From NCBI GenBank assembly GCA_943331445.1, contig CALQLO010000011.1, positions 1 to 64,000 of the forward strand: a DNA stretch of 64,000 bases, in the 5' to 3' direction. Position 1 is the stretch's first letter, and each line of letters starts with the position of its first letter. Shown piece after piece: positions 1 through 64,000 of this stretch. The stretch is from Akkermansia muciniphila. GTDB lineage: Bacteria > Verrucomicrobiota > Verrucomicrobiia > Opitutales > UBA953. Under the pieces are notes generated by a model. The model saw only the letters and a list, made by a program, of their open reading frames with translations. It was not told the DNA's origin and did not search any database. A program made the position numbers and the translations under genes.

Positions 1-94
1 CCTTGGTGCGCTGGATGAGCAGGAGCCGTCCGGCCTCGTCATGCATGAAGACGAGGACGCTAATCTTGAAGGGAAGGGGGGCACCGGCGGACAT
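1..94 (-). CDS. NUDIX hydrolase, N-terminal part, cut by the window edge
   Basis: Only the first 31 residues are inside the window, read on the minus strand from an ATG at 94. They run through a short leader into FKISVLVFMHDEAGRLLLIQ, the first beta-strands of a NUDIX fold (hydrolases of nucleoside diphosphates linked to another group). The NUDIX box itself lies outside the window, so the substrate cannot be named. A good ribosome binding site (AAGGTGGAG) sits a few bases before the ATG, which is rare in this window and supports the start. The gene follows the aldo-keto reductase on the same strand after 49 bases and may share its transcript. Confidence 0.7.
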   Translation of the reverse strand, partial: MSAGAPLPFKISVLVFMHDEAGRLLLIQRTK

Positions 95-143
95 GGACTC
101 CACCTTGCGGGCGGGCTTCGACGGCACAACCCCGGAGTGCTCT

Positions 144-1136
144 TTAGCCGGCCAGGATAGCGTCGATCCGCTTCAATTCCTCGGAGGCGAACGGAGCGGA
201 GTGGGCGGCGGCCACACACTGCTCGAGTTGGGCCACCTTGCTGGCGCCGATGATTGCCGTGGTCACGCGCTTGTCGCGGAGCACCCAGGCTAAGGCCATC
301 GAGGCGAGGGGCTGGCCGCGTTCTTCGGCGACCTTGGCGAGCTGGCGGACTTTTTCCATACGGATAGCATCGACCTGTTCGGGGCGCAGGAAGCCGTGAA
401 GCTTGCCGGCCCGAGCGTCCGCCGGGATGCCTTTAAGGTATCGGTCGGTCAGCATCCCTTGGGCGAGCGGGGAGAAGACCGCGCAGCCGATGCCTTCCTT
501 TTCTACGGTATCGAGTAGGCCGGCTTCCGGGGTACGCTCGAACATGCTATACTTGGGCTGGTGGACAACACAGGGCGTGCCGAGGTCGCGGAGGATCGCG
601 CAGGCACGGGCTGTGTCGGCGGGATTGTAATTAGAGATGGCCGCGTAGAGGGCCTTGCCCGAGCGGACGGCGTGGGCGAGCGCGCCCATCGTTTCCTCCA
701 TCGGGGTATTCGGGTCCCGGCGATGGCTATAGAAGATGTCGACGTAGGGGAGCCCCATCCGCTTCAGCGACTGGTCCAGGGAGGCCAGGAGGTATTTGCG
801 TGAACCAAAGTCGCCATGCGGACCGGGCCACATCGTATAGCCGGCCTTGGTTGAGATAACCAACTCGTCGCGATACTTGCCGAGGCCATCGCGCAGGATG
901 CGGCCGAAGGTTTCCTCCGCGGATCCGGGCAACGGTCCGTAATTATTCGCGAGGTCGAAGTGCGTGACACCTAAGTCAAAGGCGCGTAACGCAATGGAGC
1001 GGGCCGTCGCATAATCATCCACGCTCCCGAAATTATGCCAGAGCCCTAGGGAGATCTTCGGGAGATGTAAGCCCGACTTTCCGCAACGCGCCTGGAATGC
1101 CGAATGGGCGTAGCGAGCGGGGTCAGCATCGTGCAT
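144..1136 (-). CDS. Aldo-keto reductase, YghZ-like
   Basis: A 330-residue NADPH-dependent oxidoreductase of the aldo-keto reductase superfamily, reducing aldehydes or ketones in the cytoplasm. The catalytic tetrad is visible as D61 (HFDLANNYG), Y66, K97 (ISTKAG) and H138 (FYSHRR), and the C-terminal cofactor region reads TTAIIGASKVAQLEQ. The early insert GYTMWPGPHGDFGSRKYL is typical of the subgroup of E. coli YghZ (L-glyceraldehyde-3-phosphate reductase). The ATG at 1136 is preferred to a TTG four codons upstream. The gene is divergent from the glycosylase gene and followed by the NUDIX gene. The physiological substrate is not known from sequence. Confidence 0.88.
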   Translation of the reverse strand: MHDADPARYAHSAFQARCGKSGLHLPKISLGLWHNFGSVDDYATARSIALRAFDLGVTHFDLANNYGPLPGSAEETFGRILRDGLGKYRDELVISTKAGYTMWPGPHGDFGSRKYLLASLDQSLKRMGLPYVDIFYSHRRDPNTPMEETMGALAHAVRSGKALYAAISNYNPADTARACAILRDLGTPCVVHQPKYSMFERTPEAGLLDTVEKEGIGCAVFSPLAQGMLTDRYLKGIPADARAGKLHGFLRPEQVDAIRMEKVRQLAKVAEERGQPLASMALAWVLRDKRVTTAIIGASKVAQLEQCVAAAHSAPFASEELKRIDAILAG

Positions 1137-1227
1137 GGCTATAATCAAGCGTCCGGAGCGAGGCTACGCCAGCGATAAAAGGCAACGCGCGGGTTGCGCC
1201 TGTCACTAACCTGATGCATTCCGAATC

Positions 1228-2043
1228 ATGCCCGAACTCGCCGAAGTCGAATATTTCCGCCGCCGCTGGAATCCAGGCATCGGCCGGAAGGCCACGAAGG
1301 TTTTCTTGAATCCTAAGGCGCGTATCGGACGCGGCCTGGACGTGAAGGCGATGACCACGGCGCTCACGGGAGCGAAGTTAATCGAGTCCTTCGCGGCGGC
1401 GAAGCAGATGGCTTTCCGCTTTTCAGGTAACGTCTGGATCGGCGTGCACCTCGGGATGACGGGTCGACTTGAAGCCGGCGGCGCCGATCGCGAGCCGACA
1501 CCGTATGATCACTTCAAGCTGACGATGTCGGGCGGGAAGGAATTAGTCTTCGTCGATCCGCGTCAGTTTGGCCTCATCCAGTTCTGGCAAGGAGCGGGCG
1601 TACCGCCTTGGTGGGAAAAGATTCCGCCGGCCATTCTTTCACCGGAGTTCACCGTCGGAGTCGTCGAGGCCTTCCTGCGTCGCCGCGCGCGGACGGCGAT
1701 CAAACCTGTGCTCCTCATGCAGGAGCGCTTCCCGGGGATTGGTAATTGGATGGCGGATGAAGTTCTCTGGCGCGCCGGCTTTCACCCGCAGGCGAAGGCA
1801 GGATCATTTGGTCCGAAGTCGGCTCGCAAGCTACACGCGACTTTGTGCGAAGTCTGCACCGAAGCGATGGCAGTGATTGGCAAGGACTGGTCTGACCCGC
1901 CAGACAGTTGGCTCTTCAACCACCGCTGGAAAGACGGCGGCCGCTGCCCTCGCTCAAAGAAGCCACTCGTCCGCGAAGACGTCGGCGGCCGCACCACGTG
2001 CTGGTCACCGGAGCGGCAGGTCCTCGGCGCTGAACGCCGTTGA
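1228..2043 (+). CDS. Fpg/Nei-family DNA glycosylase without zinc ligands
   Basis: A 271-residue formamidopyrimidine-DNA glycosylase/AP lyase of base excision repair, removing oxidised purines such as 8-oxoguanine. The N-terminus MPELAEVEYF keeps the catalytic P2 and E3, K59 matches the conserved catalytic lysine, and LGMTGRLE and the helix-two-turn-helix segment PGIGNWMADEVLWRAG are typical. Length matches E. coli MutM (269). The C-terminal finger is odd: of the four zinc cysteines of Fpg only the first is in place (GRCPRS), and the last pair reads SPER instead of CPxC, while the DNA-contacting GGR is kept. This looks like a zincless finger as in NEIL1 and plant Fpg. The substrate preference may therefore differ from classical MutM, so no symbol is given. 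rsmD follows after 30 bases. Confidence 0.88.
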   Translation: MPELAEVEYFRRRWNPGIGRKATKVFLNPKARIGRGLDVKAMTTALTGAKLIESFAAAKQMAFRFSGNVWIGVHLGMTGRLEAGGADREPTPYDHFKLTMSGGKELVFVDPRQFGLIQFWQGAGVPPWWEKIPPAILSPEFTVGVVEAFLRRRARTAIKPVLLMQERFPGIGNWMADEVLWRAGFHPQAKAGSFGPKSARKLHATLCEVCTEAMAVIGKDWSDPPDSWLFNHRWKDGGRCPRSKKPLVREDVGGRTTCWSPERQVLGAERR

Positions 2044-2073
2044 CCTTCCGCGCACTCGCGCGAATTTAAAACC

Positions 2074-2640
2074 ATGCGCGTCACCGGCGGCATTGCTCGA
2101 GGGATTCAACTCCGCGTTCCCACGCAGGGTGGGGTGCGCCCGGCTACTGATTACATCCGCGAGGCCGTCTTCAATTCGCTCGCGGCTTTCGTGCCCGGCA
2201 CCGCGGTCCTCGATCTTTTTGCAGGCACCGGTGCGTATGGACTCGAATCTCTCAGCCGGGGCGCCTTGCGGGCGACGTGCGTCGACCAGCGGATCGGGAC
2301 GGAACTCACGGCCAACGCCGCGGCGGTGGCGAAGTCGATGGGCCTGGCCGAACTTCCTTTCACCAAGATCACCGGCGACGCGACCAAGCCCGGCGTGGCT
2401 GAAGGGCGATTTGATTTAATCTTTGCCGACCCACCATGGGAACTCTGGCAGACAAAGGGTGCCGAGATTGCCGCCGCCGCGGTGAGTTACGCTGAAGAGG
2501 GTGCGCACGTGCGAGTGATTCTCGAGGCGCCCGGCGGCCACGAGGTTCCCGTGCCCGTAGGCTGGAAGCTGCGCAAGGTCATCGGCAAGGGTAAGGGTCA
2601 GCCCGCCGCTTCGATCTTAGTCCGCAAAGCGGCTGAGTAA
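2074..2640 (+). CDS. rsmD: 16S rRNA (guanine(966)-N2)-methyltransferase RsmD
   Basis: A 188-residue SAM-dependent methyltransferase of the RsmD/YhhF family, which methylates G966 of 16S rRNA during 30S assembly. It starts MRVTGGIARG, has the family segment RPATDYIREAVFNSL, the SAM-binding motif LDLFAGTGAYGLESLSRGA near residues 45-65, and the N2-guanine catalytic motif as DPPW (DPPY in many relatives). Length is in the usual range. It lies 30 bases after the DNA glycosylase, so the two are probably cotranscribed. Its stop codon abuts the stop codon of the convergent rsmE with no base between them. Confidence 0.9.
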   Translation: MRVTGGIARGIQLRVPTQGGVRPATDYIREAVFNSLAAFVPGTAVLDLFAGTGAYGLESLSRGALRATCVDQRIGTELTANAAAVAKSMGLAELPFTKITGDATKPGVAEGRFDLIFADPPWELWQTKGAEIAAAAVSYAEEGAHVRVILEAPGGHEVPVPVGWKLRKVIGKGKGQPAASILVRKAAE

Positions 2641-3378
2641 TCAGGCTCCGACCGGACGGTGGGCCGCCCAGACACGAAGTTGGGAAAGTATGATTGCTCC
2701 GCCGACCAGTGCCGCTGCCTCGACGCGTAGAATGCGGTCGCCCAGATGCGCCATCGTAAACCCAGCGGCCCGCAGCGTAGAACGTTCGCGATCGCTGAAG
2801 CCGCGCTCTGCGCCGATAGCGAGTACTGCCGCCGCTGAAATATTTTCGCCCGTATCGATAGGACCAGTCGCCTCATAAGGATCCAGGGCGACTTTCCAGG
2901 CTTTCGAATCGGTGAGCGCTATCGCCTCGGCGAGCGACGTGACGCGCGTTACTTCAGGCACGAGCGTTGAGCATGCTTGCTCGGTTCCTTTGACGACATG
3001 CTCGCGCCACTCACCATCTTTCCAAAGCGAACTGGCGAGATAACCTGGGTCACCTTTCTCCGCTTCGTAGAAGATGATTTTCGCGGCTCCGAGACTCGCG
3101 AGGTCATGCAGGACTTTTTTCGCGGTCTGCGGACGCGGCAATCCGACCAAGACCGTGAGGGGCAGGCGACATTGCGTAGATTTTTCCCAAACAACGGAGA
3201 AGAGGACGCGCGGGCTTACCGCCTTGAGCGTCGCGATGCCCCGCCGAGCGTTTTCCAGTCCGACGTGGAAGGTCTGCCCACCGGTGAGCTTCACGGTCTC
3301 CAGTAGATGGCGGCTACGCGGATCATCCATGGCTAGCCCCGCGTCGACTTCGGCTTCGGTAATGAGCACCAGATTCAC
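2641..3378 (-). CDS. rsmE: 16S rRNA (uracil(1498)-N3)-methyltransferase RsmE
   Basis: A SPOUT-fold (knotted) SAM-dependent enzyme that methylates N3 of U1498 in 16S rRNA. The N-terminal PUA-like part covers about residues 1-70 (DDPRSRHLLETVKL). The C-terminal knot carries AIGAERGFSDRE and LGDRILRVEAAAL, close to the family consensus in which the fourth residue of the first motif is normally P. I placed the start at a GTG (3378) giving VNLVLITEAE, which matches how relatives begin and gives 245 residues. A GTG at 3438 would add 20 residues reaching toward the divergent pdxH; a GTG at 3369 has the better-spaced AGAAGAGG site. Convergent with rsmD, end to end. Confidence 0.87.
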   Translation of the reverse strand: MNLVLITEAEVDAGLAMDDPRSRHLLETVKLTGGQTFHVGLENARRGIATLKAVSPRVLFSVVWEKSTQCRLPLTVLVGLPRPQTAKKVLHDLASLGAAKIIFYEAEKGDPGYLASSLWKDGEWREHVVKGTEQACSTLVPEVTRVTSLAEAIALTDSKAWKVALDPYEATGPIDTGENISAAAVLAIGAERGFSDRERSTLRAAGFTMAHLGDRILRVEAAALVGGAIILSQLRVWAAHRPVGA

Positions 3379-3467
3379 CTCTTCTAAAGTGGTCTCGACT
3401 CGAAGACTGGCGAGAGGGAAGGGTGCTAACGCTTGCACGTCCCGCCGGCTCGCCTATTTTAAGTGCC

Positions 3468-4103
3468 ATGGACCTCTCGCACCTGCGCAAGGAGTACGCG
3501 GCACACGGCATTGATCGCCAGGAGCTGCTCGAGAATCCGCTGGCTCAGTTCAAAGCCTGGTTCGAACAGGCCAAGACGGCCGGGGTCGTTGAGCCCAACG
3601 CCATGGTCCTCTCGACCAATGGCCTGGACGGCGTGCCCTCCTCCCGGACCGTGCTACTGAAGGCCGCCGATGAGCGTGGGTTCTCCTTTTTCACTAACTA
3701 TAGTAGCAAGAAGGGGTCGGAAATCGCTGCCAACCCCTCGGCGGCCCTCCTTTTCCCTTGGTTTTCCTTGGAGCGCCAGATTCACATAACTGGCTTATTG
3801 ATAAAGACTTCTGAAGAGGAGTCGGTGGCTTATTTTGCCAAGCGCCCCCACGGGAGCCAGCTGGGTGCCCTCGCTTCCGATCAGAGCGATATCGTGGCTG
3901 ACCGGAAGGTCCTCGAGGCCCGATTAGAGGTTCTTAAGGCCAAGTACCCCGAAGGCCAGGTGCCCAAGCCCCCCCACTGGGGTGGCTATCGCTTGGTCCC
4001 GACCCGCTTCGAGTTCTGGCAGGGGCGCAGCAATCGCCTCCATGACCGCCTCCAATTTACCCTAAAAGGGGGTGTTTGGGAGATTGTCCGTCTCGCGCCT
4101 TAA
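3468..4103 (+). CDS. pdxH: Pyridoxamine 5'-phosphate oxidase
   Basis: A 211-residue FMN-dependent enzyme that oxidises pyridoxamine or pyridoxine 5'-phosphate to pyridoxal 5'-phosphate, the last step and salvage step of vitamin B6 synthesis. Signatures are the start HLRKEYAAHGI, the FMN-binding segment SSRTVLLKAADERGFSFFTN, FPWFSLERQIHITG, and the C-terminal run EFWQGRSNRLHDR ending in IVRLAP, as in E. coli PdxH (218 residues). The ATG at 3468 gives the normal N-terminus; an upstream in-frame GTG (3423) would add 15 unlikely residues. Divergent from rsmE. The 121 bases to atpB hold no other gene that I can see. Confidence 0.94.
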   Translation: MDLSHLRKEYAAHGIDRQELLENPLAQFKAWFEQAKTAGVVEPNAMVLSTNGLDGVPSSRTVLLKAADERGFSFFTNYSSKKGSEIAANPSAALLFPWFSLERQIHITGLLIKTSEEESVAYFAKRPHGSQLGALASDQSDIVADRKVLEARLEVLKAKYPEGQVPKPPHWGGYRLVPTRFEFWQGRSNRLHDRLQFTLKGGVWEIVRLAP

Positions 4104-4224
4104 CGTCTCCAGAGGATTAGTTTGCCTAATAGGGGGCCGAATCGACCCTTACTCTGGGCATGGGGGTGCTCGCAGGGTTGACCATCTTGCTGGGAATCGT
4201 TCACCAATCCTTTCCCGCGTCTAA

Positions 4225-5070
4225 ATGCGCCCACTTTTCCTCCTCAGTCTCCTTGCCCCAGCCTTCGTTTTTGCGAACGAAGAAGGCGTCAATCCGAAGG
4301 CAACCGACCTGTTCAACCTAGGCGGCATCCCGGTTTCCAACTCTATCCTCACCACGTGGATTCTGGCGGCGGTGATCATCATCGCCATTCGCGTCCTCGT
4401 TCGTACCCCGAAGATTATTCCGAGCCGGGGCCAGGCCCTCGTCGAAGGCATGGCTTCCGGACTGCGTGATGCCCTCGAGCCGATCGTCGGGAAAAGCATG
4501 ATCGGCAAGGTCTTCCCGACCCTCTGCGGCTTCTTCATTTTTATTCTTCTGATGAACTGGAGCGGCCTGCTCCCCGGAGTGGGTACCATTAAATACGACG
4601 TGCATGGCCACTGGATCGACGCGATCCGCCCGGCGACCTCCGACCTTAATACCACCCTTGCGCTGTCGATCATCTCGTTCGTCGCTTGGACTTATTTCGT
4701 GCTGCGCTACGCGGGCTTCAAGGTGCTGATCTTCGACCTCTTCGGCAATAAGGCCGACAAGAAGGAGCTCAGCTTCCCGATGTGGATCATGCTCAGTTTT
4801 ATCTTCCTGGGCGTCGGCGGCATCGAAGTCGTCTCTATCGCGTTCCGCCTCATCTCCCTTTCGTTCCGACTTTACGGCAACGTCTTCGGCGGCGAAAACC
4901 TGATCCACGCGCTTGGCGGCATTGCCCCGTATGTCGTCCCGGCCATCGCGGGATTGCTGGAAGTTCTCGTGGGCCTTATTCAAGCCTTCGTCTTCACGCT
5001 CCTCTCCGCCGTTTATATCGGCCTGATTTGTAACCACGAAGGCGGCCACGACGACGAGCACGCCCATTGA
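4225..5070 (+). CDS. atpB: ATP synthase Fo subunit a
   Basis: A 281-residue polytopic inner-membrane subunit forming the half-channels that bring protons to the c-ring. The essential arginine is R215 in SLSFRLYGNVFGGE, and the last helices (GLLEVLVGLIQAFVFTLLSAVYIGL) are typical. The N-terminus is hydrophobic and signal-peptide-like (MRPLFLLSLLAPAFVFA, residues 1-17, before NEE), longer than in E. coli AtpB. The C-terminus is a His/Asp-rich tail (HEGGHDDEHAH). It is the first gene of a complete atpBEFHAGDC operon. No atpI or atpZ is seen upstream. No Shine-Dalgarno sequence precedes the start. Confidence 0.96.
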   Translation: MRPLFLLSLLAPAFVFANEEGVNPKATDLFNLGGIPVSNSILTTWILAAVIIIAIRVLVRTPKIIPSRGQALVEGMASGLRDALEPIVGKSMIGKVFPTLCGFFIFILLMNWSGLLPGVGTIKYDVHGHWIDAIRPATSDLNTTLALSIISFVAWTYFVLRYAGFKVLIFDLFGNKADKKELSFPMWIMLSFIFLGVGGIEVVSIAFRLISLSFRLYGNVFGGENLIHALGGIAPYVVPAIAGLLEVLVGLIQAFVFTLLSAVYIGLICNHEGGHDDEHAH

Positions 5071-5149
5071 TCCCTTTCGCTTTCAAGGCGTGCGACATGC
5101 TGGGAGTCCCCCGGCGGTACGTTGAGAAAAAACCAAAACACAAAACAAC

Positions 5150-5362
5150 ATGATCATCGCTGAAATCACTGGTATCACTGGTTCCCTCCCTGCCGCTGCC
5201 GGCTGTCTCGCTGCCGCTATCGGCGTGGGTCTCGTTGGCGCCAAGGCCGTCGAATCCGTGGGTCGCAATCCCGATGCTTCGGGTAAGATCCTCGTCCAGT
5301 CCATCCTGGGCATGGCTCTCGCCGAAGCCGTCGCGTTCTACGCGATCTTCCTCGCGAAGTAA
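5150..5362 (+). CDS. atpE: ATP synthase Fo subunit c
   Basis: A 70-residue hairpin of two membrane helices forming the rotating c-ring. The polar loop carries the usual RNPDA (residues 39-43) and the ion-binding carboxylate is E59 in MALAEAVAFYAI. The residue after the glutamate is Ala, not the Ser/Thr typical of sodium-binding rings, and TM1 has no glutamine at the expected place, so the enzyme is most likely proton driven (inference). It stands apart from atpB by 79 bases with an A-rich leader just before the ATG, and is followed by a strong hairpin. Both fit the need to make many c subunits per complex. Confidence 0.96.
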   Translation: MIIAEITGITGSLPAAAGCLAAAIGVGLVGAKAVESVGRNPDASGKILVQSILGMALAEAVAFYAIFLAK

Positions 5363-5370
5363 CCGGTCAC

Positions 5371-5399
5371 GTGGCGCGGCCCCGTAAGGGGCCCGCCAC
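5371..5399 (+). terminator. Strong stem-loop between atpE and atpF
   Basis: The arms at 5371-5383 and 5388-5399 form a 12-bp GC-rich stem (GTGGCG/CGCCAC plus GGCCCC/GGGGCC) with one bulged C and a GTAA tetraloop, starting 8 bases after the atpE stop. A pyrimidine-rich stretch TTCTCTTTCCC follows, but not a clean U-run. It is placed inside the operon, so it is more likely a partial terminator or an mRNA-stabilising or processing element that raises atpE output than the operon end. Confidence 0.65.
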
Positions 5400-5443
5400 T
5401 TCTCTTTCCCAGCGCTGAAAACAAAAAACTCTAAGTCCACACC

Positions 5444-6040
5444 ATGACCACCCTCTCCGCTTTCCTCGCCGCCGAACCCGCGCACGCCTCCACCGCGGCC
5501 GTTAAAGGTGCCGCTGAATCCTCCGGCCCCCTCGGCGATATCATTAAGCTCTTCGGTAGCTTCGGCGTCGATGGCCCGCACCTCCTCGTCCAGGTCGTCA
5601 ATTTCGCCATCCTCGCCTTCGTCCTCTATCGCTTCGCCATCAAGCCCGCCCTCGGCCAGCTCGAAGAACGCATCCGCCAGGCTGAGCAGCTCCAAAAGGA
5701 CCGCTCCGCAGCCGAGGCCCAGCTCGCCGCCGCGCAGAAGACCGCGGAAGCCAAGTTGGTCGCCGCTTCCGACGAAGCCGCCAAGATTCTCGCGGACGCT
5801 CGTAACTCCGCCAAGCAGGTTGTCGAAGCCTCCAAGGCCGAAGCCCAAGCCGCCCAGATCGACGTCATCGCTAAGGCGACGGCTGCGATCGAAGCCGACC
5901 GCGTGAAGATGATGAACGAAGTCCGCGGCGAAGTTTCCCGCCTCGTGGTCGAGACCGCCGCCAAGGTGCTCGAACAGAATCTCGACGACGCCCAGCGCGG
6001 CCGCCTCAACGAGGCCGCCGTCAAGCAGCTCGCCCGCTAA
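5444..6040 (+). CDS. atpF: ATP synthase Fo subunit b
   Basis: A 198-residue peripheral-stalk subunit: one membrane helix at about residues 48-66 (HLLVQVVNFAILAFVLYRF), then a long charged Ala/Glu/Lys-rich coiled coil (about 70-190) reaching the F1 head. Before the helix there is an unusual extension of about 45 residues that begins MTTLSAFLAAEPAHAS and looks like a cleavable leader plus linker; E. coli AtpB-type b subunits start almost directly with the helix. The gene follows the atpE hairpin and is 9 bases before atpH. Confidence 0.93.
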   Translation: MTTLSAFLAAEPAHASTAAVKGAAESSGPLGDIIKLFGSFGVDGPHLLVQVVNFAILAFVLYRFAIKPALGQLEERIRQAEQLQKDRSAAEAQLAAAQKTAEAKLVAASDEAAKILADARNSAKQVVEASKAEAQAAQIDVIAKATAAIEADRVKMMNEVRGEVSRLVVETAAKVLEQNLDDAQRGRLNEAAVKQLAR

Positions 6041-6049
6041 TCCTTTCCG

Positions 6050-6445
6050 ATGTCCGCCGCCACCGTCCGAGCCGAAGCCAAGCGCCTCCTCGCTCTCTCT
6101 TTAGAGGGCGGAGCGGTTTCTGCTGATCTTGTCGGCGCCGTGCTTGCCGCGCTGACGAAGTCCCGTCCGGCCCACCAGCTGCGCCCGCTCTTGCGCGCCT
6201 ACCTCGCCAATATCCGTCGTGAGCTCGCTCGCGGCGAAGCCCGCATCGAACATGCCGGCCCGCTCGCTGCCACCGAAGCCGAGGCGATTGCGGCCCACTT
6301 CTCCAAGGTGCTCGGTCGCACCGTTCGCCCGGTCGCCCGTCGCAACGATGTGTTGCTCGGCGGTTTCCGCGTCCGCGTGGGTGACGATGTCACCGATCTC
6401 ACGGCCTCGCTCCGCCTGGCCAACCTCGCCAAGTCTCTTTCCTGA
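6050..6445 (+). CDS. atpH: ATP synthase F1 subunit delta, short form
   Basis: A 131-residue subunit at the place of delta, which joins the b stalk to the top of F1. Family likeness is clearest at the C-terminus: LLGGFRVRVGDDVTDLTASLRLANLAKSL matches the delta end (GG-hydrophobic-VRVGD-hydrophobic-D-x-S-x-x-x-RL). The middle (ARIEHAGPLAATEAEAIAAHFSKVLGR) also fits. The usual delta is about 175-180 residues; here roughly 45 residues of the N-terminal helical domain that binds alpha are missing. There is no room upstream for them, since atpF ends 9 bases before. Order and position in the operon make the assignment firm despite the short length. Confidence 0.88.
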   Translation: MSAATVRAEAKRLLALSLEGGAVSADLVGAVLAALTKSRPAHQLRPLLRAYLANIRRELARGEARIEHAGPLAATEAEAIAAHFSKVLGRTVRPVARRNDVLLGGFRVRVGDDVTDLTASLRLANLAKSLS

Positions 6446-6481
6446 ACTCCTCCCTAACCTTAACCCGATTTACTAAACACA

Positions 6482-8008
6482 ATGAGCAACGCGATCGACC
6501 TGATCCAGAAAGCCATCGCCGGCCTTGATACCCGCGCCGGCAAATCCAACGTCGGCACCATCGTTTCCCTTGCGGACGGTGTCGCCTCCATCGACGGCCT
6601 CTCCGGCGTCATGATGAACGAGATGATTGAACTCCCCGGAGGCCTGCAGGGCGTCGCCCTCAATCTCGCCGAAGACACCGTCGGCTGCGTCATCATGGGT
6701 GACATCTCCAAGCTAAAAGAAGGCATGGAAGCTAAGACCACGGGTCGCCTCCTCTCCATCCCGGTCGGCAAAGGCCTCCTCGGCCGCGTCGTCGATGCGC
6801 TCGGCAACCCGCTCGACGGTAAGGGACCCATCGTCTCCAGCGAACGCTACCCGGTCGAGAAGATCGCCCCGGGCATTATCCCTCGCAAGTCCGTCGACCA
6901 GCCGATGCAGACGGGCATCATGGCCATCGACGCCATGATCCCGATCGGCCGTGGCCAGCGCGAATTGATCATCGGTGACCGCGCCACGGGCAAGACCACC
7001 ATCGCGATCGACACGATTATCAATCAGGCCAACGCCAACCGCGTCGGCCTCGCCTCGGGCGACGCCAACTTCCGCCCGGTGTTCTCCATCTACGTCGCCA
7101 TCGGCACGAAGAACTCCTCCATCGCCCGCACCATCGGCACGCTTGAAAAGGCCGGCGCCATGGAATTCACCGTGGTCGTCGCTGCTTCCGCCGCCGATAA
7201 CGCCGCCAATCAGGTCTTCGCTCCTTTCTCTGGCACCGCCATCGGCGAGTGGTTCATGGAAAACGGCCAGGACGCGCTCATCGTCTATGACGATCTCTCG
7301 AAGCACGCCGCCGCCTACCGCCAGATCTCGCTGATCTTGAAGCGCCCCTCTGGTCGTGAAGCCTACCCGGGCGACGTCTTCTACCTCCACTCCCGCCTCC
7401 TCGAGCGCTCGGCTCGTCTGGCCGGTAAGGGTTCACTCACCGCTCTGCCGATCATTGAGACGCAGGCTGGCGACGTGTCTGCATACATCCCAACCAACGT
7501 GATCTCGATCACCGATGGTCAGGTGTTCCTGCAGACTGACCTCTTCAATCAGGGCATCCGCCCCGCCGTCTCCGTCGGTCTCTCCGTTTCGCGCGTCGGT
7601 TCCGCCGCGCAGATTAAGGCCTTTAAGCAGGTCGCCGGTAAGGTGAAGGGCGAGCTCGCCAATTACCGCGAACTCGCGGCCTTCGCGCAGTTCGGCTCGG
7701 ACCTCGATGCGCAGACCAAGGGCATCCTCGATAAGGGCGACCGTTTCGTGGAACTCTTTAAGCAGCCTCCGACCGCTCCTAAGTCGGCGGAAATCCAGTG
7801 CGGCATTATCTGGGCCATGCAGAACGGCTTCTTCAACGACATGCCGGTCAAGTCCGTCCAGTCCGCCGCCGCTTCGCTTCAGACGCACCTCGAGACCGCC
7901 AAGCCTGCCATTCTCACCAAGATTCGCCAGGGCAACAAAATCGAGAAGGACGGCGAAGCTGAACTCCGGTCCGCCTGCGAGACCTGGCGCCGTAGCTTCA
8001 AGGCCTGA
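6482..8008 (+). CDS. atpA: ATP synthase F1 subunit alpha
   Basis: A 508-residue regulatory, nucleotide-binding subunit of the F1 hexamer. The P-loop is GDRATGKT (residues 165-172); most relatives have GDRQTGKT, so Q is replaced by A here. The beta-barrel domain (about 25-95), central ATPase domain with [20 protein letters not shown] and the alpha/beta signature [14 protein letters not shown], and C-terminal helical domain are all present at normal length. It follows atpH after 36 bases. The start follows TTTACTAAACACA with no Shine-Dalgarno sequence. Confidence 0.97.
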
Positions 8009-8044
8009 GTCGTTTCTCACCACACTTCCTAACCGACACGTTTC

Positions 8045-8923
8045 ATGCCTAAGGGACTCCGCGAGATCCGTAACCGAATTAAATCGGTTAAGAGCACCGG
8101 CCAGATCACTCGGGCGATGCAGCTCGTCGCATCTTCGAAGATGAAGCGCGCCCAGGATTCGGCTCGTGCCGGTCGCGCTTATGCCGAATTGCTCGGCGAG
8201 ATTCTCGATACCGCCCAGTCCAAGGTCGGCGATTTCACGCACCCGTTGCTCACCAAGCGCGAGGTCAAGGTCCGCGGCATTCTGCTCGTCACTCCCGATA
8301 AGGGTATGGCGGGCGCACTGAACGGCAACCTAGTCCGCCTGGCCGCTGAGCAGAAGGATGCGGTGTTTGTTTGCATCGGTCGTAAGGGCGCTCAGGCGCT
8401 CGCCCGCTCCGGCCGCAAGGTCCTCGCAGATTTCCCGGTCACCGACCGTGCTAATTTCAACGAAGTCCGCCCCGCCGCAGAATACCTACTCAAGGCTTTT
8501 AGTGATGGCGTGGTCGACACGGTCGAAGTCCTCTTCGCCCACTTTAAGAACACGATGGTGCAGGCTCCCCGCGTCCAGCAGCTCCTGCCCGCCGATAGCC
8601 TCGTCAACCAGGCACGCGACTTCCGCGCCAAACTCGGCTTGCCCGAGCCCAAGCTCGACGAGGATGAGCGCGACATGATTTTCGAACCTTCCGCCGGGGC
8701 CATCCTCAACGAGTTGCCTGCCCTCTTCTTTAAGCAGGCCGTCTATCAGGCGGTCCTCGAAGCCAAGGCTTCTGAATTCAGCGCGCGTATGGTCGCCATG
8801 AAGGCCGCCACCGACAACGCCAAGAAAATCGCCGCCGCGCTTTCGCTCGAATATAATAAGGCCCGTCAGGCCGCGATCACCCAGGAAATCCTGGAGCTCA
8901 CCGCCGGCGCCGCCGCCCAGTAA
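8045..8923 (+). CDS. atpG: ATP synthase F1 subunit gamma
   Basis: A 292-residue central rotor shaft. The N-terminal helix motif LREIRNRIKSVKSTGQITRAMQLVASSKM and the C-terminal helix MKAATDNAKKIAAALSLEYNKARQAAITQEILEL that pair into the coiled-coil shaft are both intact, and the middle Rossmann-like domain (DKGMAGALNGNL) fits. Normal length. Lies 36 bases after atpA and 27 before atpD. Confidence 0.96.
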   Translation: MPKGLREIRNRIKSVKSTGQITRAMQLVASSKMKRAQDSARAGRAYAELLGEILDTAQSKVGDFTHPLLTKREVKVRGILLVTPDKGMAGALNGNLVRLAAEQKDAVFVCIGRKGAQALARSGRKVLADFPVTDRANFNEVRPAAEYLLKAFSDGVVDTVEVLFAHFKNTMVQAPRVQQLLPADSLVNQARDFRAKLGLPEPKLDEDERDMIFEPSAGAILNELPALFFKQAVYQAVLEAKASEFSARMVAMKAATDNAKKIAAALSLEYNKARQAAITQEILELTAGAAAQ

Positions 8924-10390
<1,467 letters not shown>

Positions 10391-10396
10391 GCCCAC

Positions 10397-10828
10397 ATGT
10401 CCCTTACGGTCGAAATCGTCACTCCTGATCGCCGCGCCTACGAAGGCCCGGCGGACAGCGTGACCCTGCCCACCGCCATGGGCAGCATCGGCATTCTGCC
10501 CGGCCACCTCCCAATCACTGCGATTATCGCCGCTGGCGAGATTATCGTGACGGTTGAAGGCAAGGTCACCCGCCTCGCCATCGACCAAGGCTTTGTGCGC
10601 GTCGTCGCCAACAAGGTCTCGGTCGTCACGGAAGCGGCGATTGATGAAGCCAAGATTGATTTGAAGGCCGTCGAGAATGCCGAAGCCCGCGCCCGTGAGG
10701 CTGTCGAGGCTGCGCGTGGCCAAAAGGATATCGACCCGGTCGAGATCGCAAAGATGGAGCAGATTCTCCGCTTTGCCCTCGTACAGCGCCTGGTGAAGGG
10801 TCGCTCCTCGCCGGGACTGTCGGAATAA
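10397..10828 (+). CDS. atpC: ATP synthase F1 subunit epsilon
   Basis: A 143-residue subunit of the rotor foot that couples gamma to the c-ring and can inhibit ATP hydrolysis. The N-terminal beta-sandwich (LTVEIVTPDRRAYEG, GSIGILPGHLPI) is strongly conserved; the C-terminal part forms two helices (about residues 90-135). It closes the atpBEFHAGDC operon, 6 bases after atpD. A hairpin 30 bases downstream may end the transcript. Confidence 0.94.
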   Translation: MSLTVEIVTPDRRAYEGPADSVTLPTAMGSIGILPGHLPITAIIAAGEIIVTVEGKVTRLAIDQGFVRVVANKVSVVTEAAIDEAKIDLKAVENAEARAREAVEAARGQKDIDPVEIAKMEQILRFALVQRLVKGRSSPGLSE

Positions 10829-10857
10829 TCCCCGATTTCGTTTAAAGTCATTTAAGC

Positions 10858-10893
10858 GGAACTTGCCCCTCTTCACGGAGCGGGCAGAGTTCC
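10858..10893 (+). terminator. Stem-loop after the ATP synthase operon
   Basis: GGAACTTGCCC (10858-10868) pairs with GGGCAGAGTTCC (10882-10893), an 11-bp stem with one bulged base. It lies between the atpC stop and the GTG start of the next gene, ending only 3 bases before that start. There is no U-run, so it may work as a weak terminator or as a structure that hides the start of the sugar-oxidation operon. The position at the boundary of two unrelated operons is the main support. Confidence 0.45.
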
Positions 10894-10896
10894 CTT

Positions 10897-11715
10897 GTGA
10901 TTAAAACTGCAATCACAGTCTCGCTCGTCGCCCAAGCCAAGGGCGGCCCGTTTGTCTTCTGGGATGGCCTCGAGAGCGCTTGTGCGACCTCGGCTCGCCT
11001 GGGCTTCGATGCCATCGAAATTTTTGCTCCCTCTGCGGCCTCCATCGACCGCCCGGCGCTCCATGCGCTCCTCAAGCAGCATGGCCTCTCCGTCGCGGCC
11101 TTCGGTACGGGCGGCGGGTGGCTGGTCCATAAGTGGCACCTCACGCACGCCGACCACGCCATTCGTCGTCAAGCCCGCGAGTTTATCCGCGAGATCATCG
11201 ACTTGGCCGGCGAATTCAAAGCCCCCGCCATCATCGGTTCGATGCAGGGCAAGGCTGAGGGTGAGGTCTCACGAGAGCAGGCGCTCATCTGGCTCGCCGA
11301 AGCGCTCGAAGATCTCGGCGCTCACGCCCAACAGTATGGCGTTCCCCTCCTTTACGAGCCGCTCAATCGCTACGAAACCAACCTGCTTAACCGTCAGCTA
11401 GATGCGGCCCAGTTCTTCGAGAAGCTGAAGACCGCCAACGTCAAACTCCTGTGCGACCTGTTCCACATGAACATCGAGGAGATTTCGAACGCGGGCACCC
11501 TGCGGGCCTGCGGCCGCCATGTCGGCCACGTGCATTTCGCGGATAGTAACCGCCGGGCCATCGGTTTTGGGCACACCGAGACCGCCTCCGTCATCGCCGC
11601 CCTGCAGGCGATTGATTTCAACGGCTATCTCTCCGGAGAGATCCTGCCATTACCAGACTCGGAAGCCGCCGCCGCGCAGACAATCAAAGCTATCCGCCAA
11701 CACTTACCCCGCTAA
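10897..11715 (+). CDS. Sugar-phosphate isomerase/epimerase-like TIM-barrel protein
   Basis: A 272-residue protein of the xylose-isomerase-like TIM-barrel superfamily (hydroxypyruvate isomerase, tagatose epimerase and relatives). Metal-site segments are seen as LLYEPLNRYETNLLN (Glu near residue 152), LCDLFHMNIEE (Asp/His), GHVHFADSNRR and a late glutamate in YLSGEILPLP. It starts the five-gene sugar-oxidation operon, so it probably isomerises or epimerises a sugar or sugar acid of that pathway; the exact substrate cannot be read. The GTG start has no Shine-Dalgarno sequence and sits right behind a hairpin. The next gene starts 4 bases after the stop. Confidence 0.75.
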   Translation: MIKTAITVSLVAQAKGGPFVFWDGLESACATSARLGFDAIEIFAPSAASIDRPALHALLKQHGLSVAAFGTGGGWLVHKWHLTHADHAIRRQAREFIREIIDLAGEFKAPAIIGSMQGKAEGEVSREQALIWLAEALEDLGAHAQQYGVPLLYEPLNRYETNLLNRQLDAAQFFEKLKTANVKLLCDLFHMNIEEISNAGTLRACGRHVGHVHFADSNRRAIGFGHTETASVIAALQAIDFNGYLSGEILPLPDSEAAAAQTIKAIRQHLPR

Positions 11716-11719
11716 GACC

Positions 11720-12166
11720 ATGCTCAAGCACCAGCTCATCCATCCTAAGATCAACGAAGTGCTCGGCCGCGCCGGCCACCACTCGGTGATCCTCATCGCT
11801 GACGGTAACTATCCGGTTTGGGGCAAGAAGGGCCCGAACGCCGAGCTGGTCTCACTCAATCTCTCCCCAGGTATCCCGACCGTCGCCCAGGTGCTCCGCG
11901 CGGTGCTCAGTGCCGTGCCAGTCGACGCCGTCAATACGATGGGGATCCCGGCCGATGACTCGTACGCCCAGAAGGGTGAGCCGCCCGTCTGGGCCGAGTT
12001 CCGCCAGGAAGTGAAGGCCGCCGGCCTGAAACTCGAGCTACAGCCGATCCTGAAGTGGGATTTCTATAAGGCTGTCGAATCTGCTGACCACATCCTCACC
12101 ATCCAGACTGGCGACCAGGCCCTCTGGGGCAATGTGCTCCTCACCGTCGGTTGCCGCACGGCCTAA
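11720..12166 (+). CDS. RbsD/FucU-family sugar mutarotase
   Basis: A 148-residue member of the RbsD/FucU family, which speeds interconversion of alpha and beta anomers of L-fucose or D-ribose. It opens MLKHQLIHPKINEVLGRAGH, with the family histidine (GRAGHHSVILIADGNYP), and ends with LTIQTGDQALWGNVLLTVG, matching FucU (140 residues). The DGNYP segment and the longer C-terminus favour FucU over RbsD. Its neighbour is an aldose 1-dehydrogenase that would need a particular anomer, which makes a supporting role in L-fucose or L-galactose oxidation likely (inference). The ATG at 11720 was chosen because it gives the family N-terminus. Confidence 0.85.
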   Translation: MLKHQLIHPKINEVLGRAGHHSVILIADGNYPVWGKKGPNAELVSLNLSPGIPTVAQVLRAVLSAVPVDAVNTMGIPADDSYAQKGEPPVWAEFRQEVKAAGLKLELQPILKWDFYKAVESADHILTIQTGDQALWGNVLLTVGCRTA

Positions 12167-12177
12167 ATTTTCGCATC

Positions 12178-13110
12178 ATGAAGACCCGACCCCTCGGTAA
12201 GACCGGGATTAATCTCCCTATCCTTAGCTTCGGCGCCTCGTCGCTTGGCCAGGAATTTCGTAGCGTCGCCCTCGAAGATGCTTTGAAATCCGTCCACGTC
12301 GCTCTCGACTGCGGCCTCAACTTCATCGACACCTCGCCTTTCTACGGACGTGGCATTTCCGAAGTACTCCTAGGGGTCGCCCTCCGCGGTGTCCCGCGTG
12401 ATAGTTATACGCTCAGCACCAAGTTGGGTCGTTACGACCTCACGCACTTCGACTTCTCGGCGAAGCGCGTCGCGGAAAGTATCGATGTCTCCTTGCACCG
12501 CCTTGGCACTGATCACCTCGACATCATCCTCTGTCACGACATCGAATTCGTTCCGATGCAGCAGATCGTCGACGAGACCATCCCGGCTCTCCGCAAGGCG
12601 AAGCAGGCTGGCAAGGTGAAGGCCATCGGCTTCAGCGGCTACCCGCAGAAGATTTTCAAGTTCATCTGCGAGCAGACCGACGTCGACTGCGTGCTGAGCT
12701 ATAACCAGTACACGCTACAGAATACCCGCTTCGCCGATGAGACCGTGCCTTACCTGAAGGCAAAGGGTATCGGCGTGATGAATGCCGGCCCCTTTAGTGC
12801 CCGCCTACTCACCAACGCCCCTTTGCCTGCCTGGCTCAAGGAGCCAGAGACCGTGAAGGCCGCCGCCCGCGCCGCCGCCGCCCACTGCACGGCCAAGGGT
12901 AGCGACATCGCCAAGCTCGCCTTGCAGTTCTCCCTCATGAATGAGGACATCACCACCACGGTATCCGGTAGCGCGAACCCGATTAACATTCGCAACTGGG
13001 CCAAGTGGGCCGAGGAGCCAGTCGACCGTCAGTTGCTGGCCGAAGTCCTCCAGATTTTCGCACCCGTTAAGAACCTCGGGCACCTCGAAGGCCTTAAAGA
13101 AAATAACTAA
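12178..13110 (+). CDS. L-galactose/L-fucose 1-dehydrogenase-like aldo-keto reductase
   Basis: A 310-residue NAD(P)-dependent aldo-keto reductase with catalytic tetrad D51, Y56, K82 and H120 (ILCHDIEF). Along its whole length it resembles plant L-galactose dehydrogenase: FGASSLGQEF, FIDTSPFYG, TKLGRYDLTHFDFSAKRV, LHRLGTDHLDIILCHDIEF, and an end with APVKNL. That group and bacterial D-threo-aldose (L-fucose) dehydrogenases oxidise C1 of the sugar to the 1,5-lactone. A lactonase is two genes downstream and a mutarotase directly upstream, which fits sugar, lactone, acid. The ATG at 12178 is preferred over an upstream in-frame start inside fucU. Confidence 0.85.
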   Translation: MKTRPLGKTGINLPILSFGASSLGQEFRSVALEDALKSVHVALDCGLNFIDTSPFYGRGISEVLLGVALRGVPRDSYTLSTKLGRYDLTHFDFSAKRVAESIDVSLHRLGTDHLDIILCHDIEFVPMQQIVDETIPALRKAKQAGKVKAIGFSGYPQKIFKFICEQTDVDCVLSYNQYTLQNTRFADETVPYLKAKGIGVMNAGPFSARLLTNAPLPAWLKEPETVKAAARAAAAHCTAKGSDIAKLALQFSLMNEDITTTVSGSANPINIRNWAKWAEEPVDRQLLAEVLQIFAPVKNLGHLEGLKENN

Positions 13111-13114
13111 GCCG

Positions 13115-14143
13115 ATGAAAGCTATTCGCCTCGACCAGCCTCAACAGTTTGTCCGCATCGATATCCCGGAGCCGCCGGCTCCAGGGCCTGGCGAGGCCGT
13201 CGTGCGCGTGCACCGTATCGGCATCTGCGGGACGGATTACGGCGGTTACCTCGGCAAGATGCCTTTCTACTCTTACCCGCGCATTCCGGGCCACGAGCTC
13301 GGGGTGGAGGTCCTCTCCGTTGGTGCCGGCGTTACGAATGTGAAGCCGGGTGACCGTTGCTCAGTCGAGCCGTACATCAATTGCCAGCAGTGTTATAGCT
13401 GTCGCCGTGGGTATACTAATTGCTGTGAAAAGCATCTTACACTGGGGGTAATGTGCGATGGCGGTATGGCGGAGAAATTCCTGCTACCTGCCCGCAAACT
13501 CCATATCTCCACCAAACTCTCCTATGATCAGCTCGCCTTGGTCGAGACGCTTGCCATCGGCTGCCATGCCGTGGATCGGGCGGCACCAAAGCCCGGCGAG
13601 ACCGTCCTCGTCATTGGCGCCGGCCCCATCGGGCTTTCAGCGGTCGAGTTCGTCAAGGTCGCGGGCGCCAAGTGCGTCGTTATGGATATGAATGCGGACC
13701 GTCTGAAGTTCTGCACCGATGTGATGAAGGTGGATGCGGTCATTCAAGCCAAGGGCGATGGCTCCGAAGTCGCCGCACTGGCCGCCCTCACCAATGGCCA
13801 GTTAGCCGACGTCGTGATCGACGCCACGGGTAGCAACAAGTCGATGGTGGCCTGCTTCGCCTATGCGACCTTCGCGGGCCGCGTGGTCTATGTGGGCATT
13901 ACGCAGCAGGAACTCACCTTCCCACACGCGCCCCACCTACATCGCCGTGAGCTGACCATCATGGCCAGCCGCAATGCACTTTCGAAGGACTTCGCCCGCA
14001 TCATCAAGTTAATCGAAGACGGCGTGATCGATACCAAGCCTTGGATTACGCACCATGCGAAGTTTGACGACATGATCGCGACCTTCCCGACTTGGTTGAA
14101 GCCGGAGACTGGCGTCATCAAGGCAATCGTCGACGTGGTCTAA
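13115..14143 (+). CDS. Zinc-dependent alcohol/polyol dehydrogenase (MDR family)
   Basis: A 342-residue medium-chain dehydrogenase. Catalytic zinc ligands C38 (GICGTD) and H60-E61 (PGHELG) are present, and the structural zinc lobe has four cysteines at 90, 93, 96 and 104. The NAD-binding loop is VIGAGPIGLSAVEF. Relatives include sorbitol, threonine and L-gulonate/galactonate 5-dehydrogenases. It lies 4 bases after the aldo-keto reductase and 4 before the lactonase, so it acts in the same pathway, perhaps oxidising a hydroxyl of the sugar acid (inference). Its substrate cannot be fixed from sequence. Confidence 0.82.
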   Translation: MKAIRLDQPQQFVRIDIPEPPAPGPGEAVVRVHRIGICGTDYGGYLGKMPFYSYPRIPGHELGVEVLSVGAGVTNVKPGDRCSVEPYINCQQCYSCRRGYTNCCEKHLTLGVMCDGGMAEKFLLPARKLHISTKLSYDQLALVETLAIGCHAVDRAAPKPGETVLVIGAGPIGLSAVEFVKVAGAKCVVMDMNADRLKFCTDVMKVDAVIQAKGDGSEVAALAALTNGQLADVVIDATGSNKSMVACFAYATFAGRVVYVGITQQELTFPHAPHLHRRELTIMASRNALSKDFARIIKLIEDGVIDTKPWITHHAKFDDMIATFPTWLKPETGVIKAIVDVV

Positions 14144-14147
14144 AGCC

Positions 14148-14975
14148 ATGCGCCTCGACGCCCACCAGCATTTCTGGTCGTACGACGCGGCGCAATACCC
14201 ATGGATTCCGCCGGGCTCCCCGTTGCATCGCAGCTGGCTGCCGGATGATTTAGCCGCCTTGCAAAAACCGCTTGGCTTCGATGGCTCCATCGCTGTCCAG
14301 GCACGTCAAGTGATCGAGGAGTCCGATTGGCTACTGGGCCTAGCAGATAAGCACGCCAACGTGAAGGGCGTCGTCGGCTGGGTTGATCTGCGTTCCGATC
14401 GTGTCGAGGTTGACCTCGCGCGACTGGCGCAGCACCCGAAATTCGTCGGTGTGCGTCACGTCGTGCAGGAAGAACCGGATGACAATTTCATGCTCGGTAA
14501 GGAATTCCAGAGCGGCATTGCCAAGCTCCAGGCCTATGGCCTGACCTACGACATCCTCATCTATCCGCAACAACTCGCGGCCGCCATTCGCCTCGCGGAA
14601 AATTTCCCCCAACAACCCTTCGTACTCGATCACATCGCTAAGCCGATGATTAAGGATGGCACGATGGAGCCATGGAAGACGCAGATGCGTCGCCTGGCCC
14701 GGCTGCCCAACGTTCACTGTAAAGTCTCTGGCATGCTGACTGAAGCCGATCATCAAAATTGGAAGCCCGAGCAGTTCCGGCCCTATCTTGATGCAGTGTT
14801 TGCAGCATTCAGCCCATCTCGCCTAATGTATGGCTCGGATTGGCCGGTGTGCCTGTTCGCGGCAACTTACGAGCAGAGCTTCCGTCTCGTCGACGACTAT
14901 GCCCGCAGCTTAACGCCCACGGAGCGGGACGGACTCTTCGGTGCCAACTGCCAAAAGTTTTACTTCCGTCGCTGA
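14148..14975 (+). CDS. Sugar lactonase, amidohydrolase family (L-fucono-lactonase-like)
   Basis: A 275-residue metal-dependent hydrolase of the COG3618 amidohydrolase group, which contains L-fucono-1,5-lactonase and L-rhamnono-lactonase. The metal-binding start is LDAHQHFW (H6, H8), followed by GWVDLRS, HVVQEEPDDNFM, VLDHIAKP (His) and the late Asp in LMYGSDWPV. It would open the lactone made by the neighbouring dehydrogenase. It is the last gene of the operon; no sugar-acid dehydratase or aldolase is present nearby, so the rest of the pathway must be elsewhere. Its end is 2 bases from the stop of the convergent gene, and CGCTGACCTCAGCG, a short palindrome, spans the junction. Confidence 0.85.
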   Translation: MRLDAHQHFWSYDAAQYPWIPPGSPLHRSWLPDDLAALQKPLGFDGSIAVQARQVIEESDWLLGLADKHANVKGVVGWVDLRSDRVEVDLARLAQHPKFVGVRHVVQEEPDDNFMLGKEFQSGIAKLQAYGLTYDILIYPQQLAAAIRLAENFPQQPFVLDHIAKPMIKDGTMEPWKTQMRRLARLPNVHCKVSGMLTEADHQNWKPEQFRPYLDAVFAAFSPSRLMYGSDWPVCLFAATYEQSFRLVDDYARSLTPTERDGLFGANCQKFYFRR

Positions 14976-14977
14976 CC

Positions 14978-16267
14978 TCAGCGTACGTCGGTGAGCTTCA
15001 CCGGCTTGAAAAGCCAGCCCTTGGCCTCCATGTCGATGTTCGGCACTTCTGCGTTCCCATTGGCAATTTCGGCAGGGAGGGGGGTGTCGGCGAAGCGCAC
15101 AAGCTTGAGCCCAGTGCCTTTGCCGGCGGCATCTGCCACTTCAAAGAAAAGGTAGGCGTTAAAAAGGCCGCCGGGCGTTTCGCCGATGACAATTTCGATC
15201 GGCACGTTTTGTCCGGCCGTTGCATTGAGCCAGGGACCGCAGCGCAGCGGCTTACCTAGTTTGGACGGCTTGGTTTCTTCGTATTTTTGCTTACCGAAGT
15301 CTGGGTAGACATTTTTGTCGCCCGTGATGGGCTGTTCGTAGCCGGAATCCAGGACGACGCGTCCGCCCCATCGCACACACAGGAAGTCATCGCCCATGCC
15401 TACAAACCGGAATCGGGCGGTCTGGGGCATCTTCACCGCACCTTTATAATGGGCGATCCAGCGTGAAGGCTTGACGATTTTTTCCACCCCGTAGGCCTTC
15501 GGGCCGACGTCTGCGGGCATGACTGGGATAAAGATTTGAGCGGCCCACAGCGTGTCCGGAGCTCGATATTTATCCGCGAGCGAGGATACCCCCCAGCGTC
15601 TTAAGACCAAAAACTCCCGCACCTCTTTACGGTAAGCCTCAATGGCCGGGCCGTTGGACTTTGCTCCACCGTTAAGCGGGTCTCCCATCGCGGCGGATGG
15701 CTTGCCGTCCTTGGTTTGTTTGAAGTCGTAGAAGGTGCCGACGATGCCAAAGTTCTCACCGATGCCGCCTTTGGCGCCGAAGATAGACACGAAGTTTTTG
15801 CCGCCCCCGATGCCCAGCCCTTTGCCCGTGCCGACCCCGCCACCGCTGCCGCCGCCGAAGCCCTTAGAGTTGCCGCCGGCCGCGCCCCCGCCCGTGAGCA
15901 TGGAGGCCGTGGTCGTTGGTAGGCTGGCGACTGCGATAGCGGCACTGGCGCTCTTGGAGGTGATGCGGGAATTGGCCTTTGTCAGGTTCTTGAGATTCTT
16001 AGGCTGCAGCCGGGTCTTATATTCCTTCGCTTTGGGGCCGCCGTTACCGCCGCCAGCCCCGGTGCTGAAAGACTCCGGGTCTTTTTTAGCCGCGTTCTCG
16101 GTGATCGTGGAAACAACCCAGACGACCGCGACGGCGATCAGCCCGAGGTGGATGAGAATGGACATGGCCAAGCCCTCTCCGCCCAGCCGGCGCCAAATGG
16201 ATCGCTGCGGTCGAGAGAGGGGGAGCTGAGTTGCCTCAGCAGGTGGAATGTCCAAGGGTTCGGACAT
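14978..16267 (-). CDS. Membrane-anchored glycine-rich protein of unknown function
   Basis: A 429-residue protein I cannot assign. Order: short proline-rich cytoplasmic head (1-30), one membrane helix (about 36-55, LAMSILIHLGLIAVAVVWVV), a Gly-rich linker (about 70-160 with repeated GGG and GGxG runs), then a folded domain (160-425). The layout resembles TonB/TolA-type energy transducers. The folded part, with FYDFKQTKDGKPS and RFRFVGMGDDFLCVRWGGRVVLDSG, vaguely resembles a PA14-like carbohydrate-binding fold; both likenesses are impressions, not matches. The ATG at 16267 (MSEPLDI) is preferred to a GTG 8 codons upstream. It is convergent with the lactonase and divergent from slyX, so probably its own transcript. 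Confidence 0.75.
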   Translation of the reverse strand: MSEPLDIPPAEATQLPLSRPQRSIWRRLGGEGLAMSILIHLGLIAVAVVWVVSTITENAAKKDPESFSTGAGGGNGGPKAKEYKTRLQPKNLKNLTKANSRITSKSASAAIAVASLPTTTASMLTGGGAAGGNSKGFGGGSGGGVGTGKGLGIGGGKNFVSIFGAKGGIGENFGIVGTFYDFKQTKDGKPSAAMGDPLNGGAKSNGPAIEAYRKEVREFLVLRRWGVSSLADKYRAPDTLWAAQIFIPVMPADVGPKAYGVEKIVKPSRWIAHYKGAVKMPQTARFRFVGMGDDFLCVRWGGRVVLDSGYEQPITGDKNVYPDFGKQKYEETKPSKLGKPLRCGPWLNATAGQNVPIEIVIGETPGGLFNAYLFFEVADAAGKGTGLKLVRFADTPLPAEIANGNAEVPNIDMEAKGWLFKPVKLTDVR

Positions 16268-16402
16268 GGGCGGTAGAGTAGGGGATACCACCTAGGCCTC
16301 AATCAGCAAAACAGCTACCGCCGTCCGCTTAGCCCCAAGGCTTGGCGGAAAAATCACAGGGCGTGGGCTTGCCCCCTCCCTCCGCCTCCCCACCTTCCTC
16401 TG

Positions 16403-16606
16403 ATGGACTCCCGCCTGCACGAATTGGAAGAGCGTCTTACTTTTCTCCAGCGGCACGTTGAACAGCAGGATCGGGAAATCTTAGAACTCTCCAAGGAGGT
16501 CGCCAAGCTCTCCGACCGCCTCGCTCGCACGGAGGCTAAGATGGCCCAATCCGGAGATGCCGCCGACTCGAGCCCGCCGGCCGACGAGCGCCCGCCGCAT
16601 TGGTGA
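16403..16606 (+). CDS. slyX: SlyX family protein
   Basis: A 67-residue coiled-coil protein. Residues 1-47 are a heptad-like helix (RLHELEERLTFLQRHVEQQD, then LSKEVAKLSDRLA) and the end is PPADERPPHW; the closing PPHW/PPHY is the mark of the SlyX family. The family's role is unknown despite the old link to FKBP-type SlyD. It stands alone between a divergent gene and an uncharacterised membrane protein 68 bases downstream. Confidence 0.85.
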   Translation: MDSRLHELEERLTFLQRHVEQQDREILELSKEVAKLSDRLARTEAKMAQSGDAADSSPPADERPPHW

Positions 16607-16674
16607 GTCCGCCCCCCGGCGAAATTATTTGCCCGCGGGCACGCCGTTGATTTATTAAACAAGCACCCACCGCC

Positions 16675-17055
16675 ATGAACGAAAATCTGACTTATTGGGA
16701 ATATGGGATTTATTTCGCAGTGTCTTTGGCGGTGACCATCTGGGTCGGTCGGACACTCTTTCGGAGTGGTCGCCCCTTTTTGGTGGATGCGTTCCACGGC
16801 AATGAAACCATGGCCGACTCGGTCAACAATCTGCTGATTATCGGATTCTACCTCGTGAACACGGGCTTCATGTTGCTTTTCCTGAGCTCTAAGGATCATC
16901 CCACATCGGGTATCAAGGTCATCGAAGACCTCAGCCGCTCCGTGGGCGTCGTCGTTGTCGTCTTGGGGGTGATGCATTTTATTAATCTCATCGTGTTGAA
17001 TAAGCTGCGCACCTCCGCCGGATCTGCGGCCCCGCCCGCTTTGCCGCCGCGCTGA
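16675..17055 (+). CDS. Uncharacterised small membrane protein
   Basis: A 126-residue protein with about three membrane helices (near 10-28, 54-76 and 84-108) and a Pro/Ala tail. The segments GRTLFRSGRPFLVDAF and NNLLIIGFYLVNTGFMLLFL look like a conserved bacterial membrane family without a known role. I do not recognise a catalytic motif. It follows slyX by 68 bases and precedes the SRAP gene by 13, so it may share a transcript with either. Confidence 0.8.
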   Translation: MNENLTYWEYGIYFAVSLAVTIWVGRTLFRSGRPFLVDAFHGNETMADSVNNLLIIGFYLVNTGFMLLFLSSKDHPTSGIKVIEDLSRSVGVVVVVLGVMHFINLIVLNKLRTSAGSAAPPALPPR

Positions 17056-17068
17056 TTAATTCGGCAAT

Positions 17069-17770
17069 ATGTGCGGCCGCGTCACCCAGTTTTCACGCTG
17101 GGAAGAAATTGTTCGGAGCCTATCGGCGCCCATGGCTCCGCAGCCCGAGCGGTATAATATTTCACCCGGGACGCCGTTACTTTCCATCCGGCGGGAGCAG
17201 GGCGTCCTGCGCACCGAGGCTTTGTGGTGGGGCTTGGTACCGGCCTGGTCGGCCGATCCGGCGGAACCAGGCCACGCTAACGCCCGGGCCGAAGGTATCT
17301 TTGAGCGCCCAACTTTTCGGGAGGCGGCCCGCCAGCGGCGCTGCATCATCCCGATTGATGGCTATTACGAATGGAAGACCGAAGGTCGCCTCAAGGTGCC
17401 CTATTACTTTCGAGCGGCCGACGGCGGCCCGCTCGCGGTGGGGGGACTCTGGTCACTCCAATTAACCCCCGACGGGAAATCCCGCCGCACGCTTTGTTTG
17501 GTGACGGTCGCACCCAACCGTGAGGCTGGGGAAATCCACTCACGCATGCCACTGATACTTCCCTCCGCCGCTCGCCAAGAGTGGCTGACCGAGCGTGCCT
17601 TCACGCCCGAGGATTTTAGTCGCCTGGCGATGACGGCGCCCGAGCGCACCCTGTCGCTCCACCGTGTTTCGCCCGAGGTCAATCGGGTGGCCCACGACAG
17701 TGCCCAATTAATCACGCCTTTGGTCGGCGCCATGGATCAGCCGGACTTCTTCGGGGATTTGCTTGGCTAG
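17069..17770 (+). CDS. SRAP-domain abasic-site protein (YedK/HMCES family)
   Basis: A 233-residue SOS response-associated peptidase-like protein. Family members form a stable thiazolidine crosslink with abasic sites in single-stranded DNA, shielding them during replication. All key residues are visible: C2 (MCGRV), exposed after Met removal; N71 (ANARAEG), E101 (GYYEW) and H157 (EIHSRMP). Length is normal. It lies 13 bases after the membrane protein gene and 27 before the cupin gene. No LexA-type operator was recognised upstream. Confidence 0.93.
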   Translation: MCGRVTQFSRWEEIVRSLSAPMAPQPERYNISPGTPLLSIRREQGVLRTEALWWGLVPAWSADPAEPGHANARAEGIFERPTFREAARQRRCIIPIDGYYEWKTEGRLKVPYYFRAADGGPLAVGGLWSLQLTPDGKSRRTLCLVTVAPNREAGEIHSRMPLILPSAARQEWLTERAFTPEDFSRLAMTAPERTLSLHRVSPEVNRVAHDSAQLITPLVGAMDQPDFFGDLLG

Positions 17771-17797
17771 TCGTGGTCTTTTCGACAGACCTTTCGC

Positions 17798-18199
17798 ATG
17801 TCTAGCCCGCTGCATACTCCCAAAATCGTGGAGAAGCCATGGGGGCGTGAAGTGTGGTATGCCGATTCATCTGGTTACGCGGGGAAGGTGCTGGAAGTGA
17901 AGTCCGGCTGTCGCCTCAGTCTCCAGTATCACGAGCGTAAGACCGAGACGCTGTTTCTACTTTCAGGGAAGATGCTGCTGACCTTCCGGACGCTCGGTGC
18001 CGGGGAATCGCCCTCGGCTAAGCTGATTGACGCCGCTGATCAGCATGTTTGGCTGCCTGGCCAGTCGATCCATATCCCGATTCGCACTATTCATCGCTTC
18101 GAAGCACTCGAAGATAGCGTCCTGATTGAATCCTCCACTCCAGACCTCACAGATGTCGTGCGCTTGCAGGATGACTACGATCGGCCTGCCCGAGGCTAA
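17798..18199 (+). CDS. Cupin protein, mannose-6-phosphate isomerase type II-like
   Basis: A 133-residue single cupin. The start VEKPWGREVWY, the metal-binding pattern LSLQYHERKTETLFLLSGKM (cupin motif 1) and HIPIRTIHRFEA (motif 2) match the isolated C-terminal cupin of bifunctional mannose-1-phosphate guanylyltransferase/phosphomannose isomerase (ManC/AlgA). It could isomerise fructose-6-P and mannose-6-P, feeding the GDP-mannose used by Gmd at 34 kb, but single-cupin relatives include proteins of unknown function. The ROK kinase gene follows after 9 bases, which supports a hexose-phosphate role. Confidence 0.75.
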   Translation: MSSPLHTPKIVEKPWGREVWYADSSGYAGKVLEVKSGCRLSLQYHERKTETLFLLSGKMLLTFRTLGAGESPSAKLIDAADQHVWLPGQSIHIPIRTIHRFEALEDSVLIESSTPDLTDVVRLQDDYDRPARG

Positions 18200-18208
18200 C
18201 CTATTTCC

Positions 18209-19171
18209 ATGCGTAAAGTATTAGCCTTTGACCTCGGTGGCACGAAATTTGCCTTTGGCGTCGTCAATGAAGACGGCTCGGTACTCGGCTCTGGTCGGGT
18301 TGAGACGTTCGCGGAAAAGGGCCCCGCCCAGGCTTGCGAGCGCGTGGCCGAAGCGGCGCACCAGCTGCTGACCGAACTAAAACTGAAGCCAGTGGATTTT
18401 GTCGCCATCGGTGTCGCCTCGCCCGGTCCGCTCGACATCGCCCGCGGCTGTGTCGACGGATCGCCGAATCTTCCTGGTTGGACTGGTTTCTCGATCACCG
18501 AATACTTGAGCAACTCTTTCGGCGGTCTTCCCGCCCGCATTGATAACGACTGCAATGCCGCCGCCCTCGGTGAATACCGCTTCGGCGCCGGCAAGGGTAA
18601 GAAAAACGTCGTCTACATCACGGTCTCCACGGGTATCGGCGGCGGTGCGGTCATCGACGGTCGGTTGATGCGCGGCTCCAACGGTAACGCGGCCGAACTG
18701 GGTCATATTCCTCTGACGATGGACGGCCCGCGCTGTGGCTGCGGTAACCCGGGTTGCTGGGAAGTCTACGCCTCCGGTACGGCCATCGCCCGACGGGCGC
18801 GCGAAGCCCTCGCCTCAGGTCGCGCCTCGACGCTCGCTGGACTCGCCGGCGGTGCGGAACACGTCACCACGCATCACATTCTTCAGGCCATGGCCGCCGG
18901 CGATGGACTCTCCAAGGAGATCTGGGACGAATCCATCAACTACCTTGGCCGCGGCCTCGGGGCGGTGATCAACACTTTCAACCCGGATGTGATTGTGGTC
19001 GGTGGCGGCGTCACCGCCGCAGGCGACGCACTCTTTGTGCCGATGCGCAAGAGCGCCAGTAGCTACGCCTTCCCGCGTCTCTCGGCGGTTTGCACGATTG
19101 TCCCGGCCGGACTCGGCGGTAACGTCGGCGTCGTCGGTGCGGCGGCCTGCGCCTTCGAGCACGTCAGCTGA
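18209..19171 (+). CDS. ROK-family sugar kinase (glucokinase-like)
   Basis: A 320-residue sugar kinase. The N-terminal phosphate loop is LAFDLGGTKFAFGVV, the catalytic aspartate lies in RIDNDCNAAALGE, and the ROK zinc signature CGCGNPGCWEVYASG is intact near residue 180. It probably phosphorylates glucose or a related hexose or amino sugar at C6 with ATP. There is no DNA-binding domain, so it is an enzyme and not a NagC/XylR-type repressor. It is 9 bases after the cupin gene and just before a glycosyltransferase. Confidence 0.9.
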   Translation: MRKVLAFDLGGTKFAFGVVNEDGSVLGSGRVETFAEKGPAQACERVAEAAHQLLTELKLKPVDFVAIGVASPGPLDIARGCVDGSPNLPGWTGFSITEYLSNSFGGLPARIDNDCNAAALGEYRFGAGKGKKNVVYITVSTGIGGGAVIDGRLMRGSNGNAAELGHIPLTMDGPRCGCGNPGCWEVYASGTAIARRAREALASGRASTLAGLAGGAEHVTTHHILQAMAAGDGLSKEIWDESINYLGRGLGAVINTFNPDVIVVGGGVTAAGDALFVPMRKSASSYAFPRLSAVCTIVPAGLGGNVGVVGAAACAFEHVS

Positions 19172-19191
19172 GCGTTGGCTCTTTTGCCGTG

Positions 19192-19920
19192 ATGCGCGTC
19201 TCCGTCGTCATCCCGGCGTTCAACGAAGAAAAACTCCTGCCGGCGACGCTGGCGTCCGTGCAGGCGGCGGCCGCGACTTTCCTTTCACGCGGATGGACCT
19301 GGGAATGCGTCGTCTGCGATAATAACTCTACTGATGGCACGGCGGCTTGCGCCCGCGCCGCTGGTGCGACTGTCGTCTTTGAGCCGGTCAACCAGATTGG
19401 CCGGGCGCGGGACGCGGGTGCACGGGCGGCCTCCGGCGAGTGGCTGGTCTTTATCGACGCGGACTCGACTCCTTCCTCGGCACTTTTTGCGGCTATCGCT
19501 GACGAGATTACCGCTGGCTGCGCGCTCGGTGGCGGCAGTACGGTCGAGCTGGAGCCAGGCACGCCACGCTATGCACGCTCTGTTTGTGGATGCTGGAATC
19601 TTTGGAGCCGCCTTACTCGCTGGGCGGCTGGTTCGTGTGTCTGGGTCGAGGCTTCCGCTTTCCGTGAGGCGGGCGGTTTCGGTACTGAATACTACGCCGG
19701 CGAAGAGGTCTTTCTGAGCCGTCGGCTCAAGGCTATCGCCCGCCGCCGCGGCCGGCACTTCATCATTTTGGCCGATCACCCTTTGCGCACTTCTTCGCGC
19801 AAGCTGAAACTCTATACGGTAACCGAAGCGGCCCGCTTCTTCTTTCGCATGCTCTTCACCGCTGGACGCGCGGCGAAGCGGGCCGAGAACTGCGATATCT
19901 GGTATGACGGTCGGCGCTGA
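19192..19920 (+). CDS. Glycosyltransferase family 2
   Basis: A 242-residue GT-A fold inverting glycosyltransferase. It starts MRVSVVIPAFNEEKLL, has NNSTDGTAACARAAGA for nucleotide binding and the metal-binding DxD as FIDADST (near residue 91), then a later EEVFLSRRL acceptor-side segment. There is no long membrane helix. The sugar and acceptor are unknown. The ATG at 19192 is chosen over a GTG directly before it. It is 20 bases after the ROK kinase gene and convergent with the next gene. Confidence 0.85.
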   Translation: MRVSVVIPAFNEEKLLPATLASVQAAAATFLSRGWTWECVVCDNNSTDGTAACARAAGATVVFEPVNQIGRARDAGARAASGEWLVFIDADSTPSSALFAAIADEITAGCALGGGSTVELEPGTPRYARSVCGCWNLWSRLTRWAAGSCVWVEASAFREAGGFGTEYYAGEEVFLSRRLKAIARRRGRHFIILADHPLRTSSRKLKLYTVTEAARFFFRMLFTAGRAAKRAENCDIWYDGRR

Positions 19921-19926
19921 GCGCCC

Positions 19927-20589
19927 TCAGAGCCGCTGACGCTTCCACTTTGGAATCGGGAAGGACGTAACCTTATCGGAGCGGAGCTCGACTTCGTCTC
20001 GCGGGCGGAGCGTCCGGGCTTCTTGGTCGGTCACGATTTCATAATGCCGGGCATCGGTAATCAGGTCGGCAATTTCCCAGCAGTCTTTAGGATTATTCAC
20101 CCACTTGCCGGCGGGGACTCGGCTCAGGTCAAAGGGCTTGGAATAACTCCGTAGGGTCTTGCGTGGCCCCTTGGCGTACTCATGGAAGTACGACATCGCA
20201 AGTTCACGGACACTGCGGTAGACGGGGTCGCGCCAACGGAGGCAGACGTAGTTGGTCTTGGAAATGGCGCCCCATTTTCCATTCACCCGGAAAGGAGCGA
20301 TGACATGATCCATGTCTTGGTGTGCACTGAAATCCAGTAAGAGGGGAGGGTGTCCTTGTAGCCACAGGGCAAAGGCGGCAATCATCGCCCCCTCGATGCA
20401 ATGGGCTTTGCGATGGATGAGGGCCTGTTCGACGGAGCGGGCCGTATCGCCCTCGGGTTCAAAGTTCTGAGGCAAGACGGCCAGGAAATCCTGAATCGCG
20501 CGAGGGGAGTCGAGCTTTGCGAGTACCTTCGCCTGCGGCGGGCCGAGGCCACGCTTTTGGGCGAGTCGGATGCGGGCGGCGTGCGACAT
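19927..20589 (-). CDS. Unknown protein with transglutaminase-like core
   Basis: A 220-residue protein I do not recognise by name. The middle resembles the transglutaminase/papain-like core: a cysteine at the start of a helix (C64 in KAHCIEGAMIAAFALW), then DMDHVIAPFRVNGKWGAIS with H95 followed by a strand pair. The third triad residue is not obvious. The C-terminal third is charged and basic (IPKWKRQRL). No signal peptide or membrane segment, so cytoplasmic. It is convergent with the glycosyltransferase gene (7 bases between stops) and divergent from the site-2 protease gene. Confidence 0.7.
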   Translation of the reverse strand: MSHAARIRLAQKRGLGPPQAKVLAKLDSPRAIQDFLAVLPQNFEPEGDTARSVEQALIHRKAHCIEGAMIAAFALWLQGHPPLLLDFSAHQDMDHVIAPFRVNGKWGAISKTNYVCLRWRDPVYRSVRELAMSYFHEYAKGPRKTLRSYSKPFDLSRVPAGKWVNNPKDCWEIADLITDARHYEIVTDQEARTLRPRDEVELRSDKVTSFPIPKWKRQRL

Positions 20590-20721
20590 GCATGGGGTGT
20601 AAGGCCTCCCCTTAATTCCTCAAGGAGCGAGTGTCGCCCGCGGGTTTCGGATTGGCTTGGCGGGCCGCAGGCGTTTCCATTCCTCCGTCCGTCATGCTCA
20701 TCTTTAATCCCACCTGCGCCT

Positions 20722-21375
20722 ATGAATATGGATATTGAGCATCTTCGCTGGGGCGGCCTGCAACTCATCCTGCTGATTATCTCCATCGGTTTGCATGAGT
20801 TCGGGCATGCTTGGATGGCCGATATGCGGGGCGATCCGCTCCCCCGTATGCAGGGACGCGTGACGCTCAACCCCTTCGCCCACGCTGACCCCATCGGGAC
20901 CATCGCGATACCCGCGTTCATGATTTTCTTAAGTCCGAGTTTCGGGCTCATCGGCTGGGGCAAGCCGGTCGAAATCTCCCTTCCTAACGCCAAGACCCGC
21001 CGAATGGATGACATTTATATCACCCTGGCTGGACCGGCGATGAATCTGGTGCTCTGTTTTATCTTGGCCGTCATCGGCGGCTTGGGTCATTTCGACATGG
21101 TGAAGGATGCGGTGATCGTAAAATTCTTGGTTCAGGGCATCTTCCTAAACGCCGGACTCGTTGTCTTTAACCTCATCCCTATTCCGCCGCTCGACGGCTC
21201 CCGGTTGGCGCTCCGCCTCGGCCTCTACACGGAAGAGATGTTCCTCACCCTCTCCCGTTGGGGATTCATCATCTTGATCGTGCTCATCAACCTGCCGCCC
21301 TTCCAGCGGTTACTGTCTTTTGGCCTACGTGCGTTGGGCGAGCCTTGGCTAGCCCTTTGGGAACTGCTGGCCTGA
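20722..21375 (+). CDS. Site-2 protease family (M50) membrane metalloprotease
   Basis: A 217-residue polytopic membrane protein of the compact M50 group. The zinc motif HEFGH is in the first membrane helix (H25, E26, H29) and the third ligand lies in NLIPIPPLDGSR near residue 155. There are about 4-6 membrane segments and no PDZ or CBS domain. Family members cut substrates inside the membrane, but compact members like this have mostly unknown targets. The ATG at 20722 (MNMDIEHL) is chosen; an upstream in-frame extension has no membrane-protein character. The rodZ-like gene follows 47 bases later. Confidence 0.87.
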   Translation: MNMDIEHLRWGGLQLILLIISIGLHEFGHAWMADMRGDPLPRMQGRVTLNPFAHADPIGTIAIPAFMIFLSPSFGLIGWGKPVEISLPNAKTRRMDDIYITLAGPAMNLVLCFILAVIGGLGHFDMVKDAVIVKFLVQGIFLNAGLVVFNLIPIPPLDGSRLALRLGLYTEEMFLTLSRWGFIILIVLINLPPFQRLLSFGLRALGEPWLALWELLA

Positions 21376-21422
21376 TTCACGAGAGGCTTGCGTATTTTTC
21401 CGCTTCGGCCGAATCTCGGGCC

Positions 21423-21815
21423 ATGCAAACCCTCGGCGAACGCCTTCAAGAAGCCCGGCAGCGACTGGGCGTGACTCTCCGCGAGGCGGCGGAGTTCACC
21501 AAGATCCGCACCGATTACCTTCAGTCCATGGAGGCCAACCAGTTTGAATCCATCCCGCTGGCCGATGTCTACAAGCGTGGGTTCGTGAAACTTTACGCCA
21601 AATACCTTCGTCTCGATGACGAAAAAGCCGGTGCTGATTTTAACACGCACCACTCCGCCAAGGCCTCCCGCCGTCCGCTCGAAGCCGGCGCCGAAGAAGA
21701 TGCGGCTTTTGAGCCCGCCAGTCCGGGTGGATCGATCACGGTGAATCGCGACATGCTCATCTACGGCATCATTGGGATCGCGGTCATCGCCATCATCATC
21801 GCGTTTTTTATCTAG
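21423..21815 (+). CDS. RodZ-like helix-turn-helix membrane protein, N-terminal part
   Basis: A 130-residue reading frame. Residues 1-65 are the RodZ-type HTH (LGERLQEARQRLGVTLREAA, then DVYKRGFVKLYAKYLRL), followed by an acidic linker and a single membrane helix (about 108-130, MLIYGIIGIAVIAIIIAFFI) that runs into the stop codon. RodZ links MreB to the envelope and normally has a periplasmic domain after the helix. Here the stop comes directly at the end of the helix, within a run of six Ts (21804-21809), and a matching periplasmic domain continues in the -1 frame (next entry). Either the gene is frame-shifted, read by frameshifting, or the run holds a sequencing error. Confidence 0.85.
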   Translation: MQTLGERLQEARQRLGVTLREAAEFTKIRTDYLQSMEANQFESIPLADVYKRGFVKLYAKYLRLDDEKAGADFNTHHSAKASRRPLEAGAEEDAAFEPASPGGSITVNRDMLIYGIIGIAVIAIIIAFFI

Positions 21816-21865
21816 GCTCGCCCGCGACGGCGAGCCATCCACAGCCAAAGAAGGCTACGGCCGCA

Positions 21866-22207
21866 GTGGTCATCCTGCCTGGACGACCGCATCAAATCGG
21901 GATTACCTCGACGTTGCCGAAGGTTCGCTTTCAGCTCACCGAGGTCGTGACGGGGGCCTTGCGGGCCAACATCATGCTGGGTCCGCGGGATGAGGAAGTG
22001 CTGATTAACGTCAAAGGCGCTACGATGCTCAATGCGACGGCGATCGAGGCCTTGCAGGTCCGGATCGACGGGCGCCGCTTCCAATTTCCGGCCCTGGCCA
22101 GCGGATTGATGACCGTAGAACTTCCCGACGCCGAATCGTCGCCGCCTCCCCCGCCGGTGGTTCCGCCCAATAGCCCGGCGGCCGCCCAGGTTAAGAAAAA
22201 ACGCTGA
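21866..22207 (+). CDS. Out-of-frame periplasmic domain of the RodZ-like protein
   Basis: 113 residues from a weak GTG, but the same frame is open back to the T-run at 21804-21809 with no stop, giving a linker (GSPATASHPQPKKA) before it. The segment TLPKVRFQLTEVVTGALRANIMLG, then VLINVKGATML, ALQVRIDGRRFQFP and LMTVELP, follows the strand pattern of RodZ-like C-terminal domains (modified side chain, GxL, GE-like turn, VxxDGxR, final xVxL). The end is Pro-rich and basic. No ribosome binding site precedes the GTG. A one-base insertion in the T-run would join both parts into a protein of about 261 residues. If not joined, this piece would lack a membrane anchor. Confidence 0.6.
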   Translation: MVILPGRPHQIGITSTLPKVRFQLTEVVTGALRANIMLGPRDEEVLINVKGATMLNATAIEALQVRIDGRRFQFPALASGLMTVELPDAESSPPPPPVVPPNSPAAAQVKKKR

Positions 22208-22218
22208 TTTGCAGGGGG

Positions 22219-22247
22219 TTGACCACCGCCGGCACATGGCTTAAAAC
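22219..22247 (+). promoter_or_regulatory. Probable sigma-70 promoter of the HNH nuclease gene
   Basis: TTGACC (22219-22224) and TAAAAC (22242-22247) are separated by exactly 17 bases. The expected transcription start, about 7 bases further on, falls at or within three bases of the GTG start at 22257. The mRNA would then be leaderless or nearly so. Confidence 0.5.
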
Positions 22248-22256
22248 CCATGAGTC

Positions 22257-22874
22257 GTGCCCCCGCGTCTCGAACATCGCATTCTCGTTCTTAACCGTCT
22301 CTGGCAGCCGGTTAATATCGTGGGCGTACTCCGGGCGATGAGTTTACTTTTCCGCGGGCGTGCCACGGCCATACACGCCGATCCCTCCGGTCATCGCGTG
22401 CTCAACGCTGAAGAGTGGGTAAAGTTTTCGCTGGAAGAGCCGCCCGCGGCCTCCGAGGCCGTGCGCTCTCCTTGTATCTCCCTGCGCGTGCCTCGCGTGC
22501 TCTTGCTGGGTGCCTATGATCGCGTCCCTCGTCGCGAGATTCGCTTTAGCCGACGTAATGTCTATCTCCGCGATGCGAATACCTGCCAGTATTGTGGACG
22601 AACTTTTCGTGACGAGGAGTTGAACCTCGATCACGTGGTGCCGCGCGACGTCGGCGGGAAGACGAACTGGGAGAATATCGTGACGGCCTGTGTGCGTTGT
22701 AATTCCCGCAAGGCTAACCGATTGCCGGAGCAGGCTGGGATGACGCTACGCCGCGTGCCCGCTAAGCCCAAGTGGCGGCTGGTTGTGGCCTCTTCCTTGT
22801 CCGCTGATGAAGTTGAAGCGTGGAAGGAATTCCTCGAGGTCACGCCTGCCGGTCAGCTTCCTTGGCGGAACTGA
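22257..22874 (+). CDS. HNH endonuclease family protein
   Basis: A 205-residue protein with an N-terminal strand-rich part (HRILVLNRLWQPVNIVGVLRAMSLLFRGRA) typical of a widespread bacterial HNH family, and a C-terminal HNH core: CQYCGRTF, LNLDHVVPRDVGG, NWENIVTACVRCNSRKANR. The four cysteines (CxxC and CxxC) bind a structural zinc and H in LDH is the catalytic base. Members are often annotated as endonucleases but their biological targets are unknown. The GTG start gives the family N-terminus; an out-of-frame ATG lies 7 bases upstream. Followed by the two tRNA-Gly genes on the other strand. Confidence 0.87.
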   Translation: MPPRLEHRILVLNRLWQPVNIVGVLRAMSLLFRGRATAIHADPSGHRVLNAEEWVKFSLEEPPAASEAVRSPCISLRVPRVLLLGAYDRVPRREIRFSRRNVYLRDANTCQYCGRTFRDEELNLDHVVPRDVGGKTNWENIVTACVRCNSRKANRLPEQAGMTLRRVPAKPKWRLVVASSLSADEVEAWKEFLEVTPAGQLPWRN

Positions 22875-22890
22875 GCGGGAGGCAATTACT

Positions 22891-22964
22891 TGGTGCGGGT
22901 AACCAGATTCGAACTGGTGTATCCACTTTGGAAGAGTGGTGTCCTACCACTGAACGATACCCGC
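22891..22964 (-). tRNA. tRNA-Gly (anticodon TCC)
   Basis: A full cloverleaf on the minus strand: acceptor GCGGGTA/TACCCGC, D-arm with AGTGGTAGGA, anticodon stem CCACT/AGTGG with loop CTTCCAA (anticodon TCC), T-arm CCAGTTCGAATCTGG, discriminator A, and an encoded CCA end at 22891-22893. 74 nt with CCA. Acceptor, D-arm and T-arm are identical to those of the second tRNA-Gly upstream of it, so the pair arose by duplication. Confidence 0.95.
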
Positions 22965-23038
22965 GTGGCCAAGGAAGCCCACTATTCCGACCCGCCGGGC
23001 CGGGGTCAAGCCTCCCGAAGGCCCCTGGCGAAACGTCT

Positions 23039-23112
23039 TGGAGCGGGTAACCAGATTCGAACTGGTGTCACCACTATGGGAAAGTGAGGTCCTACCACTG
23101 AACGATACCCGC
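23039..23112 (-). tRNA. tRNA-Gly (anticodon CCC)
   Basis: Cloverleaf on the minus strand: acceptor GCGGGTA/TACCCGC, D-arm as in its neighbour, anticodon stem TCACT/AGTGG (one U-G pair) with loop TTCCCAT (anticodon CCC), T-arm CCAGTTCGAATCTGG, discriminator T, encoded CCA at 23039-23041. 74 nt. It reads GGG codons and is first of a tandem pair, 74 bases before the TCC gene. A TTGACG box (23150-23155, minus strand) lies 37 bases upstream and may be its -35, although the -10 is poor. Confidence 0.93.
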
Positions 23113-23151
23113 GACCAAGACAGGGATTTCTGACCCAGCCCCGCCTGGCCG

Positions 23152-23670
23152 TCAAGCGGAGTCGGACTGGGCGTGCACGACCGTGATGGAGCCGTTGGTC
23201 TCCAAAATCACGTGCCGGGCGTGCTCGATGTTTGCGCAGCCCGCGGCCCGCAGTGCGGCCATGAGCTCATGATGCGTAATCTTCTCATGATGCATGTTTT
23301 TTTCGAGGACGTAGTTGTCTTTCACGAGAAACACGGGGCGGCCGACGAGGAGGTTTTCGATGAACTTGGAGCGGCGGGAGAGGATGGAGACGCCCCAGTT
23401 CAGGGTGACGAGCGTGACCGCGACGAGCAGCCCGCCGCCGAGGCTATTATCTCCGCCGTTCATGGAGTTTTGCACGGCGTTGCTCAGGATGAGCAGGAGG
23501 ATGAAGTCAAAGGGGGCGAGCATCCCCACCTGCCGACGTCCGGTTATCCGGATCAGCACGATAAGGAAGATATAGACGACGATGCCACGGAAGACCATTT
23601 CATACCATGGGACGGTGGGCATGAACATGGTGCTCCACGAGAACGCGGCGGGGGTGGCTTGGGCGAGCAT
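23152..23670 (-). CDS. DUF421/YetF-like membrane protein
   Basis: A 172-residue protein with two to three membrane helices in the first half (GIVVYIFLIVLIRITGRRQVGMLAPFDFILLLILSNAVQNSM) and a soluble C-terminal half (FIENLLVGRPVFLV, MHHEKITHHELMAALRAAG). ITGRRQVGxLxPFDFxxLLxLSxAVQ is the DUF421 hallmark. The role of the family is unknown; Bacillus relatives such as YetF have been linked to spore or membrane functions. The gene is divergent from the aminopeptidase gene and its end lies near the promoter region of the tRNA-Gly pair. Confidence 0.88.
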   Translation of the reverse strand: MLAQATPAAFSWSTMFMPTVPWYEMVFRGIVVYIFLIVLIRITGRRQVGMLAPFDFILLLILSNAVQNSMNGGDNSLGGGLLVAVTLVTLNWGVSILSRRSKFIENLLVGRPVFLVKDNYVLEKNMHHEKITHHELMAALRAAGCANIEHARHVILETNGSITVVHAQSDSA

Positions 23671-23750
23671 GGGGCCAGCGTGTTCGTCTTTCTACGGACT
23701 GCGACATTGTTTGCGCTTCACCGCGGTCATACATTCGTCATCGTTCTGCC

Positions 23751-24935
23751 ATGGCTCGCCCCGCACTCAAGACCCCCGCCCCCATCCGTGATGTGTTGAT
23801 GATGGCGACTCCCTCTAAGAACGCCGACCTGCGCTGGTTCGGCGGTTTCCACGCCTCCGATCCCTTCCCGGCCTTTTCCGCCGGCGGCCGGCGGATTGGC
23901 CTATTGCCCGGCATGGAAGTCGGTCGCGCGAAGGCTGAGTCGGCCTTCGACGAGGTACTCAACCTCACCGCCATTATCGGGGACCTCCGCAAGACGAACC
24001 CGAAAGCCGGCGTCGCCGATGCCATCGTCTTCGCGGCGCTCCAGCAAGGCATCCATCGTTTTCGGGTCCCGGCGGACTTTCCGGTGGGCCTCTATGAGCG
24101 CCTCCGCGAACTCGGTCTGGAGCTCCATGCGGTCGGCGCCCAGCACAACGAACGCGGCACCCCGGAACTCTTCCCCGCCCGTCAGGTGAAATCGAAGGCC
24201 GAACTTGCCGGAATCCGCGCCGGCAATGTCGCTGCGGTCGCAGGCTTCAAGGCCGTCGAGAAGGTACTCGCCGAAGCTAAGTCCGATAAGAAGGGCGTGC
24301 TGCAATGGAAGGGCCAAACGCTCACGGCCGAGATTTTGAAGGAAGAGGCACAGGTCGCGATTCTCCGCCAAGGTGGTCTCTGCGACATCGGCCTCATTAT
24401 CGCCCCAGGCGATCAGGCTGTCGACTGTCACTGCTCGGGTGCCGGGCCGGTTCGAGCCAATGAGCTCATCGTCTGCGACATCTATCCCCGCCATATCGCC
24501 TCGCATCACTACGGCGACATGACGCGCACCTACCTCAAGGGGAAGGCGAATGCCAAACAGCGTAAGATGGTCCACGCCGTCCTCGAGGCCCAGCGTCGGG
24601 CGATTAAAGCTATTCGCCCAGGCGTGACGGGTGCCAAGGTTCACGCGGTGGTGCAGGATTACTTCAAGTCGCTGGGCTACAAGACCGGCTTGGTGAAGGG
24701 CATCTATGTCGGCTTCTTTCACGGCACCGGGCACGGCTTGGGCTACGATATCCACGAGGAGCCGAACCTATCTCTACGCAATCCGCATCCACTTACCGCG
24801 GGCAACGCGGTCACGGTCGAGCCAGGGCTTTACTATCCTGGCATCGGTGGTTGCCGCTTCGAGGACTGCGTCGTCATCACGAAGAAGGGCTGCGAGATGC
24901 TTTCTTCCCATCCCTATACTTGGGAAATTGCCTGA
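23751..24935 (+). CDS. Xaa-Pro aminopeptidase/M24 family peptidase
   Basis: A 394-residue two-domain protein: a creatinase-like N-terminal domain (1-150) and a pita-bread M24 metallopeptidase domain (160-390). The five metal ligands are all in place: Asp in VCDIYPR, Asp in YGDMTRTY, His in GFFHGTGHGLG, Glu in TVEPGLYYPG and Glu in CRFEDCVVI. It should remove N-terminal residues before proline, or act on a related substrate, in the cytoplasm (no signal peptide). The next small gene starts 2 bases after its stop. Confidence 0.9.
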   Translation: MARPALKTPAPIRDVLMMATPSKNADLRWFGGFHASDPFPAFSAGGRRIGLLPGMEVGRAKAESAFDEVLNLTAIIGDLRKTNPKAGVADAIVFAALQQGIHRFRVPADFPVGLYERLRELGLELHAVGAQHNERGTPELFPARQVKSKAELAGIRAGNVAAVAGFKAVEKVLAEAKSDKKGVLQWKGQTLTAEILKEEAQVAILRQGGLCDIGLIIAPGDQAVDCHCSGAGPVRANELIVCDIYPRHIASHHYGDMTRTYLKGKANAKQRKMVHAVLEAQRRAIKAIRPGVTGAKVHAVVQDYFKSLGYKTGLVKGIYVGFFHGTGHGLGYDIHEEPNLSLRNPHPLTAGNAVTVEPGLYYPGIGGCRFEDCVVITKKGCEMLSSHPYTWEIA

Positions 24936-24937
24936 CG

Positions 24938-25234
24938 ATGCCGGTGGGGCGCGGCAGGGCAGGGTCGCACACGTCGTTGACCGACGCGGCGCGACCTGTC
25001 GCCGAAGCGCTGGAGCGTTATGGCCGCGTTTCCCGCGGGGTAATCAGTGCCCGCGTCCGCGCGAAGACGCTTTCCATTAAGATTATGAAGCTGGACGGAG
25101 CCTTGCGCATCACGGTGGTCTCCAAAGGGTCGCGCCAAGAATTACACGTCTACGGCATCACTTCGGCTAAGGCCGGCGTCATCCTCGGAGGCAGCGACTT
25201 CGCAGGCTATAAACTCAATTTTTCCAGTGAGTGA
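24938..25234 (+). CDS. Small protein of unknown function
   Basis: 98 residues, unrecognised. The first 20 residues are flexible and basic; the rest suggests a helix (SLTDAARPVAEALERYGRV) and then a beta-rich part (ISARVRAKTLSIKIMKLDG, ALRITVVSKGSRQELHVYGI, GYKLNFSS). No membrane segment and no catalytic motif. The coding frame is supported by tight packing: it begins 2 bases after the aminopeptidase gene and overlaps the pabB start by 8 bases, so all three are probably cotranscribed. Confidence 0.65.
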   Translation: MPVGRGRAGSHTSLTDAARPVAEALERYGRVSRGVISARVRAKTLSIKIMKLDGALRITVVSKGSRQELHVYGITSAKAGVILGGSDFAGYKLNFSSE

Positions 25235-26699
25235 AGCCCTGGAAATTCTCGCGGAAATAACCGCGGCCGACTGGGCCGCCGCGGCCGGGGACTGGACCCA
25301 CCTGCCTTATATGCTTCGGTTGCGGGCGGAGCGCCTCCCGGCCACTTGGGACAGTTTCCCGACCGGCAGATTTCATGCCGTACTGGAAAGTGGGCGCTCG
25401 GGTTCACTCACTTTGGCGGTGCCCAGCGCCGCCCGCTCGACCGTCTTCTTTGCGGATGGTCGCGTCATGGTGCATAACGATTATGGCGCGCATGAGGAGG
25501 CTCCGGAGCGCCCACTTGATTATCTCCGGCGCTGGTCGCGCGAAGTCCGCGCCCCCCGCCTCACGGGTTGGCCGGATTTTCAAGGTGGATTGATCGCTCT
25601 GCTGGGCTACGAACTCGCGAGCCAGTTCGAGCCAGTGGTCTCCGCCCCTGCCGACACGCGAGCGCCGCTCGCGGCCTTTCTCGAAGCGACCGAGGTATGC
25701 ATTTTTGATGCCGCCCAAAAAGAACTCACGGTGGTCATCCTCTGTCCGCAAGGGCCGGCAGTGCCAACGTTACGCCTCGCGCGCGCGCGTGCCGAGGAGC
25801 TCGCTCGCCATTGGTATCACGCCGCGGCCCAACCCGCCCCGACGATCGCACCCGCTTCTGCAACCGCGACGCCTCTGCATGCCTCTCTGGAGCCGGCGGC
25901 GTTTGAAGACGCCGTGCGGCGCTGCCAGGCCTACATTGCGGCCGGTGATACCTATCAGGTAAACCTTTCGACGCGGCTGGAGGTGCCACCGGTGAATGCC
26001 TCACTCGCCTATCAGGTGCTTCGCACCGCCAACCCTTCGCCCTATATGGGCATGGTGAGTTTGCCGGGAGCCACGCTCGTTTGCGGCTCCCCCGAACTCT
26101 TGGTGGAATCCGTCGGTGGTCGGGTGGCTTCTCGGCCGATTGCCGGCACGCGTCCGCGGGGTATCGACGAAGCAGCCGACCTCGCCTGGGCTAAGGAGTT
26201 ATCCGGTGACACCAAAGAAAAAGCGGAACACCTGATGCTGGTGGATTTACTGCGTAATGATGTCGGCCGCGTCTCTCGGGCCGGCAGCGTCACCGTCCCG
26301 GAATTCATGGCCGTGGAGCGTTACTCTCATGTCATGCACTTAGTTTCTCAGGTGGAGGGCGTACGCCAGGCTGGGGCTGGCCCAGCTGATATCATTCGGG
26401 CACTCTTCCCCGGTGGCACCATCACGGGCGCTCCCAAAGTGCGCACGATGCAGGTGATTGCGCAACTGGAGCCAGTGGCGCGCGGTTACTACACCGGCTC
26501 GCTTGGCTGGATCGGCGCATCGGGTGACCTTTGCCTAAACATTATCATCCGTTCTCTTTGGATGGCCGAAGGCCGATGCTTCGTGCAGGCGGGAGCGGGG
26601 ATTGTCGCCGACTCCGTGCCCGCTGCGGAATACGCCGAGAGCCTGCGGAAGGCGCAGGCTCCTTTACTCGCCGCCGCTCGGGCGGCCTTACGCCCATGA
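25227..26699 (+). CDS. pabB: Aminodeoxychorismate synthase component I
   Basis: A 490-residue chorismate-binding enzyme that makes 4-amino-4-deoxychorismate for folate synthesis. The C-terminal domain carries RPIAGTRPRGIDEA, KAEHLMLVDLLRNDVGRVSRAGSV and FPGGTITGAPKVRTMQVI, the PabB-type form of the signature (TITGAPK), and ends with CFVQAGAGIVADSVPAAEY. The N-terminal subdomain (1-190) is divergent. The pairing with pabC, which overlaps by 4 bases, supports PabB over TrpE. The glutaminase partner PabA is not in the window. The start is a GTG overlapping the preceding small gene. Confidence 0.92.
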   Translation: MSEALEILAEITAADWAAAAGDWTHLPYMLRLRAERLPATWDSFPTGRFHAVLESGRSGSLTLAVPSAARSTVFFADGRVMVHNDYGAHEEAPERPLDYLRRWSREVRAPRLTGWPDFQGGLIALLGYELASQFEPVVSAPADTRAPLAAFLEATEVCIFDAAQKELTVVILCPQGPAVPTLRLARARAEELARHWYHAAAQPAPTIAPASATATPLHASLEPAAFEDAVRRCQAYIAAGDTYQVNLSTRLEVPPVNASLAYQVLRTANPSPYMGMVSLPGATLVCGSPELLVESVGGRVASRPIAGTRPRGIDEAADLAWAKELSGDTKEKAEHLMLVDLLRNDVGRVSRAGSVTVPEFMAVERYSHVMHLVSQVEGVRQAGAGPADIIRALFPGGTITGAPKVRTMQVIAQLEPVARGYYTGSLGWIGASGDLCLNIIIRSLWMAEGRCFVQAGAGIVADSVPAAEYAESLRKAQAPLLAAARAALRP

Positions 26700-27553
26700 T
26701 TGGCTGGCGCAACGGAGAGTGGGTCGAGTTGCCCGATGGCGCCGAGGTTTCTGCATTACACGCCGGCCCGTCTCTTTTCGAAACCTTTGCCTTACGCGCC
26801 GGAAGCATTGAATGCCTGCCGGATCATCTCGCCCGTCTCCATCTCGCCTGTCCCCGTTTAGGGCTAGACCCAACTCGGCTTGTGTTGGGTGCCGCGGCGA
26901 GCCCCGCGGCGTGGTCGGGTCCGATTCGCGGATTGCAGGCACGCACCGGCCTAACAAACGCGGTGCTTCGTCTCGTCGTCGCCGCCCGTCCAGATGGGCT
27001 GGCAACGGAATGGCTCACCGCCCGCACTCTGCCGGTCTCACCATCAGCGTTAGATCTTTTTATCCTGAGCACGCGACGCGATGCCCCGGAATGGTTGCCG
27101 CGGCCGAAGAGCGGACCTTGGCTCAACTCTTCGGCGGCGTGGCGCGAGCTGCGGGCGTTGGCCGATCGGCCGGAGGCGGAAGGCATCCAGCTCGATTCGG
27201 CGGGCCATCTCTCCGAGTGCACGCGGAGCTCCTTGGCGTGGTGGGATGGGTCAGCCTGGTGTTTCCCCGCAATTTCCACCGGCAGGTTAAACGGGACCGC
27301 CGCCGCCCAGTTTCGCGGAGTGCTCGCCTTGGCCGGCCGAGCTGTGCGCGAGGTCGCCGAGCCATTCCCGAAGGAAGCTCAGTCCATTGTCGTACTGCGT
27401 TCGACCTTCCTGGGCGGAGCCATCCTCGCGGCCACGGTGGCCGATGAGAACCGTAACGTCGTTTGGAAGGCGCCCGCAGATCAGGCTGAGCCCCGTGCGA
27501 TGCTGGCCAACTTGGCCGCGTGGCGCACTCAGCGCTGCATGAGTTTACTGTAG
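26696..27553 (+). CDS. pabC: Aminodeoxychorismate lyase-like class IV aminotransferase
   Basis: A 285-residue PLP enzyme of fold type IV. The first half has GPSLFETFALRAGSIECLPDHLARL, typical of PabC and branched-chain aminotransferases. The lysine expected to bind PLP fits K142 or nearby (PRPKSGPWLNSSAAWREL), although the usual hKxxNY pattern is degraded. EGIQLDSAGHLSECTRSSLAWW matches the G-xxxE-xTxSN region, again with SS for SN. Its ATG overlaps the pabB stop (ATGA), so it most likely cleaves aminodeoxychorismate to p-aminobenzoate and pyruvate. The symbol rests mainly on this neighbour. Its 3' end overlaps the convergent next gene by 25 bases. Confidence 0.78.
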   Translation: MIGWRNGEWVELPDGAEVSALHAGPSLFETFALRAGSIECLPDHLARLHLACPRLGLDPTRLVLGAAASPAAWSGPIRGLQARTGLTNAVLRLVVAARPDGLATEWLTARTLPVSPSALDLFILSTRRDAPEWLPRPKSGPWLNSSAAWRELRALADRPEAEGIQLDSAGHLSECTRSSLAWWDGSAWCFPAISTGRLNGTAAAQFRGVLALAGRAVREVAEPFPKEAQSIVVLRSTFLGGAILAATVADENRNVVWKAPADQAEPRAMLANLAAWRTQRCMSLL

Positions 27554-27909
27554 ACGGGTAGGGCGGTCGCGAGCACGAGCAAGGCTAGGAACACGACGCT
27601 GACCAGGGCGGAGAAACAGGTCGCCGCGAGCAGAGACGCCATCCGCACCACGGCATCCTCGGTTTTTTTGAAGTGAGCCCGTAGGGCTAGAAGGGTCGAG
27701 ATTCCACCGAGAGCGAGTAATAGTCCGAGCGCCCCGTTGAAGTGATTAAAATAAAATCCAGTGAGTCCAGGCAGGCTACCGGGCTCGCCGTTAAGCGTCA
27801 CGGCTAGGATGGGTTGGGCTCGGAAGGCGATGGCACCGGCCGCCGCCGGAAGCGCCGCCGTCAGGAAGACGGAAAGAGCCGAAATCATCTGAAGCTCGCG
27901 GGGGGACAT
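27529..27909 (-). CDS. Uncharacterised small membrane protein
   Basis: 126 residues with about three membrane helices (10-30, 55-78 and 90-120) and short loops; GFYFNHFNGALGLLLALGG and a basic HFKKTED loop are the main features. I do not recognise a family. Membrane-like hydrophobicity and its own start support it as a gene, although it overlaps the end of pabC by 25 bases on the other strand. It is divergent from the CNNM-type gene. Confidence 0.65.
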   Translation of the reverse strand: MSPRELQMISALSVFLTAALPAAAGAIAFRAQPILAVTLNGEPGSLPGLTGFYFNHFNGALGLLLALGGISTLLALRAHFKKTEDAVVRMASLLAATCFSALVSVVFLALLVLATALPVYSKLMQR

Positions 27910-27995
27910 AAAGGGAGTATTCCGCCGAGAGCAGGTGGGTCAATATTGGGATTCTCCCTCGCCAAGGCCTAAGGGGTGGCCTAATAAAAAGGCAC

Positions 27996-29090
27996 ATGGA
28001 CGCTTGGTTGCTCTGGCCGATTTTCATCCTTCTGAATGGCAGCGCTGCCGGGTTTTCGCTCGTGGCCGGAGTGGTGGCGGCACTCTCACATGCGGAACTA
28101 GAAGAGCTTCGCCGTCAGGATGCCAAGGCGGCCGTCTCGATTGAACGTTCCCGGGGCGATCAAGGGAACACCCTCGCGGCCCTTGAGGTGCTGACGGCGG
28201 CGTTTGTCGGTATGAGCGCCCTGCTGGGCGGTTACCTGATGGGCGAGCGGCTTTTGCCCAATAAGACCGCCACCTGGCAGGTCGCCCTTTTGACTGCCTT
28301 CGCGGTCATTGCCGTTTCTTTCATCATGGCGTGGCTCACGGTCATGCTCCCACGGAAAGTCGGGATGCATTTTCGCGTTCACCTCGCCCCGCGCATCGCC
28401 GCACCTTTAAAACTGGTGCGAGGCGCCGCGAAGATCCTCCGGATGTTCGGCAAGTTGCACGACTCGCTGGCACCACCGGAAGAGCCGGGCATTGACCGAG
28501 CAGACGCCGACATCGGCAGTTTTGCGCAGGCCGCCGCGCGGGAAGGAAAGATTACGCAGGCTGAAAGCAACTTAGTCTCTAACGCGGTTAGGCTCGATGA
28601 TATCCCCGTTTCGCACGTGCTGACGCCTCGGCCGGTGGTCACGGCCGTCGAAGTCGATTTGACGGTCGCGGATGTCCTCCGTCTTTACCCGACCGTCCCG
28701 CACGGCCGCATGCCCGTCTGGGAGCAGAATCCGGATCGCATCGTCGGCGTCGTCCGCCGTCGCGATATCCTTAAGGCGGCCGGTGAGAATCGCCGGGAAG
28801 TGCCCATGCGTGAGCTGATGGCCAAGGCGCACATCGTCCCAGAAAATGCGACACTCTCCGACGCGTTGCACGACTTGGTCCGCGCGCACCAGCACCTCGC
28901 GGTGGTGGTGGATGAGTTCGGAGCCTTCGCGGGCGTGATCACGTTGGAAGATATCTTTGAATCCCTCCTGGGGGTGGAAATTTACGAAAAGGATGACCCG
29001 CACCCGGACATGCGCGAGTTAGCACGCCAGCGGGGACATCGACCGGGCCGCCGTTCCGGACCGGAAACCCCACCGAAGGCCGCCACATGA
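27996..29090 (+). CDS. CNNM/CorC-like membrane protein with CBS pair
   Basis: 364 residues. An N-terminal CNNM-type transmembrane domain (1-145, about three to four helices, with the early AALSHAELEELRRQDAKAA matching the SxAExxLxxLR region), a linker, then an acidic-helix region (DIGSFAQAAAREGKITQAESNLVSNAVRL) and two CBS domains (about 200-255 and 262-325: VSHVLTPRPVVTAVEVD, GRMPVWEQNPDRIVGVVRRRDIL, HLAVVVDEFGAFAGVITLEDIFESLLG). The usual C-terminal transporter-associated CorC_HlyC domain is missing; the protein ends in a basic tail. The family is linked to magnesium or cobalt transport. Overlaps lgt by 4 bases. Confidence 0.88.
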   Translation: MDAWLLWPIFILLNGSAAGFSLVAGVVAALSHAELEELRRQDAKAAVSIERSRGDQGNTLAALEVLTAAFVGMSALLGGYLMGERLLPNKTATWQVALLTAFAVIAVSFIMAWLTVMLPRKVGMHFRVHLAPRIAAPLKLVRGAAKILRMFGKLHDSLAPPEEPGIDRADADIGSFAQAAAREGKITQAESNLVSNAVRLDDIPVSHVLTPRPVVTAVEVDLTVADVLRLYPTVPHGRMPVWEQNPDRIVGVVRRRDILKAAGENRREVPMRELMAKAHIVPENATLSDALHDLVRAHQHLAVVVDEFGAFAGVITLEDIFESLLGVEIYEKDDPHPDMRELARQRGHRPGRRSGPETPPKAAT

Positions 29091-29890
29091 TCGGCGGCTT
29101 CTTGGCCTATTGGGTTCATGACCTCGATCCGGTGGCGATTCACTTCCCGCCCAGCTGGGGGCTGCGCGGAGTTCATTGGTATGGCTTGGCCTATGCCGCC
29201 GGCTTTGCCATCGCGGCGTACCTCCTTGGTCGCTGGCGCCGGGCAGGCCTGACTCCGCTCCGTAATGTGCACGATGAGTCGGCTCTGATTACGGCCATCA
29301 TGATTGGGACAATCATGGGCGGCCGCTTAGGCCATGTGTTACTCTACGCTCGTGCGGAATTCGTCGCCGACCCGATGATGGTGTTCCGCGTCTGGCAAGG
29401 CGGGATGGCCAGCCACGGAGGCTTCCTGGGGGTCCTACTTGCTGGTCTCTGGTTTGCGCGGAGCCGTAAGCAGGATTTTCTACCGATGGGGGATTTGCTC
29501 TGCGCTCTTGCCCCGGCCGGGTTACTTTTCGGGCGACTCGCAAACTTCGTGAACGGCGAACTGGTGGGCAATCCGTCGACCATGCCTTGGGCCGTCATCT
29601 TTCCGCGCGAGAGCCCGCTGCCCCGCCACCCTTCGCAGTTATACGAAGCCTTTGGCGAGGGGCTGTTGCCGCTGCTTTGGGTCTGGTTCCGTTATCCGCG
29701 GCGACTCCCGCCCGGCCGACTCGCCGGCGAGTTTCTGCTCCTCTACGCCGCCGCGCGCATCATTGGCGAATGCTTCCGCTCGGCGGAAGATGGCTTCATC
29801 CTCGGGTTAACGGCGGGACAGTTCTGGACGTTGCCGTTCGTGGTGCTGGGCTCCATCCTGGTGTTCCGTACGCGCCGCTCGGTTGAATGA
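29087..29890 (+). CDS. lgt: Prolipoprotein diacylglyceryl transferase
   Basis: A 267-residue polytopic inner-membrane enzyme that moves diacylglycerol from phosphatidylglycerol to the lipobox cysteine of prolipoproteins. Signatures are HWYGLAYAAGF, GGRLGHVLLY, VWQGGMASHGGFLG, the Lgt signature GRLANFVNGELVG and PRHPSQLYEAFGEG. About seven membrane helices and normal length. It overlaps the CNNM gene by 4 bases (ATGA), so the two are translationally coupled. Confidence 0.96.
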   Translation: MIGGFLAYWVHDLDPVAIHFPPSWGLRGVHWYGLAYAAGFAIAAYLLGRWRRAGLTPLRNVHDESALITAIMIGTIMGGRLGHVLLYARAEFVADPMMVFRVWQGGMASHGGFLGVLLAGLWFARSRKQDFLPMGDLLCALAPAGLLFGRLANFVNGELVGNPSTMPWAVIFPRESPLPRHPSQLYEAFGEGLLPLLWVWFRYPRRLPPGRLAGEFLLLYAAARIIGECFRSAEDGFILGLTAGQFWTLPFVVLGSILVFRTRRSVE

Positions 29891-29932
29891 TGTTGCCCGT
29901 GGGGGCGGGTGGTGGGAGAAGTTCACCGCACC

Positions 29933-31096
29933 ATGATTGCCGTTCCGTTGCTTGACCTAGGCCCGCAGAATCGAGCCCTCGAGGCCCAGTTCGAGACCGC
30001 CTTCCGCGATGTCCTTCGTTCGAACATGTTCATCATGGGCCCGCGCCTCGAGGCCTTCGAGAAGGATTGCGCCACGTTCCTCGGCGTGAAGCACGCGCTC
30101 GGCGTCTCTTCCGGCACCGACGCCCTTTTGCTCGCGCTCATGGCACTTGGTATCGGCGAAGGCGACGAAGTCCTGATTCCCTCCTTCACCTTTTTCGCTA
30201 CCGCCGGCTCGGTCGCGCGTTTGGGGGCCTCCCCGGTCTGGGTCGATGTTGACCCCCATCACTTCAATATCGATCTGGCCGATGCCGCTCGCAAGGTTGG
30301 CCCGCGCACCCGGGCGATCATGCCAGTGCATCTCTTCGGCCAGTCTTGTGACCTGGATGCCCTGCAGGCTTTTGCCTCCGCCCATAACCTGAAGGTCATC
30401 GAAGATGCCGCTCAGTCCATGGGTGCTCGCTGGAAGGGACGGAGCACCATGTCCTCCGGCGATTTCGGAGCTACGAGCTTCTTTCCTTCCAAGAACCTCG
30501 GCGGCATGGGCGATTCAGGCCTAGTGACGACTTCCGACGACGCTTTGGCTGAGCGCGCCCGGATGCTGCGCGTTCACGGGATGCAGCCGAAGTATTATCA
30601 CCGCGAAATCGGGGCGAACTTCCGGATGGACCCGCTCCAGGCGGCCTTGGTGCATATCAAGCTGCCGCATCTGCCGGGCTATAATTGTTCCCGCGCGGGT
30701 AATGCCAATTTCTACCACGCGTCCCTCAAAGGCCGTGCGGGCATCGCCGAGAATCGCCCGGGCGCCGACAAGGCCGCGAAGATTCTGCTGCCCGTCGACT
30801 TCTCCGGGCAGGGTATCTGGAATCAGTTCACGCTTCGCGTCACTCATGGTCGTCGCGATGCGCTCAAGGCCTTCCTCACTGCCCGCAAAATCGGGTGCGA
30901 AATCTATTACCCGATTCCTCTTCACCGTCAGGAGTGTTTCGCCGACAAGGGCTACCGGGGCGGCGATAGCGTCAAGGTCTCCGAACAGCTTTCCGCCGAA
31001 GTGCTCAGCATCCCGATCTTCCCGGAGCTCAGCGCCGAGCAGCGCCAGTGGGTCGCCGATTCGCTCGCTGATTTTGCCGCGGGGAAGAGTGAGTAA
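29933..31096 (+). CDS. DegT/DnrJ/EryC1-family sugar aminotransferase
   Basis: A 387-residue PLP-dependent aminotransferase that converts keto-sugars attached to nucleotides into amino sugars. The PLP lysine is K187 in SFFPSKNLGGMGDSG, with VSSGTDALLLAL for phosphate binding, IPSFTFFATAGSVARLGA and VIEDAAQSMGARW (Asp and Gln contacts). It belongs to the WecE/WlbE/PglE-type group; the sugar cannot be read from sequence. The ATG at 29933 gives MIAVPLLDLGPQ, the usual N-terminus. It stands 2.6 kb before the polysaccharide locus and may supply it. A structured repeat follows. Confidence 0.9.
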   Translation: MIAVPLLDLGPQNRALEAQFETAFRDVLRSNMFIMGPRLEAFEKDCATFLGVKHALGVSSGTDALLLALMALGIGEGDEVLIPSFTFFATAGSVARLGASPVWVDVDPHHFNIDLADAARKVGPRTRAIMPVHLFGQSCDLDALQAFASAHNLKVIEDAAQSMGARWKGRSTMSSGDFGATSFFPSKNLGGMGDSGLVTTSDDALAERARMLRVHGMQPKYYHREIGANFRMDPLQAALVHIKLPHLPGYNCSRAGNANFYHASLKGRAGIAENRPGADKAAKILLPVDFSGQGIWNQFTLRVTHGRRDALKAFLTARKIGCEIYYPIPLHRQECFADKGYRGGDSVKVSEQLSAEVLSIPIFPELSAEQRQWVADSLADFAAGKSE

Positions 31097-31104
31097 AAGG
31101 TTTT

Positions 31105-31363
31105 AGCGGTTGGCGGATAGCGGTTGGAGTTAACTCAATGGGAAACCGGAGACTGGAACGTTTACTGCGGCCAGAGTTCTACCGGGTGACGGCCACCTGG
31201 GCATCGGCCATTCGGGCGTTAGCCGTTCGGCCTTCGGCAACCGGCTCCAGGCTCCCGTGGCCGATGGCCGAGCAGCCGCCCCCTGAGTCGCCGACAGCCG
31301 TGGCTGTCATCCGACACCTGGAAATCATTTCTATCCGCTAACCGCCAACCGCTAACCGCCAAC
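31105..31363. repeat. Inverted-repeat-bounded non-coding element
   Basis: The gap from 31097 to 31373 holds no convincing gene. Its right end carries two perfect tandem copies of a 14-mer, CCGCTAACCGCCAA (31335-31348 and 31349-31362). Its left end (31105-31127) is the inverse of about one and a half copies, with one mismatch. Inside are a 9-bp inverted pair (31202-31210 with 31258-31266) and a 7-bp hairpin GACAGCC/GGCTGTC (31293-31308). The layout suggests a small mobile or REP/MITE-like repeat, or a structured RNA. No target-site duplication is evident. Confidence 0.6.
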
Positions 31364-31373
31364 ATCTGTGGGC

Positions 31374-31709
31374 TCAGAAGAACCGTACCGTCTTGATGCG
31401 CATTTTCTCGTGCTCTGCATCGGTGCACGGTGCGTTGATCGGCACGGAAGGGGCTTGGTCATTCGGCACCACTAGGCCGTTAGCGAGGAGGTACTGCTCG
31501 ACTTCGGCGCCGGAGATATCGGGGAGCATCACGCCATCAACTTCCACGCAGGGCGAAAGGCGCTGGCCGCTTTTCTCGACCATCTCGGCGTAGTTAGCCG
31601 GGTTGTTGATGATATCAACATCCTGATAGGTGAGGGCATATTTCGCCATAATCGCGCGAACGCCGTTGCTCCAGCCACAGCTGGGTTTGAGGTAACAGCG
31701 GATATTCAT
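31374..31709 (-). CDS. Glutaredoxin-like protein
   Basis: A 111-residue thioredoxin-fold protein. It begins MNIRCYLKPSCGWSNGVRAIM; the active site is CGWS (C11, then Ser at the fourth place), so it has a monothiol-type centre. YQDVDIINNPANYAEMVEKSG and the cis-proline segment LSPCVEVDGVMLPDISGAEVEQYL match glutaredoxins. A C-terminal extension of about 25 residues with one extra Cys follows. The ATG at 31709 is preferred to an upstream one at 31745 that would overlap the response-regulator gene. It is directly downstream of that gene on the same strand. Confidence 0.85.
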   Translation of the reverse strand: MNIRCYLKPSCGWSNGVRAIMAKYALTYQDVDIINNPANYAEMVEKSGQRLSPCVEVDGVMLPDISGAEVEQYLLANGLVVPNDQAPSVPINAPCTDAEHEKMRIKTVRFF

Positions 31710-31741
31710 GACCACACCAATGCGGGGAGGTTGGCCGGTAA

Positions 31742-32518
31742 TCAAGCCCGCCGACCTTTTTTAGGAGCGTTTTCCGCAGCCCCGACCGGCGGCGTGGGCT
31801 CATACCAGTAGCCGATGCCGTGAATCGTCCGGAAACAGTCGAGGGTGCGGCCGAACTCGGCATAGGCCTCGCGGATCTTGGCGATATATTGGTCGAGCGA
31901 GCGACTGCGGACATCGGCGTGCACGCCCCAGACGGCGTGGATCAGGCTATGTCGGCTGATGATGACGCCAGGGTTGGCGTGCAGGTGATAAAGAATCCCG
32001 ACTTCTTTGCGGCCGAGTTTGCGCCGACGATTCCCCGAGAAGACCAGTTCGAGTCTTTCTGGATGCACCTCGGCGCCATTGAAGATGAAGACCCCTGTGC
32101 CGAGATCGGCGTTGCCGGTCAGTCGGCTGTCGCCGGAGGTTTCACTCCGTCTCAGGACCGCATGGATGCGCGCGATGAGTTCCTCCGGGTGGTGCGGCTT
32201 GCCGACGAAGTCATCCGCGCCAGCTTCCAGGGCCTGCGCGACTTGTGGCCCGCTGCGCTGGGCGGAGAAGAAGATTACCGCCGGCGCATGGTGCAGGCGG
32301 CGAATCTTACTGAGTAAGTGCAGCCCATCGAGGTCCGGTAGGTTCGGATCCAGCAGGACGATGTGGACATGGTGCTCTCCGATAAATTTTAGCGCCGTCG
32401 CCCCCTTGTGAAAAATCTGGGAAGAGAAACCGGCGGTCTCGAATTGGTCGGCGACGGTAGCGGCGAGGCTACGGTCGTCTTCAATGATGACCACCAGTGG
32501 CTTCTGCTTGGGGCTCAT
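31742..32518 (-). CDS. OmpR/PhoB-type response regulator
   Basis: A 258-residue two-domain regulator. Receiver (8-122): acidic pocket E13-D14-D15, phospho-acceptor D57 in VLLDPNLPDLDG, switch Ser in FFSAQ and the lysine in FVGKPHHPEEL. Winged-helix DNA-binding domain (about 140-245): LGRKEVGILYHLHANPGVIISRHSLIHAVWG and SRSLDQYIAKIREAYAEFG, RTIHGIGYWYE. The C-terminus is basic. No histidine kinase is in the window, so its partner is unknown. The ATG at 32518 (MSPKQKP) is chosen over one 24 codons upstream. It is divergent from a 57-residue membrane protein gene. Confidence 0.93.
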   Translation of the reverse strand: MSPKQKPLVVIIEDDRSLAATVADQFETAGFSSQIFHKGATALKFIGEHHVHIVLLDPNLPDLDGLHLLSKIRRLHHAPAVIFFSAQRSGPQVAQALEAGADDFVGKPHHPEELIARIHAVLRRSETSGDSRLTGNADLGTGVFIFNGAEVHPERLELVFSGNRRRKLGRKEVGILYHLHANPGVIISRHSLIHAVWGVHADVRSRSLDQYIAKIREAYAEFGRTLDCFRTIHGIGYWYEPTPPVGAAENAPKKGRRA

Positions 32519-32617
32519 GCAGAATCGGGGTTGGGTAAGACTGAGGGGGTAAATACATATGTAAAAATCGGCCGGGAGTTGCCAAGCCATTAAAACACCG
32601 CAAGGGTCAGGAGGCTT

Positions 32618-32791
32618 ATGGATGATAATGAACCTAAAAAACCGACCAATCGTTGGGGGCTCTTATTGTTTCTTGTGCTATTTATCGGCTCAGCGTGGTG
32701 GGGTGGAGCGGTCCTGGCGAAGAACGGGGCCAAGAAGGCAGAGGGAAAATCCAGCAACCCCTACGTCGATCAAAGCCTGTTCGGCCGATAA
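32618..32791 (+). CDS. Small single-span membrane protein
   Basis: 57 residues: a charged head (MDDNEPKKPTNR), one membrane helix at about 14-34 (WGLLLFLVLFIGSAWWGGAV) and a basic, polar tail ending VDQSLFGR. The start is well supported: CAGGAGG lies 5 bases before the ATG, one of the clearest Shine-Dalgarno sequences in the window, and residue composition is that of a real membrane protein. The function is unknown. It is divergent from the response-regulator gene, sharing a 99-base gap with a palindrome, and is followed by tRNA-Glu. Confidence 0.72.
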   Translation: MDDNEPKKPTNRWGLLLFLVLFIGSAWWGGAVLAKNGAKKAEGKSSNPYVDQSLFGR

Positions 32792-32833
32792 CCGACCCTG
32801 TTTGCGGGCTGGAAATCAGGTTTTCCAAAAATC

Positions 32834-32861
32834 TTGACCAGCGGGGGTTCGTTATTAAGTT
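32834..32861 (+). promoter_or_regulatory. Possible promoter of tRNA-Glu
   Basis: TTGACC at 32834-32839 is a good -35 box. The -10 is poorer: TAAGTT at 32856-32861 after 16 bases, or TTAAGT after 15. Transcription would begin roughly ten bases before the mature tRNA 5' end at 32879. The -35 and its position are the support. Confidence 0.4.
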
Positions 32862-32878
32862 CCGCACTTCCACCGACC

Positions 32879-32956
32879 GCCCCCTTCGTCTAGCCCGGTC
32901 CAGGACACCTCGTTTTCACTGAGGTAACTGGGGTTCGAATCCCCAAGGGGGCGCCA
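32879..32956 (+). tRNA. tRNA-Glu (anticodon TTC)
   Basis: Full cloverleaf: acceptor GCCCCCT/AGGGGGC, D-arm TCTAGCCCGGTCCAGGA, anticodon stem CCTCG/TGAGG with loop TTTTCAC (anticodon TTC), T-arm CTGGGGTTCGAATCCCCA, discriminator G and encoded CCA (32954-32956). 78 nt with CCA. It lies between the 57-residue protein gene and the regulator gene at the left edge of the polysaccharide locus. I found no second copy of its 3' end in the window that would mark an integrated island. Confidence 0.96.
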
Positions 32957-33067
32957 GGTGGAAGTCTTTAAGGTTCCTTCCCCCGGGAGGGGCGGAGAAT
33001 TACCCCTTGCCATAGTTCAAAAATTATTGAATTGTGTGGGCGGTCCCTGTCCCCAGGGCCAGCTTCC

Positions 33068-33592
33068 ATGAAGCCACCCTCTGAAAAGACTGCCGGTCGG
33101 CGCTCCAGCCGCCCTTCATTTGAGCCCCTCCAGCCTCACGAGGTTGAGCTGGCTGATTTTTTCGTTCGGATGGCGGGGATTTTGGGCGTCCCGCGCTCCG
33201 TGGCGGAGATTTACTCACTGCTTTATGCGGCTTCGGTGCCGTTGGATTTTGATCAGATTCAAGGCCGACTTGGGATGAGCAAAGGATCTGTCAGTCAAGG
33301 ACTTAAGTTTCTCAGAGATCATGAGATGATTCTCTCCGTGAAGGCCAAGGGGGCCCGCCGGGAGCGATGGCAACCCACGCCCTCCTTGGCGGCATCACTG
33401 GTGACGCTTTTGAGAAGCCAGGTCTTGCCAGCCTTAGAGTCGGCCCAGCCATCTCTGCAGCGCGTTCTCGACGGCGCCCAAAAGAAGGGCGCCTCACCAG
33501 AAGTGATCGAACGACTCGGCCGGCTTAACCGCTGGAATGCCCGGGCACTCGAACTCTTCCCACTGCTCCTTCCTCCCCCTCCTGGGAGTTAA
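33068..33592 (+). CDS. GbsR/MarR-type transcriptional regulator
   Basis: A 174-residue winged-helix DNA-binding protein. The core LADFFVRMAGILGVPRSVAEIYSLLYAASVPLDFDQI and GRLGMSKGSVSQGLKFLRDHEMI (recognition helix near residues 75-90) match the GbsR group. Then come a wing (RRERWQPTPSL) and C-terminal helices. The N-terminal 20 residues are basic, and the end is proline-rich. It is the first gene after tRNA-Glu and points into the polysaccharide genes 118 bases later, so it may control them (inference from position only). The ATG at 33068 is preferred over an in-frame start 12 codons upstream. Confidence 0.82.
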   Translation: MKPPSEKTAGRRSSRPSFEPLQPHEVELADFFVRMAGILGVPRSVAEIYSLLYAASVPLDFDQIQGRLGMSKGSVSQGLKFLRDHEMILSVKAKGARRERWQPTPSLAASLVTLLRSQVLPALESAQPSLQRVLDGAQKKGASPEVIERLGRLNRWNARALELFPLLLPPPPGS

Positions 33593-33710
33593 CCCAATTT
33601 GCCGGCCTAGCCGGAGACAGTCTTATTCTGCTAAGTGCAGGCAAAATCGCCTTCACGCGCGGTAGCCTGCCCGGGTAATCCAATCCTCTAAAGCTCCCAT
33701 TCTTTCGCCC

Positions 33711-34148
33711 ATGCGCATCGCCATCACTAGCGGCTATTTTGACCCCATGCACCGGGGGCATTTGGAACTGCTCGCCCTTTCCCGGGCCCAGGGCGATGCC
33801 CTTTGGGTCATCGTCAACACCGACGGCCAAGCGGCTCTTAAGAAAGGGAAGGCCTTCATCGACCAAGACACCCGCCTCGCGGTGACGGCCGCCTTGCGGG
33901 TCGTCGACCGGGCGGTGCTGGCCATCGATACCGACGGCTCAGTCTGTGCGACCCTTGCGCGGCTGATTATCGAAGCGAAGGCCCTCGGGCATGAGGCGGT
34001 CTTCTGTAAGGGCGGCGACCGTAACTCGGGTAATATCCCGGAGATGGCCGTGCTGCGACAGCATGGAGCCATGCTCATCGAAGGCTTGGGCGCCAAAATC
34101 GATAGCAGCTCCCGGATCATCGCCCAAGCGAAGCCCCCCGTCGCCTAA
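33711..34148 (+). CDS. Cytidylyltransferase-like nucleotidyltransferase
   Basis: A 145-residue nucleotidyltransferase of the HxGH class: ITSGYFDPMHRGHLELL with H14 and H17, nucleotide-binding KGGDRNSGN near residue 103, and a final SSSRII in place of the ISSTxI motif. Relatives include glycerol-3-phosphate cytidylyltransferase and the adenylyltransferase domain of HldE. It may activate a polyol phosphate or heptose phosphate for the surface polysaccharide, as it opens the locus 18 bases before gmd. Which substrate it uses is not readable. Confidence 0.82.
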   Translation: MRIAITSGYFDPMHRGHLELLALSRAQGDALWVIVNTDGQAALKKGKAFIDQDTRLAVTAALRVVDRAVLAIDTDGSVCATLARLIIEAKALGHEAVFCKGGDRNSGNIPEMAVLRQHGAMLIEGLGAKIDSSSRIIAQAKPPVA

Positions 34149-34166
34149 TCCAACTATTTTCCACTT

Positions 34167-35228
34167 ATGAAAAAACGCGCGCTCATCACCGGGATTACCG
34201 GCCAAGACGGCTCCTACCTCGCCGAGTTCCTTCTCGCGAAGGGTTACGAGGTCCACGGCATCATCCGCCGGTCCTCTTCCTTCAACACGGAACGGATCGA
34301 GCACCTCTACATGGAGGATCTCGTGCGCGATATCCATGTGAAGAAGATCTCGTTACACTACGGCGACCTCACCGATAGCACCAATCTCATCCGGTTAATC
34401 GGCGAAATTCAGCCCGACGAGATCTACAATCTCGGAGCGATGTCCCACGTGAAGGTGTCCTTTGAAATCCCAGAGTACACCGCCGATACCGACGGGGTGG
34501 GTACGCTCCGCCTCCTCGAGGCAATCCGCATCCTCAAAATGGAGCAGAAGGTGCGCATCTACCAAGCTTCCACCTCCGAGCTCTTCGGTAAGGTGATGGA
34601 AGTCCCGCAATCAGAGACGACGCCTTTTTATCCGCGCAGCCCTTACGGGGTCGCGAAAATTTACGCCTATTGGATTACGCGCAACTACCGTGAGGCCTAC
34701 GGCATGTTCGCCTCTAACGGCATCCTGTTCAATCACGAGTCCGAGCGCCGCGGGGAGACCTTCGTCACGCGTAAGATTAGCCTCGCGGTCGCGAACATCG
34801 TGCATGGCCGCCAGGACTGTCTTTTCCTTGGCAATCTTTCCGCGCAGCGAGACTGGGGCTACGCCCCGGATTTCGTGCAGTGCATGTGGCTCATCTTGCA
34901 GCACAAGCAGCCAGATGACTTCGTTATCGCCACGGGGAAGATGTATACGGTGCGTGAATTCTGTAACCATGCGTTCCGGCGGGCCGGCATCGAGCTGGTC
35001 TGGCAGGGCGCCGGGGCGGAAGAGAAGGGCGTTGACCGTAAGTCGGGCAAGACGCTGGTCGCTGTCGATCCCCGGTATTTCCGTCCGACAGAGGTCGAGC
35101 AGCTGCTGGGCAACCCCGCGAAGGCCGTCCGCGAACTGGGTTGGAATCCGCAGCAGACCTCCTTCGAGCAGCTGGTGCAGAAGATGGTCGATCATGACCT
35201 CAAGAAAGTCGCTCACGAGAACCGCTGA
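34167..35228 (+). CDS. gmd: GDP-mannose 4,6-dehydratase
   Basis: A 353-residue extended SDR enzyme turning GDP-D-mannose into GDP-4-keto-6-deoxy-D-mannose. The NADP loop is [16 protein letters not shown], and catalytic residues are T136 and E138 (ASTSELFGK) with Y160 and K164 ([10 protein letters not shown]). [16 protein letters not shown] is the Gmd-specific substrate segment. Normal length. It overlaps fcl by one base. The product can go to GDP-L-fucose through the next gene, or through a DegT aminotransferase to GDP-perosamine. Confidence 0.97.
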
Positions 35229-36169
35229 TGGATCCCGCCGCCAAGATTTATGTCGCCGGCCACCGCGGGATGGTCGGGTCGGCTATCGTCCGAGCGCTCC
35301 GCGCCGCGGGCCATACGGCCGTCGTCACCCGCACCTCCGCCGAACTTGATTTGCGGGACGGCGCCGCGACCCGATCGTTTCTTGCCGCCGAAGCCCCGAC
35401 CTACGTCGTGATGGCAGCCGCGCGCGTCGGTGGCATCAAGGCCAACTCCACGGCTCCTTACGATTTCCTTTACGACAACCTCGTGATGGCAGCGAATGTC
35501 ATCGAGGGTTCCCGCCAGGCCAGCGTCCGCAAGCTCCTCTTCCTCGGCTCGAGTTGTATCTACCCCAAACTTGCCCCGCAACCGATTCGCGAAGATTCCC
35601 TGCTCACGGGCCCACTTGAAGTCACTAACGAAGCTTACGCCATCGCCAAAATCGCCGGCATCAAACTTTGCGATCACGCCCGTGCGCAGTATGGCTGCGA
35701 CTTCATGAGTGCGATGCCCTGTAATCTGTACGGCACGGGCGATAACTTCTCGCTCGAAAACTCCCATGTCCTTCCCGCGATGATCCGGAAGATGCACGAG
35801 GCGAAGTTACGCGGTGATGCGACGTTGCGACTCTGGGGCACGGGGACGCCGCTCCGCGAATTCCTCCACGCCGACGACCTGGCCGAAGCCTGCCTCGTGC
35901 TGATGGACCGCTACTCGCAGCCAGGTCATATCAATGTCGGTTCCGGTGAGGAACTTTCCATTCGCGAACTTTCGGCGCTCGTGGCCGCCGCCGTCGGCTT
36001 CACCGGCCGCATCGAGTTTGACCCGACGATGCCAGATGGCACGCCTCGCAAGCTCATGGATGTCTCGCGTATTCACGCACTGGGCTGGAAGCATCGCATC
36101 ACGATGGCCGAAGGCATTCGGGGCGCCTACCAGTGGTATCTGGCCCATGCCGCCGAAGCGCGGAAGTGA
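35228..36169 (+). CDS. fcl: GDP-L-fucose synthase
   Basis: A 313-residue epimerase/reductase finishing GDP-L-fucose synthesis from GDP-4-keto-6-deoxymannose. The NADP loop is VAGHRGMVGSAIVRAL, catalytic residues are S109 and C110 (LGSSCIYP) with Y137 and K141 (EAYAIAKIAG), and PCNLYGTGDNF and FLHADDLAEACL are typical. The start overlaps the gmd stop (TGATG), so the two are translationally coupled. GDP-L-fucose would be a building block of the surface glycan. An 88-base gap to kdsB follows. Confidence 0.96.
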   Translation: MDPAAKIYVAGHRGMVGSAIVRALRAAGHTAVVTRTSAELDLRDGAATRSFLAAEAPTYVVMAAARVGGIKANSTAPYDFLYDNLVMAANVIEGSRQASVRKLLFLGSSCIYPKLAPQPIREDSLLTGPLEVTNEAYAIAKIAGIKLCDHARAQYGCDFMSAMPCNLYGTGDNFSLENSHVLPAMIRKMHEAKLRGDATLRLWGTGTPLREFLHADDLAEACLVLMDRYSQPGHINVGSGEELSIRELSALVAAAVGFTGRIEFDPTMPDGTPRKLMDVSRIHALGWKHRITMAEGIRGAYQWYLAHAAEARK

Positions 36170-36257
36170 GACCATAGAGGCCCAGTGGCTCAGCCTCTCA
36201 TTTATATCTCCCCTTGCCCGCGTGCCCACGTGCCCGCTTGCCCCCTATTTTAATCCC

Positions 36258-37001
36258 ATGTCCTCCGTTACTCTCTGTATCCCGGCCCGCATCGCCTCGA
36301 CGCGCCTGCCGCGTAAAGTCCTGCTCGATCTGGGCGGCAAGCCGGTCGTGCAGCATGTGTGGGAACGCGCCCGTCAGGTCCGCCAAGCGGATCGCATCGT
36401 GCTACTCACGGATTCGGATGAGGTCGCTGGTGTCGCCCGGGGCTTCGGCGCCGAAGTCCTGATGACCTCGCCGGATTGCCCTTCGGGTACCGCCCGTATG
36501 GCGAGCATTATCGGGCAATTGCCCGGAGCATTCTTCCTCAACATTCAAGGGGACGAGCCGTTCATTCAGCCCGCTCTTTTGGACGGCCTCATCACCCGCT
36601 GGAAAGAAACTCAATGCCCGCTAGTCACCGCGGTCTCAAAAATCCACACCGCCGAACGCCTGTTGGCAACTTCGGTCGTCAAGGTGGTCCGGGCGGAAAA
36701 TGGCGAAGCCTTATATTTCTCCCGTAGCCCGATTCCGCATCTACGCGGCATCGAGCTGGCTGATTGGACCAAGCGGCGTGATTATTGGGCGCACATCGGT
36801 GTCTACGGTTACGACCGCACGACCCTCGCTGGCTATGCCCAACTCGCCCCGACGGAACTCGAATCCTGCGAATCCTTGGAGCAGCTACGCTTCCTCGCCC
36901 ACGGCATCACCTTCCAGACGGTGGTGACGGATTATCACCCAGTCGCGATTGACACGGCAGAAGACCTGGCGGCCGCGCGCGCGTTGCTCGCTCAAGCATA
37001 A
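36258..37001 (+). CDS. kdsB: 3-deoxy-manno-octulosonate cytidylyltransferase
   Basis: A 247-residue enzyme activating KDO to CMP-KDO for the lipopolysaccharide inner core. LCIPARIASTRLPRKVLLDLGGKP is the nucleotide-binding start; TSPDCPSGTARMA, NIQGDEPFIQP (metal-binding Asp), YFSRSPIPHLR, and YWAHIGVYGYDRTTL follow the KdsB pattern, and ESLEQLRFLAHG near the end is characteristic. The ATG at 36258 gives the standard N-terminus. The kdsD gene starts 24 bases downstream. Shows that the cell makes KDO-containing lipopolysaccharide or a capsule with KDO. Confidence 0.95.
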   Translation: MSSVTLCIPARIASTRLPRKVLLDLGGKPVVQHVWERARQVRQADRIVLLTDSDEVAGVARGFGAEVLMTSPDCPSGTARMASIIGQLPGAFFLNIQGDEPFIQPALLDGLITRWKETQCPLVTAVSKIHTAERLLATSVVKVVRAENGEALYFSRSPIPHLRGIELADWTKRRDYWAHIGVYGYDRTTLAGYAQLAPTELESCESLEQLRFLAHGITFQTVVTDYHPVAIDTAEDLAAARALLAQA

Positions 37002-37025
37002 CGCCGTCCTCTCCATATTTATACC

Positions 37026-38000
37026 ATGAATACTCCTCTAAACTCCGCGCGTGCGCTCCTCCAAGCTGAGGCCGACGCGCTCGCCGAATTAGCTTCGCGG
37101 CTCGATGGTTCCTTCACGCAGGCCGTCGATCTCATCGCCGCCCATGCGGGCAAGGTCGTGATCTGTGGCGTCGGCAAATCTGGTCTCATCGGCCAGAAGG
37201 TCGCCGCGACGCTTTGCAGCACGGGTACGCCGGCGATATTCTTGCACGCGGCCGATGCCGTGCATGGCGATCTCGGCATCCTTCAAGCGGGCGACCCGGT
37301 CGTCCTGATTTCGCGCTCCGGCACCACCGCCGAGTTGGTGCGGCTGATTCCGGTGCTTCGTTCCTTTAAGTCGCCGCTCATCGCAATCGTCGGCAACACC
37401 CAATCCCCGTTGGCGACCCAGGCGGATATCGTCTTGGATATCGGAGCCCGCCCGGAAGCCGACCCGCTAGGACTCGCCCCCACGACCTCGGCTTTGCTTA
37501 CGCTGGCCTTGGGGGATGCGTTGGCGGCGGCCTTGATGACGAAGCGTGGTTTTGGGGCCGCAGATTTCGCCCGCTTTCATCCCGCCGGTCAGCTTGGCCG
37601 TAACCTATCTCTGACGGTCGGCGAAGCCATGCAGCCACTGGAACGTTGTGCGTGCGCCCAACCGGGCGACCTGCTTCGCGATACCGTCATCGCCATGACG
37701 CGTCACCCCCATGGGGCCGCGTGCATCCTGGCTGCAGACGGTTCGCTGGCCGGGCTCATCACGGATGGTGACCTGCGTCGCGCGCTCGGTCGCGGCATCG
37801 ATATTAACTCTGCCCGAGCGGCGGACATCATGACGGCCAATCCGGTGCGGGCGCATGCCCCGATGTCTCTCGGCGAGGCCGCCCGCATGATGGAAGATCG
37901 CCCTTCGCAAATCGCTGTCCTGCCCGTGACCGATCCGGTCACGCAGCGCTGCCTCGGACTTATCCGCATTCACGACATTTATCAGGCGGGCATCGTTTAA
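37026..38000 (+). CDS. kdsD: Arabinose-5-phosphate isomerase
   Basis: A 324-residue enzyme converting ribulose-5-phosphate to arabinose-5-phosphate, the first step to KDO. A SIS domain (about 30-170: VVICGVGKSGLIGQKVAATLCSTGTP, LISRSGTTAELVRLI) is followed by two CBS domains (about 205-320: RHPHGAACILAADGSLAGLITDGDLRRAL, IAVLPVTDPVTQRCLGLIRIHDI). The DP-x-GLAPTTSALLTLALGDALA segment is specific to KdsD. Its pairing with kdsB 24 bases upstream confirms the pathway. Confidence 0.95.
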   Translation: MNTPLNSARALLQAEADALAELASRLDGSFTQAVDLIAAHAGKVVICGVGKSGLIGQKVAATLCSTGTPAIFLHAADAVHGDLGILQAGDPVVLISRSGTTAELVRLIPVLRSFKSPLIAIVGNTQSPLATQADIVLDIGARPEADPLGLAPTTSALLTLALGDALAAALMTKRGFGAADFARFHPAGQLGRNLSLTVGEAMQPLERCACAQPGDLLRDTVIAMTRHPHGAACILAADGSLAGLITDGDLRRALGRGIDINSARAADIMTANPVRAHAPMSLGEAARMMEDRPSQIAVLPVTDPVTQRCLGLIRIHDIYQAGIV

Positions 38001-38019
38001 GCCTGGCCTCTCTCTGCCT

Positions 38020-39723
38020 GTGAACTTCGACCCCCGAGAAATCGACCAAGCCCGCCGGACTCGTCCGCCGCTGACGCGTCGCGAAATCGCGGTGATGTCG
38101 CTCACGGGTATCGTGTTGGTACTGTCGCCGCTCGGGTGGGCGGGTGTGGTCTTATGGACGGTGGCGGCTGGATTAGGTTTCGCCGCCGCGGCCTTACTCG
38201 CCGCCGTGGGGAACACGGGGGTACAAAGGGCGGCACTCGTGGTCTGGTTCTTGGGTATCGTGCTCGGCTTCATCGGCGCCGCCACCTCGGGCGCCGAGAT
38301 GTGGTCCTCTCGCTGGCTCGATTATCTCGCGTTCCCGATCGCAGCTTTCACGGGGACGGGCATCGCGCTCTTCCTGCTCTCCGGTGACCTGCGCTCGCGC
38401 CCGGCGGAAAATTGCCGCCGCGATCTTTTCCGCCTGACTCCCTTTTGGGCGGGCTTAGCGCTCTTCGCCTATTTCGCCGTCCAGGATTTCAACGCCTGGG
38501 GCGTGGTGGTAGATCGGGCGGCATTTTGGGCTAAGCAAGGGATACCTGGGATCGAAGCCGGTTCGTACGATATCCGCCCGCTCTCATATATCACTTGGCT
38601 CCCTTCGGGGCTGGAAGCGCCCTTCACCCAAGATCTCACGACGCAGCTGCCGATGAATGCGTGGCGTCTAATGATGATCGTGGCCGCCCCCTGGTTGCTT
38701 TTCTGTGCCTTGCGATGCGGCCTTCGCCGCCGCCGCGGCTACGTCATTTTGGGTTGGATCACGGTGCTCGCCGCTTGCGCCCATGGCCTCGGGGGTTTCT
38801 TCAATCAGTATTCCGATGGGACGATTCTCGGCTTCCCGGTCCCTTACAACACGCAGTGTTTCGGGCCATTTATTAATCACAACCATGCGGGCATCTATCT
38901 TTACTTGAATGCCGCCGTGGCGCTGGCCTTAACTTTTTGGCATATCCGTCGGGCTGGAGATAACGCTTTGCGCGGCGGGCCGCACCTCGTGAGCGCGTTC
39001 CTCGCTCTTTTCCTCGCCTTGATTGTCGCGCTCACGAATAGCATGGGCGCGTCCGGGGTCGTTTTAGCCCTCGGGCTGGTGTCCGTCCCGGCCGCCTATT
39101 TCCTCGGCTTCACCGGCACCCGTAACTCGGTCCGAGAAATTACGGTGGTGACGCTCTTCGCCCTTATTTTTGCAGCCGCCGCGCTATTGTTCACCGTCGA
39201 TCTAAAGTCGCTCGGTAATAAATATGAGGCGAAGGTTTCGGCGTATAAGGCAACTGGGGCCGATGATCGTGCCCCCTTCCGTCGCTCAACCTGGAGCCTG
39301 GCCACGGAAGGCGGCTGGTCTGGGCGCGTCTGGGTGGGCCATGGCGCTGGCTCCTACCGCTGGGTATCGCCGCCCTATCAGGCGAAGGAGCCGATTCTGG
39401 TCGGCAAGGATGGAGCTTTGGCGATGCGGGCGCATTACGCGCACAACGATTGGCTCCAGATGCTGGCGGAGTGGGGCATCGTCGGGCTCCTCCCGGTATT
39501 GCTGGCGCTGGTCTGGTTGCTTCGTTGGGTCATGCAATCTTTTCGCCCCGGACACGCGGAAGCCATTCCGCTCGCCTGCGTTCTGGTCTTGCTGCTGGCC
39601 CACGCTTACTTGGACCTGATTTTCTGGTTCACCCCTCTCATGTTTGTCGCAGCCTTCGTCGCCGCCGCGATGATTGCGTTCGTCGAGCAGTCGACGGCGG
39701 AGACGGCGGATATCTCCAGCTGA
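38020..39723 (+). CDS. O-antigen ligase/polymerase-like (Wzy_C) membrane protein
   Basis: A 567-residue protein with about 12 membrane helices. The large loop near residues 250-290 (NQYSDGTILGFPV, FGPFINHNHAGIYLYL) and AHYAHNDWLQMLAEWGIVGLLPVLLAL in the later loop (His near residue 475) are the Wzy_C/O-antigen ligase signature. It should either polymerise repeat units or ligate glycan to a lipid or protein at the outer face of the inner membrane. A second, unrelated polymerase candidate lies at 51.4-52.7 kb, so one may be the ligase and the other the polymerase. Starts with GTG, 19 bases after kdsD. Confidence 0.88.
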   Translation: MNFDPREIDQARRTRPPLTRREIAVMSLTGIVLVLSPLGWAGVVLWTVAAGLGFAAAALLAAVGNTGVQRAALVVWFLGIVLGFIGAATSGAEMWSSRWLDYLAFPIAAFTGTGIALFLLSGDLRSRPAENCRRDLFRLTPFWAGLALFAYFAVQDFNAWGVVVDRAAFWAKQGIPGIEAGSYDIRPLSYITWLPSGLEAPFTQDLTTQLPMNAWRLMMIVAAPWLLFCALRCGLRRRRGYVILGWITVLAACAHGLGGFFNQYSDGTILGFPVPYNTQCFGPFINHNHAGIYLYLNAAVALALTFWHIRRAGDNALRGGPHLVSAFLALFLALIVALTNSMGASGVVLALGLVSVPAAYFLGFTGTRNSVREITVVTLFALIFAAAALLFTVDLKSLGNKYEAKVSAYKATGADDRAPFRRSTWSLATEGGWSGRVWVGHGAGSYRWVSPPYQAKEPILVGKDGALAMRAHYAHNDWLQMLAEWGIVGLLPVLLALVWLLRWVMQSFRPGHAEAIPLACVLVLLLAHAYLDLIFWFTPLMFVAAFVAAAMIAFVEQSTAETADISS

Positions 39724-39732
39724 TTTCATTCC

Positions 39733-41763
39733 TTGCGGCAGCTCATCCAGCATCTGGGTTCCGGTCATACGGAGCTAATCGACGTGCCCGCTCCGGGCCC
39801 GCAGGCTAACCGTATCCTGATCCGTGCCACCCGCTCGCTGGTCTCGCTCGGGACGGAACGGATGTTGGTTGAATTCGGCCGGGCCGGCTGGTGGGGCAAA
39901 GCCCGCCAGCAGCCCGAGAAATTCCGCGCAATCCTCGCGAAGGTCCGCGCGGAAGGTCTCTTCTCCACGGTCGTGGCGGTACGCCGAAAACTCGCCCGCC
40001 CGATTCCGCTCGGCTATTGTCACGTCGGACGCGTGATCGATAACGGCGGGGTCGCCGATTTCGCGGTCGGTGACCGCGTGGTTTCGAACAGCCCGCACGC
40101 TGAAGTAGTTTCAGCCCCCGCCGCTTTCGTGTCCCATCTCCCGGCCGGCGTCACGGAGGATGAGGCGACTTTCACGCCGCTTGCCGCCATCGCCCTCCAG
40201 GGCATCAGGCTGATCGCACCACAGCCGGGCGAGGTCGTCGTCGTGATGGGACTCGGCCTGATTGGCCAGCTCGCGGTCCGGATTCTTCGTGCCCGCGGCA
40301 TCGTCGTCCTGGGAACTGATCCCGATTCGGCCAAGTGCGGGCTGGCGGCTGAGGCGGGGGCAATCATCTGGTCTTCCGAAGGCAAGGCTCCGGCGGCGCT
40401 GGGCTCCGGCGCGGCGGGCGTCCTGATCACCGCAAGCACGGCTTCCGATGAGCCGGTCAATCAGGCCGCACGGATTTGCCGCCGGCGTGGGCGGGTCGTG
40501 CTCATTGGCGTGGCGGGGCTTTCGCTGAATCGCGCGGATTTCTACCAGAATGAGATCTCGTTCCAAGTCTCGCGCTCCTACGGCTCCACCGATGCTTCCG
40601 ATCCGTCATCGGCCCGAGCCAATTTCGACGAGGTTCTCGGGCTGATGGCTTCGGGTACGCTCGACGTCGCCCCACTCCTGACGTCGCGTCATCCGTTCGT
40701 CGCGGCACCGCAAATCTACGACGACCTTCGTCGCCCGAGCGTCTACGGGCTGCTCATCGAGTATTCTGTCCCGAACGTGTCACTTGTCCGCACACTTCCC
40801 AGCGCCGATGGAGATCTCCGTCCCACCAGTGGGATCGGCGTCATCGGCTGCGGTAACTTCGCCTCGCGCGTCCTCGTGCCTGAGCTGTGTCACCAAGCCG
40901 CGTCGCCGTCCGTCTTCGTTTCCGCCCACGGGCTTTCGGCGAAGCTACTCGCTCGTTCCAGCGCGACATCGACCACTGATCTGACGGCCTTACTCGATAA
41001 TACGTCCGTGCGGACTGTCTTCATCGCGACCCGCCATGGTGAACACGGCGAACTCGTCCGCGCTGCCCTTCAAGCTGGCAAGAAAGTCTGGGTCGAGAAG
41101 CCGCTCGCGCTCACCGAGGCCGATCTCGATGCCACGATGGCCGTCGCACGTGCGAAGGCGGTGCCGCTCGCCGTCGGCCTCAATCGCCGCTTCGCTCCGC
41201 TCGCCCGCCGCCTCCGCACCGCACTCGCGGCGAAGCCTGGACCCCGCCGTTTCACGGTCGACGTCAACGCCGGGCGCCTGCCGGCCGATCATTGGACGCT
41301 CGATGCTCAACAGGGCGGGGGACGCATCGTCGGCGAGGCCTGCCATTTCGTCGACTTGCTGCGCTACCTTGCGGGCTCTCCCATCGTCTCTGCCCGGGCA
41401 TTGTCCCGTGATACCGACGGGCAGGACGGCGGCTGCTTCGAACTCTGCTTCGCTAACGGCGACGTCGCGACGCTCAACTATCGCACCGATCTTCTCGCGC
41501 ATCTACCCAAGGAGCGCATCGGCGTCTCAGGGGCTGGTTGGTCAGCGGAGATCGGTAACTGGAAATCCCTCCGTTCGCAGAACCTTCCCGGAGCTTCCGC
41601 TTTACCCACTTGGCTAGGCGGTCCCGCCCGCGGCAAAGGCCACCCCGAATTGATTTCCGCATTCCTGTGCGCCCGCACCGGTGAGTCCTCCCCCGCGCTG
41701 GTCTCCCTTGATGAGCTCGAGGAAGTCTCCCGCTGGAGTATTCGAATGCAGGCAATGCGGTAA
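39733..41763 (+). CDS. Fused zinc-type alcohol dehydrogenase and GFO/IDH/MocA oxidoreductase
   Basis: A 676-residue fusion. Residues 1-345 are an MDR-type dehydrogenase (GYCHVGRVIDNG, VVVMGLGLIGQLAVRIL) that has lost the zinc-binding cysteines in the lobe and the usual GICGTD entry (it has TRSLVSLGTERM). Residues 365-676 are a GFO/IDH/MocA oxidoreductase with GVIGCGNFASRVL, the catalytic EKP (VEKPLALTE) and GGGRIVGEACHFVDLL. Such bi-domain proteins recur in O-antigen and exopolysaccharide clusters next to heparinase-like genes, as here, but their reaction is not established. The likely start is a TTG. It probably works on a nucleotide sugar. Confidence 0.88.
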   Translation: MRQLIQHLGSGHTELIDVPAPGPQANRILIRATRSLVSLGTERMLVEFGRAGWWGKARQQPEKFRAILAKVRAEGLFSTVVAVRRKLARPIPLGYCHVGRVIDNGGVADFAVGDRVVSNSPHAEVVSAPAAFVSHLPAGVTEDEATFTPLAAIALQGIRLIAPQPGEVVVVMGLGLIGQLAVRILRARGIVVLGTDPDSAKCGLAAEAGAIIWSSEGKAPAALGSGAAGVLITASTASDEPVNQAARICRRRGRVVLIGVAGLSLNRADFYQNEISFQVSRSYGSTDASDPSSARANFDEVLGLMASGTLDVAPLLTSRHPFVAAPQIYDDLRRPSVYGLLIEYSVPNVSLVRTLPSADGDLRPTSGIGVIGCGNFASRVLVPELCHQAASPSVFVSAHGLSAKLLARSSATSTTDLTALLDNTSVRTVFIATRHGEHGELVRAALQAGKKVWVEKPLALTEADLDATMAVARAKAVPLAVGLNRRFAPLARRLRTALAAKPGPRRFTVDVNAGRLPADHWTLDAQQGGGRIVGEACHFVDLLRYLAGSPIVSARALSRDTDGQDGGCFELCFANGDVATLNYRTDLLAHLPKERIGVSGAGWSAEIGNWKSLRSQNLPGASALPTWLGGPARGKGHPELISAFLCARTGESSPALVSLDELEEVSRWSIRMQAMR

Positions 41764-41787
41764 TCTCACCCTTTAGGCTTAACCTAC

Positions 41788-43008
41788 ATGAACTCCCTCT
41801 GCGTCCTCGGTCTCGGCTACATCGGCCTTCCGACCGCGTCCATCTTCGCGACGAAGGGTCGGCGCGTTCTGGGCGTGGATATTTCGCCGGCAGTCGTGGA
41901 AACCATTAATAGCGGCCGCATCCATATTCAAGAGCCCGATCTCGACGTGCTGGTGCGGGCTGCCGTCCAGTCCGGGAATCTTAAGGCGGCGACCAAGCCC
42001 GCCCCCGCCGATGTCTTCATTCTTGCCGTGCCGACGCCCTTTATCATCGCAGCCGACGGATCGCGCACCCCTGACCTTTCTTTTGTTGAAGCCGCGGCCC
42101 GCTCATTCGCTCCGTTGGTGGAGGCCGGCAATCTGATCATCCTTGAGTCAACTTCGCCAGTCGGCACAACCGAGAAAGTAAAAGGCTGGGTGGAAGATGA
42201 GCTCGCGAAGCTTAATCGCCAGGTCGACGGCTTGCTCTACGCCCATTGCCCGGAGCGCATTTTACCAGGTCAGATGCTCAAAGAGTTGGTGTCCAATGAC
42301 CGTATCTGTGGCGGCCTGACGCCCGCCGCCGCCGCAAGGGCTCGCGATCTTTACGCGACGTTCTGCACGGCGCAGATTTTTCTCACCGACGCCCGCACCG
42401 CCGAGTTGGCGAAGTTGACCGAAAATGCTTATCGCGATGTCAATATAGCCTTCGCCAACGAACTCTCGCTCATCTGCGATAAGCTGGGCGTTGATGTCTG
42501 GGAGCTCATCCGCCTGGCCAACCGTCATCCGCGGGTGAAGATTCTCCAGCCTGGACCAGGTGTCGGCGGCCATTGCATCGCCGTGGACCCGTGGTTCATC
42601 GTCGACGCTGCCCCGCAGGAAGCGCGGCTCATACGTACGGCCCGCGAAGTGAACGACTCCAAGCCGCATCATGTCGTCGCCCAGGTCCGGGCCGCGGCCA
42701 GCGAGGGTGGGGTCGTCGCCTGTCTCGGGCTCGCTTTCAAGGCGAACGTCGATGACCTGCGCGAATCTCCCGCCGTCGAGATTGTCGCGCACCTCGCTAA
42801 GGCCGGCCTCAAAGTTCTCGCGGTCGAGCCACATGTTCGGGTTTTACCAGAGTCGCTGCAGGGTAGGGCGGAACTTGTCTCACTTGATAATGCGCTCGCT
42901 CGGGCGGAAGTCGTTGTCCTGCTGGTGGATCATCGGGCCTTTGCCTCGCTGACCTTGGCCCAGCTCGCCGGCAAGAAGCTCATCGATACCCGCGGAGCCA
43001 TCCGCTAG
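41788..43008 (+). CDS. wecC: UDP-N-acetyl-D-mannosamine dehydrogenase
   Basis: A 406-residue NAD-dependent, four-electron nucleotide-sugar dehydrogenase. The NAD loop is VLGLGYIGLPTASIFA, the mid-domain has ESTSPVGTTEKV and HCPERILPGQ, and the catalytic cysteine is C263 in GPGVGGHCIAVDPWF. HCPERILPG and IAVDPWFIV fit the WecC/WbpO-like branch better than UDP-glucose dehydrogenase. With wecB at 45 kb it would make UDP-ManNAcA. Heparinase-like gene starts 5 bases downstream. Confidence 0.92.
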   Translation: MNSLCVLGLGYIGLPTASIFATKGRRVLGVDISPAVVETINSGRIHIQEPDLDVLVRAAVQSGNLKAATKPAPADVFILAVPTPFIIAADGSRTPDLSFVEAAARSFAPLVEAGNLIILESTSPVGTTEKVKGWVEDELAKLNRQVDGLLYAHCPERILPGQMLKELVSNDRICGGLTPAAAARARDLYATFCTAQIFLTDARTAELAKLTENAYRDVNIAFANELSLICDKLGVDVWELIRLANRHPRVKILQPGPGVGGHCIAVDPWFIVDAAPQEARLIRTAREVNDSKPHHVVAQVRAAASEGGVVACLGLAFKANVDDLRESPAVEIVAHLAKAGLKVLAVEPHVRVLPESLQGRAELVSLDNALARAEVVVLLVDHRAFASLTLAQLAGKKLIDTRGAIR

Positions 43009-43013
43009 CTCTT

Positions 43014-44945
43014 TTGCTCTCCGAACTTCTCCATCACCTGGGCCCAAGTTGGCTCGCACGGAGAATACTGTGGTCTGCCGAGCGAAGGCTCGGACTTTTG
43101 GCCTACCGTATGCCCATGCAGGCGTGGACAGATTTCGGCTTAGCCGCGACGGCTGCGGGCGAGTGGCGCAACCGAGCACCCAAAATTCCATTGGCTCGCC
43201 TCAACCGGGCGGACCTTGCAGCGCACCTTGACGATTGGTCGCTGCAATGCGGCCATTCCCCGAGCGCTGAATCCGCGGCCTTGAGCCGCGGCTTTTGCCG
43301 TACTTTCTCGCATGAGTTGGTCGAAGTCGGGTGCCCGCCGCGCTGGACGCAGAACGTCATTTCGGGAGACTCGGCTGATCCGCACTGTCATTGGTCGCAT
43401 TCCCGAGATGACGGGGTGGATGATATCAAGGGAGTCTGGGAGCTCTCGCGCTTCTCCTGGGTCTTTCCGCTCGTGCGGGCGTGGGTCTTGGATGGCGACG
43501 ATCGCCATGTCGAACGCTTCTGGACTACGGTGGAAGACTGGAAGAAGCACAACCCGCCCAATCGCGGCCCTAATTGGATGTGCGGCCAAGAGGCATCGTT
43601 ACGGCTGATTGCCCTTACTTTCGGCCTCCAAGCGTTTCGCTATCATCCAGCCACGACGGACGCGCGGATTCTTCTCGTGGCACGTATCGCCCATGCCACC
43701 GCGGAGCGGATTCAGGGGCACATGCCGTACGCCTTATCACAGAAAAATAACCATGGTATCTCCGAGGCGATTGGCCTGATGACCGCGGGGGTTTTCTGGC
43801 CCACCTTGCCGGAGGCTTCCACGTGGCGGCGGCAGGGCCTGCAGGCCTTGCAGGCGCAGGTGGCCGAGCTCGTTGCAGACGATGGCGGCTTTAGCCAGCA
43901 TTCCACCAACTATCACCGACTCTTTTTGCAGCTGCTTGTGTGGGCAGAAATAGTCTGCCGGGCTGCTGGCAGCACACTGCCGCCCGCCATTCGCCAGAAG
44001 GCGGTCGCCGCCACGGATTTCCTGGCCGACTTACTCGAAGACGATGGCACGGTGCCGCGTTATGGCGCCGATGATGGGGCAAATCTTTTCCCGTTAAGCG
44101 GGATGGGCTATCAGGACTTCCGTCCCGCCGTCGGTGCGGCCTTGGTCTTATTCAAAGGAGAGCGTTTACCCGCCGGACCATGGGATGAGACAGCTTTGTT
44201 GCTGCTTGGCCCTTTGGCCGCAAGCAGCGCCCCGAGCGTGCGAACCGTCCCGAATCATTCCAACTCGGGAGTCAGCGTCCTTCGGCACCACCGCGGCGCG
44301 GCTTTTTTTCGAGCTCCGGCCGAGTTTAAGCACCGCCCCGCTCAAGCGGATCAACTGCACGTGTCTTTCCGTTGGGACGGCGAGTGGATTGCGGAAGACC
44401 CCGGCACCTATTCGTATAACTCTCCGGACGGCCTAGGAGCCCTGGCTTCCGCCGTTCATCATAATGTGGTGACCGTGAATAAATTGGAGCCGATGCGGCG
44501 AGCGGGGCGTTTCCTTTGGTTGCCGTGGACGACCTGCGTTCCCCTACCAGAGGCGAGTGGACTCCGCGCTTCCCATTGCGGATACGCGGGCTACCGAACA
44601 GATCGTCGCGTGCTGGTTCGCCCCGGCGGCTTCGTCGTTATCGATCGCGTGAGTGGCCTGCTCGCTCAGTCCGGTCGATTCCACCTTCGCTGGCACGGTC
44701 GCGGGCGGACTGGTCTAGAGCAGCTGGCGATCGTTTGCTCCGAGACCTCGGAGCAGAAGTATTTCACTGGCGATAGCTCAGCTGGCCGGGCCTGGCACTC
44801 CACGCACTACGGAGCCAAGGCACCTGCGTGGTGTCGCGAAATCTCGGCCGCGGGCGCGAACGTCATTTTCGTGACCTCTCTGGGTTGCGCCGTTCGTCTC
44901 GAAAACGAGAGCGTTTTTATTGATGGCGAGGAAGTCGCCCTTTAG
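43014..44945 (+). CDS. Heparinase II/III-family protein
   Basis: A 643-residue protein with an (alpha/alpha) toroid of about 380 residues and a beta-sandwich C-terminal domain, as in uronic-acid polysaccharide lyases. Typical segments are GPNWMCGQEASLRLIAL, LSQKNNHGISEAIGL (Asn-His), DGGFSQHSTNYHRLFLQLL (Tyr-His) and RYGADDGANLFPL; FHLRWHGRGR is in the sandwich. There is no signal peptide: the N-terminus is amphipathic and basic, so it may stay in the cytoplasm. Members of this type are common in O-antigen clusters beside WecC and the bi-domain oxidoreductase, where their role is unclear. Starts with TTG. Confidence 0.87.
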   Translation: MLSELLHHLGPSWLARRILWSAERRLGLLAYRMPMQAWTDFGLAATAAGEWRNRAPKIPLARLNRADLAAHLDDWSLQCGHSPSAESAALSRGFCRTFSHELVEVGCPPRWTQNVISGDSADPHCHWSHSRDDGVDDIKGVWELSRFSWVFPLVRAWVLDGDDRHVERFWTTVEDWKKHNPPNRGPNWMCGQEASLRLIALTFGLQAFRYHPATTDARILLVARIAHATAERIQGHMPYALSQKNNHGISEAIGLMTAGVFWPTLPEASTWRRQGLQALQAQVAELVADDGGFSQHSTNYHRLFLQLLVWAEIVCRAAGSTLPPAIRQKAVAATDFLADLLEDDGTVPRYGADDGANLFPLSGMGYQDFRPAVGAALVLFKGERLPAGPWDETALLLLGPLAASSAPSVRTVPNHSNSGVSVLRHHRGAAFFRAPAEFKHRPAQADQLHVSFRWDGEWIAEDPGTYSYNSPDGLGALASAVHHNVVTVNKLEPMRRAGRFLWLPWTTCVPLPEASGLRASHCGYAGYRTDRRVLVRPGGFVVIDRVSGLLAQSGRFHLRWHGRGRTGLEQLAIVCSETSEQKYFTGDSSAGRAWHSTHYGAKAPAWCREISAAGANVIFVTSLGCAVRLENESVFIDGEEVAL

Positions 44946-44961
44946 CCCACCTGTTTTTTGC

Positions 44962-46116
44962 ATGTCCACTGTCGCCCTCATTGTCGGTACGCGCCCCGAG
45001 TGTATCAAACTCGCGCCGCTGCATGCCGCCCTGCTTCGCTCGCCCCGGCTTCGACCTTTGCTGGTTTCCACGGGTCAGCACCGCGAGATGCTGGCTCAGT
45101 CGTTCGCTTCGTTCGGCTTGAAGCCCGATGGTGATCTCCAGCTCATGCAACCCGGCCAGTCTCTGCCGGAACTGACCGCCCGCGTCATCACATCAGTGGG
45201 GGCGTGGCTTGCTGAAGTTCGCCCCGCCGCGGTCATTGTGCAGGGCGACACCACCACCGTACTAGGCGCGGCGCTCGCCGCATTCTACGCCGGCATCCCG
45301 GTTGGCCACGTTGAGGCTGGTCTTCGCACTGGCAATCTCCGGTCGCCCTTCCCGGAGGAAATGAATCGCCGCCTGACTTCGCCGCTCGCCCGATGGAATT
45401 TCTGCCCGACAGAACAATCGCGCGCTAATCTCTTACGTGAAGGGATGGCTCCCTCGTCCTGCTATGTCACGGGCAACACCGTCATCGATGCCTTGCTGAC
45501 GACCAAGGCCCGTTTGGCCGCAGCTCAACCGGATATTGTCAGCCTGTCCGCCCGCCTGGGTATCACGGCCGCCTTTGCCGCCGCGTATCTCACCCGCCCG
45601 ACGGCACGCTGGATTCTGGTCACGGGCCATCGTCGTGAGTCATTTGGCCCTGGGTTTGAAGGCATCTGCCAAGGCCTGCGCCAGATTGTGGATGAGCACC
45701 CAGAGGTGGGCATTGTCTACCCCGTGCATCTCAACCCGCTGGTGCAAGAGCCAGTGAGGCGCTTGCTTGGTGGCCATCCGCGCATCGCGCTGGCCTCTCC
45801 CGCCGCCTACGAAGATTTCGTCTGGCTGATGGATCGAGCCAGCTTCGTGCTCACCGATTCGGGCGGCATTCAAGAGGAAGCCCCCGCTTTAGGTAAGCCG
45901 GTCTTAGTCATGCGCGAAAATACCGAGCGACCGGAGGGTGTCGCCGCCGGGACCTGCGAGCTGGTGGGGACCGATCCGCGGAGAATCGCCACCGCCGCCG
46001 CCCGCCTGTTGGTTGATCAGGCGGAATACCTCCGACGCTCTCAACTGCGTAACCCCTACGGGGACGGTACGGCGTCGCAGCAGATTCGCGAGGTGCTGGA
46101 GCGCGAGCTTCGCTGA
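44962..46116 (+). CDS. wecB: UDP-N-acetylglucosamine 2-epimerase (non-hydrolysing)
   Basis: A 384-residue GT-B-fold epimerase converting UDP-GlcNAc to UDP-ManNAc. ALIVGTRPECIKLAPL at the start, VQGDTTTVLGAALAAFYAGIPVGHVEAGLRTG, PFPEEMNRRLT, VTGHRRESFG and TDSGGIQEEAPALGKPVLVMRENTERPEG are the complete set of family motifs (catalytic D, E and H included). It supplies WecC, encoded two genes upstream, and together they give UDP-ManNAcA. The ATG at 44962 gives the standard N-terminus; the GT4 gene follows 6 bases after the stop. Confidence 0.95.
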   Translation: MSTVALIVGTRPECIKLAPLHAALLRSPRLRPLLVSTGQHREMLAQSFASFGLKPDGDLQLMQPGQSLPELTARVITSVGAWLAEVRPAAVIVQGDTTTVLGAALAAFYAGIPVGHVEAGLRTGNLRSPFPEEMNRRLTSPLARWNFCPTEQSRANLLREGMAPSSCYVTGNTVIDALLTTKARLAAAQPDIVSLSARLGITAAFAAAYLTRPTARWILVTGHRRESFGPGFEGICQGLRQIVDEHPEVGIVYPVHLNPLVQEPVRRLLGGHPRIALASPAAYEDFVWLMDRASFVLTDSGGIQEEAPALGKPVLVMRENTERPEGVAAGTCELVGTDPRRIATAAARLLVDQAEYLRRSQLRNPYGDGTASQQIREVLERELR

Positions 46117-46122
46117 TTGCTC

Positions 46123-47340
46123 ATGCGCGTCCTCTATTTCCATCAACACTTCGCGACTCCGCAGGGCTCGACGGGCACACGTTCCTATGAATTTGCCCGG
46201 GCGCTGGTCGCCCGCGGTCACCAGGTGACCGTGGTTTGCGGGGCGCATGCCCAGAGCGGACTAAATCTTCCGTCCGTGGAAGCACGTGGATGGCGTCGCG
46301 GCCAAGTCGACGGCATCGATGTTATTTCACTGCCCGTAGCCTACGCCAATCACGATTCGTTAGTGCGGCGGGGCCTCGCATTCATCCGCTTTGCGTTCCA
46401 CTCCGTCGCCATTGCTCTGGAGCTCGACTACGATCTCGTCTTCGCGACCTCGACCCCAATCACTGCGGTGATTCCGGGTCTCGCTGCCAAGTATGGGCGC
46501 GGCAAACCTTTCGTCTTTGAGGTACGCGACCTCTGGCCGGAACTCCCTCGCGCTCTCGGGCTTCGTAATCCCTTCATCTTGGGGGGCATGTCTTTTCTGG
46601 AGCTAGCGGGCTATGCGTCCGCGGATGCCTGCGTGGGGTTGTCTCCGGGGATTGTCGCTGGCATCCGTGCACGTGCGCCGGACCATAAGCCGGTGACGAT
46701 GATTCCTAATGGCTGCGACCTGGATCTTTTTCATCCAGCCAACCGGGCGAGACTGGATCTCCCAGGCCTCGCTCCGGGTGATTTCGTCGCTGGGTTTACG
46801 GGTGCCCACGGCCCGGCCAACGGCTTAGACGCGCTCCTGGCCGTCGCCGCCGAACTTCGGCGCCGCGACGACCGTCGGGTGAAGCTCGTCTTCATCGGTG
46901 AAGGGAAGGAAAAGGAAAGACTCGCCGCCGCCGCCCGTGAGCAAGGGCTCACGCAATGCCTCTTCTTCCCCTCCGTGCCTAAAGAGCAATTAGGGCGCCT
47001 CACCGCTTCGCTCGATTGCGGCTTGATGGTGCTACGCAACCTCCCCGCTTTTTATCAAGGTACCTCCCCGAATAAGTTCTTTGATTACGTCGCAGCAGGT
47101 ATTCCGGTCGTTAATAATTACCCAGGCTGGCTAGCCGAACTCATTACTACCGCTGAAGCCGGCCTTGTGGTTCCGCCGGATAACCCCGCCGCCTTCGCCG
47201 ACGCCCTGCAGCGTCTCGCCGCCGACCCCGAGCTTCGCCAGCGATTGGGCGCCAATGCCCGACGTCTCGCCGAAGCCCATTTTGCCCGCGGCCCACTGGC
47301 CGCAAAATTCGTCGGCGTCCTTGAGGCCGCCACCCTTTGA
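46123..47340 (+). CDS. Glycosyltransferase family 4, WbuB-like
   Basis: A 405-residue retaining GT-B glycosyltransferase. N-terminal acceptor domain: LYFHQHFATPQGSTGTRSYEFARAL, VFATSTPITAVIPGLAAKYGRGKPFVFEVRDLWPELP, as in the WbuB group. C-terminal donor domain: VTMIPNGCDLDLFHP, GAHGPANGLDALLAVAAEL and SPNKFFDYVAAGIPVV with the donor-site glutamate shifted to Asp/Asn surroundings. WbuB-type enzymes transfer deoxy-amino sugars such as L-FucNAc in O-antigen synthesis; the sugar here is unknown. ATG at 46123 chosen over TTG two codons upstream. Confidence 0.9.
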   Translation: MRVLYFHQHFATPQGSTGTRSYEFARALVARGHQVTVVCGAHAQSGLNLPSVEARGWRRGQVDGIDVISLPVAYANHDSLVRRGLAFIRFAFHSVAIALELDYDLVFATSTPITAVIPGLAAKYGRGKPFVFEVRDLWPELPRALGLRNPFILGGMSFLELAGYASADACVGLSPGIVAGIRARAPDHKPVTMIPNGCDLDLFHPANRARLDLPGLAPGDFVAGFTGAHGPANGLDALLAVAAELRRRDDRRVKLVFIGEGKEKERLAAAAREQGLTQCLFFPSVPKEQLGRLTASLDCGLMVLRNLPAFYQGTSPNKFFDYVAAGIPVVNNYPGWLAELITTAEAGLVVPPDNPAAFADALQRLAADPELRQRLGANARRLAEAHFARGPLAAKFVGVLEAATL

Positions 47341-47353
47341 ATCTTTTCACGTC

Positions 47354-48322
47354 ATGAATCTGCTCATCACCTCGGCCGGACGTCGCAATCAGCTCCTTGA
47401 TTGCTTCCGTCGATCCGCCACCCAGCTCGGCATTCCGCTCCGGATTCTGACGACCGATATCCGTCCCGGGCTCAGTTCGGCGAGCCTCGCCGCTGACGCC
47501 TCCTTCGCCGTCCCGCCTTCAACCTCGCCGGGTTATATCCCGGCGCTCTTGGAGATCTGCGCACGCGAGAAGGTGTCCCTCCTGATTCCCACGATTGACC
47601 ATGACTTGGCGCCGCTCAGTGAATCCAAGGACAAGTTCGCGGCGATTGGTACCACGGTAATCATCTCCTCGTATGTGGCCGTGCACGTCGCGCGCGACAA
47701 GTTTGCCACCATTCGGGCGCTCGGCGATGTCGGGATTCCGGTGCCGAAAAGTTTGGTGCTGAAGGATTATCTGGCCGAGCCCTCGAAGCTATCGGGTGAT
47801 CTTATCGCCAAGCCGCGTGCGGGAAGCTCCTCCGTAGGGATTATTTTCCCCCGAGCGCCGGGCGACTTAGCGGGCTTGCCTCCCGATGATTACGTGGTGC
47901 AGGAAAAATGGGAGGGTCAGGAATTTACCGTCAACGTCTTTATCGACCGGGCGGGGAAACTTATTAGCGCCATTCCGCACTTACGCATGCAGGTGCGCAG
48001 CGGCGAGGTCTCTCAGGGCTTGACGGTCCGCAATACCGCCCTGAGTTGGGTGGCGGAGCGACTTACCTTGGCTTTGCCCGGCTTGCGCGGCCCCGCTTGC
48101 TTCCAGGCCATCGTGCGCCCGGACGGCAGCCTTTGCGTCTTCGAGGTCAATGCGCGCTTCGGCGGCGGCTATCCGTTAGCCGATGAGGCCGGCGCGCGTT
48201 TCGTCACCTGGCTGCTGGAGGAACAGGCCGGCCTGCCATCCTCCGCTACTTCGGCTTGGGAAGAAGGTGTGCTCATGCTGCGTCATGATGCCGCAAGCTT
48301 TGTCCGCACCCTGCACAGTTAA
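47354..48322 (+). CDS. ATP-grasp carboxylate-amine ligase-like protein
   Basis: A 322-residue ATP-grasp enzyme, CarB-like. N-terminal Rossmann part (LLITSAGRRNQLLDCFRRSA, LLIPTIDHDLAPLSESKDKFA), central ATP-grasp subdomain (ARDKFATIRALGDVGIPVPKSL, DLIAKPRAGSSSVGI, VVQEKWEGQEFTVNVFID) and metal-binding C-terminal part (FEVNARFGGGYPLA, with Glu and Asn ligands). Such enzymes join a carboxylate to an amine via an acyl phosphate. Directly followed 4 bases later by a HAD phosphatase. In a glycan locus it may attach an amino acid or other acid to an amino sugar, but no substrate can be read. Confidence 0.85.
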   Translation: MNLLITSAGRRNQLLDCFRRSATQLGIPLRILTTDIRPGLSSASLAADASFAVPPSTSPGYIPALLEICAREKVSLLIPTIDHDLAPLSESKDKFAAIGTTVIISSYVAVHVARDKFATIRALGDVGIPVPKSLVLKDYLAEPSKLSGDLIAKPRAGSSSVGIIFPRAPGDLAGLPPDDYVVQEKWEGQEFTVNVFIDRAGKLISAIPHLRMQVRSGEVSQGLTVRNTALSWVAERLTLALPGLRGPACFQAIVRPDGSLCVFEVNARFGGGYPLADEAGARFVTWLLEEQAGLPSSATSAWEEGVLMLRHDAASFVRTLHS

Positions 48323-48326
48323 GCTG

Positions 48327-48986
48327 ATGATTGTGGTTTTTGACCTAGACGACACGCTCTATCCAGAGTCGGCCTATGCTCTGTCGGCGCTTGCCGCGGC
48401 GGGCCGCTTCGCTCAAGCGGAGTTTGGCTGGGATGCGTTTGCGGCTAAGTTGACCGAGCTTTTCGCCAGGGGCGGGCGGCGTGAACTCTTTCAAGTGGCG
48501 GCACGGGATTTAGGTCTCAACCCGCCTACGGAACAACAGTTAGCAGCCCTTCTGTCCGCTTATCGTGAACATCGCCCCACCAGCCTTCCCTGGTATCCAG
48601 ATGCCCTCGAAGTGGTCCGCACCTTGCACGCACAGCGACCACTCGCCCTCATCAGCGACGGGTATCTACCCGCGCAGCAATATAAGGCCGAGGCGCTCGG
48701 TTTAGCTCAATGGATACCGAACCCAATCTTTACTGAAGCGTTGGGCCGAGAGCACTGGAAGCCGTCGCCGCGTGCCTTTGAGCTCCTGATGTCGCGCCAC
48801 CCAGGCCAAGACTTTGTGTATGTCGCAGATAATCCCGGGAAGGATTTCATCGCCCCCCGCTCGCTCGGCTGGAAAACGATTCGTGTCCGCCGCCTCGAGG
48901 GAATTTACGCGCAAGCAACCGATGCGCCCCGCGGCTCGCCAGATCAGGTGATCAGCAGCCTGCAGGGACTACCCGCCATTCTTTGA
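48327..48986 (+). CDS. HAD-family hydrolase
   Basis: A 219-residue phosphatase of the haloacid dehalogenase superfamily. Motif I is VVFDLDDTLYPE (D5 nucleophile, D7 acid-base), motif II is ALISDGY, the lysine of motif III is in HWKPSPRAFELL and motif IV is FVYVADNPGKDF. The cap is helical. It starts 4 bases after the ATP-grasp gene and ends 5 before a carrier-protein gene, so the three probably act on one modification. Its substrate, perhaps a sugar phosphate or phosphorylated intermediate, is not known. Confidence 0.88.
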   Translation: MIVVFDLDDTLYPESAYALSALAAAGRFAQAEFGWDAFAAKLTELFARGGRRELFQVAARDLGLNPPTEQQLAALLSAYREHRPTSLPWYPDALEVVRTLHAQRPLALISDGYLPAQQYKAEALGLAQWIPNPIFTEALGREHWKPSPRAFELLMSRHPGQDFVYVADNPGKDFIAPRSLGWKTIRVRRLEGIYAQATDAPRGSPDQVISSLQGLPAIL

Positions 48987-48991
48987 CTCCC

Positions 48992-49303
48992 ATGCTCACC
49001 CGCCCTCAGGCCCTCGCCCTCGTCCTTCGCCGATTGGCCTTGCTCGGTCGTGAACTCGGGAAGCCGCAGTTGGAACAAGCGAACGAAGAGACGCGTCTCT
49101 TCGGCGAAGCCGCCGCCCTTGATAGCATCGGACTGGTTACGCTTATGGCCGACCTCGAGGAGGACGTGCGCGCCGCTTGCGGGGTTTCGGTCCACCTCGC
49201 GGACGAAAAAGCGATGAGCCGACTCACGTCACCCTTCCGTCGCGTCGGCCTGCTGGCCGATCACCTCATCGACGTCGTCGAAAAATCCACCCCGCCGGCT
49301 TAA
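48992..49303 (+). CDS. Acyl carrier protein-like
   Basis: A 103-residue carrier protein with four predicted helices. The phosphopantetheine site is S45 in AALDSIGLVTLMADLEE (canonical DSL becomes DSI), at the start of helix 2, and it is acidic around it. It is longer than the fatty-acid ACP (about 78 residues), with a basic first helix (LVLRRLALLGREL) and a short C-terminal tail. It precedes an SDR reductase and an ANL ligase, which suggests a dedicated carrier that holds an acyl or aminoacyl group for glycan decoration. ATG at 48992 chosen over a TTG 3 codons upstream. Confidence 0.82.
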   Translation: MLTRPQALALVLRRLALLGRELGKPQLEQANEETRLFGEAAALDSIGLVTLMADLEEDVRAACGVSVHLADEKAMSRLTSPFRRVGLLADHLIDVVEKSTPPA

Positions 49304-49327
49304 GGCTTCGCCCTGCCTCCCATTCAC

Positions 49328-50008
49328 ATGTCCACCGCCGTCATCACTGGAACTTCCCGAGGCTTGGGCCGCGCCTTGGCCGAACGTCTATTGGCGGAGG
49401 GCTGGAGCGTTCACGGATTTTCGCGTAGCTCGGGTGAAATCACCCATCCGCGGTTTACTGCCCATGCCGTCGATATCAGCGACGAAGGCGCGGTGCGGGC
49501 CGCCGTCGATCAAATCAGCGACCCCATTGATCTGTTGGTCAACAACGCGGGGGCTGCTTCATTGAACGCCTTGCTGCTGACACCCGGGTCGATCGCTGCG
49601 TCGCTGATGCGGGTCAATTACCTCGGGGCCTTCCATTGCCTTCAATCCATAGGCAAGGTAATGGTCCGTCAGCGCCGTGGGCTGGTGATTAATATCACCA
49701 CAGTGGCGGTGCCGCTATCGCTCGAAGGCGAGGCCGCCTATGTCGCCAGCAAGGCAGCGCTGGATGCGTTGACGAAGGTGGCGGCCGCGGAGCTCGCCCC
49801 CCAAGGGGTGCGCGTTATCGGCCTAGGCTTTGGCCCGCTATCCACCGATCTCACTCGAGCCGTGCCCGGGTTTAAGTTGGCCGAGCTCGACGCCCGTCTC
49901 GGACGTCCGCAGGGGACGAGCCTGGCTCAGGCCGTTGACTTCATCATTCAACATCTGCCCGCCGCCTCATCGGCGTCCGGCACCATCGCTTACCTCGCCC
50001 GCCTCTAA
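49328..50008 (+). CDS. Short-chain dehydrogenase/reductase
   Basis: A 226-residue classical SDR. The cofactor loop is ITGTSRGLGRAL (TGxxxGxG), NNAGAAS is the structural NNAG, and the active site has Y138 and K142 (AAYVASK). The usual serine is replaced by threonine (NITTV, T124-T125), which can still serve. Family members include 3-oxoacyl-ACP reductases. The place between a carrier protein and an acyl ligase, with a ketosynthase downstream, makes reduction of a carrier-bound 3-oxoacyl group the favoured role (inference). The next gene starts 2 bases after its stop. Confidence 0.88.
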   Translation: MSTAVITGTSRGLGRALAERLLAEGWSVHGFSRSSGEITHPRFTAHAVDISDEGAVRAAVDQISDPIDLLVNNAGAASLNALLLTPGSIAASLMRVNYLGAFHCLQSIGKVMVRQRRGLVINITTVAVPLSLEGEAAYVASKAALDALTKVAAAELAPQGVRVIGLGFGPLSTDLTRAVPGFKLAELDARLGRPQGTSLAQAVDFIIQHLPAASSASGTIAYLARL

Positions 50009-50010
50009 GC

Positions 50011-51363
50011 ATGCCACCTTGGCTCGACAGTCGACTGCTTGGTCACGCGGATAAGCCCGCGATCGCTGGCCCTTGGGGCGTGACGACTTATGCCGATTTG
50101 CGGGTCTTGATGAATAAGGCGACAGCCTCCTTGCGCCAACTCGCCCTCGATCGCCCCACGGCTTTCGCGATTGTTGGTGAGCATGGACCCGCTTCGGCGG
50201 CCTGGTTGCTAGCGCTCTGTGACGCTGGTCATTTCGTCGCGCCCTTGGCTGGCAGCTCCGCCGAGCATCCGCCAAAGTTAGCCCAGATTCACGCCCAGTG
50301 GATCGTGAGTACCCGCGGCCACGAATGGTCGTTATTACCGCGCGTCGACGAGCCCTCCAATCACCCACTCTTCGAACGCTTACGTGCGCAGCGCCATTCC
50401 GGACTCGTGTTATTCTCCAGTGGCACCAGCGGACGCCCCAAGGCCATGGTCCATGATTTCGTCGGCTTACTGGCAGCCTATGCATCGAGGCACGAAAACC
50501 GATTGCCGGTCTTGGCGCTACTCGGCTTCGATCACATCGGCGGGCTGCATACCTTATTCGGCTGTCTGGCCGCGGGCTCGCTGCTCGTCGTCCCGTCCGA
50601 TCGTTCACCGGCGGCCGTTGCCACCGCGATGGCGCAGTATCGGGTTGCGGTCCTGCCAGCCTCGCCGACGTTCCTCAATCTCTTGGTGGCTTCGGGCGAA
50701 TATCAGCGCCACGATTTATCTGCCCTCCGGCTGATTTCCTATGGCACCGAGCCCATGACGGAAAATTTACTCGCCCGGGCCCGCGAGGCCTTCCCGGGGG
50801 TTCGTTTTCTGCAAACTTTCGGTACGAGCGAGACGGGCATCGTGCGGACGGAGAGTCCGGATCCAGCCTCGACGTTTGTCCGCCTAGAGGATTCCGCGAT
50901 GGAATGGAAGGTTGTCGCCGATGAGCTGTGGTTGCGTAGCCCCACCCAGATTGTGGGATACCTTGGGGGCGACAGCGCGCGGTTTACGGATGACGGCTGG
51001 TTCCGGACGGGAGACAAGGTCGAGTCCGGCCCGAATGGAACGCTGCGCGTGGTCGGCCGATTCGGCGAGATGATCAATGTGGGCGGCGAGAAACTTATGC
51101 CTGCCGAAGTGGAAGCCATCGTGCTGGAGGTTTCCGGGGTGGTGGATTGCCGCGTGCGCGGTGAGCCGCACGCCCTGACCGGTCAAACGGTCGCGGTTGA
51201 TATCGTGGCGGCGGCCGGGATGGAGCTAGAGGCCCTGCGGGCGTCCATTCGGATTAAATGCCGGGAGCAGCTGGCCGCTTATAAAGTGCCGACGCGGGTT
51301 ACTTTCGTCACGTCGGTGAGCGGTGATCGGCTCAAGAAACTGCGAGACCTCCCGCGCCCATGA
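50011..51363 (+). CDS. AMP-dependent acyl synthetase/ligase (ANL family)
   Basis: A 450-residue adenylating enzyme. The P-loop-like motif is VLFSSGTSGRPKAMVHD (near residue 133), followed by YGTEPMTENLL, LQTFGTSETGIV (A5), DGWFRTGDKVE (A7) and VVGRFGEMINVGGEKLMPAEVE (A8 hinge). The C-terminal catalytic lysine lies in DRLKKLRD. It would activate a carboxylic acid as acyl-AMP and load it on CoA or one of the carrier proteins. Slightly shorter than typical acyl-CoA ligases because the N-terminal domain is compact. Overlaps the next gene by 4 bases (ATGA). Confidence 0.9.
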   Translation: MPPWLDSRLLGHADKPAIAGPWGVTTYADLRVLMNKATASLRQLALDRPTAFAIVGEHGPASAAWLLALCDAGHFVAPLAGSSAEHPPKLAQIHAQWIVSTRGHEWSLLPRVDEPSNHPLFERLRAQRHSGLVLFSSGTSGRPKAMVHDFVGLLAAYASRHENRLPVLALLGFDHIGGLHTLFGCLAAGSLLVVPSDRSPAAVATAMAQYRVAVLPASPTFLNLLVASGEYQRHDLSALRLISYGTEPMTENLLARAREAFPGVRFLQTFGTSETGIVRTESPDPASTFVRLEDSAMEWKVVADELWLRSPTQIVGYLGGDSARFTDDGWFRTGDKVESGPNGTLRVVGRFGEMINVGGEKLMPAEVEAIVLEVSGVVDCRVRGEPHALTGQTVAVDIVAAAGMELEALRASIRIKCREQLAAYKVPTRVTFVTSVSGDRLKKLRDLPRP

Positions 51364-52697
51364 ACTCACTCACACCCTATCTGATCGTCGACATCTGCCT
51401 TGTGGTCGGGCTGGCGCTGGCGTTGGTCTCGCGCCTGAGCTTCTGGCATCCGGCCACCGTCTACCTGCTTTTCCATCTCTATAGCTTCAGCTGGCGGGCG
51501 GTGAATCTGGCTTACCTTGGGGCCGCTCCGATGTATGCGAATAATCCGAATGCGGATGTCATTAGTGCCGCCGAGTATGAGCGCGCGTTGGTCTGTGCGG
51601 ACATCGGGTTATTGGTCTTCTGCTCTGCCGCCCTGCTGGCCCATGCTAAGTTCCAGCGGGCGAGCCAGCAGCCGATTGTGCGCCGCACGTTGTCGCCCCA
51701 AATCATCAGCCTCGTGTGTTGGGTCGCCATGCCGGCCGGACTCTGGGCGCTTTACGCCGCGAAGTCCGGGGTGAGCCTGAGCGACACGGTGGCAGACAGC
51801 GGGTACTTCCAATCAATGGCGATGTGGCCGATTGGGTGCGTCGGGATGCTGGTCTATGCCTATGGCTTCCGATGGTATTCCGTGATGATTGCTATTCTGT
51901 ACATCGGCCTCGTGGCCTTACAGGGCTATCACCGTTTCATGGTATTGCTGCCGCTGATCTTTTTCGCCGCTTATTATCTACAATCCCGCCGCCGCTCGTG
52001 GCCGACTCCTTTGATTATCGTCGGCGGGCTAGCCCTCGCCCTCGTCTTCCCTCGTCTAAAGTATATTGGGCAGGCCTATCAGAATGGCGATACCGGCGAG
52101 GCGTTGTATCAGTTGGCACTTTCGTTCACGGACAAAAAGACCTTTGACGATGTTTCCGCCGGGGAGGAATTCTTCGACCAGTTTGCGGGGTCGTTGACCC
52201 TCGTCGATGAATCCGGGAAAAAGTTCTACGGCTCGACTTATCTGGCAATCGTGACCCTGCCTATTCCGCGCTCGATGTGGGCTGATAAGCCCGGCCTCGC
52301 TGACCACATGAACGAGATCTCGACGAGTCGTCGGCAATATAATCTCGAGGGGCGCATCCTCACCTACCTCGGCGAGGCCTATCTTAACTTCGGCTATTTT
52401 GGATTCTTACTGGTGCCAGGGATGCTCGGGTTTTTATTGTCCAATTGGTGTCTCCGCGCGACTTCCGGCCCCATGCGCCGCCTAGATCGTTATTTATATA
52501 CGGTCTTCTTTATGGCCCTCATCCAGACCTATCGAGATGGCATGCTTTCGCTCTTCGTCTTCACGATTGTGCACAATATCCCGATGGCCGTCGCATGGGC
52601 GATCCACCTCTTCCCGGGGGTGGCCCCGCGAGTGCTTGATCTTCCTCCCGCTGACCCACGTGCACCTGAGGACGGCATGATTGCCGTCCTCCCCTAA
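51360..52697 (+). CDS. Wzy-like polysaccharide polymerase candidate
   Basis: A 445-residue membrane protein with about 10-12 helices and a long periplasmic loop (roughly residues 240-320, polar and charged, with FTDKKTFDDVSAGEEFF and PRSMWADKPGLADHMNE). The topology and the loop segment PIPRSMWADKP resemble the oligosaccharide repeat-unit polymerase group (O-antigen polymerase). It has no Wzy_C signature, unlike the protein at 38.0-39.7 kb. Coupled to the ANL ligase gene by a 4-base overlap. Polymerisation of the lipid-linked repeat unit is the likely role; sequence alone gives only moderate support. Confidence 0.8.
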   Translation: MNSLTPYLIVDICLVVGLALALVSRLSFWHPATVYLLFHLYSFSWRAVNLAYLGAAPMYANNPNADVISAAEYERALVCADIGLLVFCSAALLAHAKFQRASQQPIVRRTLSPQIISLVCWVAMPAGLWALYAAKSGVSLSDTVADSGYFQSMAMWPIGCVGMLVYAYGFRWYSVMIAILYIGLVALQGYHRFMVLLPLIFFAAYYLQSRRRSWPTPLIIVGGLALALVFPRLKYIGQAYQNGDTGEALYQLALSFTDKKTFDDVSAGEEFFDQFAGSLTLVDESGKKFYGSTYLAIVTLPIPRSMWADKPGLADHMNEISTSRRQYNLEGRILTYLGEAYLNFGYFGFLLVPGMLGFLLSNWCLRATSGPMRRLDRYLYTVFFMALIQTYRDGMLSLFVFTIVHNIPMAVAWAIHLFPGVAPRVLDLPPADPRAPEDGMIAVLP

Positions 52698-52701
52698 GCC
52701 G

Positions 52702-53862
52702 ATGATGCCAGTCCGTCACGTTGTCTACGAGTGCGTCCCCGGTGCTTATGCCGGAGGCGTGCAAAAGATGGTCTTCGAGCTCGCCTCGGCGCAGTGCCAT
52801 CTGGGTGCTGATGTCGAAGTCTGGGCGCCCGACGCCCTCCGCGCTGGTTCGACCGAAAATTTCGACGGACTCCCCATTAGGTATTTCTATCCCAATCCGC
52901 TGTTTGGGTTAGCTCGCTCATTCCGCCTCGGACGAGCCCTCCGCCGTTTGCCTCCGGGTGCCGTGGTGCATGCCCACAATAGTTTTAATCCACTCAACCT
53001 TCAAGTCGGGCGGGCGGCGCAGGCCGCTGGGCTGAAGGCTTATTATCACCCCCATGGTGCGCTGGACCCGACGCTTTTCAGCGGGAATAATTTCCAAGCC
53101 CTAAAGAAGCGATTTTATATCCGTCAGTTTAGCCTGCCGAATTTGAATCGGGCCCGCGGGGTCTTCGCCTTGACGCCCCTGGAGCGTAATCAGTTGACGA
53201 CCTTGGGCTTGAAGACCCCCGTGCATGTCGTGCCCAACGGTATTAGGCCGGTGAAGGTCGGTTGTCCGGAAAGCGGGCAGGCCTTACGGGCAAAACACGG
53301 AATTTCGGCCGATACGCCGGTGATCCTTTTCGTGGGTCGCATCACGACGAAGAAGCGGCTGGAGGATGTCATCCTTGCCTTAAGCCTGCTCGGCGCCAGC
53401 TCGCCTCACCTCCTGGTTGCGGGGAGCCCCAATGTGGAGTTCGGCTACGCGGCCAAACTTTTCGCATGCGTGAAGGCGTGCGGCCATGCGGCCCGCGTGC
53501 ACTGGCTGGGCTTTCTCGATGAGCAAGCGAAGGCCGAGGCCTATGCGGCTGCGGACGTCTTCGTTCACGCGTCCGATTCGGAGGGCATGGCCCTCGCCAT
53601 CCTTGAAGCGATGGATGCGGGCTTGCCGGTCGTCGCCACCCGCGGTTGCTACATGACGCATGCGGCCTCGGCTGGGGCGTTGGTGCAATGCGAGCAGGGG
53701 CCAGACGCGCTGGCGACTGCGCTCGCGCCGCTGGTACTCGATCGCACGCGGGCTCGCGCTCAGGGCCAGTCTGGCCAGGCTTACGTAAGAAAGGTGCACG
53801 ATTGGGAGACCATCGCCCGGGCGACTTTGAAAATTTACGAGGAGGACGCCCAACGTTCCTAA
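52702..53862 (+). CDS. Glycosyltransferase family 4
   Basis: A 386-residue GT-B glycosyltransferase. Acceptor domain: VPGAYAGGVQKMVFELASAQ, AYYHPHGALDPTLFSGN. Donor domain: VHVVPNGIRPV, VILFVGRITTKKRLEDVILAL, VHWLGFLDEQAKAEAYAAADVFVHASDSEGMALAILEAMDAGLPVVAT with the EX7E pattern (E and E in SEGMALAILEAMDAG). The donor sugar is unknown. It starts 4 bases after the polymerase stop, and asnB follows 3 bases after its own stop. Confidence 0.9.
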   Translation: MMPVRHVVYECVPGAYAGGVQKMVFELASAQCHLGADVEVWAPDALRAGSTENFDGLPIRYFYPNPLFGLARSFRLGRALRRLPPGAVVHAHNSFNPLNLQVGRAAQAAGLKAYYHPHGALDPTLFSGNNFQALKKRFYIRQFSLPNLNRARGVFALTPLERNQLTTLGLKTPVHVVPNGIRPVKVGCPESGQALRAKHGISADTPVILFVGRITTKKRLEDVILALSLLGASSPHLLVAGSPNVEFGYAAKLFACVKACGHAARVHWLGFLDEQAKAEAYAAADVFVHASDSEGMALAILEAMDAGLPVVATRGCYMTHAASAGALVQCEQGPDALATALAPLVLDRTRARAQGQSGQAYVRKVHDWETIARATLKIYEEDAQRS

Positions 53863-53865
53863 ACC

Positions 53866-55764
53866 ATGTGCGGCATTGCTGGATATCTGGGAGCCTTTCG
53901 CCCCGAACTCCTTGCCGAGATGGGCCAGGCGCAGGCTCATCGCGGACCAGATGGGGCCGACGTCTGGTCGGATGGTCCCGCGGGGCTTTCCCATGTCCGA
54001 CTTTCGATCATCGATCTTTCGCCGGCTGGCCGGCAACCGATGTGGGACGCCGCTCAGCAGGTTATCGTCACCTTCAATGGGGAGATTTATAACTATCGTG
54101 AATTGCGTCAGCGACTGGAGCGTGACGGGGTTGTTTTTCGTGGAAGCAGTGATACGGAAGTCCTGGCCAATCTGCTCGCCCGCCACGGCGAGAAGTGCCT
54201 ACCCTGGCTGAACGGCATCTTTGCCTTCGCAGCTTGGTTCCCGGCGGAGCGGCGGATGATGGTGGCTCGCGATGCGGCCGGCGTGAAGCCGTTGTATTGG
54301 GCAAAAACTTCTGCTGGCTTCGGGTTCGCTTCGGAGATTAAAGCCCTCCGTCACCTTCCCGGCCTCGACCTCACGCTCGATGCGGCGGCCATCACTTCAT
54401 ACCTGACGCTACTTTATACGCCCGGAGACAGTACGCCGTTTAAGGCGGTCCGGAAAGTACGACCCGGAACCTGGATGGAGTGGCGGGAAGGGCAGGAGCC
54501 AAGGGTAACCCGGTTCAGTGCGCCGAACTTTGTGCAAGAGATTCAGCCATTTACTGAAAAGCAGGCCAAGGAAGGCCTGCGCCATTACCTCGACCAGGCG
54601 GTGAGGCGCCAAATGGTCTCCGACGTTCCCCTTGGCGGATTTCTTTCCGGTGGCGTCGATTCGAGTGCGATTGCCTATTACGCCCTTCGGCATGTCGCTA
54701 CCCTGGCGGATTATCCCTGCTTTACCTTACCAGCCCATTCGGCGGCCGACCGCGCGGAAGGGTTTGTCGATGACTTCCCCTACGCACAGCAGGTGAGTGC
54801 AGCCTTCGGGACGCCCTTACATGTCGCCCGGATGGATGAAGCGGAAGTGGAGAATTTGGATTGGATGGTCTGGCAGCTCGATGAGCCGACTCCGGATCTG
54901 GCCGCCTTTACCGCTCATGCCATTTGCCGCACGGCCCGCGAACAGGGGGTGAAGGTGTTGCTTTCCGGCTCAGGGGGAGATGACCTTTTCACCGGGTATC
55001 GCCGTCATCTCGCCTTACAAGGCGAGCGCTATTGGGCTTGGTTACCCCGTCCTCTCCGTGCCGGGCTGCGAGGGTTTTCTTCCCGCATCGGTACCGGCAC
55101 GGCTCTCGGTCGCCGCGCCTCTAAATTATTCCGTTACGCCGACGCCCCTCCGCCCGTGCGCCTCGCCAGTTACTTTCTCTGGTTACAAGAAGACACCCTA
55201 GCTCCCGCCCTGGCTCCAGCCTTTCGGCCTTCGCCTGAGTCGGTTCACTCGGTCGATCCGCTCATCGCTTCGCTGGCGGAGTTATCTGCCGGGACCTCTC
55301 GGCTTAATCAAATGCTTCACCTGGACCGCAGCTTCTTCCTCGCCGACCATAACCTTAATTACACGGACAAGATGGCGATGGCCTGTGGCGTTGAAGTGCG
55401 CGTGCCATTCCTAGACCCAGACCTAGTCGCGTTCTCAGAGCGATTGGCGGATGGCTGGAAGCAGCATGGCGTAACGGGGAAGTATGTGCTGCGTGAGGCA
55501 ATGCGTGGAATTCTGCCCGACTCCGTGCTCGACCGTCCAAAATCCGGCTTTGGCTTCCCGTTACGTCGCCTGATGCAGGGGTCCTATGGACGGAGGCTCG
55601 AGGAGCTCGCCCGCAGTGGCCGCCTCGATGCCACGGGTGTTTTCGACGGCCAAGGCGTCCTGACTTTGCTTGAAGCCGATCGTCGTGGCCAGGTCGATGC
55701 GGCTTACCCCTTGCTGGGTATCCTTTGTGTGGAATCATGGATCAGGCAGTTCACCTCTAAGTAA
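53866..55764 (+). CDS. asnB: Asparagine synthase-type glutamine amidotransferase
   Basis: A 632-residue two-domain protein. N-terminal class II glutaminase (1-205): nucleophile C2 (MCGIAGYLG), QAHRGPDGADVW, LSIIDLSPAGRQPM, IVTFNGEIYNY and RDAAGVKPLYW. C-terminal synthetase (220-632): the PP-motif GGFLSGGVDSSAIAYYA, LLSGSGGDDLFTGYRRH, DHNLNYTDKMAMACGVEVRVPFLD. Either free asparagine is made, or, as with the homologues WbpS and WbmF in O-antigen clusters, the carboxyl of a uronic acid is amidated. The latter fits the wecB/wecC genes here. The KAS III gene follows after 4 bases. Confidence 0.92.
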   Translation: MCGIAGYLGAFRPELLAEMGQAQAHRGPDGADVWSDGPAGLSHVRLSIIDLSPAGRQPMWDAAQQVIVTFNGEIYNYRELRQRLERDGVVFRGSSDTEVLANLLARHGEKCLPWLNGIFAFAAWFPAERRMMVARDAAGVKPLYWAKTSAGFGFASEIKALRHLPGLDLTLDAAAITSYLTLLYTPGDSTPFKAVRKVRPGTWMEWREGQEPRVTRFSAPNFVQEIQPFTEKQAKEGLRHYLDQAVRRQMVSDVPLGGFLSGGVDSSAIAYYALRHVATLADYPCFTLPAHSAADRAEGFVDDFPYAQQVSAAFGTPLHVARMDEAEVENLDWMVWQLDEPTPDLAAFTAHAICRTAREQGVKVLLSGSGGDDLFTGYRRHLALQGERYWAWLPRPLRAGLRGFSSRIGTGTALGRRASKLFRYADAPPPVRLASYFLWLQEDTLAPALAPAFRPSPESVHSVDPLIASLAELSAGTSRLNQMLHLDRSFFLADHNLNYTDKMAMACGVEVRVPFLDPDLVAFSERLADGWKQHGVTGKYVLREAMRGILPDSVLDRPKSGFGFPLRRLMQGSYGRRLEELARSGRLDATGVFDGQGVLTLLEADRRGQVDAAYPLLGILCVESWIRQFTSK

Positions 55765-55768
55765 ACTG

Positions 55769-56803
55769 ATGCACTCATCTCTTTCGAATATCCGAATTTC
55801 CGGCCTCGCCGTCTCCACTGGTTCAGTGGTGCGAGATTTTCGCGCGGACGGTCTGGCCGCGGGTATCGATCCGGCTCAACTCGAACGCGTTGCTAAAGCC
55901 ATCGGGCTGCGCGAACGTCGGGTCGCCGCCCCCGGGGTCACGACCTTGGACCTTTGTGAGGACGCTGCGCGCCGCTTGCTGGAGGAGATGGCGGTGGACC
56001 CCACTTCGATTGATGCCCTTATTTTTGTCACGCAGACGCCAGATTATCTGCAGCCAAATAATTCCTCACTCCTACAGGCTAGGCTTGGTTTGTGCAAATC
56101 AGTCGCCGCGTTTGATATCACCCAAGGTTGCTCCGGCTGGATTTACGGGCTGCACCAAGCTGCGCTACTCTGCTCACATGGAGCCGCCCGCGTACTGGTT
56201 TGTGCCGGCGATACACTCAGTCACCAGACGGATCCAAAGGATACCGCGACGCACCCTATCTTTGGCGATGCCGGTTCGGCAACCTTAGTGGAGAAGACGG
56301 GGTCGGAATCTGCGATGCATTTTATCTTCGGCACGGATGGCTCGGGTGCCCCGGCGATTATGGTGCCGACGGGAGGCGCCCGTCAGCCCGTCGCGGCCGG
56401 CGCACCGGGCGCATACTTGAAGATGGATGGGGCCGAGGTTTTTAACTTTGCCTTGCGCGAGGTGCCTCCCGCCGTGGCGGGAGTGCTCAAGTTAGCAGGG
56501 TGGACCCCAGCGACAGCCGACCGGCTCGTGCTCCACCAAGCTAACCGCTTCGTCGTCTCCGCGGTTGCTCGCAAGTGCGGGTTCCCTGACGCCAAATGCC
56601 CTATGGACCTTGTCGAGCAGTTTGGAAATCAAAGCTCGGCCTCAATTCCCGCTGCGCTCGTGCATGCCTGCGGCTCCACACTACAGGAACAGCCGTTGAA
56701 GATCGCGGCTTGCGGTTATGGCGTCGGGCTTTCCTGGGGCGCCGCCGCCTTCACGATTGGACCGGTCGTTGTCCCGCCCATGCTTCCCTTTCCCCGACGC
56801 TGA
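55769..56803 (+). CDS. 3-oxoacyl-ACP synthase III-like (FabH family)
   Basis: A 344-residue thiolase-fold condensing enzyme with the complete KAS III triad: C121 (FDITQGCSGWIYGL), H256 (VLHQANRFV) and N287 (QFGNQSSASIP). The N-terminal half has IGLRERRVAAPGVTT, as in FabH. It should condense an acyl-CoA starter with malonyl-ACP, giving a 3-oxoacyl-ACP. Its own ACP gene overlaps by one base, and an SDR reductase is 6 kb upstream. A copy in a polysaccharide locus points to a dedicated short acyl chain rather than membrane fatty acids, similar to VioS of the Pseudomonas syringae viosamine island. Confidence 0.92.
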   Translation: MHSSLSNIRISGLAVSTGSVVRDFRADGLAAGIDPAQLERVAKAIGLRERRVAAPGVTTLDLCEDAARRLLEEMAVDPTSIDALIFVTQTPDYLQPNNSSLLQARLGLCKSVAAFDITQGCSGWIYGLHQAALLCSHGAARVLVCAGDTLSHQTDPKDTATHPIFGDAGSATLVEKTGSESAMHFIFGTDGSGAPAIMVPTGGARQPVAAGAPGAYLKMDGAEVFNFALREVPPAVAGVLKLAGWTPATADRLVLHQANRFVVSAVARKCGFPDAKCPMDLVEQFGNQSSASIPAALVHACGSTLQEQPLKIAACGYGVGLSWGAAAFTIGPVVVPPMLPFPRR

Positions 56804-57027
56804 TGCCGCGCGATGATGCCAAAAATCTCGCCGCCTTGTGCGCGGATGTGGATGCCCTCGCGGGCGCTAACCTCGAGACGGTGTTGGCGACGTTACCCAA
56901 TTGGGATTCTTTGGCCGTGCTGTTAACCATCTCCCATTTTGAGCATACCCACGCCGTAGGCATCACCGCCACGCAGCTACGGTCCTGTCGTACGGTCCGG
57001 GACTTGCTCGCTCATCTTCCCCGTTAA
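56803..57027 (+). CDS. Acyl carrier protein
   Basis: A 74-residue carrier protein. The phosphopantetheine serine is S36 in LPNWDSLAVLLTISHFEH (the DSL motif), in the normal place at the start of helix 2; the end TVRDLLAHLPR matches helix 4. It is the usual ACP size, but less acidic than fatty-acid ACP. Its ATG overlaps the stop of the FabH-type gene by one base, so the two are translationally coupled and probably act as a pair. This is the second carrier protein in the locus. Confidence 0.85.
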   Translation: MPRDDAKNLAALCADVDALAGANLETVLATLPNWDSLAVLLTISHFEHTHAVGITATQLRSCRTVRDLLAHLPR

Positions 57028-57030
57028 ACC

Positions 57031-57657
57031 ATGAAAAAACTCTACATCGTCGGTGCCGGCGGCTTCGGCCGTGAAGCCTACGCTTGGGCCTCGCAACATC
57101 CGGATTGCGGTCAGCGGTGGGAAATCGATGGCTTCCTGGATGATAATGCGGATGCCCTCGCGGCCTATGGTCGGTTTGCACGCATCCACCCGTTGACGGG
57201 CCACCTCGTGCTTCCGGGCAATCTCTATGTCTGTGGGCTCGGTAAGCCGGACATGAAGGAAAAACTCCTGGCGCCACTTCTGGCCGCAGGCGCGGAGTTC
57301 CCGCCCTTCATCGATCCTTCCGTGCGTCTAGGTTCCCGGGTGCGCCTCGGACGGGGCGTCGTGCTCTGCCCCGGAGCGATTATTACGACCGACGTCACCA
57401 TCGGTGATTTTGTGCTGATTAACTTAAATAGTACAGTGGGGCATGAAGCCTCCGTCGGCGATTGGTCCACGCTTAGCGCCCAGTGCGACGTGACGGGTGG
57501 TGCCAAGATTGCCGACCGCGTCTTTATGGGCAGCCGAGCCACGGTCATACCTGGCAAGTCCGTGGGCAGCCGAACCGTGGTCGCCGCCGGCGCCGTGGTC
57601 ATGACGGATGTACCTGCTGATGTCATCGTCGCCGGGAACCCCGCCCGCGTCCTTTAA
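57031..57657 (+). CDS. NeuD/PglD-family sugar N/O-acyltransferase
   Basis: A 208-residue acyltransferase: an N-terminal Rossmann-like UDP-sugar-binding part (KLYIVGAGGFGREAYAWA, 1-95) and a C-terminal left-handed beta-helix of hexapeptide repeats (about 95-205: RLGSRVRLGRGVVLCPGAIITTDVTIGDF, VMTDVPADVIVAGNPARVL). The catalytic histidine fits H142 in TVGHEASVG. PglD and NeuD transfer acetyl groups from acetyl-CoA to a 4-amino sugar or sialic acid. Coming directly after an ACP gene, this one may instead take its acyl group from the carrier (inference). Overlaps the next gene. Confidence 0.9.
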   Translation: MKKLYIVGAGGFGREAYAWASQHPDCGQRWEIDGFLDDNADALAAYGRFARIHPLTGHLVLPGNLYVCGLGKPDMKEKLLAPLLAAGAEFPPFIDPSVRLGSRVRLGRGVVLCPGAIITTDVTIGDFVLINLNSTVGHEASVGDWSTLSAQCDVTGGAKIADRVFMGSRATVIPGKSVGSRTVVAAGAVVMTDVPADVIVAGNPARVL

Positions 57658-58384
57658 TTTGCGAAAAAGCCTACTCATCTTCGGGTCGGTCCTGCTCGCA
57701 GGATTACTCCTCCTCGTCGCTGTTTCTGAATTCAGCACGCCGGGTGCCGCGCGCTTCCGTGGCTCGGTTAGTAAAATCCTGCAGGCTACCCCTGCGGGTT
57801 GGTCACGGCAAGAGGTGCCGATCGCGGCGAGTTCCGCTGCTCTCGCCAGCGCCCAAGGGATTCTGAATTTCAGTCAGGCCTCCCAGGCGGTTTATACCCG
57901 CGGCGGCGTGCAGGTCGTGATCTATGCGGCGTATTGGTCGCCCGGGAAAGTTTCCGTTGTCGATGCGGGCTCGCATAATCCAGATTCTTGTTGGGTGAAC
58001 AACGGCTGCGTGCGGTCGGAACGGCAATATGCCGTCGCCGGGAAGATTGGTAGCCGTGAACTCATTCCTTATGAGTACGGCCAGTATATCATGCCACGGG
58101 GTGGCAAGCAGAACGTTGCCTTCTGGCACCTCGTGAACGGCCGCGCGAATCGTTACGAAGACCAGAAAGCTGGCTGGCGCGACGGACTGGCGGGTCGATG
58201 GGAGCGCCTGCCGCTCCTTCTGAAAGACATCCGTGCCTATGGCATCAACCAGAAGAGCGAACAGATGTTTATCCGCGTCTCCTCCAACCTGCCCATCGCC
58301 GATTTAATCTCCGACCCAGCCAACGCTGAATTGCTCAACACCCTCGCTCCGCTGGGGGTATTTACCGACCAGACCTGGCAGTAA
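57620..58384 (+). CDS. EpsI-like exosortase-associated protein
   Basis: A 254-residue protein with an N-terminal membrane anchor (about residues 14-38, SLLIFGSVLLAGLLLLVAVS) and a periplasmic domain. GGVQVVIYAAYWSPGKVSVVDAGSHNPDSCW, then NGC, and later QNVAFWHLVNGR, follow the EpsI/DUF3485 pattern (strand, Y-W, hxP-x-C, FWf) found next to exosortases in exopolysaccharide clusters. No exosortase gene is in the window. The start is uncertain: ATG 57620 overlaps the acyltransferase gene by 38 bases; ATG 57608, or a TTG at 57659 directly after the previous stop, are alternatives. Confidence 0.72.
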   Translation: MSSSPGTPPASFNLRKSLLIFGSVLLAGLLLLVAVSEFSTPGAARFRGSVSKILQATPAGWSRQEVPIAASSAALASAQGILNFSQASQAVYTRGGVQVVIYAAYWSPGKVSVVDAGSHNPDSCWVNNGCVRSERQYAVAGKIGSRELIPYEYGQYIMPRGGKQNVAFWHLVNGRANRYEDQKAGWRDGLAGRWERLPLLLKDIRAYGINQKSEQMFIRVSSNLPIADLISDPANAELLNTLAPLGVFTDQTWQ

Positions 58385-58408
58385 GCCCGTCACCTCATTT
58401 AACACCTC

Positions 58409-59545
58409 ATGACCCCCTCTCGTCTTTACCTCTCTCCTCCCGATATCGGCGCTGCTGAAGTCGAATACGTGCTCGAAGCCTTCCAGTCGAACTGGGTCGC
58501 GCCCGTCGGTCCTAACCTCGACGCCTTCGAGGAGGACTTCGCCCGGCTCGTTGGTTCGAAGTATGCGGTCGGTCTTTCTTCAGGTACCGCGGCATTGCAT
58601 CTCGCCTTGCGCATCGCCGGAGTGGGCCCGGGTGACGAGGTGCTTTGTCCGTCCCTTACTTTCGTCGCCTCCGCTTCACCGATTATCTACCTCGGTGCGA
58701 CCCCCGTCTTTATCGATTCGGAAGAGTTGGGATGGAATATGGATCCCGTGCTCGCATGCGCCGTCATTGAGCAGAAGGTTCGCGCGGGTAAGCCCCCCAA
58801 GGCGTTGGTCTTGGCCCACCTTTACGGTCAGTCGGCCGACATCGCCCCGATTAAGATGTGTTGTGACAAGTATGGCGTGAAATTGGTCGAAGATGCTGCC
58901 GAAGCCCTTGGCGCCACTTATGGCGATCGTTCACCCGGCTCCTTCGGCATCGCGGGCATCCATTCTTTCAACGGCAATAAGATCATCACGACTTCCGGTG
59001 GCGGTATGCTCGTCACGGATGACCCGGAAATTACCCGGCAGGCGCGTTTCCTTTCCGCGCAGGCCCGCGATCCGGCCCCCCACTACGAGCATTCGGTCAT
59101 CGGTTATAATTATCGACTGAGCAATATCTGTGCGAGCATCGGGCTCGGCCAGCTCACCCGTCTTTCCGGGAAGGTGTCTCGCCGCCGCACGAACTTCCGC
59201 GCTTACGCCGAAGCCTTTAAATCATTGCCTGGAGTGACCATGCAACCCGAAGCCCCCTGGGGGCAGTCGACGCGCTGGCTGACCTGTCTCACCATCGATC
59301 CAGCCCGCTCGGGTGGGGTGACGCGGGAACGCGTTCGGCTGGCGCTGGAAAAGGAAAATATCGAGGCCCGCCCGTTATGGAAGCCGATGCACCAGCAACC
59401 GGTCTTTAAGGGTGCGGAAATGCACGGCGGCAAGATTGCCGAGCGACTTTTCGACCAAGGCCTTTGCCTTCCCTCCGGCTCCGCCATGTCGGAAGAAGAC
59501 CGTAGCCGCGTCATTCGGGTAGTGTTGGCCGAGTTTGGCGCCTGA
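58409..59545 (+). CDS. DegT/DnrJ/EryC1-family sugar aminotransferase
   Basis: A 378-residue PLP enzyme, second of its kind in the window. The PLP lysine is K191 in SFNGNKIITTSGGGML, with GLSSGTAALHLALRIAGV and LVEDAAEALGATY. The start YLSPPDIGAAEVEYVLEAFQSNWVAPVG is of the PglE/perosamine synthase-type group that aminates C4 of 4-keto-6-deoxy nucleotide sugars. The likely substrate is the GDP-4-keto-6-deoxymannose made by Gmd, or a UDP-4-keto sugar (inference). Its partner acyltransferase is encoded two genes upstream. Not closely alike to the DegT gene at 30 kb. Confidence 0.9.
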   Translation: MTPSRLYLSPPDIGAAEVEYVLEAFQSNWVAPVGPNLDAFEEDFARLVGSKYAVGLSSGTAALHLALRIAGVGPGDEVLCPSLTFVASASPIIYLGATPVFIDSEELGWNMDPVLACAVIEQKVRAGKPPKALVLAHLYGQSADIAPIKMCCDKYGVKLVEDAAEALGATYGDRSPGSFGIAGIHSFNGNKIITTSGGGMLVTDDPEITRQARFLSAQARDPAPHYEHSVIGYNYRLSNICASIGLGQLTRLSGKVSRRRTNFRAYAEAFKSLPGVTMQPEAPWGQSTRWLTCLTIDPARSGGVTRERVRLALEKENIEARPLWKPMHQQPVFKGAEMHGGKIAERLFDQGLCLPSGSAMSEEDRSRVIRVVLAEFGA

Positions 59546-59551
59546 ATCGTT

Positions 59552-60379
59552 TTGCCTCCCCATTCTGTCAGTCAGGTGCTGCTGGTCATCCCGGCCTATA
59601 ATGAAGAGCGCCGCATTGAGGCGCCGCTTCGCGCTTATCTCGCGTTTGCGCGGCAGCAATCGGTGCTCCGCATCCGTATCCTCGTGGTGTTAAACGGTTG
59701 CACCGACGGCACGGCGAAAGTTGTCGCCCGCCTCGCCGCGGAATTTCCGGAGCTCACATGGATGGAATACCCTGAGCCCATCGGCAAGGGTGGGGCGCTC
59801 CTTGCTGGTTTCAGGGAAGCCCATGAGGCCGAGTGGATCGGCTTTGCCGACGCGGATGGTGCGACGCCGCCAGGCTCGCTCTTTGGGCTATTGCAACATC
59901 CGGAGGGGGATGTGTTGGTGGGTCGCCGAGAGATGTCGACCCGGCCGTTCGTTCGTCGCGCGGCGAGCTACTGGTTTAATTCTATTGTGCGGCTGATGCT
60001 CGGATTGCGGACGCTGGATGCGCAGTGCGGAGCCAAGTTTTTCCGGGCGACTTTTTTGCCAGCTATTTTAAAACACACCGATACCTGCGACATGGCGGTC
60101 GATGTGGACCTCCTCCTCTCCGCGCAGGCGGCGGGGGCGGTTATTCAAGAGCGCCCCGTGCAATGGACGGACCAGCCTGGCTCTAAGGTCCAAGTCGTCC
60201 GTACCTCGATGTTGATGTTCCTTTCAGTCTGCCGGCTCTGTGCACTCCGACGCTGGCCTAACTTCGCCACCCGAGGATTACTGAAAATCAGCGAAGCCAT
60301 TTATGCTTGGGTTGCCGGCCGCGCGCGGCGCGGCCTTCCAGGCGCGCCGGCCCACTACTCACTTTCCCCAGCCCCATGA
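59552..60379 (+). CDS. Glycosyltransferase family 2, polyprenyl-phosphate sugar synthase-like
   Basis: A 275-residue GT-A enzyme. VLLVIPAYNEERRIEAPLRAYL, VLNGCTDGTAKVVARLA, MEYPEPIGKGGALLAGF and the metal-binding FADADGATPP are in the order of the Alg5/dolichyl-phosphate glucosyltransferase group, with DAQCGAKFFRA later. There is no clear C-terminal membrane helix. It may load a sugar on undecaprenyl phosphate. The start is a TTG 6 bases after the DegT stop (a GTG eight codons later is possible), and its stop overlaps the next start (ATGAG). Confidence 0.85.
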   Translation: MPPHSVSQVLLVIPAYNEERRIEAPLRAYLAFARQQSVLRIRILVVLNGCTDGTAKVVARLAAEFPELTWMEYPEPIGKGGALLAGFREAHEAEWIGFADADGATPPGSLFGLLQHPEGDVLVGRREMSTRPFVRRAASYWFNSIVRLMLGLRTLDAQCGAKFFRATFLPAILKHTDTCDMAVDVDLLLSAQAAGAVIQERPVQWTDQPGSKVQVVRTSMLMFLSVCRLCALRRWPNFATRGLLKISEAIYAWVAGRARRGLPGAPAHYSLSPAP

Positions 60380-61011
60380 GTCTCAACATCCAATATGGTG
60401 CCGGCCTTTGCGGCCCGCCCACCTGGCGAAATTATGACTCTAGTCCGATGCTCCGCCTGCAGCGGACCCCTTTGCTCAACCTGCTCCCCTTGGCGCGCAA
60501 CGGCGCCCCCTATCCCAAGACCGTCGTATTTGGCGATGTCGTCAAAGGGTTGCCAGTAGCTGCGGGCACGGCGGATCTCGCCTACTGTTCCCACACGCTG
60601 GAACATCTCTCCTTGGCGGACTGCCGCGCCGCTCTGCGAGAAACTTGGAGATGCTTGAAGCCCGGCGGCGTCTTTCGGGCGGTATTGCCGGATATCCGTG
60701 TCATCTGCCGTGAATACCTGGCTACAGCAGGAAACTCTCCCGATGCGGCTCTGATGTTTATGCGCAACACCTGCCTCGGACTCGAGGAGACCCCCAAGGG
60801 CCTGAAGCGGCTCCGTATGATGTTCTCCCGCGATGCCCATCTTTGGATGTGGGACTACCCCGCCATGGCGGCGGAATTGGCGGCCGCTGGCTTCGTCGCC
60901 ATCCGCCCGGCGAACTTCGGCGACTCCCCCCATCAAGATTTTAATGCCGTGGAATCAGCCCCGCGCTGGGAAAACGCATTGGGCTTCGAAGCCACCAAGC
61001 CGAGCGCATGA
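60376..61011 (+). CDS. SAM-dependent methyltransferase
   Basis: A 211-residue class I methyltransferase, divergent in the SAM loop. DLAYCSHTLEHLSLADCRAALRETWRCLKPGGVFRAVLPDI corresponds to motifs II to III (HxLEH, PGG). The first part (IQYGAGLCGPPTWRNYDSSPMLRL) is that of the short methyltransferases often found in polysaccharide clusters. A later segment handles the substrate (DAHLWMWDYPAMAAELAAAGF). Probably O-methylates a sugar. Overlaps both neighbours by 4 bases. Confidence 0.85.
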   Translation: MSLNIQYGAGLCGPPTWRNYDSSPMLRLQRTPLLNLLPLARNGAPYPKTVVFGDVVKGLPVAAGTADLAYCSHTLEHLSLADCRAALRETWRCLKPGGVFRAVLPDIRVICREYLATAGNSPDAALMFMRNTCLGLEETPKGLKRLRMMFSRDAHLWMWDYPAMAAELAAAGFVAIRPANFGDSPHQDFNAVESAPRWENALGFEATKPSA

Positions 61012-61718
61012 GCCACGCCGACGAAATCGCCCGCCAGCGCCAATACTACGCAGACACCGCTGCGAAGTATGACGAGATGCAGCTCTCTGAGCATGATGAA
61101 CATCAGTTCGCCCTAGCTATCCTGTCCGCGATGATTGAGTACCACGGCATCCGCTCGGTGCTGGATGTCGGCTCCGGCACCGGCCGCGCGCTGCGCACCC
61201 TGAAGCACCGTCATCCCGGGGTGCGCTTTGTGGGCATCGAGCCCGTCGCCTCGCTGCGTGAGGTGGGCTACGCCGCCGGTCTCTCCAAGGATGAATTGGT
61301 GGAGGGGGATGTGAATGCGCTCACTGCCCCCGACGGTTCCTTTGACCTCGTCTGCGAGTTCGCGGTCTTACACCACGTGCCGCAACCGGCGAAAGCCGTG
61401 GGCGAGATGCTGCGGGTCGCCAGCAAAGGGATCTTTATTTCCGATGCTAATAATTTCGGTCAGGGCAGTGGGGTTGCTCGATTCGTCAAACAAGCGATTG
61501 CGGCCCTGCGCCTTTGGCCGGCCTTCAATTATCTCCGAACGGGTGGTAAGCGCTACCTCACCTCCGAAGGGGACGGACTCTTTTATTCCTATTCGGTTTT
61601 CGATAACTATGCCCAAGTCCGTCACGCGTGTCGCTCGGTGCACCTTTTCAATACCACCGACGCGGGGCCTGGCCTGTATCGATCAGCCCCGCATGTCGCC
61701 TTGCTTGGTCTAAAATAG
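61008..61718 (+). CDS. SAM-dependent methyltransferase
   Basis: A 236-residue class I methyltransferase. SAM-binding motif I is VLDVGSGTGRALRTL (residues 46-60), followed by GIEPVASLREVGY, GSFDLVCEFAVLHHVPQPAKAVGEMLRVASKGIFI. The C-terminal part has aromatic residues for the substrate (FYSYSVFDNYAQVR). Coupled by a 4-base overlap to the first methyltransferase, so two different methyl groups may be added to the glycan or to a terminal sugar. The substrate is not readable. Confidence 0.88.
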   Translation: MSHADEIARQRQYYADTAAKYDEMQLSEHDEHQFALAILSAMIEYHGIRSVLDVGSGTGRALRTLKHRHPGVRFVGIEPVASLREVGYAAGLSKDELVEGDVNALTAPDGSFDLVCEFAVLHHVPQPAKAVGEMLRVASKGIFISDANNFGQGSGVARFVKQAIAALRLWPAFNYLRTGGKRYLTSEGDGLFYSYSVFDNYAQVRHACRSVHLFNTTDAGPGLYRSAPHVALLGLK

Positions 61719-61735
61719 ACCTGGTTGTAACCGAA

Positions 61736-62977
61736 GTGCCTGCACGCGTTGCCCCACTCCCTTTGACTCCTCCCGCCGTCATCACGTTCGCCGGTCCGCG
61801 CGACCGCTATCAGTCAGCCCTGGCCTTGCAGGAGCATGCGGCGTTATCGCTCTTAGTGACCGACGCCTATTTCTCCCCGGGTTGGGCGACGACCAGGATA
61901 CTCGGTCGGCAGTTTCATCGCTATGCGGGGGTTCGGCATCATCCGCAGATTCCGACGACACGGGTGAAGGGCTCTTGGCGGGCGACCTTTCGGGCTGTTC
62001 TCGCGCGCTTCGACAAGCGCAAAGATTCCGCGCACTTCGCGGTGGCCGACCGCCTCTTGAGTCAAATCGCCGGGGAGGAGGCACTGCGCCGTGGGGCACC
62101 CCTCATCGCGTACAGCTATTACGCCACGGCTGCCTTTGAGCAAATGCGCGGATCAGGCTTACCTCGCATCCTTTTTCAGGTGCACCCCCACGGCCGATTC
62201 TTGCGGGATCTTTTCACCCAGGAGATCGCGAAAGTCCCCGAAGCGCGGGCTTCGCTGATGGAAGAAACGGAAATGTCGCCTCTCTTTGAGGAGAATGACC
62301 GTGCCTTTGAGCAGGCCGATGCGGTCATCTGTGCCAGTTCTTTCACGAGGCACTCCTTGGTCGAGGCTGGTTCCAAGGCCCCTGCCTTCATCGCTGGTTA
62401 TGGCGTCGACGCCGAACTTTTCGCCCCCCGCTCAACACCGCCGTCCGGCGCCGCACTGACGATTGGGTTTGTGGGTGCCTTGTCTCAGCGCAAAGGAGCC
62501 CGTTACTTACTCGCGGCGCTCGCTGGTCTACCGAAGGGAAGTGCTCGCCTGATTTTGTATACGCGCGCCGCCGTCGACCGGGATTTAATTCGCGGATTCG
62601 AGGACGTAGAGGTCGAGGTGCGTGGTGGCTTGAGTGATTCTGCCTTGGCCGCCGATTTGAAGCATTGCGATCTCGTGGTACTCCCCTCCATCGCCGAAGG
62701 TTTTGGACTGGTGATTTTAGAGGCCATGGCCTGTGGCGTGCCTGTACTCTGTACGACAAGCACCGGCGGGGCAGATTTCATCGCCCACGGCCAAGATGGC
62801 TTGGTGGTCGCTCCCGGGAGCACTTCAGCCATTCACGAACAGTTCGTCTGGGCACTTTCGCATCGCGATCAGCTTTTCCAGATGGGCCAGGCGGCCCGCC
62901 GTAAAGCGGAACTCCATAGCTGGGCCGAATACCGCCGCGAATTCTTTGCCGCGTACACCAGCGCCATCCGGCCCTAA
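61736..62977 (+). CDS. Glycosyltransferase family 4
   Basis: A 413-residue GT-B glycosyltransferase. Acceptor part: TFAGPRDRYQSALALQEHA, LIAYSYYATAAFEQM, ILFQVHPHGRFLRDLF. Donor part: AFIAGYGVDAELFAP, TIGFVGALSQRKGARYLLAAL, LVVLPSIAEGFGLVILEAMACGVPVLCT with the EX7E glutamates in EGFGLVILEAM. I chose a GTG start at 61736, 17 bases after the previous stop; an earlier in-frame ATG would lie inside the methyltransferase gene. The sugar is unknown. Confidence 0.87.
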   Translation: MPARVAPLPLTPPAVITFAGPRDRYQSALALQEHAALSLLVTDAYFSPGWATTRILGRQFHRYAGVRHHPQIPTTRVKGSWRATFRAVLARFDKRKDSAHFAVADRLLSQIAGEEALRRGAPLIAYSYYATAAFEQMRGSGLPRILFQVHPHGRFLRDLFTQEIAKVPEARASLMEETEMSPLFEENDRAFEQADAVICASSFTRHSLVEAGSKAPAFIAGYGVDAELFAPRSTPPSGAALTIGFVGALSQRKGARYLLAALAGLPKGSARLILYTRAAVDRDLIRGFEDVEVEVRGGLSDSALAADLKHCDLVVLPSIAEGFGLVILEAMACGVPVLCTTSTGGADFIAHGQDGLVVAPGSTSAIHEQFVWALSHRDQLFQMGQAARRKAELHSWAEYRREFFAAYTSAIRP

Positions 62978-63043
62978 TACGCCGTATGCATGGATCTCTG
63001 CGTCACCGCAGTGCACCATGCTCGCCGCTCTCCCTTATCGCCC

Positions 63044-64000
63044 ATGCCCTTTGCCCGCATCCTTCGCTCCACGGCCCTCTTGGCTAAAGCTGGAGTCGTG
63101 ACGGCGGTAGCTGCCGCCATCCGGGCCAAATTCATTTCTTGGTGTTTTGGGGCCGCGGGCATTGGCCTCATTGGCATCTTGAATGCTTTTAGCGCCCGCG
63201 CGACGGAGGTGGGTGGCTGGGGTTTAGGCACGTCGGCGGTCCGTACGGTGGCGGGGGCAGATGCCTCAGAGAAAAAACGGAAGGAAGCTGCCGTCCGGAA
63301 ATTTGGACGACGTCTCGCGGCGGTAAGCTTGGTCGGGGTTATTTTGTTTATCATTCCTGCGGGCTACCTTTACTTCGTGAGCCAAGAGCATGCGGTCGAA
63401 CTGCTCATCGTCGGCCTGGCCGTGCCCTGCATGGTCGCTACGGCAATGTGGACATCGTTATTGCAGGCCTCCGGCCAGATTGGCGCGCTGGTGCGCACTC
63501 AGATATTCGCGGCGGTGGGAGGATTAATCGCCGGGTTGCCCTTAATCTATTTCTTCGGAAATATTGGGATCGCGATCAGCATCTTATGGGCGGCCGGCCT
63601 CGCCGCTTTCATGTCCTGGCGGGCGGCTCGCTTGCTTGTCCCTCCGAGCGGAGCCGTGCCGCTGGAGAGTGACATCCGTGAGTTGATGCAGCTCGGCTTG
63701 ATTTTCCAGATTGGTCTCGTGCTTGGGGTGGTGGCGAGCGTCACCACCACGGCGTTAATCGTTCGGCATTATCCAGGTTGGTTTGGGGCGTCCGCCCTGG
63801 CCCATGTTGGCTATTTTCTAGCGGCCTTAGCGCTCACGAATAGCGTGCCTGCACTGATTTTTCAGGTAACCCAGATGGATTTCTACCCACGTGTCGCGGC
63901 AGCCTGCGATGAAAACGAGGCGCGTCATATTACGGAAAAACAGGTACAAGCCTGTCTCTTATTGGCGACCCCGCTGATCATGGGAATATTAACGATGGGC
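63044..64000 (+). CDS. Polysaccharide flippase (Wzx-like), cut by the window end
   Basis: The first 319 residues of a polytopic membrane protein with no stop before 64000. At least eight membrane helices are seen (for example AGVVTAVAAAIRAKFISWCFGA, AAVSLVGVILFIIPAGYLYFV, LIVGLAVPCMVATAMWTSLL, AAVGGLIAGLPLIYFFG, GLIFQIGLVLGVVASVTTTALI). The N-terminal arrangement, LAKAGVVTAVAAAIRAKFIS with GIGLIGILNAF, resembles Wzx-type exporters that move lipid-linked repeat units across the inner membrane. The ATG at 63044 is chosen; another in-frame ATG lies at 62990. The locus probably continues beyond the window. Confidence 0.85.
   Translation, partial: MPFARILRSTALLAKAGVVTAVAAAIRAKFISWCFGAAGIGLIGILNAFSARATEVGGWGLGTSAVRTVAGADASEKKRKEAAVRKFGRRLAAVSLVGVILFIIPAGYLYFVSQEHAVELLIVGLAVPCMVATAMWTSLLQASGQIGALVRTQIFAAVGGLIAGLPLIYFFGNIGIAISILWAAGLAAFMSWRAARLLVPPSGAVPLESDIRELMQLGLIFQIGLVLGVVASVTTTALIVRHYPGWFGASALAHVGYFLAALALTNSVPALIFQVTQMDFYPRVAAACDENEARHITEKQVQACLLLATPLIMGILTMG

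Follow-up and report, generated by a model that had tools for sequence, protein, structure and literature searches.

A predicted programmed -1 ribosomal frameshift in rodZ of an uncultured freshwater genus of Opitutales

The rodZ gene in the window (the whole 64,000-nt stretch of DNA analysed here, from a 2.4 Mb genome assembly) is split between two reading frames, and we propose that a programmed -1 ribosomal frameshift joins them, giving rise to two isoforms of about 130 aa (helix-turn-helix (HTH) domain and membrane helix) and about 261 aa (the same with the ectodomain added). From sequence comparison we estimated the probability of this reading at roughly 0.9. The split was found in 38 species of the group to which the window belongs, an uncultured freshwater genus of Opitutales (Verrucomicrobiota). 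A preliminary description of the locus had listed programmed frameshifting together with transcript slippage, a real mutation and a homopolymer sequencing error; the first of these is supported here by a conserved slip site, a downstream hairpin with covariation and a -1 frame under selection.

Frame 0 of rodZ (21423..21815, plus strand) runs from an ATG at 21423 through a cytoplasmic HTH of the MreB-binding type, a linker and one putative membrane helix to a TAG stop (21813..21815, plus strand) one codon past the slip codon. Its 130-aa product, the putative short isoform, terminates in the helix (...IAIIIAFFI*), and a hydrophobic stretch was seen by eye in the translation at about residues 111-130. 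The candidate slip tetramer U_UUU (21806..21809, plus strand) is made up of the last T of one TTT codon and the TTT codon at 21807-21809, within a T6 run at 21804-21809. The -1 frame (21809..22207, plus strand) is open from the T-run to a stop at 22205-22207 and encodes a short linker, a predicted periplasmic beta-sandwich domain and a Pro-rich/basic tail; fused at the slippery codon, the two frames make a protein of 261 residues. The preliminary description had placed the T6 run and the TAG at these positions, exactly, and its further claims of a first frame ending right after the membrane helix, a -1 frame open from the T-run and a fusion of about 261 residues all held. A feature absent from it is a perfect 8-bp hairpin right behind the stop, GGCUCGCC-CGCGAC-GGCGAGCC (21815..21836, plus strand), a candidate stimulator located 5 nt past the slip codon. 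The upstream neighbour, a conserved gene for a peptidase M50-like membrane protein (20722..21375, plus strand), is outside the frameshift element. Downstream of rodZ lies a gene for an HNH endonuclease-domain protein (22257..22874, plus strand), followed directly by two tRNA-Gly genes (anticodons TCC and CCC) that are 74 nt apart on the minus strand (22891-23112).

The first part (part 1, the frame-0 product) matched Pfam HTH_25 (PF13413, E 5e-18) and the solved chains 3fym, 4gqm (CT009) and 2wus_R, all three of them RodZ cytoplasmic domains; the RodZ equivalog models matched its N-terminus only, under cut-off. The identity of part 1 as RodZ, suggested earlier, is supported by the HTH_25 and chain matches. 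A phage origin was considered and rejected, as its HTH matches were weak. A profile of the second part (part 2, encoded in the -1 frame) aligned with that of the ectodomain in unsplit RodZ proteins from sister genera at an hhalign probability of 94%, in agreement with the RodZ-type periplasmic domain previously read into this frame. RodZ_C (PF13464) was found in 2 of 26 part 2 sequences, below threshold (best E 0.05), and, at E<=0.01, in 6 of the 14 relatives with a continuous gene; part 2 of the window had no match in Pfam and NCBIfam. Its predicted structure is a beta-sandwich with a core pLDDT of about 90. Foldseek and VIA-align comparisons of this model gave a generic beta-sandwich likeness (best Z 7.2), with no RodZ chain among the matches listed.

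A match to part 1 was found in 53 of the 57 relatives in the initial search and, across the family, in 75 of 79 genomes, and part 2 was confined to the window's genus among the relatives searched. Seventeen genomes carry the short form only, 11 of them from the genus itself and 6 from a sister genus; because the genomes share ancestry, the counts of 38 and 17 are not independent observations. The HNH gene lies 52-74 nt past the rodZ stop in the short-only genomes vs 408-489 nt in nearly all others (one partial match gave 624 nt). Most named records of the genus are metagenome-assembled genomes of uncultured Opitutae, many with lake-type isolate names, and NCBI assigns one record, UBA953, to Opitutia, Verrucomicrobiota. 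In other genera of the family and in the sampled families of the order, rodZ is one continuous frame of about 230-300 residues, and this continuous gene with a homologous ectodomain was counted for the frameshift reading. A quick tree of part 1 and two neighbours, in which several deep branches are weakly supported, placed the short-only sister genus outside, a short-only pair (G019 and G036) nested among the frameshift genomes, and a second short-only group of nine genomes also inside the genus. The short-only state of the nested pair likely reflects loss of part 2.

A mutation or a miscalled homopolymer might have split a normal rodZ, leaving a pseudogene or an artefact of sequencing: T-runs are hotspots of both error and mutation, and the sister genera do have a single frame. 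Comparison of the site in relatives, as had been recommended, revealed that the split and the slip site are conserved across the genus in independent assemblies, three of which have 'tig' contigs (BS6, BS8, and BS10) and are, going by these contig names, taken to be long-read assemblies. The occurrence of the same state in 38 species refutes a pseudogene or error at the genus level, and the conservation in separate assemblies rules out a homopolymer sequencing error. A real, decaying mutation is ruled out by purifying selection on the downstream frame (see below), and the lineages without part 2 are cleanly devoid of it. We consider this explanation exceedingly improbable.

An in-frame T_TTT (a Z_ZZN motif) is present in 38/38 frameshift genomes and in 0/17 genomes without part 2, in which TTC or another codon mostly occupies the slip-codon position. 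This absence, together with the closeness of the next gene in the same 17 genomes, was counted for frameshifting. Elsewhere in the same genes TTC is favoured over TTT (219 vs 71), and the conservation of U_UUU in all frameshift genomes despite this preference was also counted for a programmed -1 shift. A perfect heptamer is absent in most genomes; the commonest context, G_UUU_UUU (from the first G), is an imperfect heptamer, which counts against the frameshift reading. No upstream Shine-Dalgarno sequence was noticed by eye. The frame-0 stop can be TAA, TAG or TGA and is found in the same place, one codon past the U_UUU codon, in 37 of 38 genomes. The exception is G083 (L083; same locus as L135), where the stop is two codons past the slip codon (TTT TTT TCC AAA TAG). 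The hairpin of G083 has shifted along with this one-codon-downstream stop and still follows it directly.

Examined locus by locus in the 38 genomes, part 2 is always in the -1 frame and has the same start place relative to the frame-0 stop. The slip codon and a conserved R(P/L/T)H motif are 62 to 83 nt apart, at seven different distances that are all 2 mod 3, and the linker from site to domain varies in length by multiples of three only. This arrangement, the same in 38 genomes and with all distances 2 mod 3, is far above chance. In pairs of moderate divergence, the -1 domain has a dN/dS of 0.28 and is thus under purifying selection; the values for the other regions are 0.12 (HTH part), 0.45 (helix region) and 0.62 (linker). 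Stop-codon readthrough was excluded, since part 2 is in a different frame from part 1. Alternatively, part 2 could be a second gene whose own translation begins past the first stop through reinitiation or coupling, and GTG or ATG codons are indeed present 26-60 nt past the stop in some genomes. However, the positions of these codons are not conserved, and six genomes (G010, G087, G035, G011, G034, and G094) have no ATG, GTG or TTG in the part 2 frame within 160 nt past the stop. The first such codon in these six lies inside the domain, at 164 nt, or none occurs within 200 nt, so that the complete domain could not come from a separate gene starting at ATG, GTG or TTG. Made without the helix, the periplasmic domain would lack an export signal, and two genes would require neither a frame locked over seven linker lengths nor a conserved slip site. 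Two well-separated genes with their own starts, named earlier as the finding in relatives that would refute a split gene, are not what the relatives show. Separate translation of part 2 is very improbable.

The window hairpin has a perfect 8-bp stem and a 6-nt loop, and the 47-nt segment folds at -17.5 kcal/mol (shuffle z -4.2; 0/200 shuffles equally stable). A GC-rich hairpin starts 5-8 nt past the TTT codon in every frameshift genome (n = 38). Folding energy averaged over the 38 genomes (30-nt windows) shows a single sharp minimum at the stop codon, with a mean of -14.1 there and about -2 to -9 elsewhere. The local excess stability is at least the insertion-sequence threshold of an E. coli study (PMC4066793) in 36 of 38 genomes, the hairpins of G024 and G035 being under it, and for some genomes folding a longer window gives a minimum-energy structure other than the expected one. 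Among 20 aligned sequences that share one class of hairpin, three pairs had both sides changed, in 9 cells vs a shuffled mean of 3.1 cells, and slid versions of the alignment were far worse than the true register. The number of double-change pairs alone is unexceptional (reached by 95/500 shuffles), so weight is placed instead on the cell count, on the comparison with slid versions and on G014 and G082, whose hairpins are different. G014 has a perfect 12-bp hairpin of unrelated sequence at the same position, and the G082 hairpin is a variant of it, which suggests replacement of the stimulator. The hairpin sequence at these loci (L020 and L082, respectively) reads CCGGUUCGCCGG... and is unrelated to the others. 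A covariance model of slip site and hairpin gave full-length matches of >25 bits exclusively at rodZ; matches outside rodZ were weak and mostly to the hairpin alone. Weak matches to the hairpin without the slip site occur elsewhere in many genomes of the genus, including regions G012:C13:19036, G035:C89:8392, and G000:C45:10832 (L179, L180, and L178, respectively), two of the three adjoining a polA-like gene, and such matches are possibly terminators. As for the rodZ hairpin, the role of an intrinsic terminator was unsupported: the T-run comes before the hairpin, and no terminator was found.

The hairpin also bears on transcriptional slippage, by which the polymerase would add a U in the T-run and the longer mRNA would be read in one frame. 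A homopolymer is always present, and slippage would tolerate the two codon phases in which the 6-T run is found (GCG TTT TTT and GTT TTT TCC). However, the runs are just 5, 6 or 7 T long (5 only in three genomes), and selection against slippage is visible at runs of about 9 in many bacteria (PMC1088944). Moreover, the conserved hairpin, lying downstream of the run, is not yet transcribed while the polymerase sits on the run, and its conservation therefore fits translation. With short runs and a covarying downstream hairpin both disfavouring it, the slippage on T6 raised in the preliminary description is distinctly unlikely.

Slip site, hairpin, frame relation and selection on the -1 domain occur together in the frameshift genomes, and we infer the following ribosomal events. 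Ribosomes would translate the HTH and membrane helix and arrive at ...NUU UUU NNN stop with the GC-rich hairpin, beginning 5-8 nt past UUU, near the mRNA entrance. The majority would terminate there, giving the ~130 aa anchor form; in a fraction of them, tRNA-Phe would move back by one base from UUU to pair with UUU again, and translation in the -1 frame would append the periplasmic beta-sandwich, yielding ~261 aa full-length RodZ. The signal may thereby set the ratio of MreB-binding RodZ without ectodomain to full RodZ. A -1 shift on U_UUU ahead of a hairpin is in keeping with the rules measured in E. coli, in which U_UU.U and U_UU.C, given a downstream stimulator, rank with the tetramers that shift most readily (PMC4066793). 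Even when the stimulator is strong, active tetramers shift there at just 0.26-5.6% (PMC4066793), and the long form may accordingly be scarce. From the E. coli tetramer rules and by analogy with E. coli RodZ truncations and chlamydial RodZ (see below), we infer that the short anchor form is probably the major and the full-length form the minor product. It is possible, though rather doubtful, that rodZ contains a regulated recoding switch: growth or the nascent membrane helix would tune how often ribosomes shift, and hence the proportion of MreB-binding RodZ with ectodomain to that without, coupling or uncoupling cytoskeleton and cell wall.

The E. coli copA gene has a slip site, a downstream structure and a near frame-0 stop, and a single mRNA gives two products; the frameshift yields the shorter one in copA and likewise in dnaX. 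E. coli dnaX and the IS1/IS3 transposases likewise have a slip site, a structure a few nt downstream and a near frame-0 stop, resulting in two products per mRNA (PMC4066793). In rodZ the predicted shift would add a domain, as in IS elements and unlike dnaX and copA, and the gene, unlike dnaX, copA and the IS transposases, encodes a cell-shape membrane protein. E. coli RodZ (YfgA) has the HTH, linker, single helix and periplasmic domain predicted here for the long isoform but is made from one continuous frame, and no report of a recoding signal was found for E. coli rodZ. Rod shape is still kept in E. coli when RodZ is truncated to residues 1-142 or 1-155, close to the putative short isoform described here (PMC6946637). 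Chlamydia RodZ (CT009), which is naturally without a periplasmic domain and binds MreB (PMC4047632), resembles the short isoform here and the 17 short-only genomes, and only this short form has been described, with no frameshift. The mreB and mreC genes are present in the window's genome and in nearly all relatives. An association of part 2 loss with Rod-system loss was looked for and not seen: most short-only genomes still have MreB and MreC, the few without a match being incomplete assemblies, so a Rod system can apparently work with the short form in these genomes.

Literature searches, covering the main texts of open-access papers, brought up no previous account of a rodZ that is recoded or has isoforms; rodZ recoding is unmentioned in the main text of a large prokaryotic frame-transition survey and in a 2016 recoding review up to its last third. 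We concluded that rodZ is a new gene for a known mechanism type. Few conserved programmed frameshifts are known in ordinary bacterial genes, and the rodZ signal is deeply conserved in the genus, with sister lineages serving as natural controls. It is found in a core cell-shape gene, with the predicted shift point exactly between membrane helix and periplasmic domain. Annotation pipelines likely truncate or split rodZ in this group. Since both forms are expected from each message and some relatives are without the long form, the role of the RodZ ectodomain becomes directly testable.
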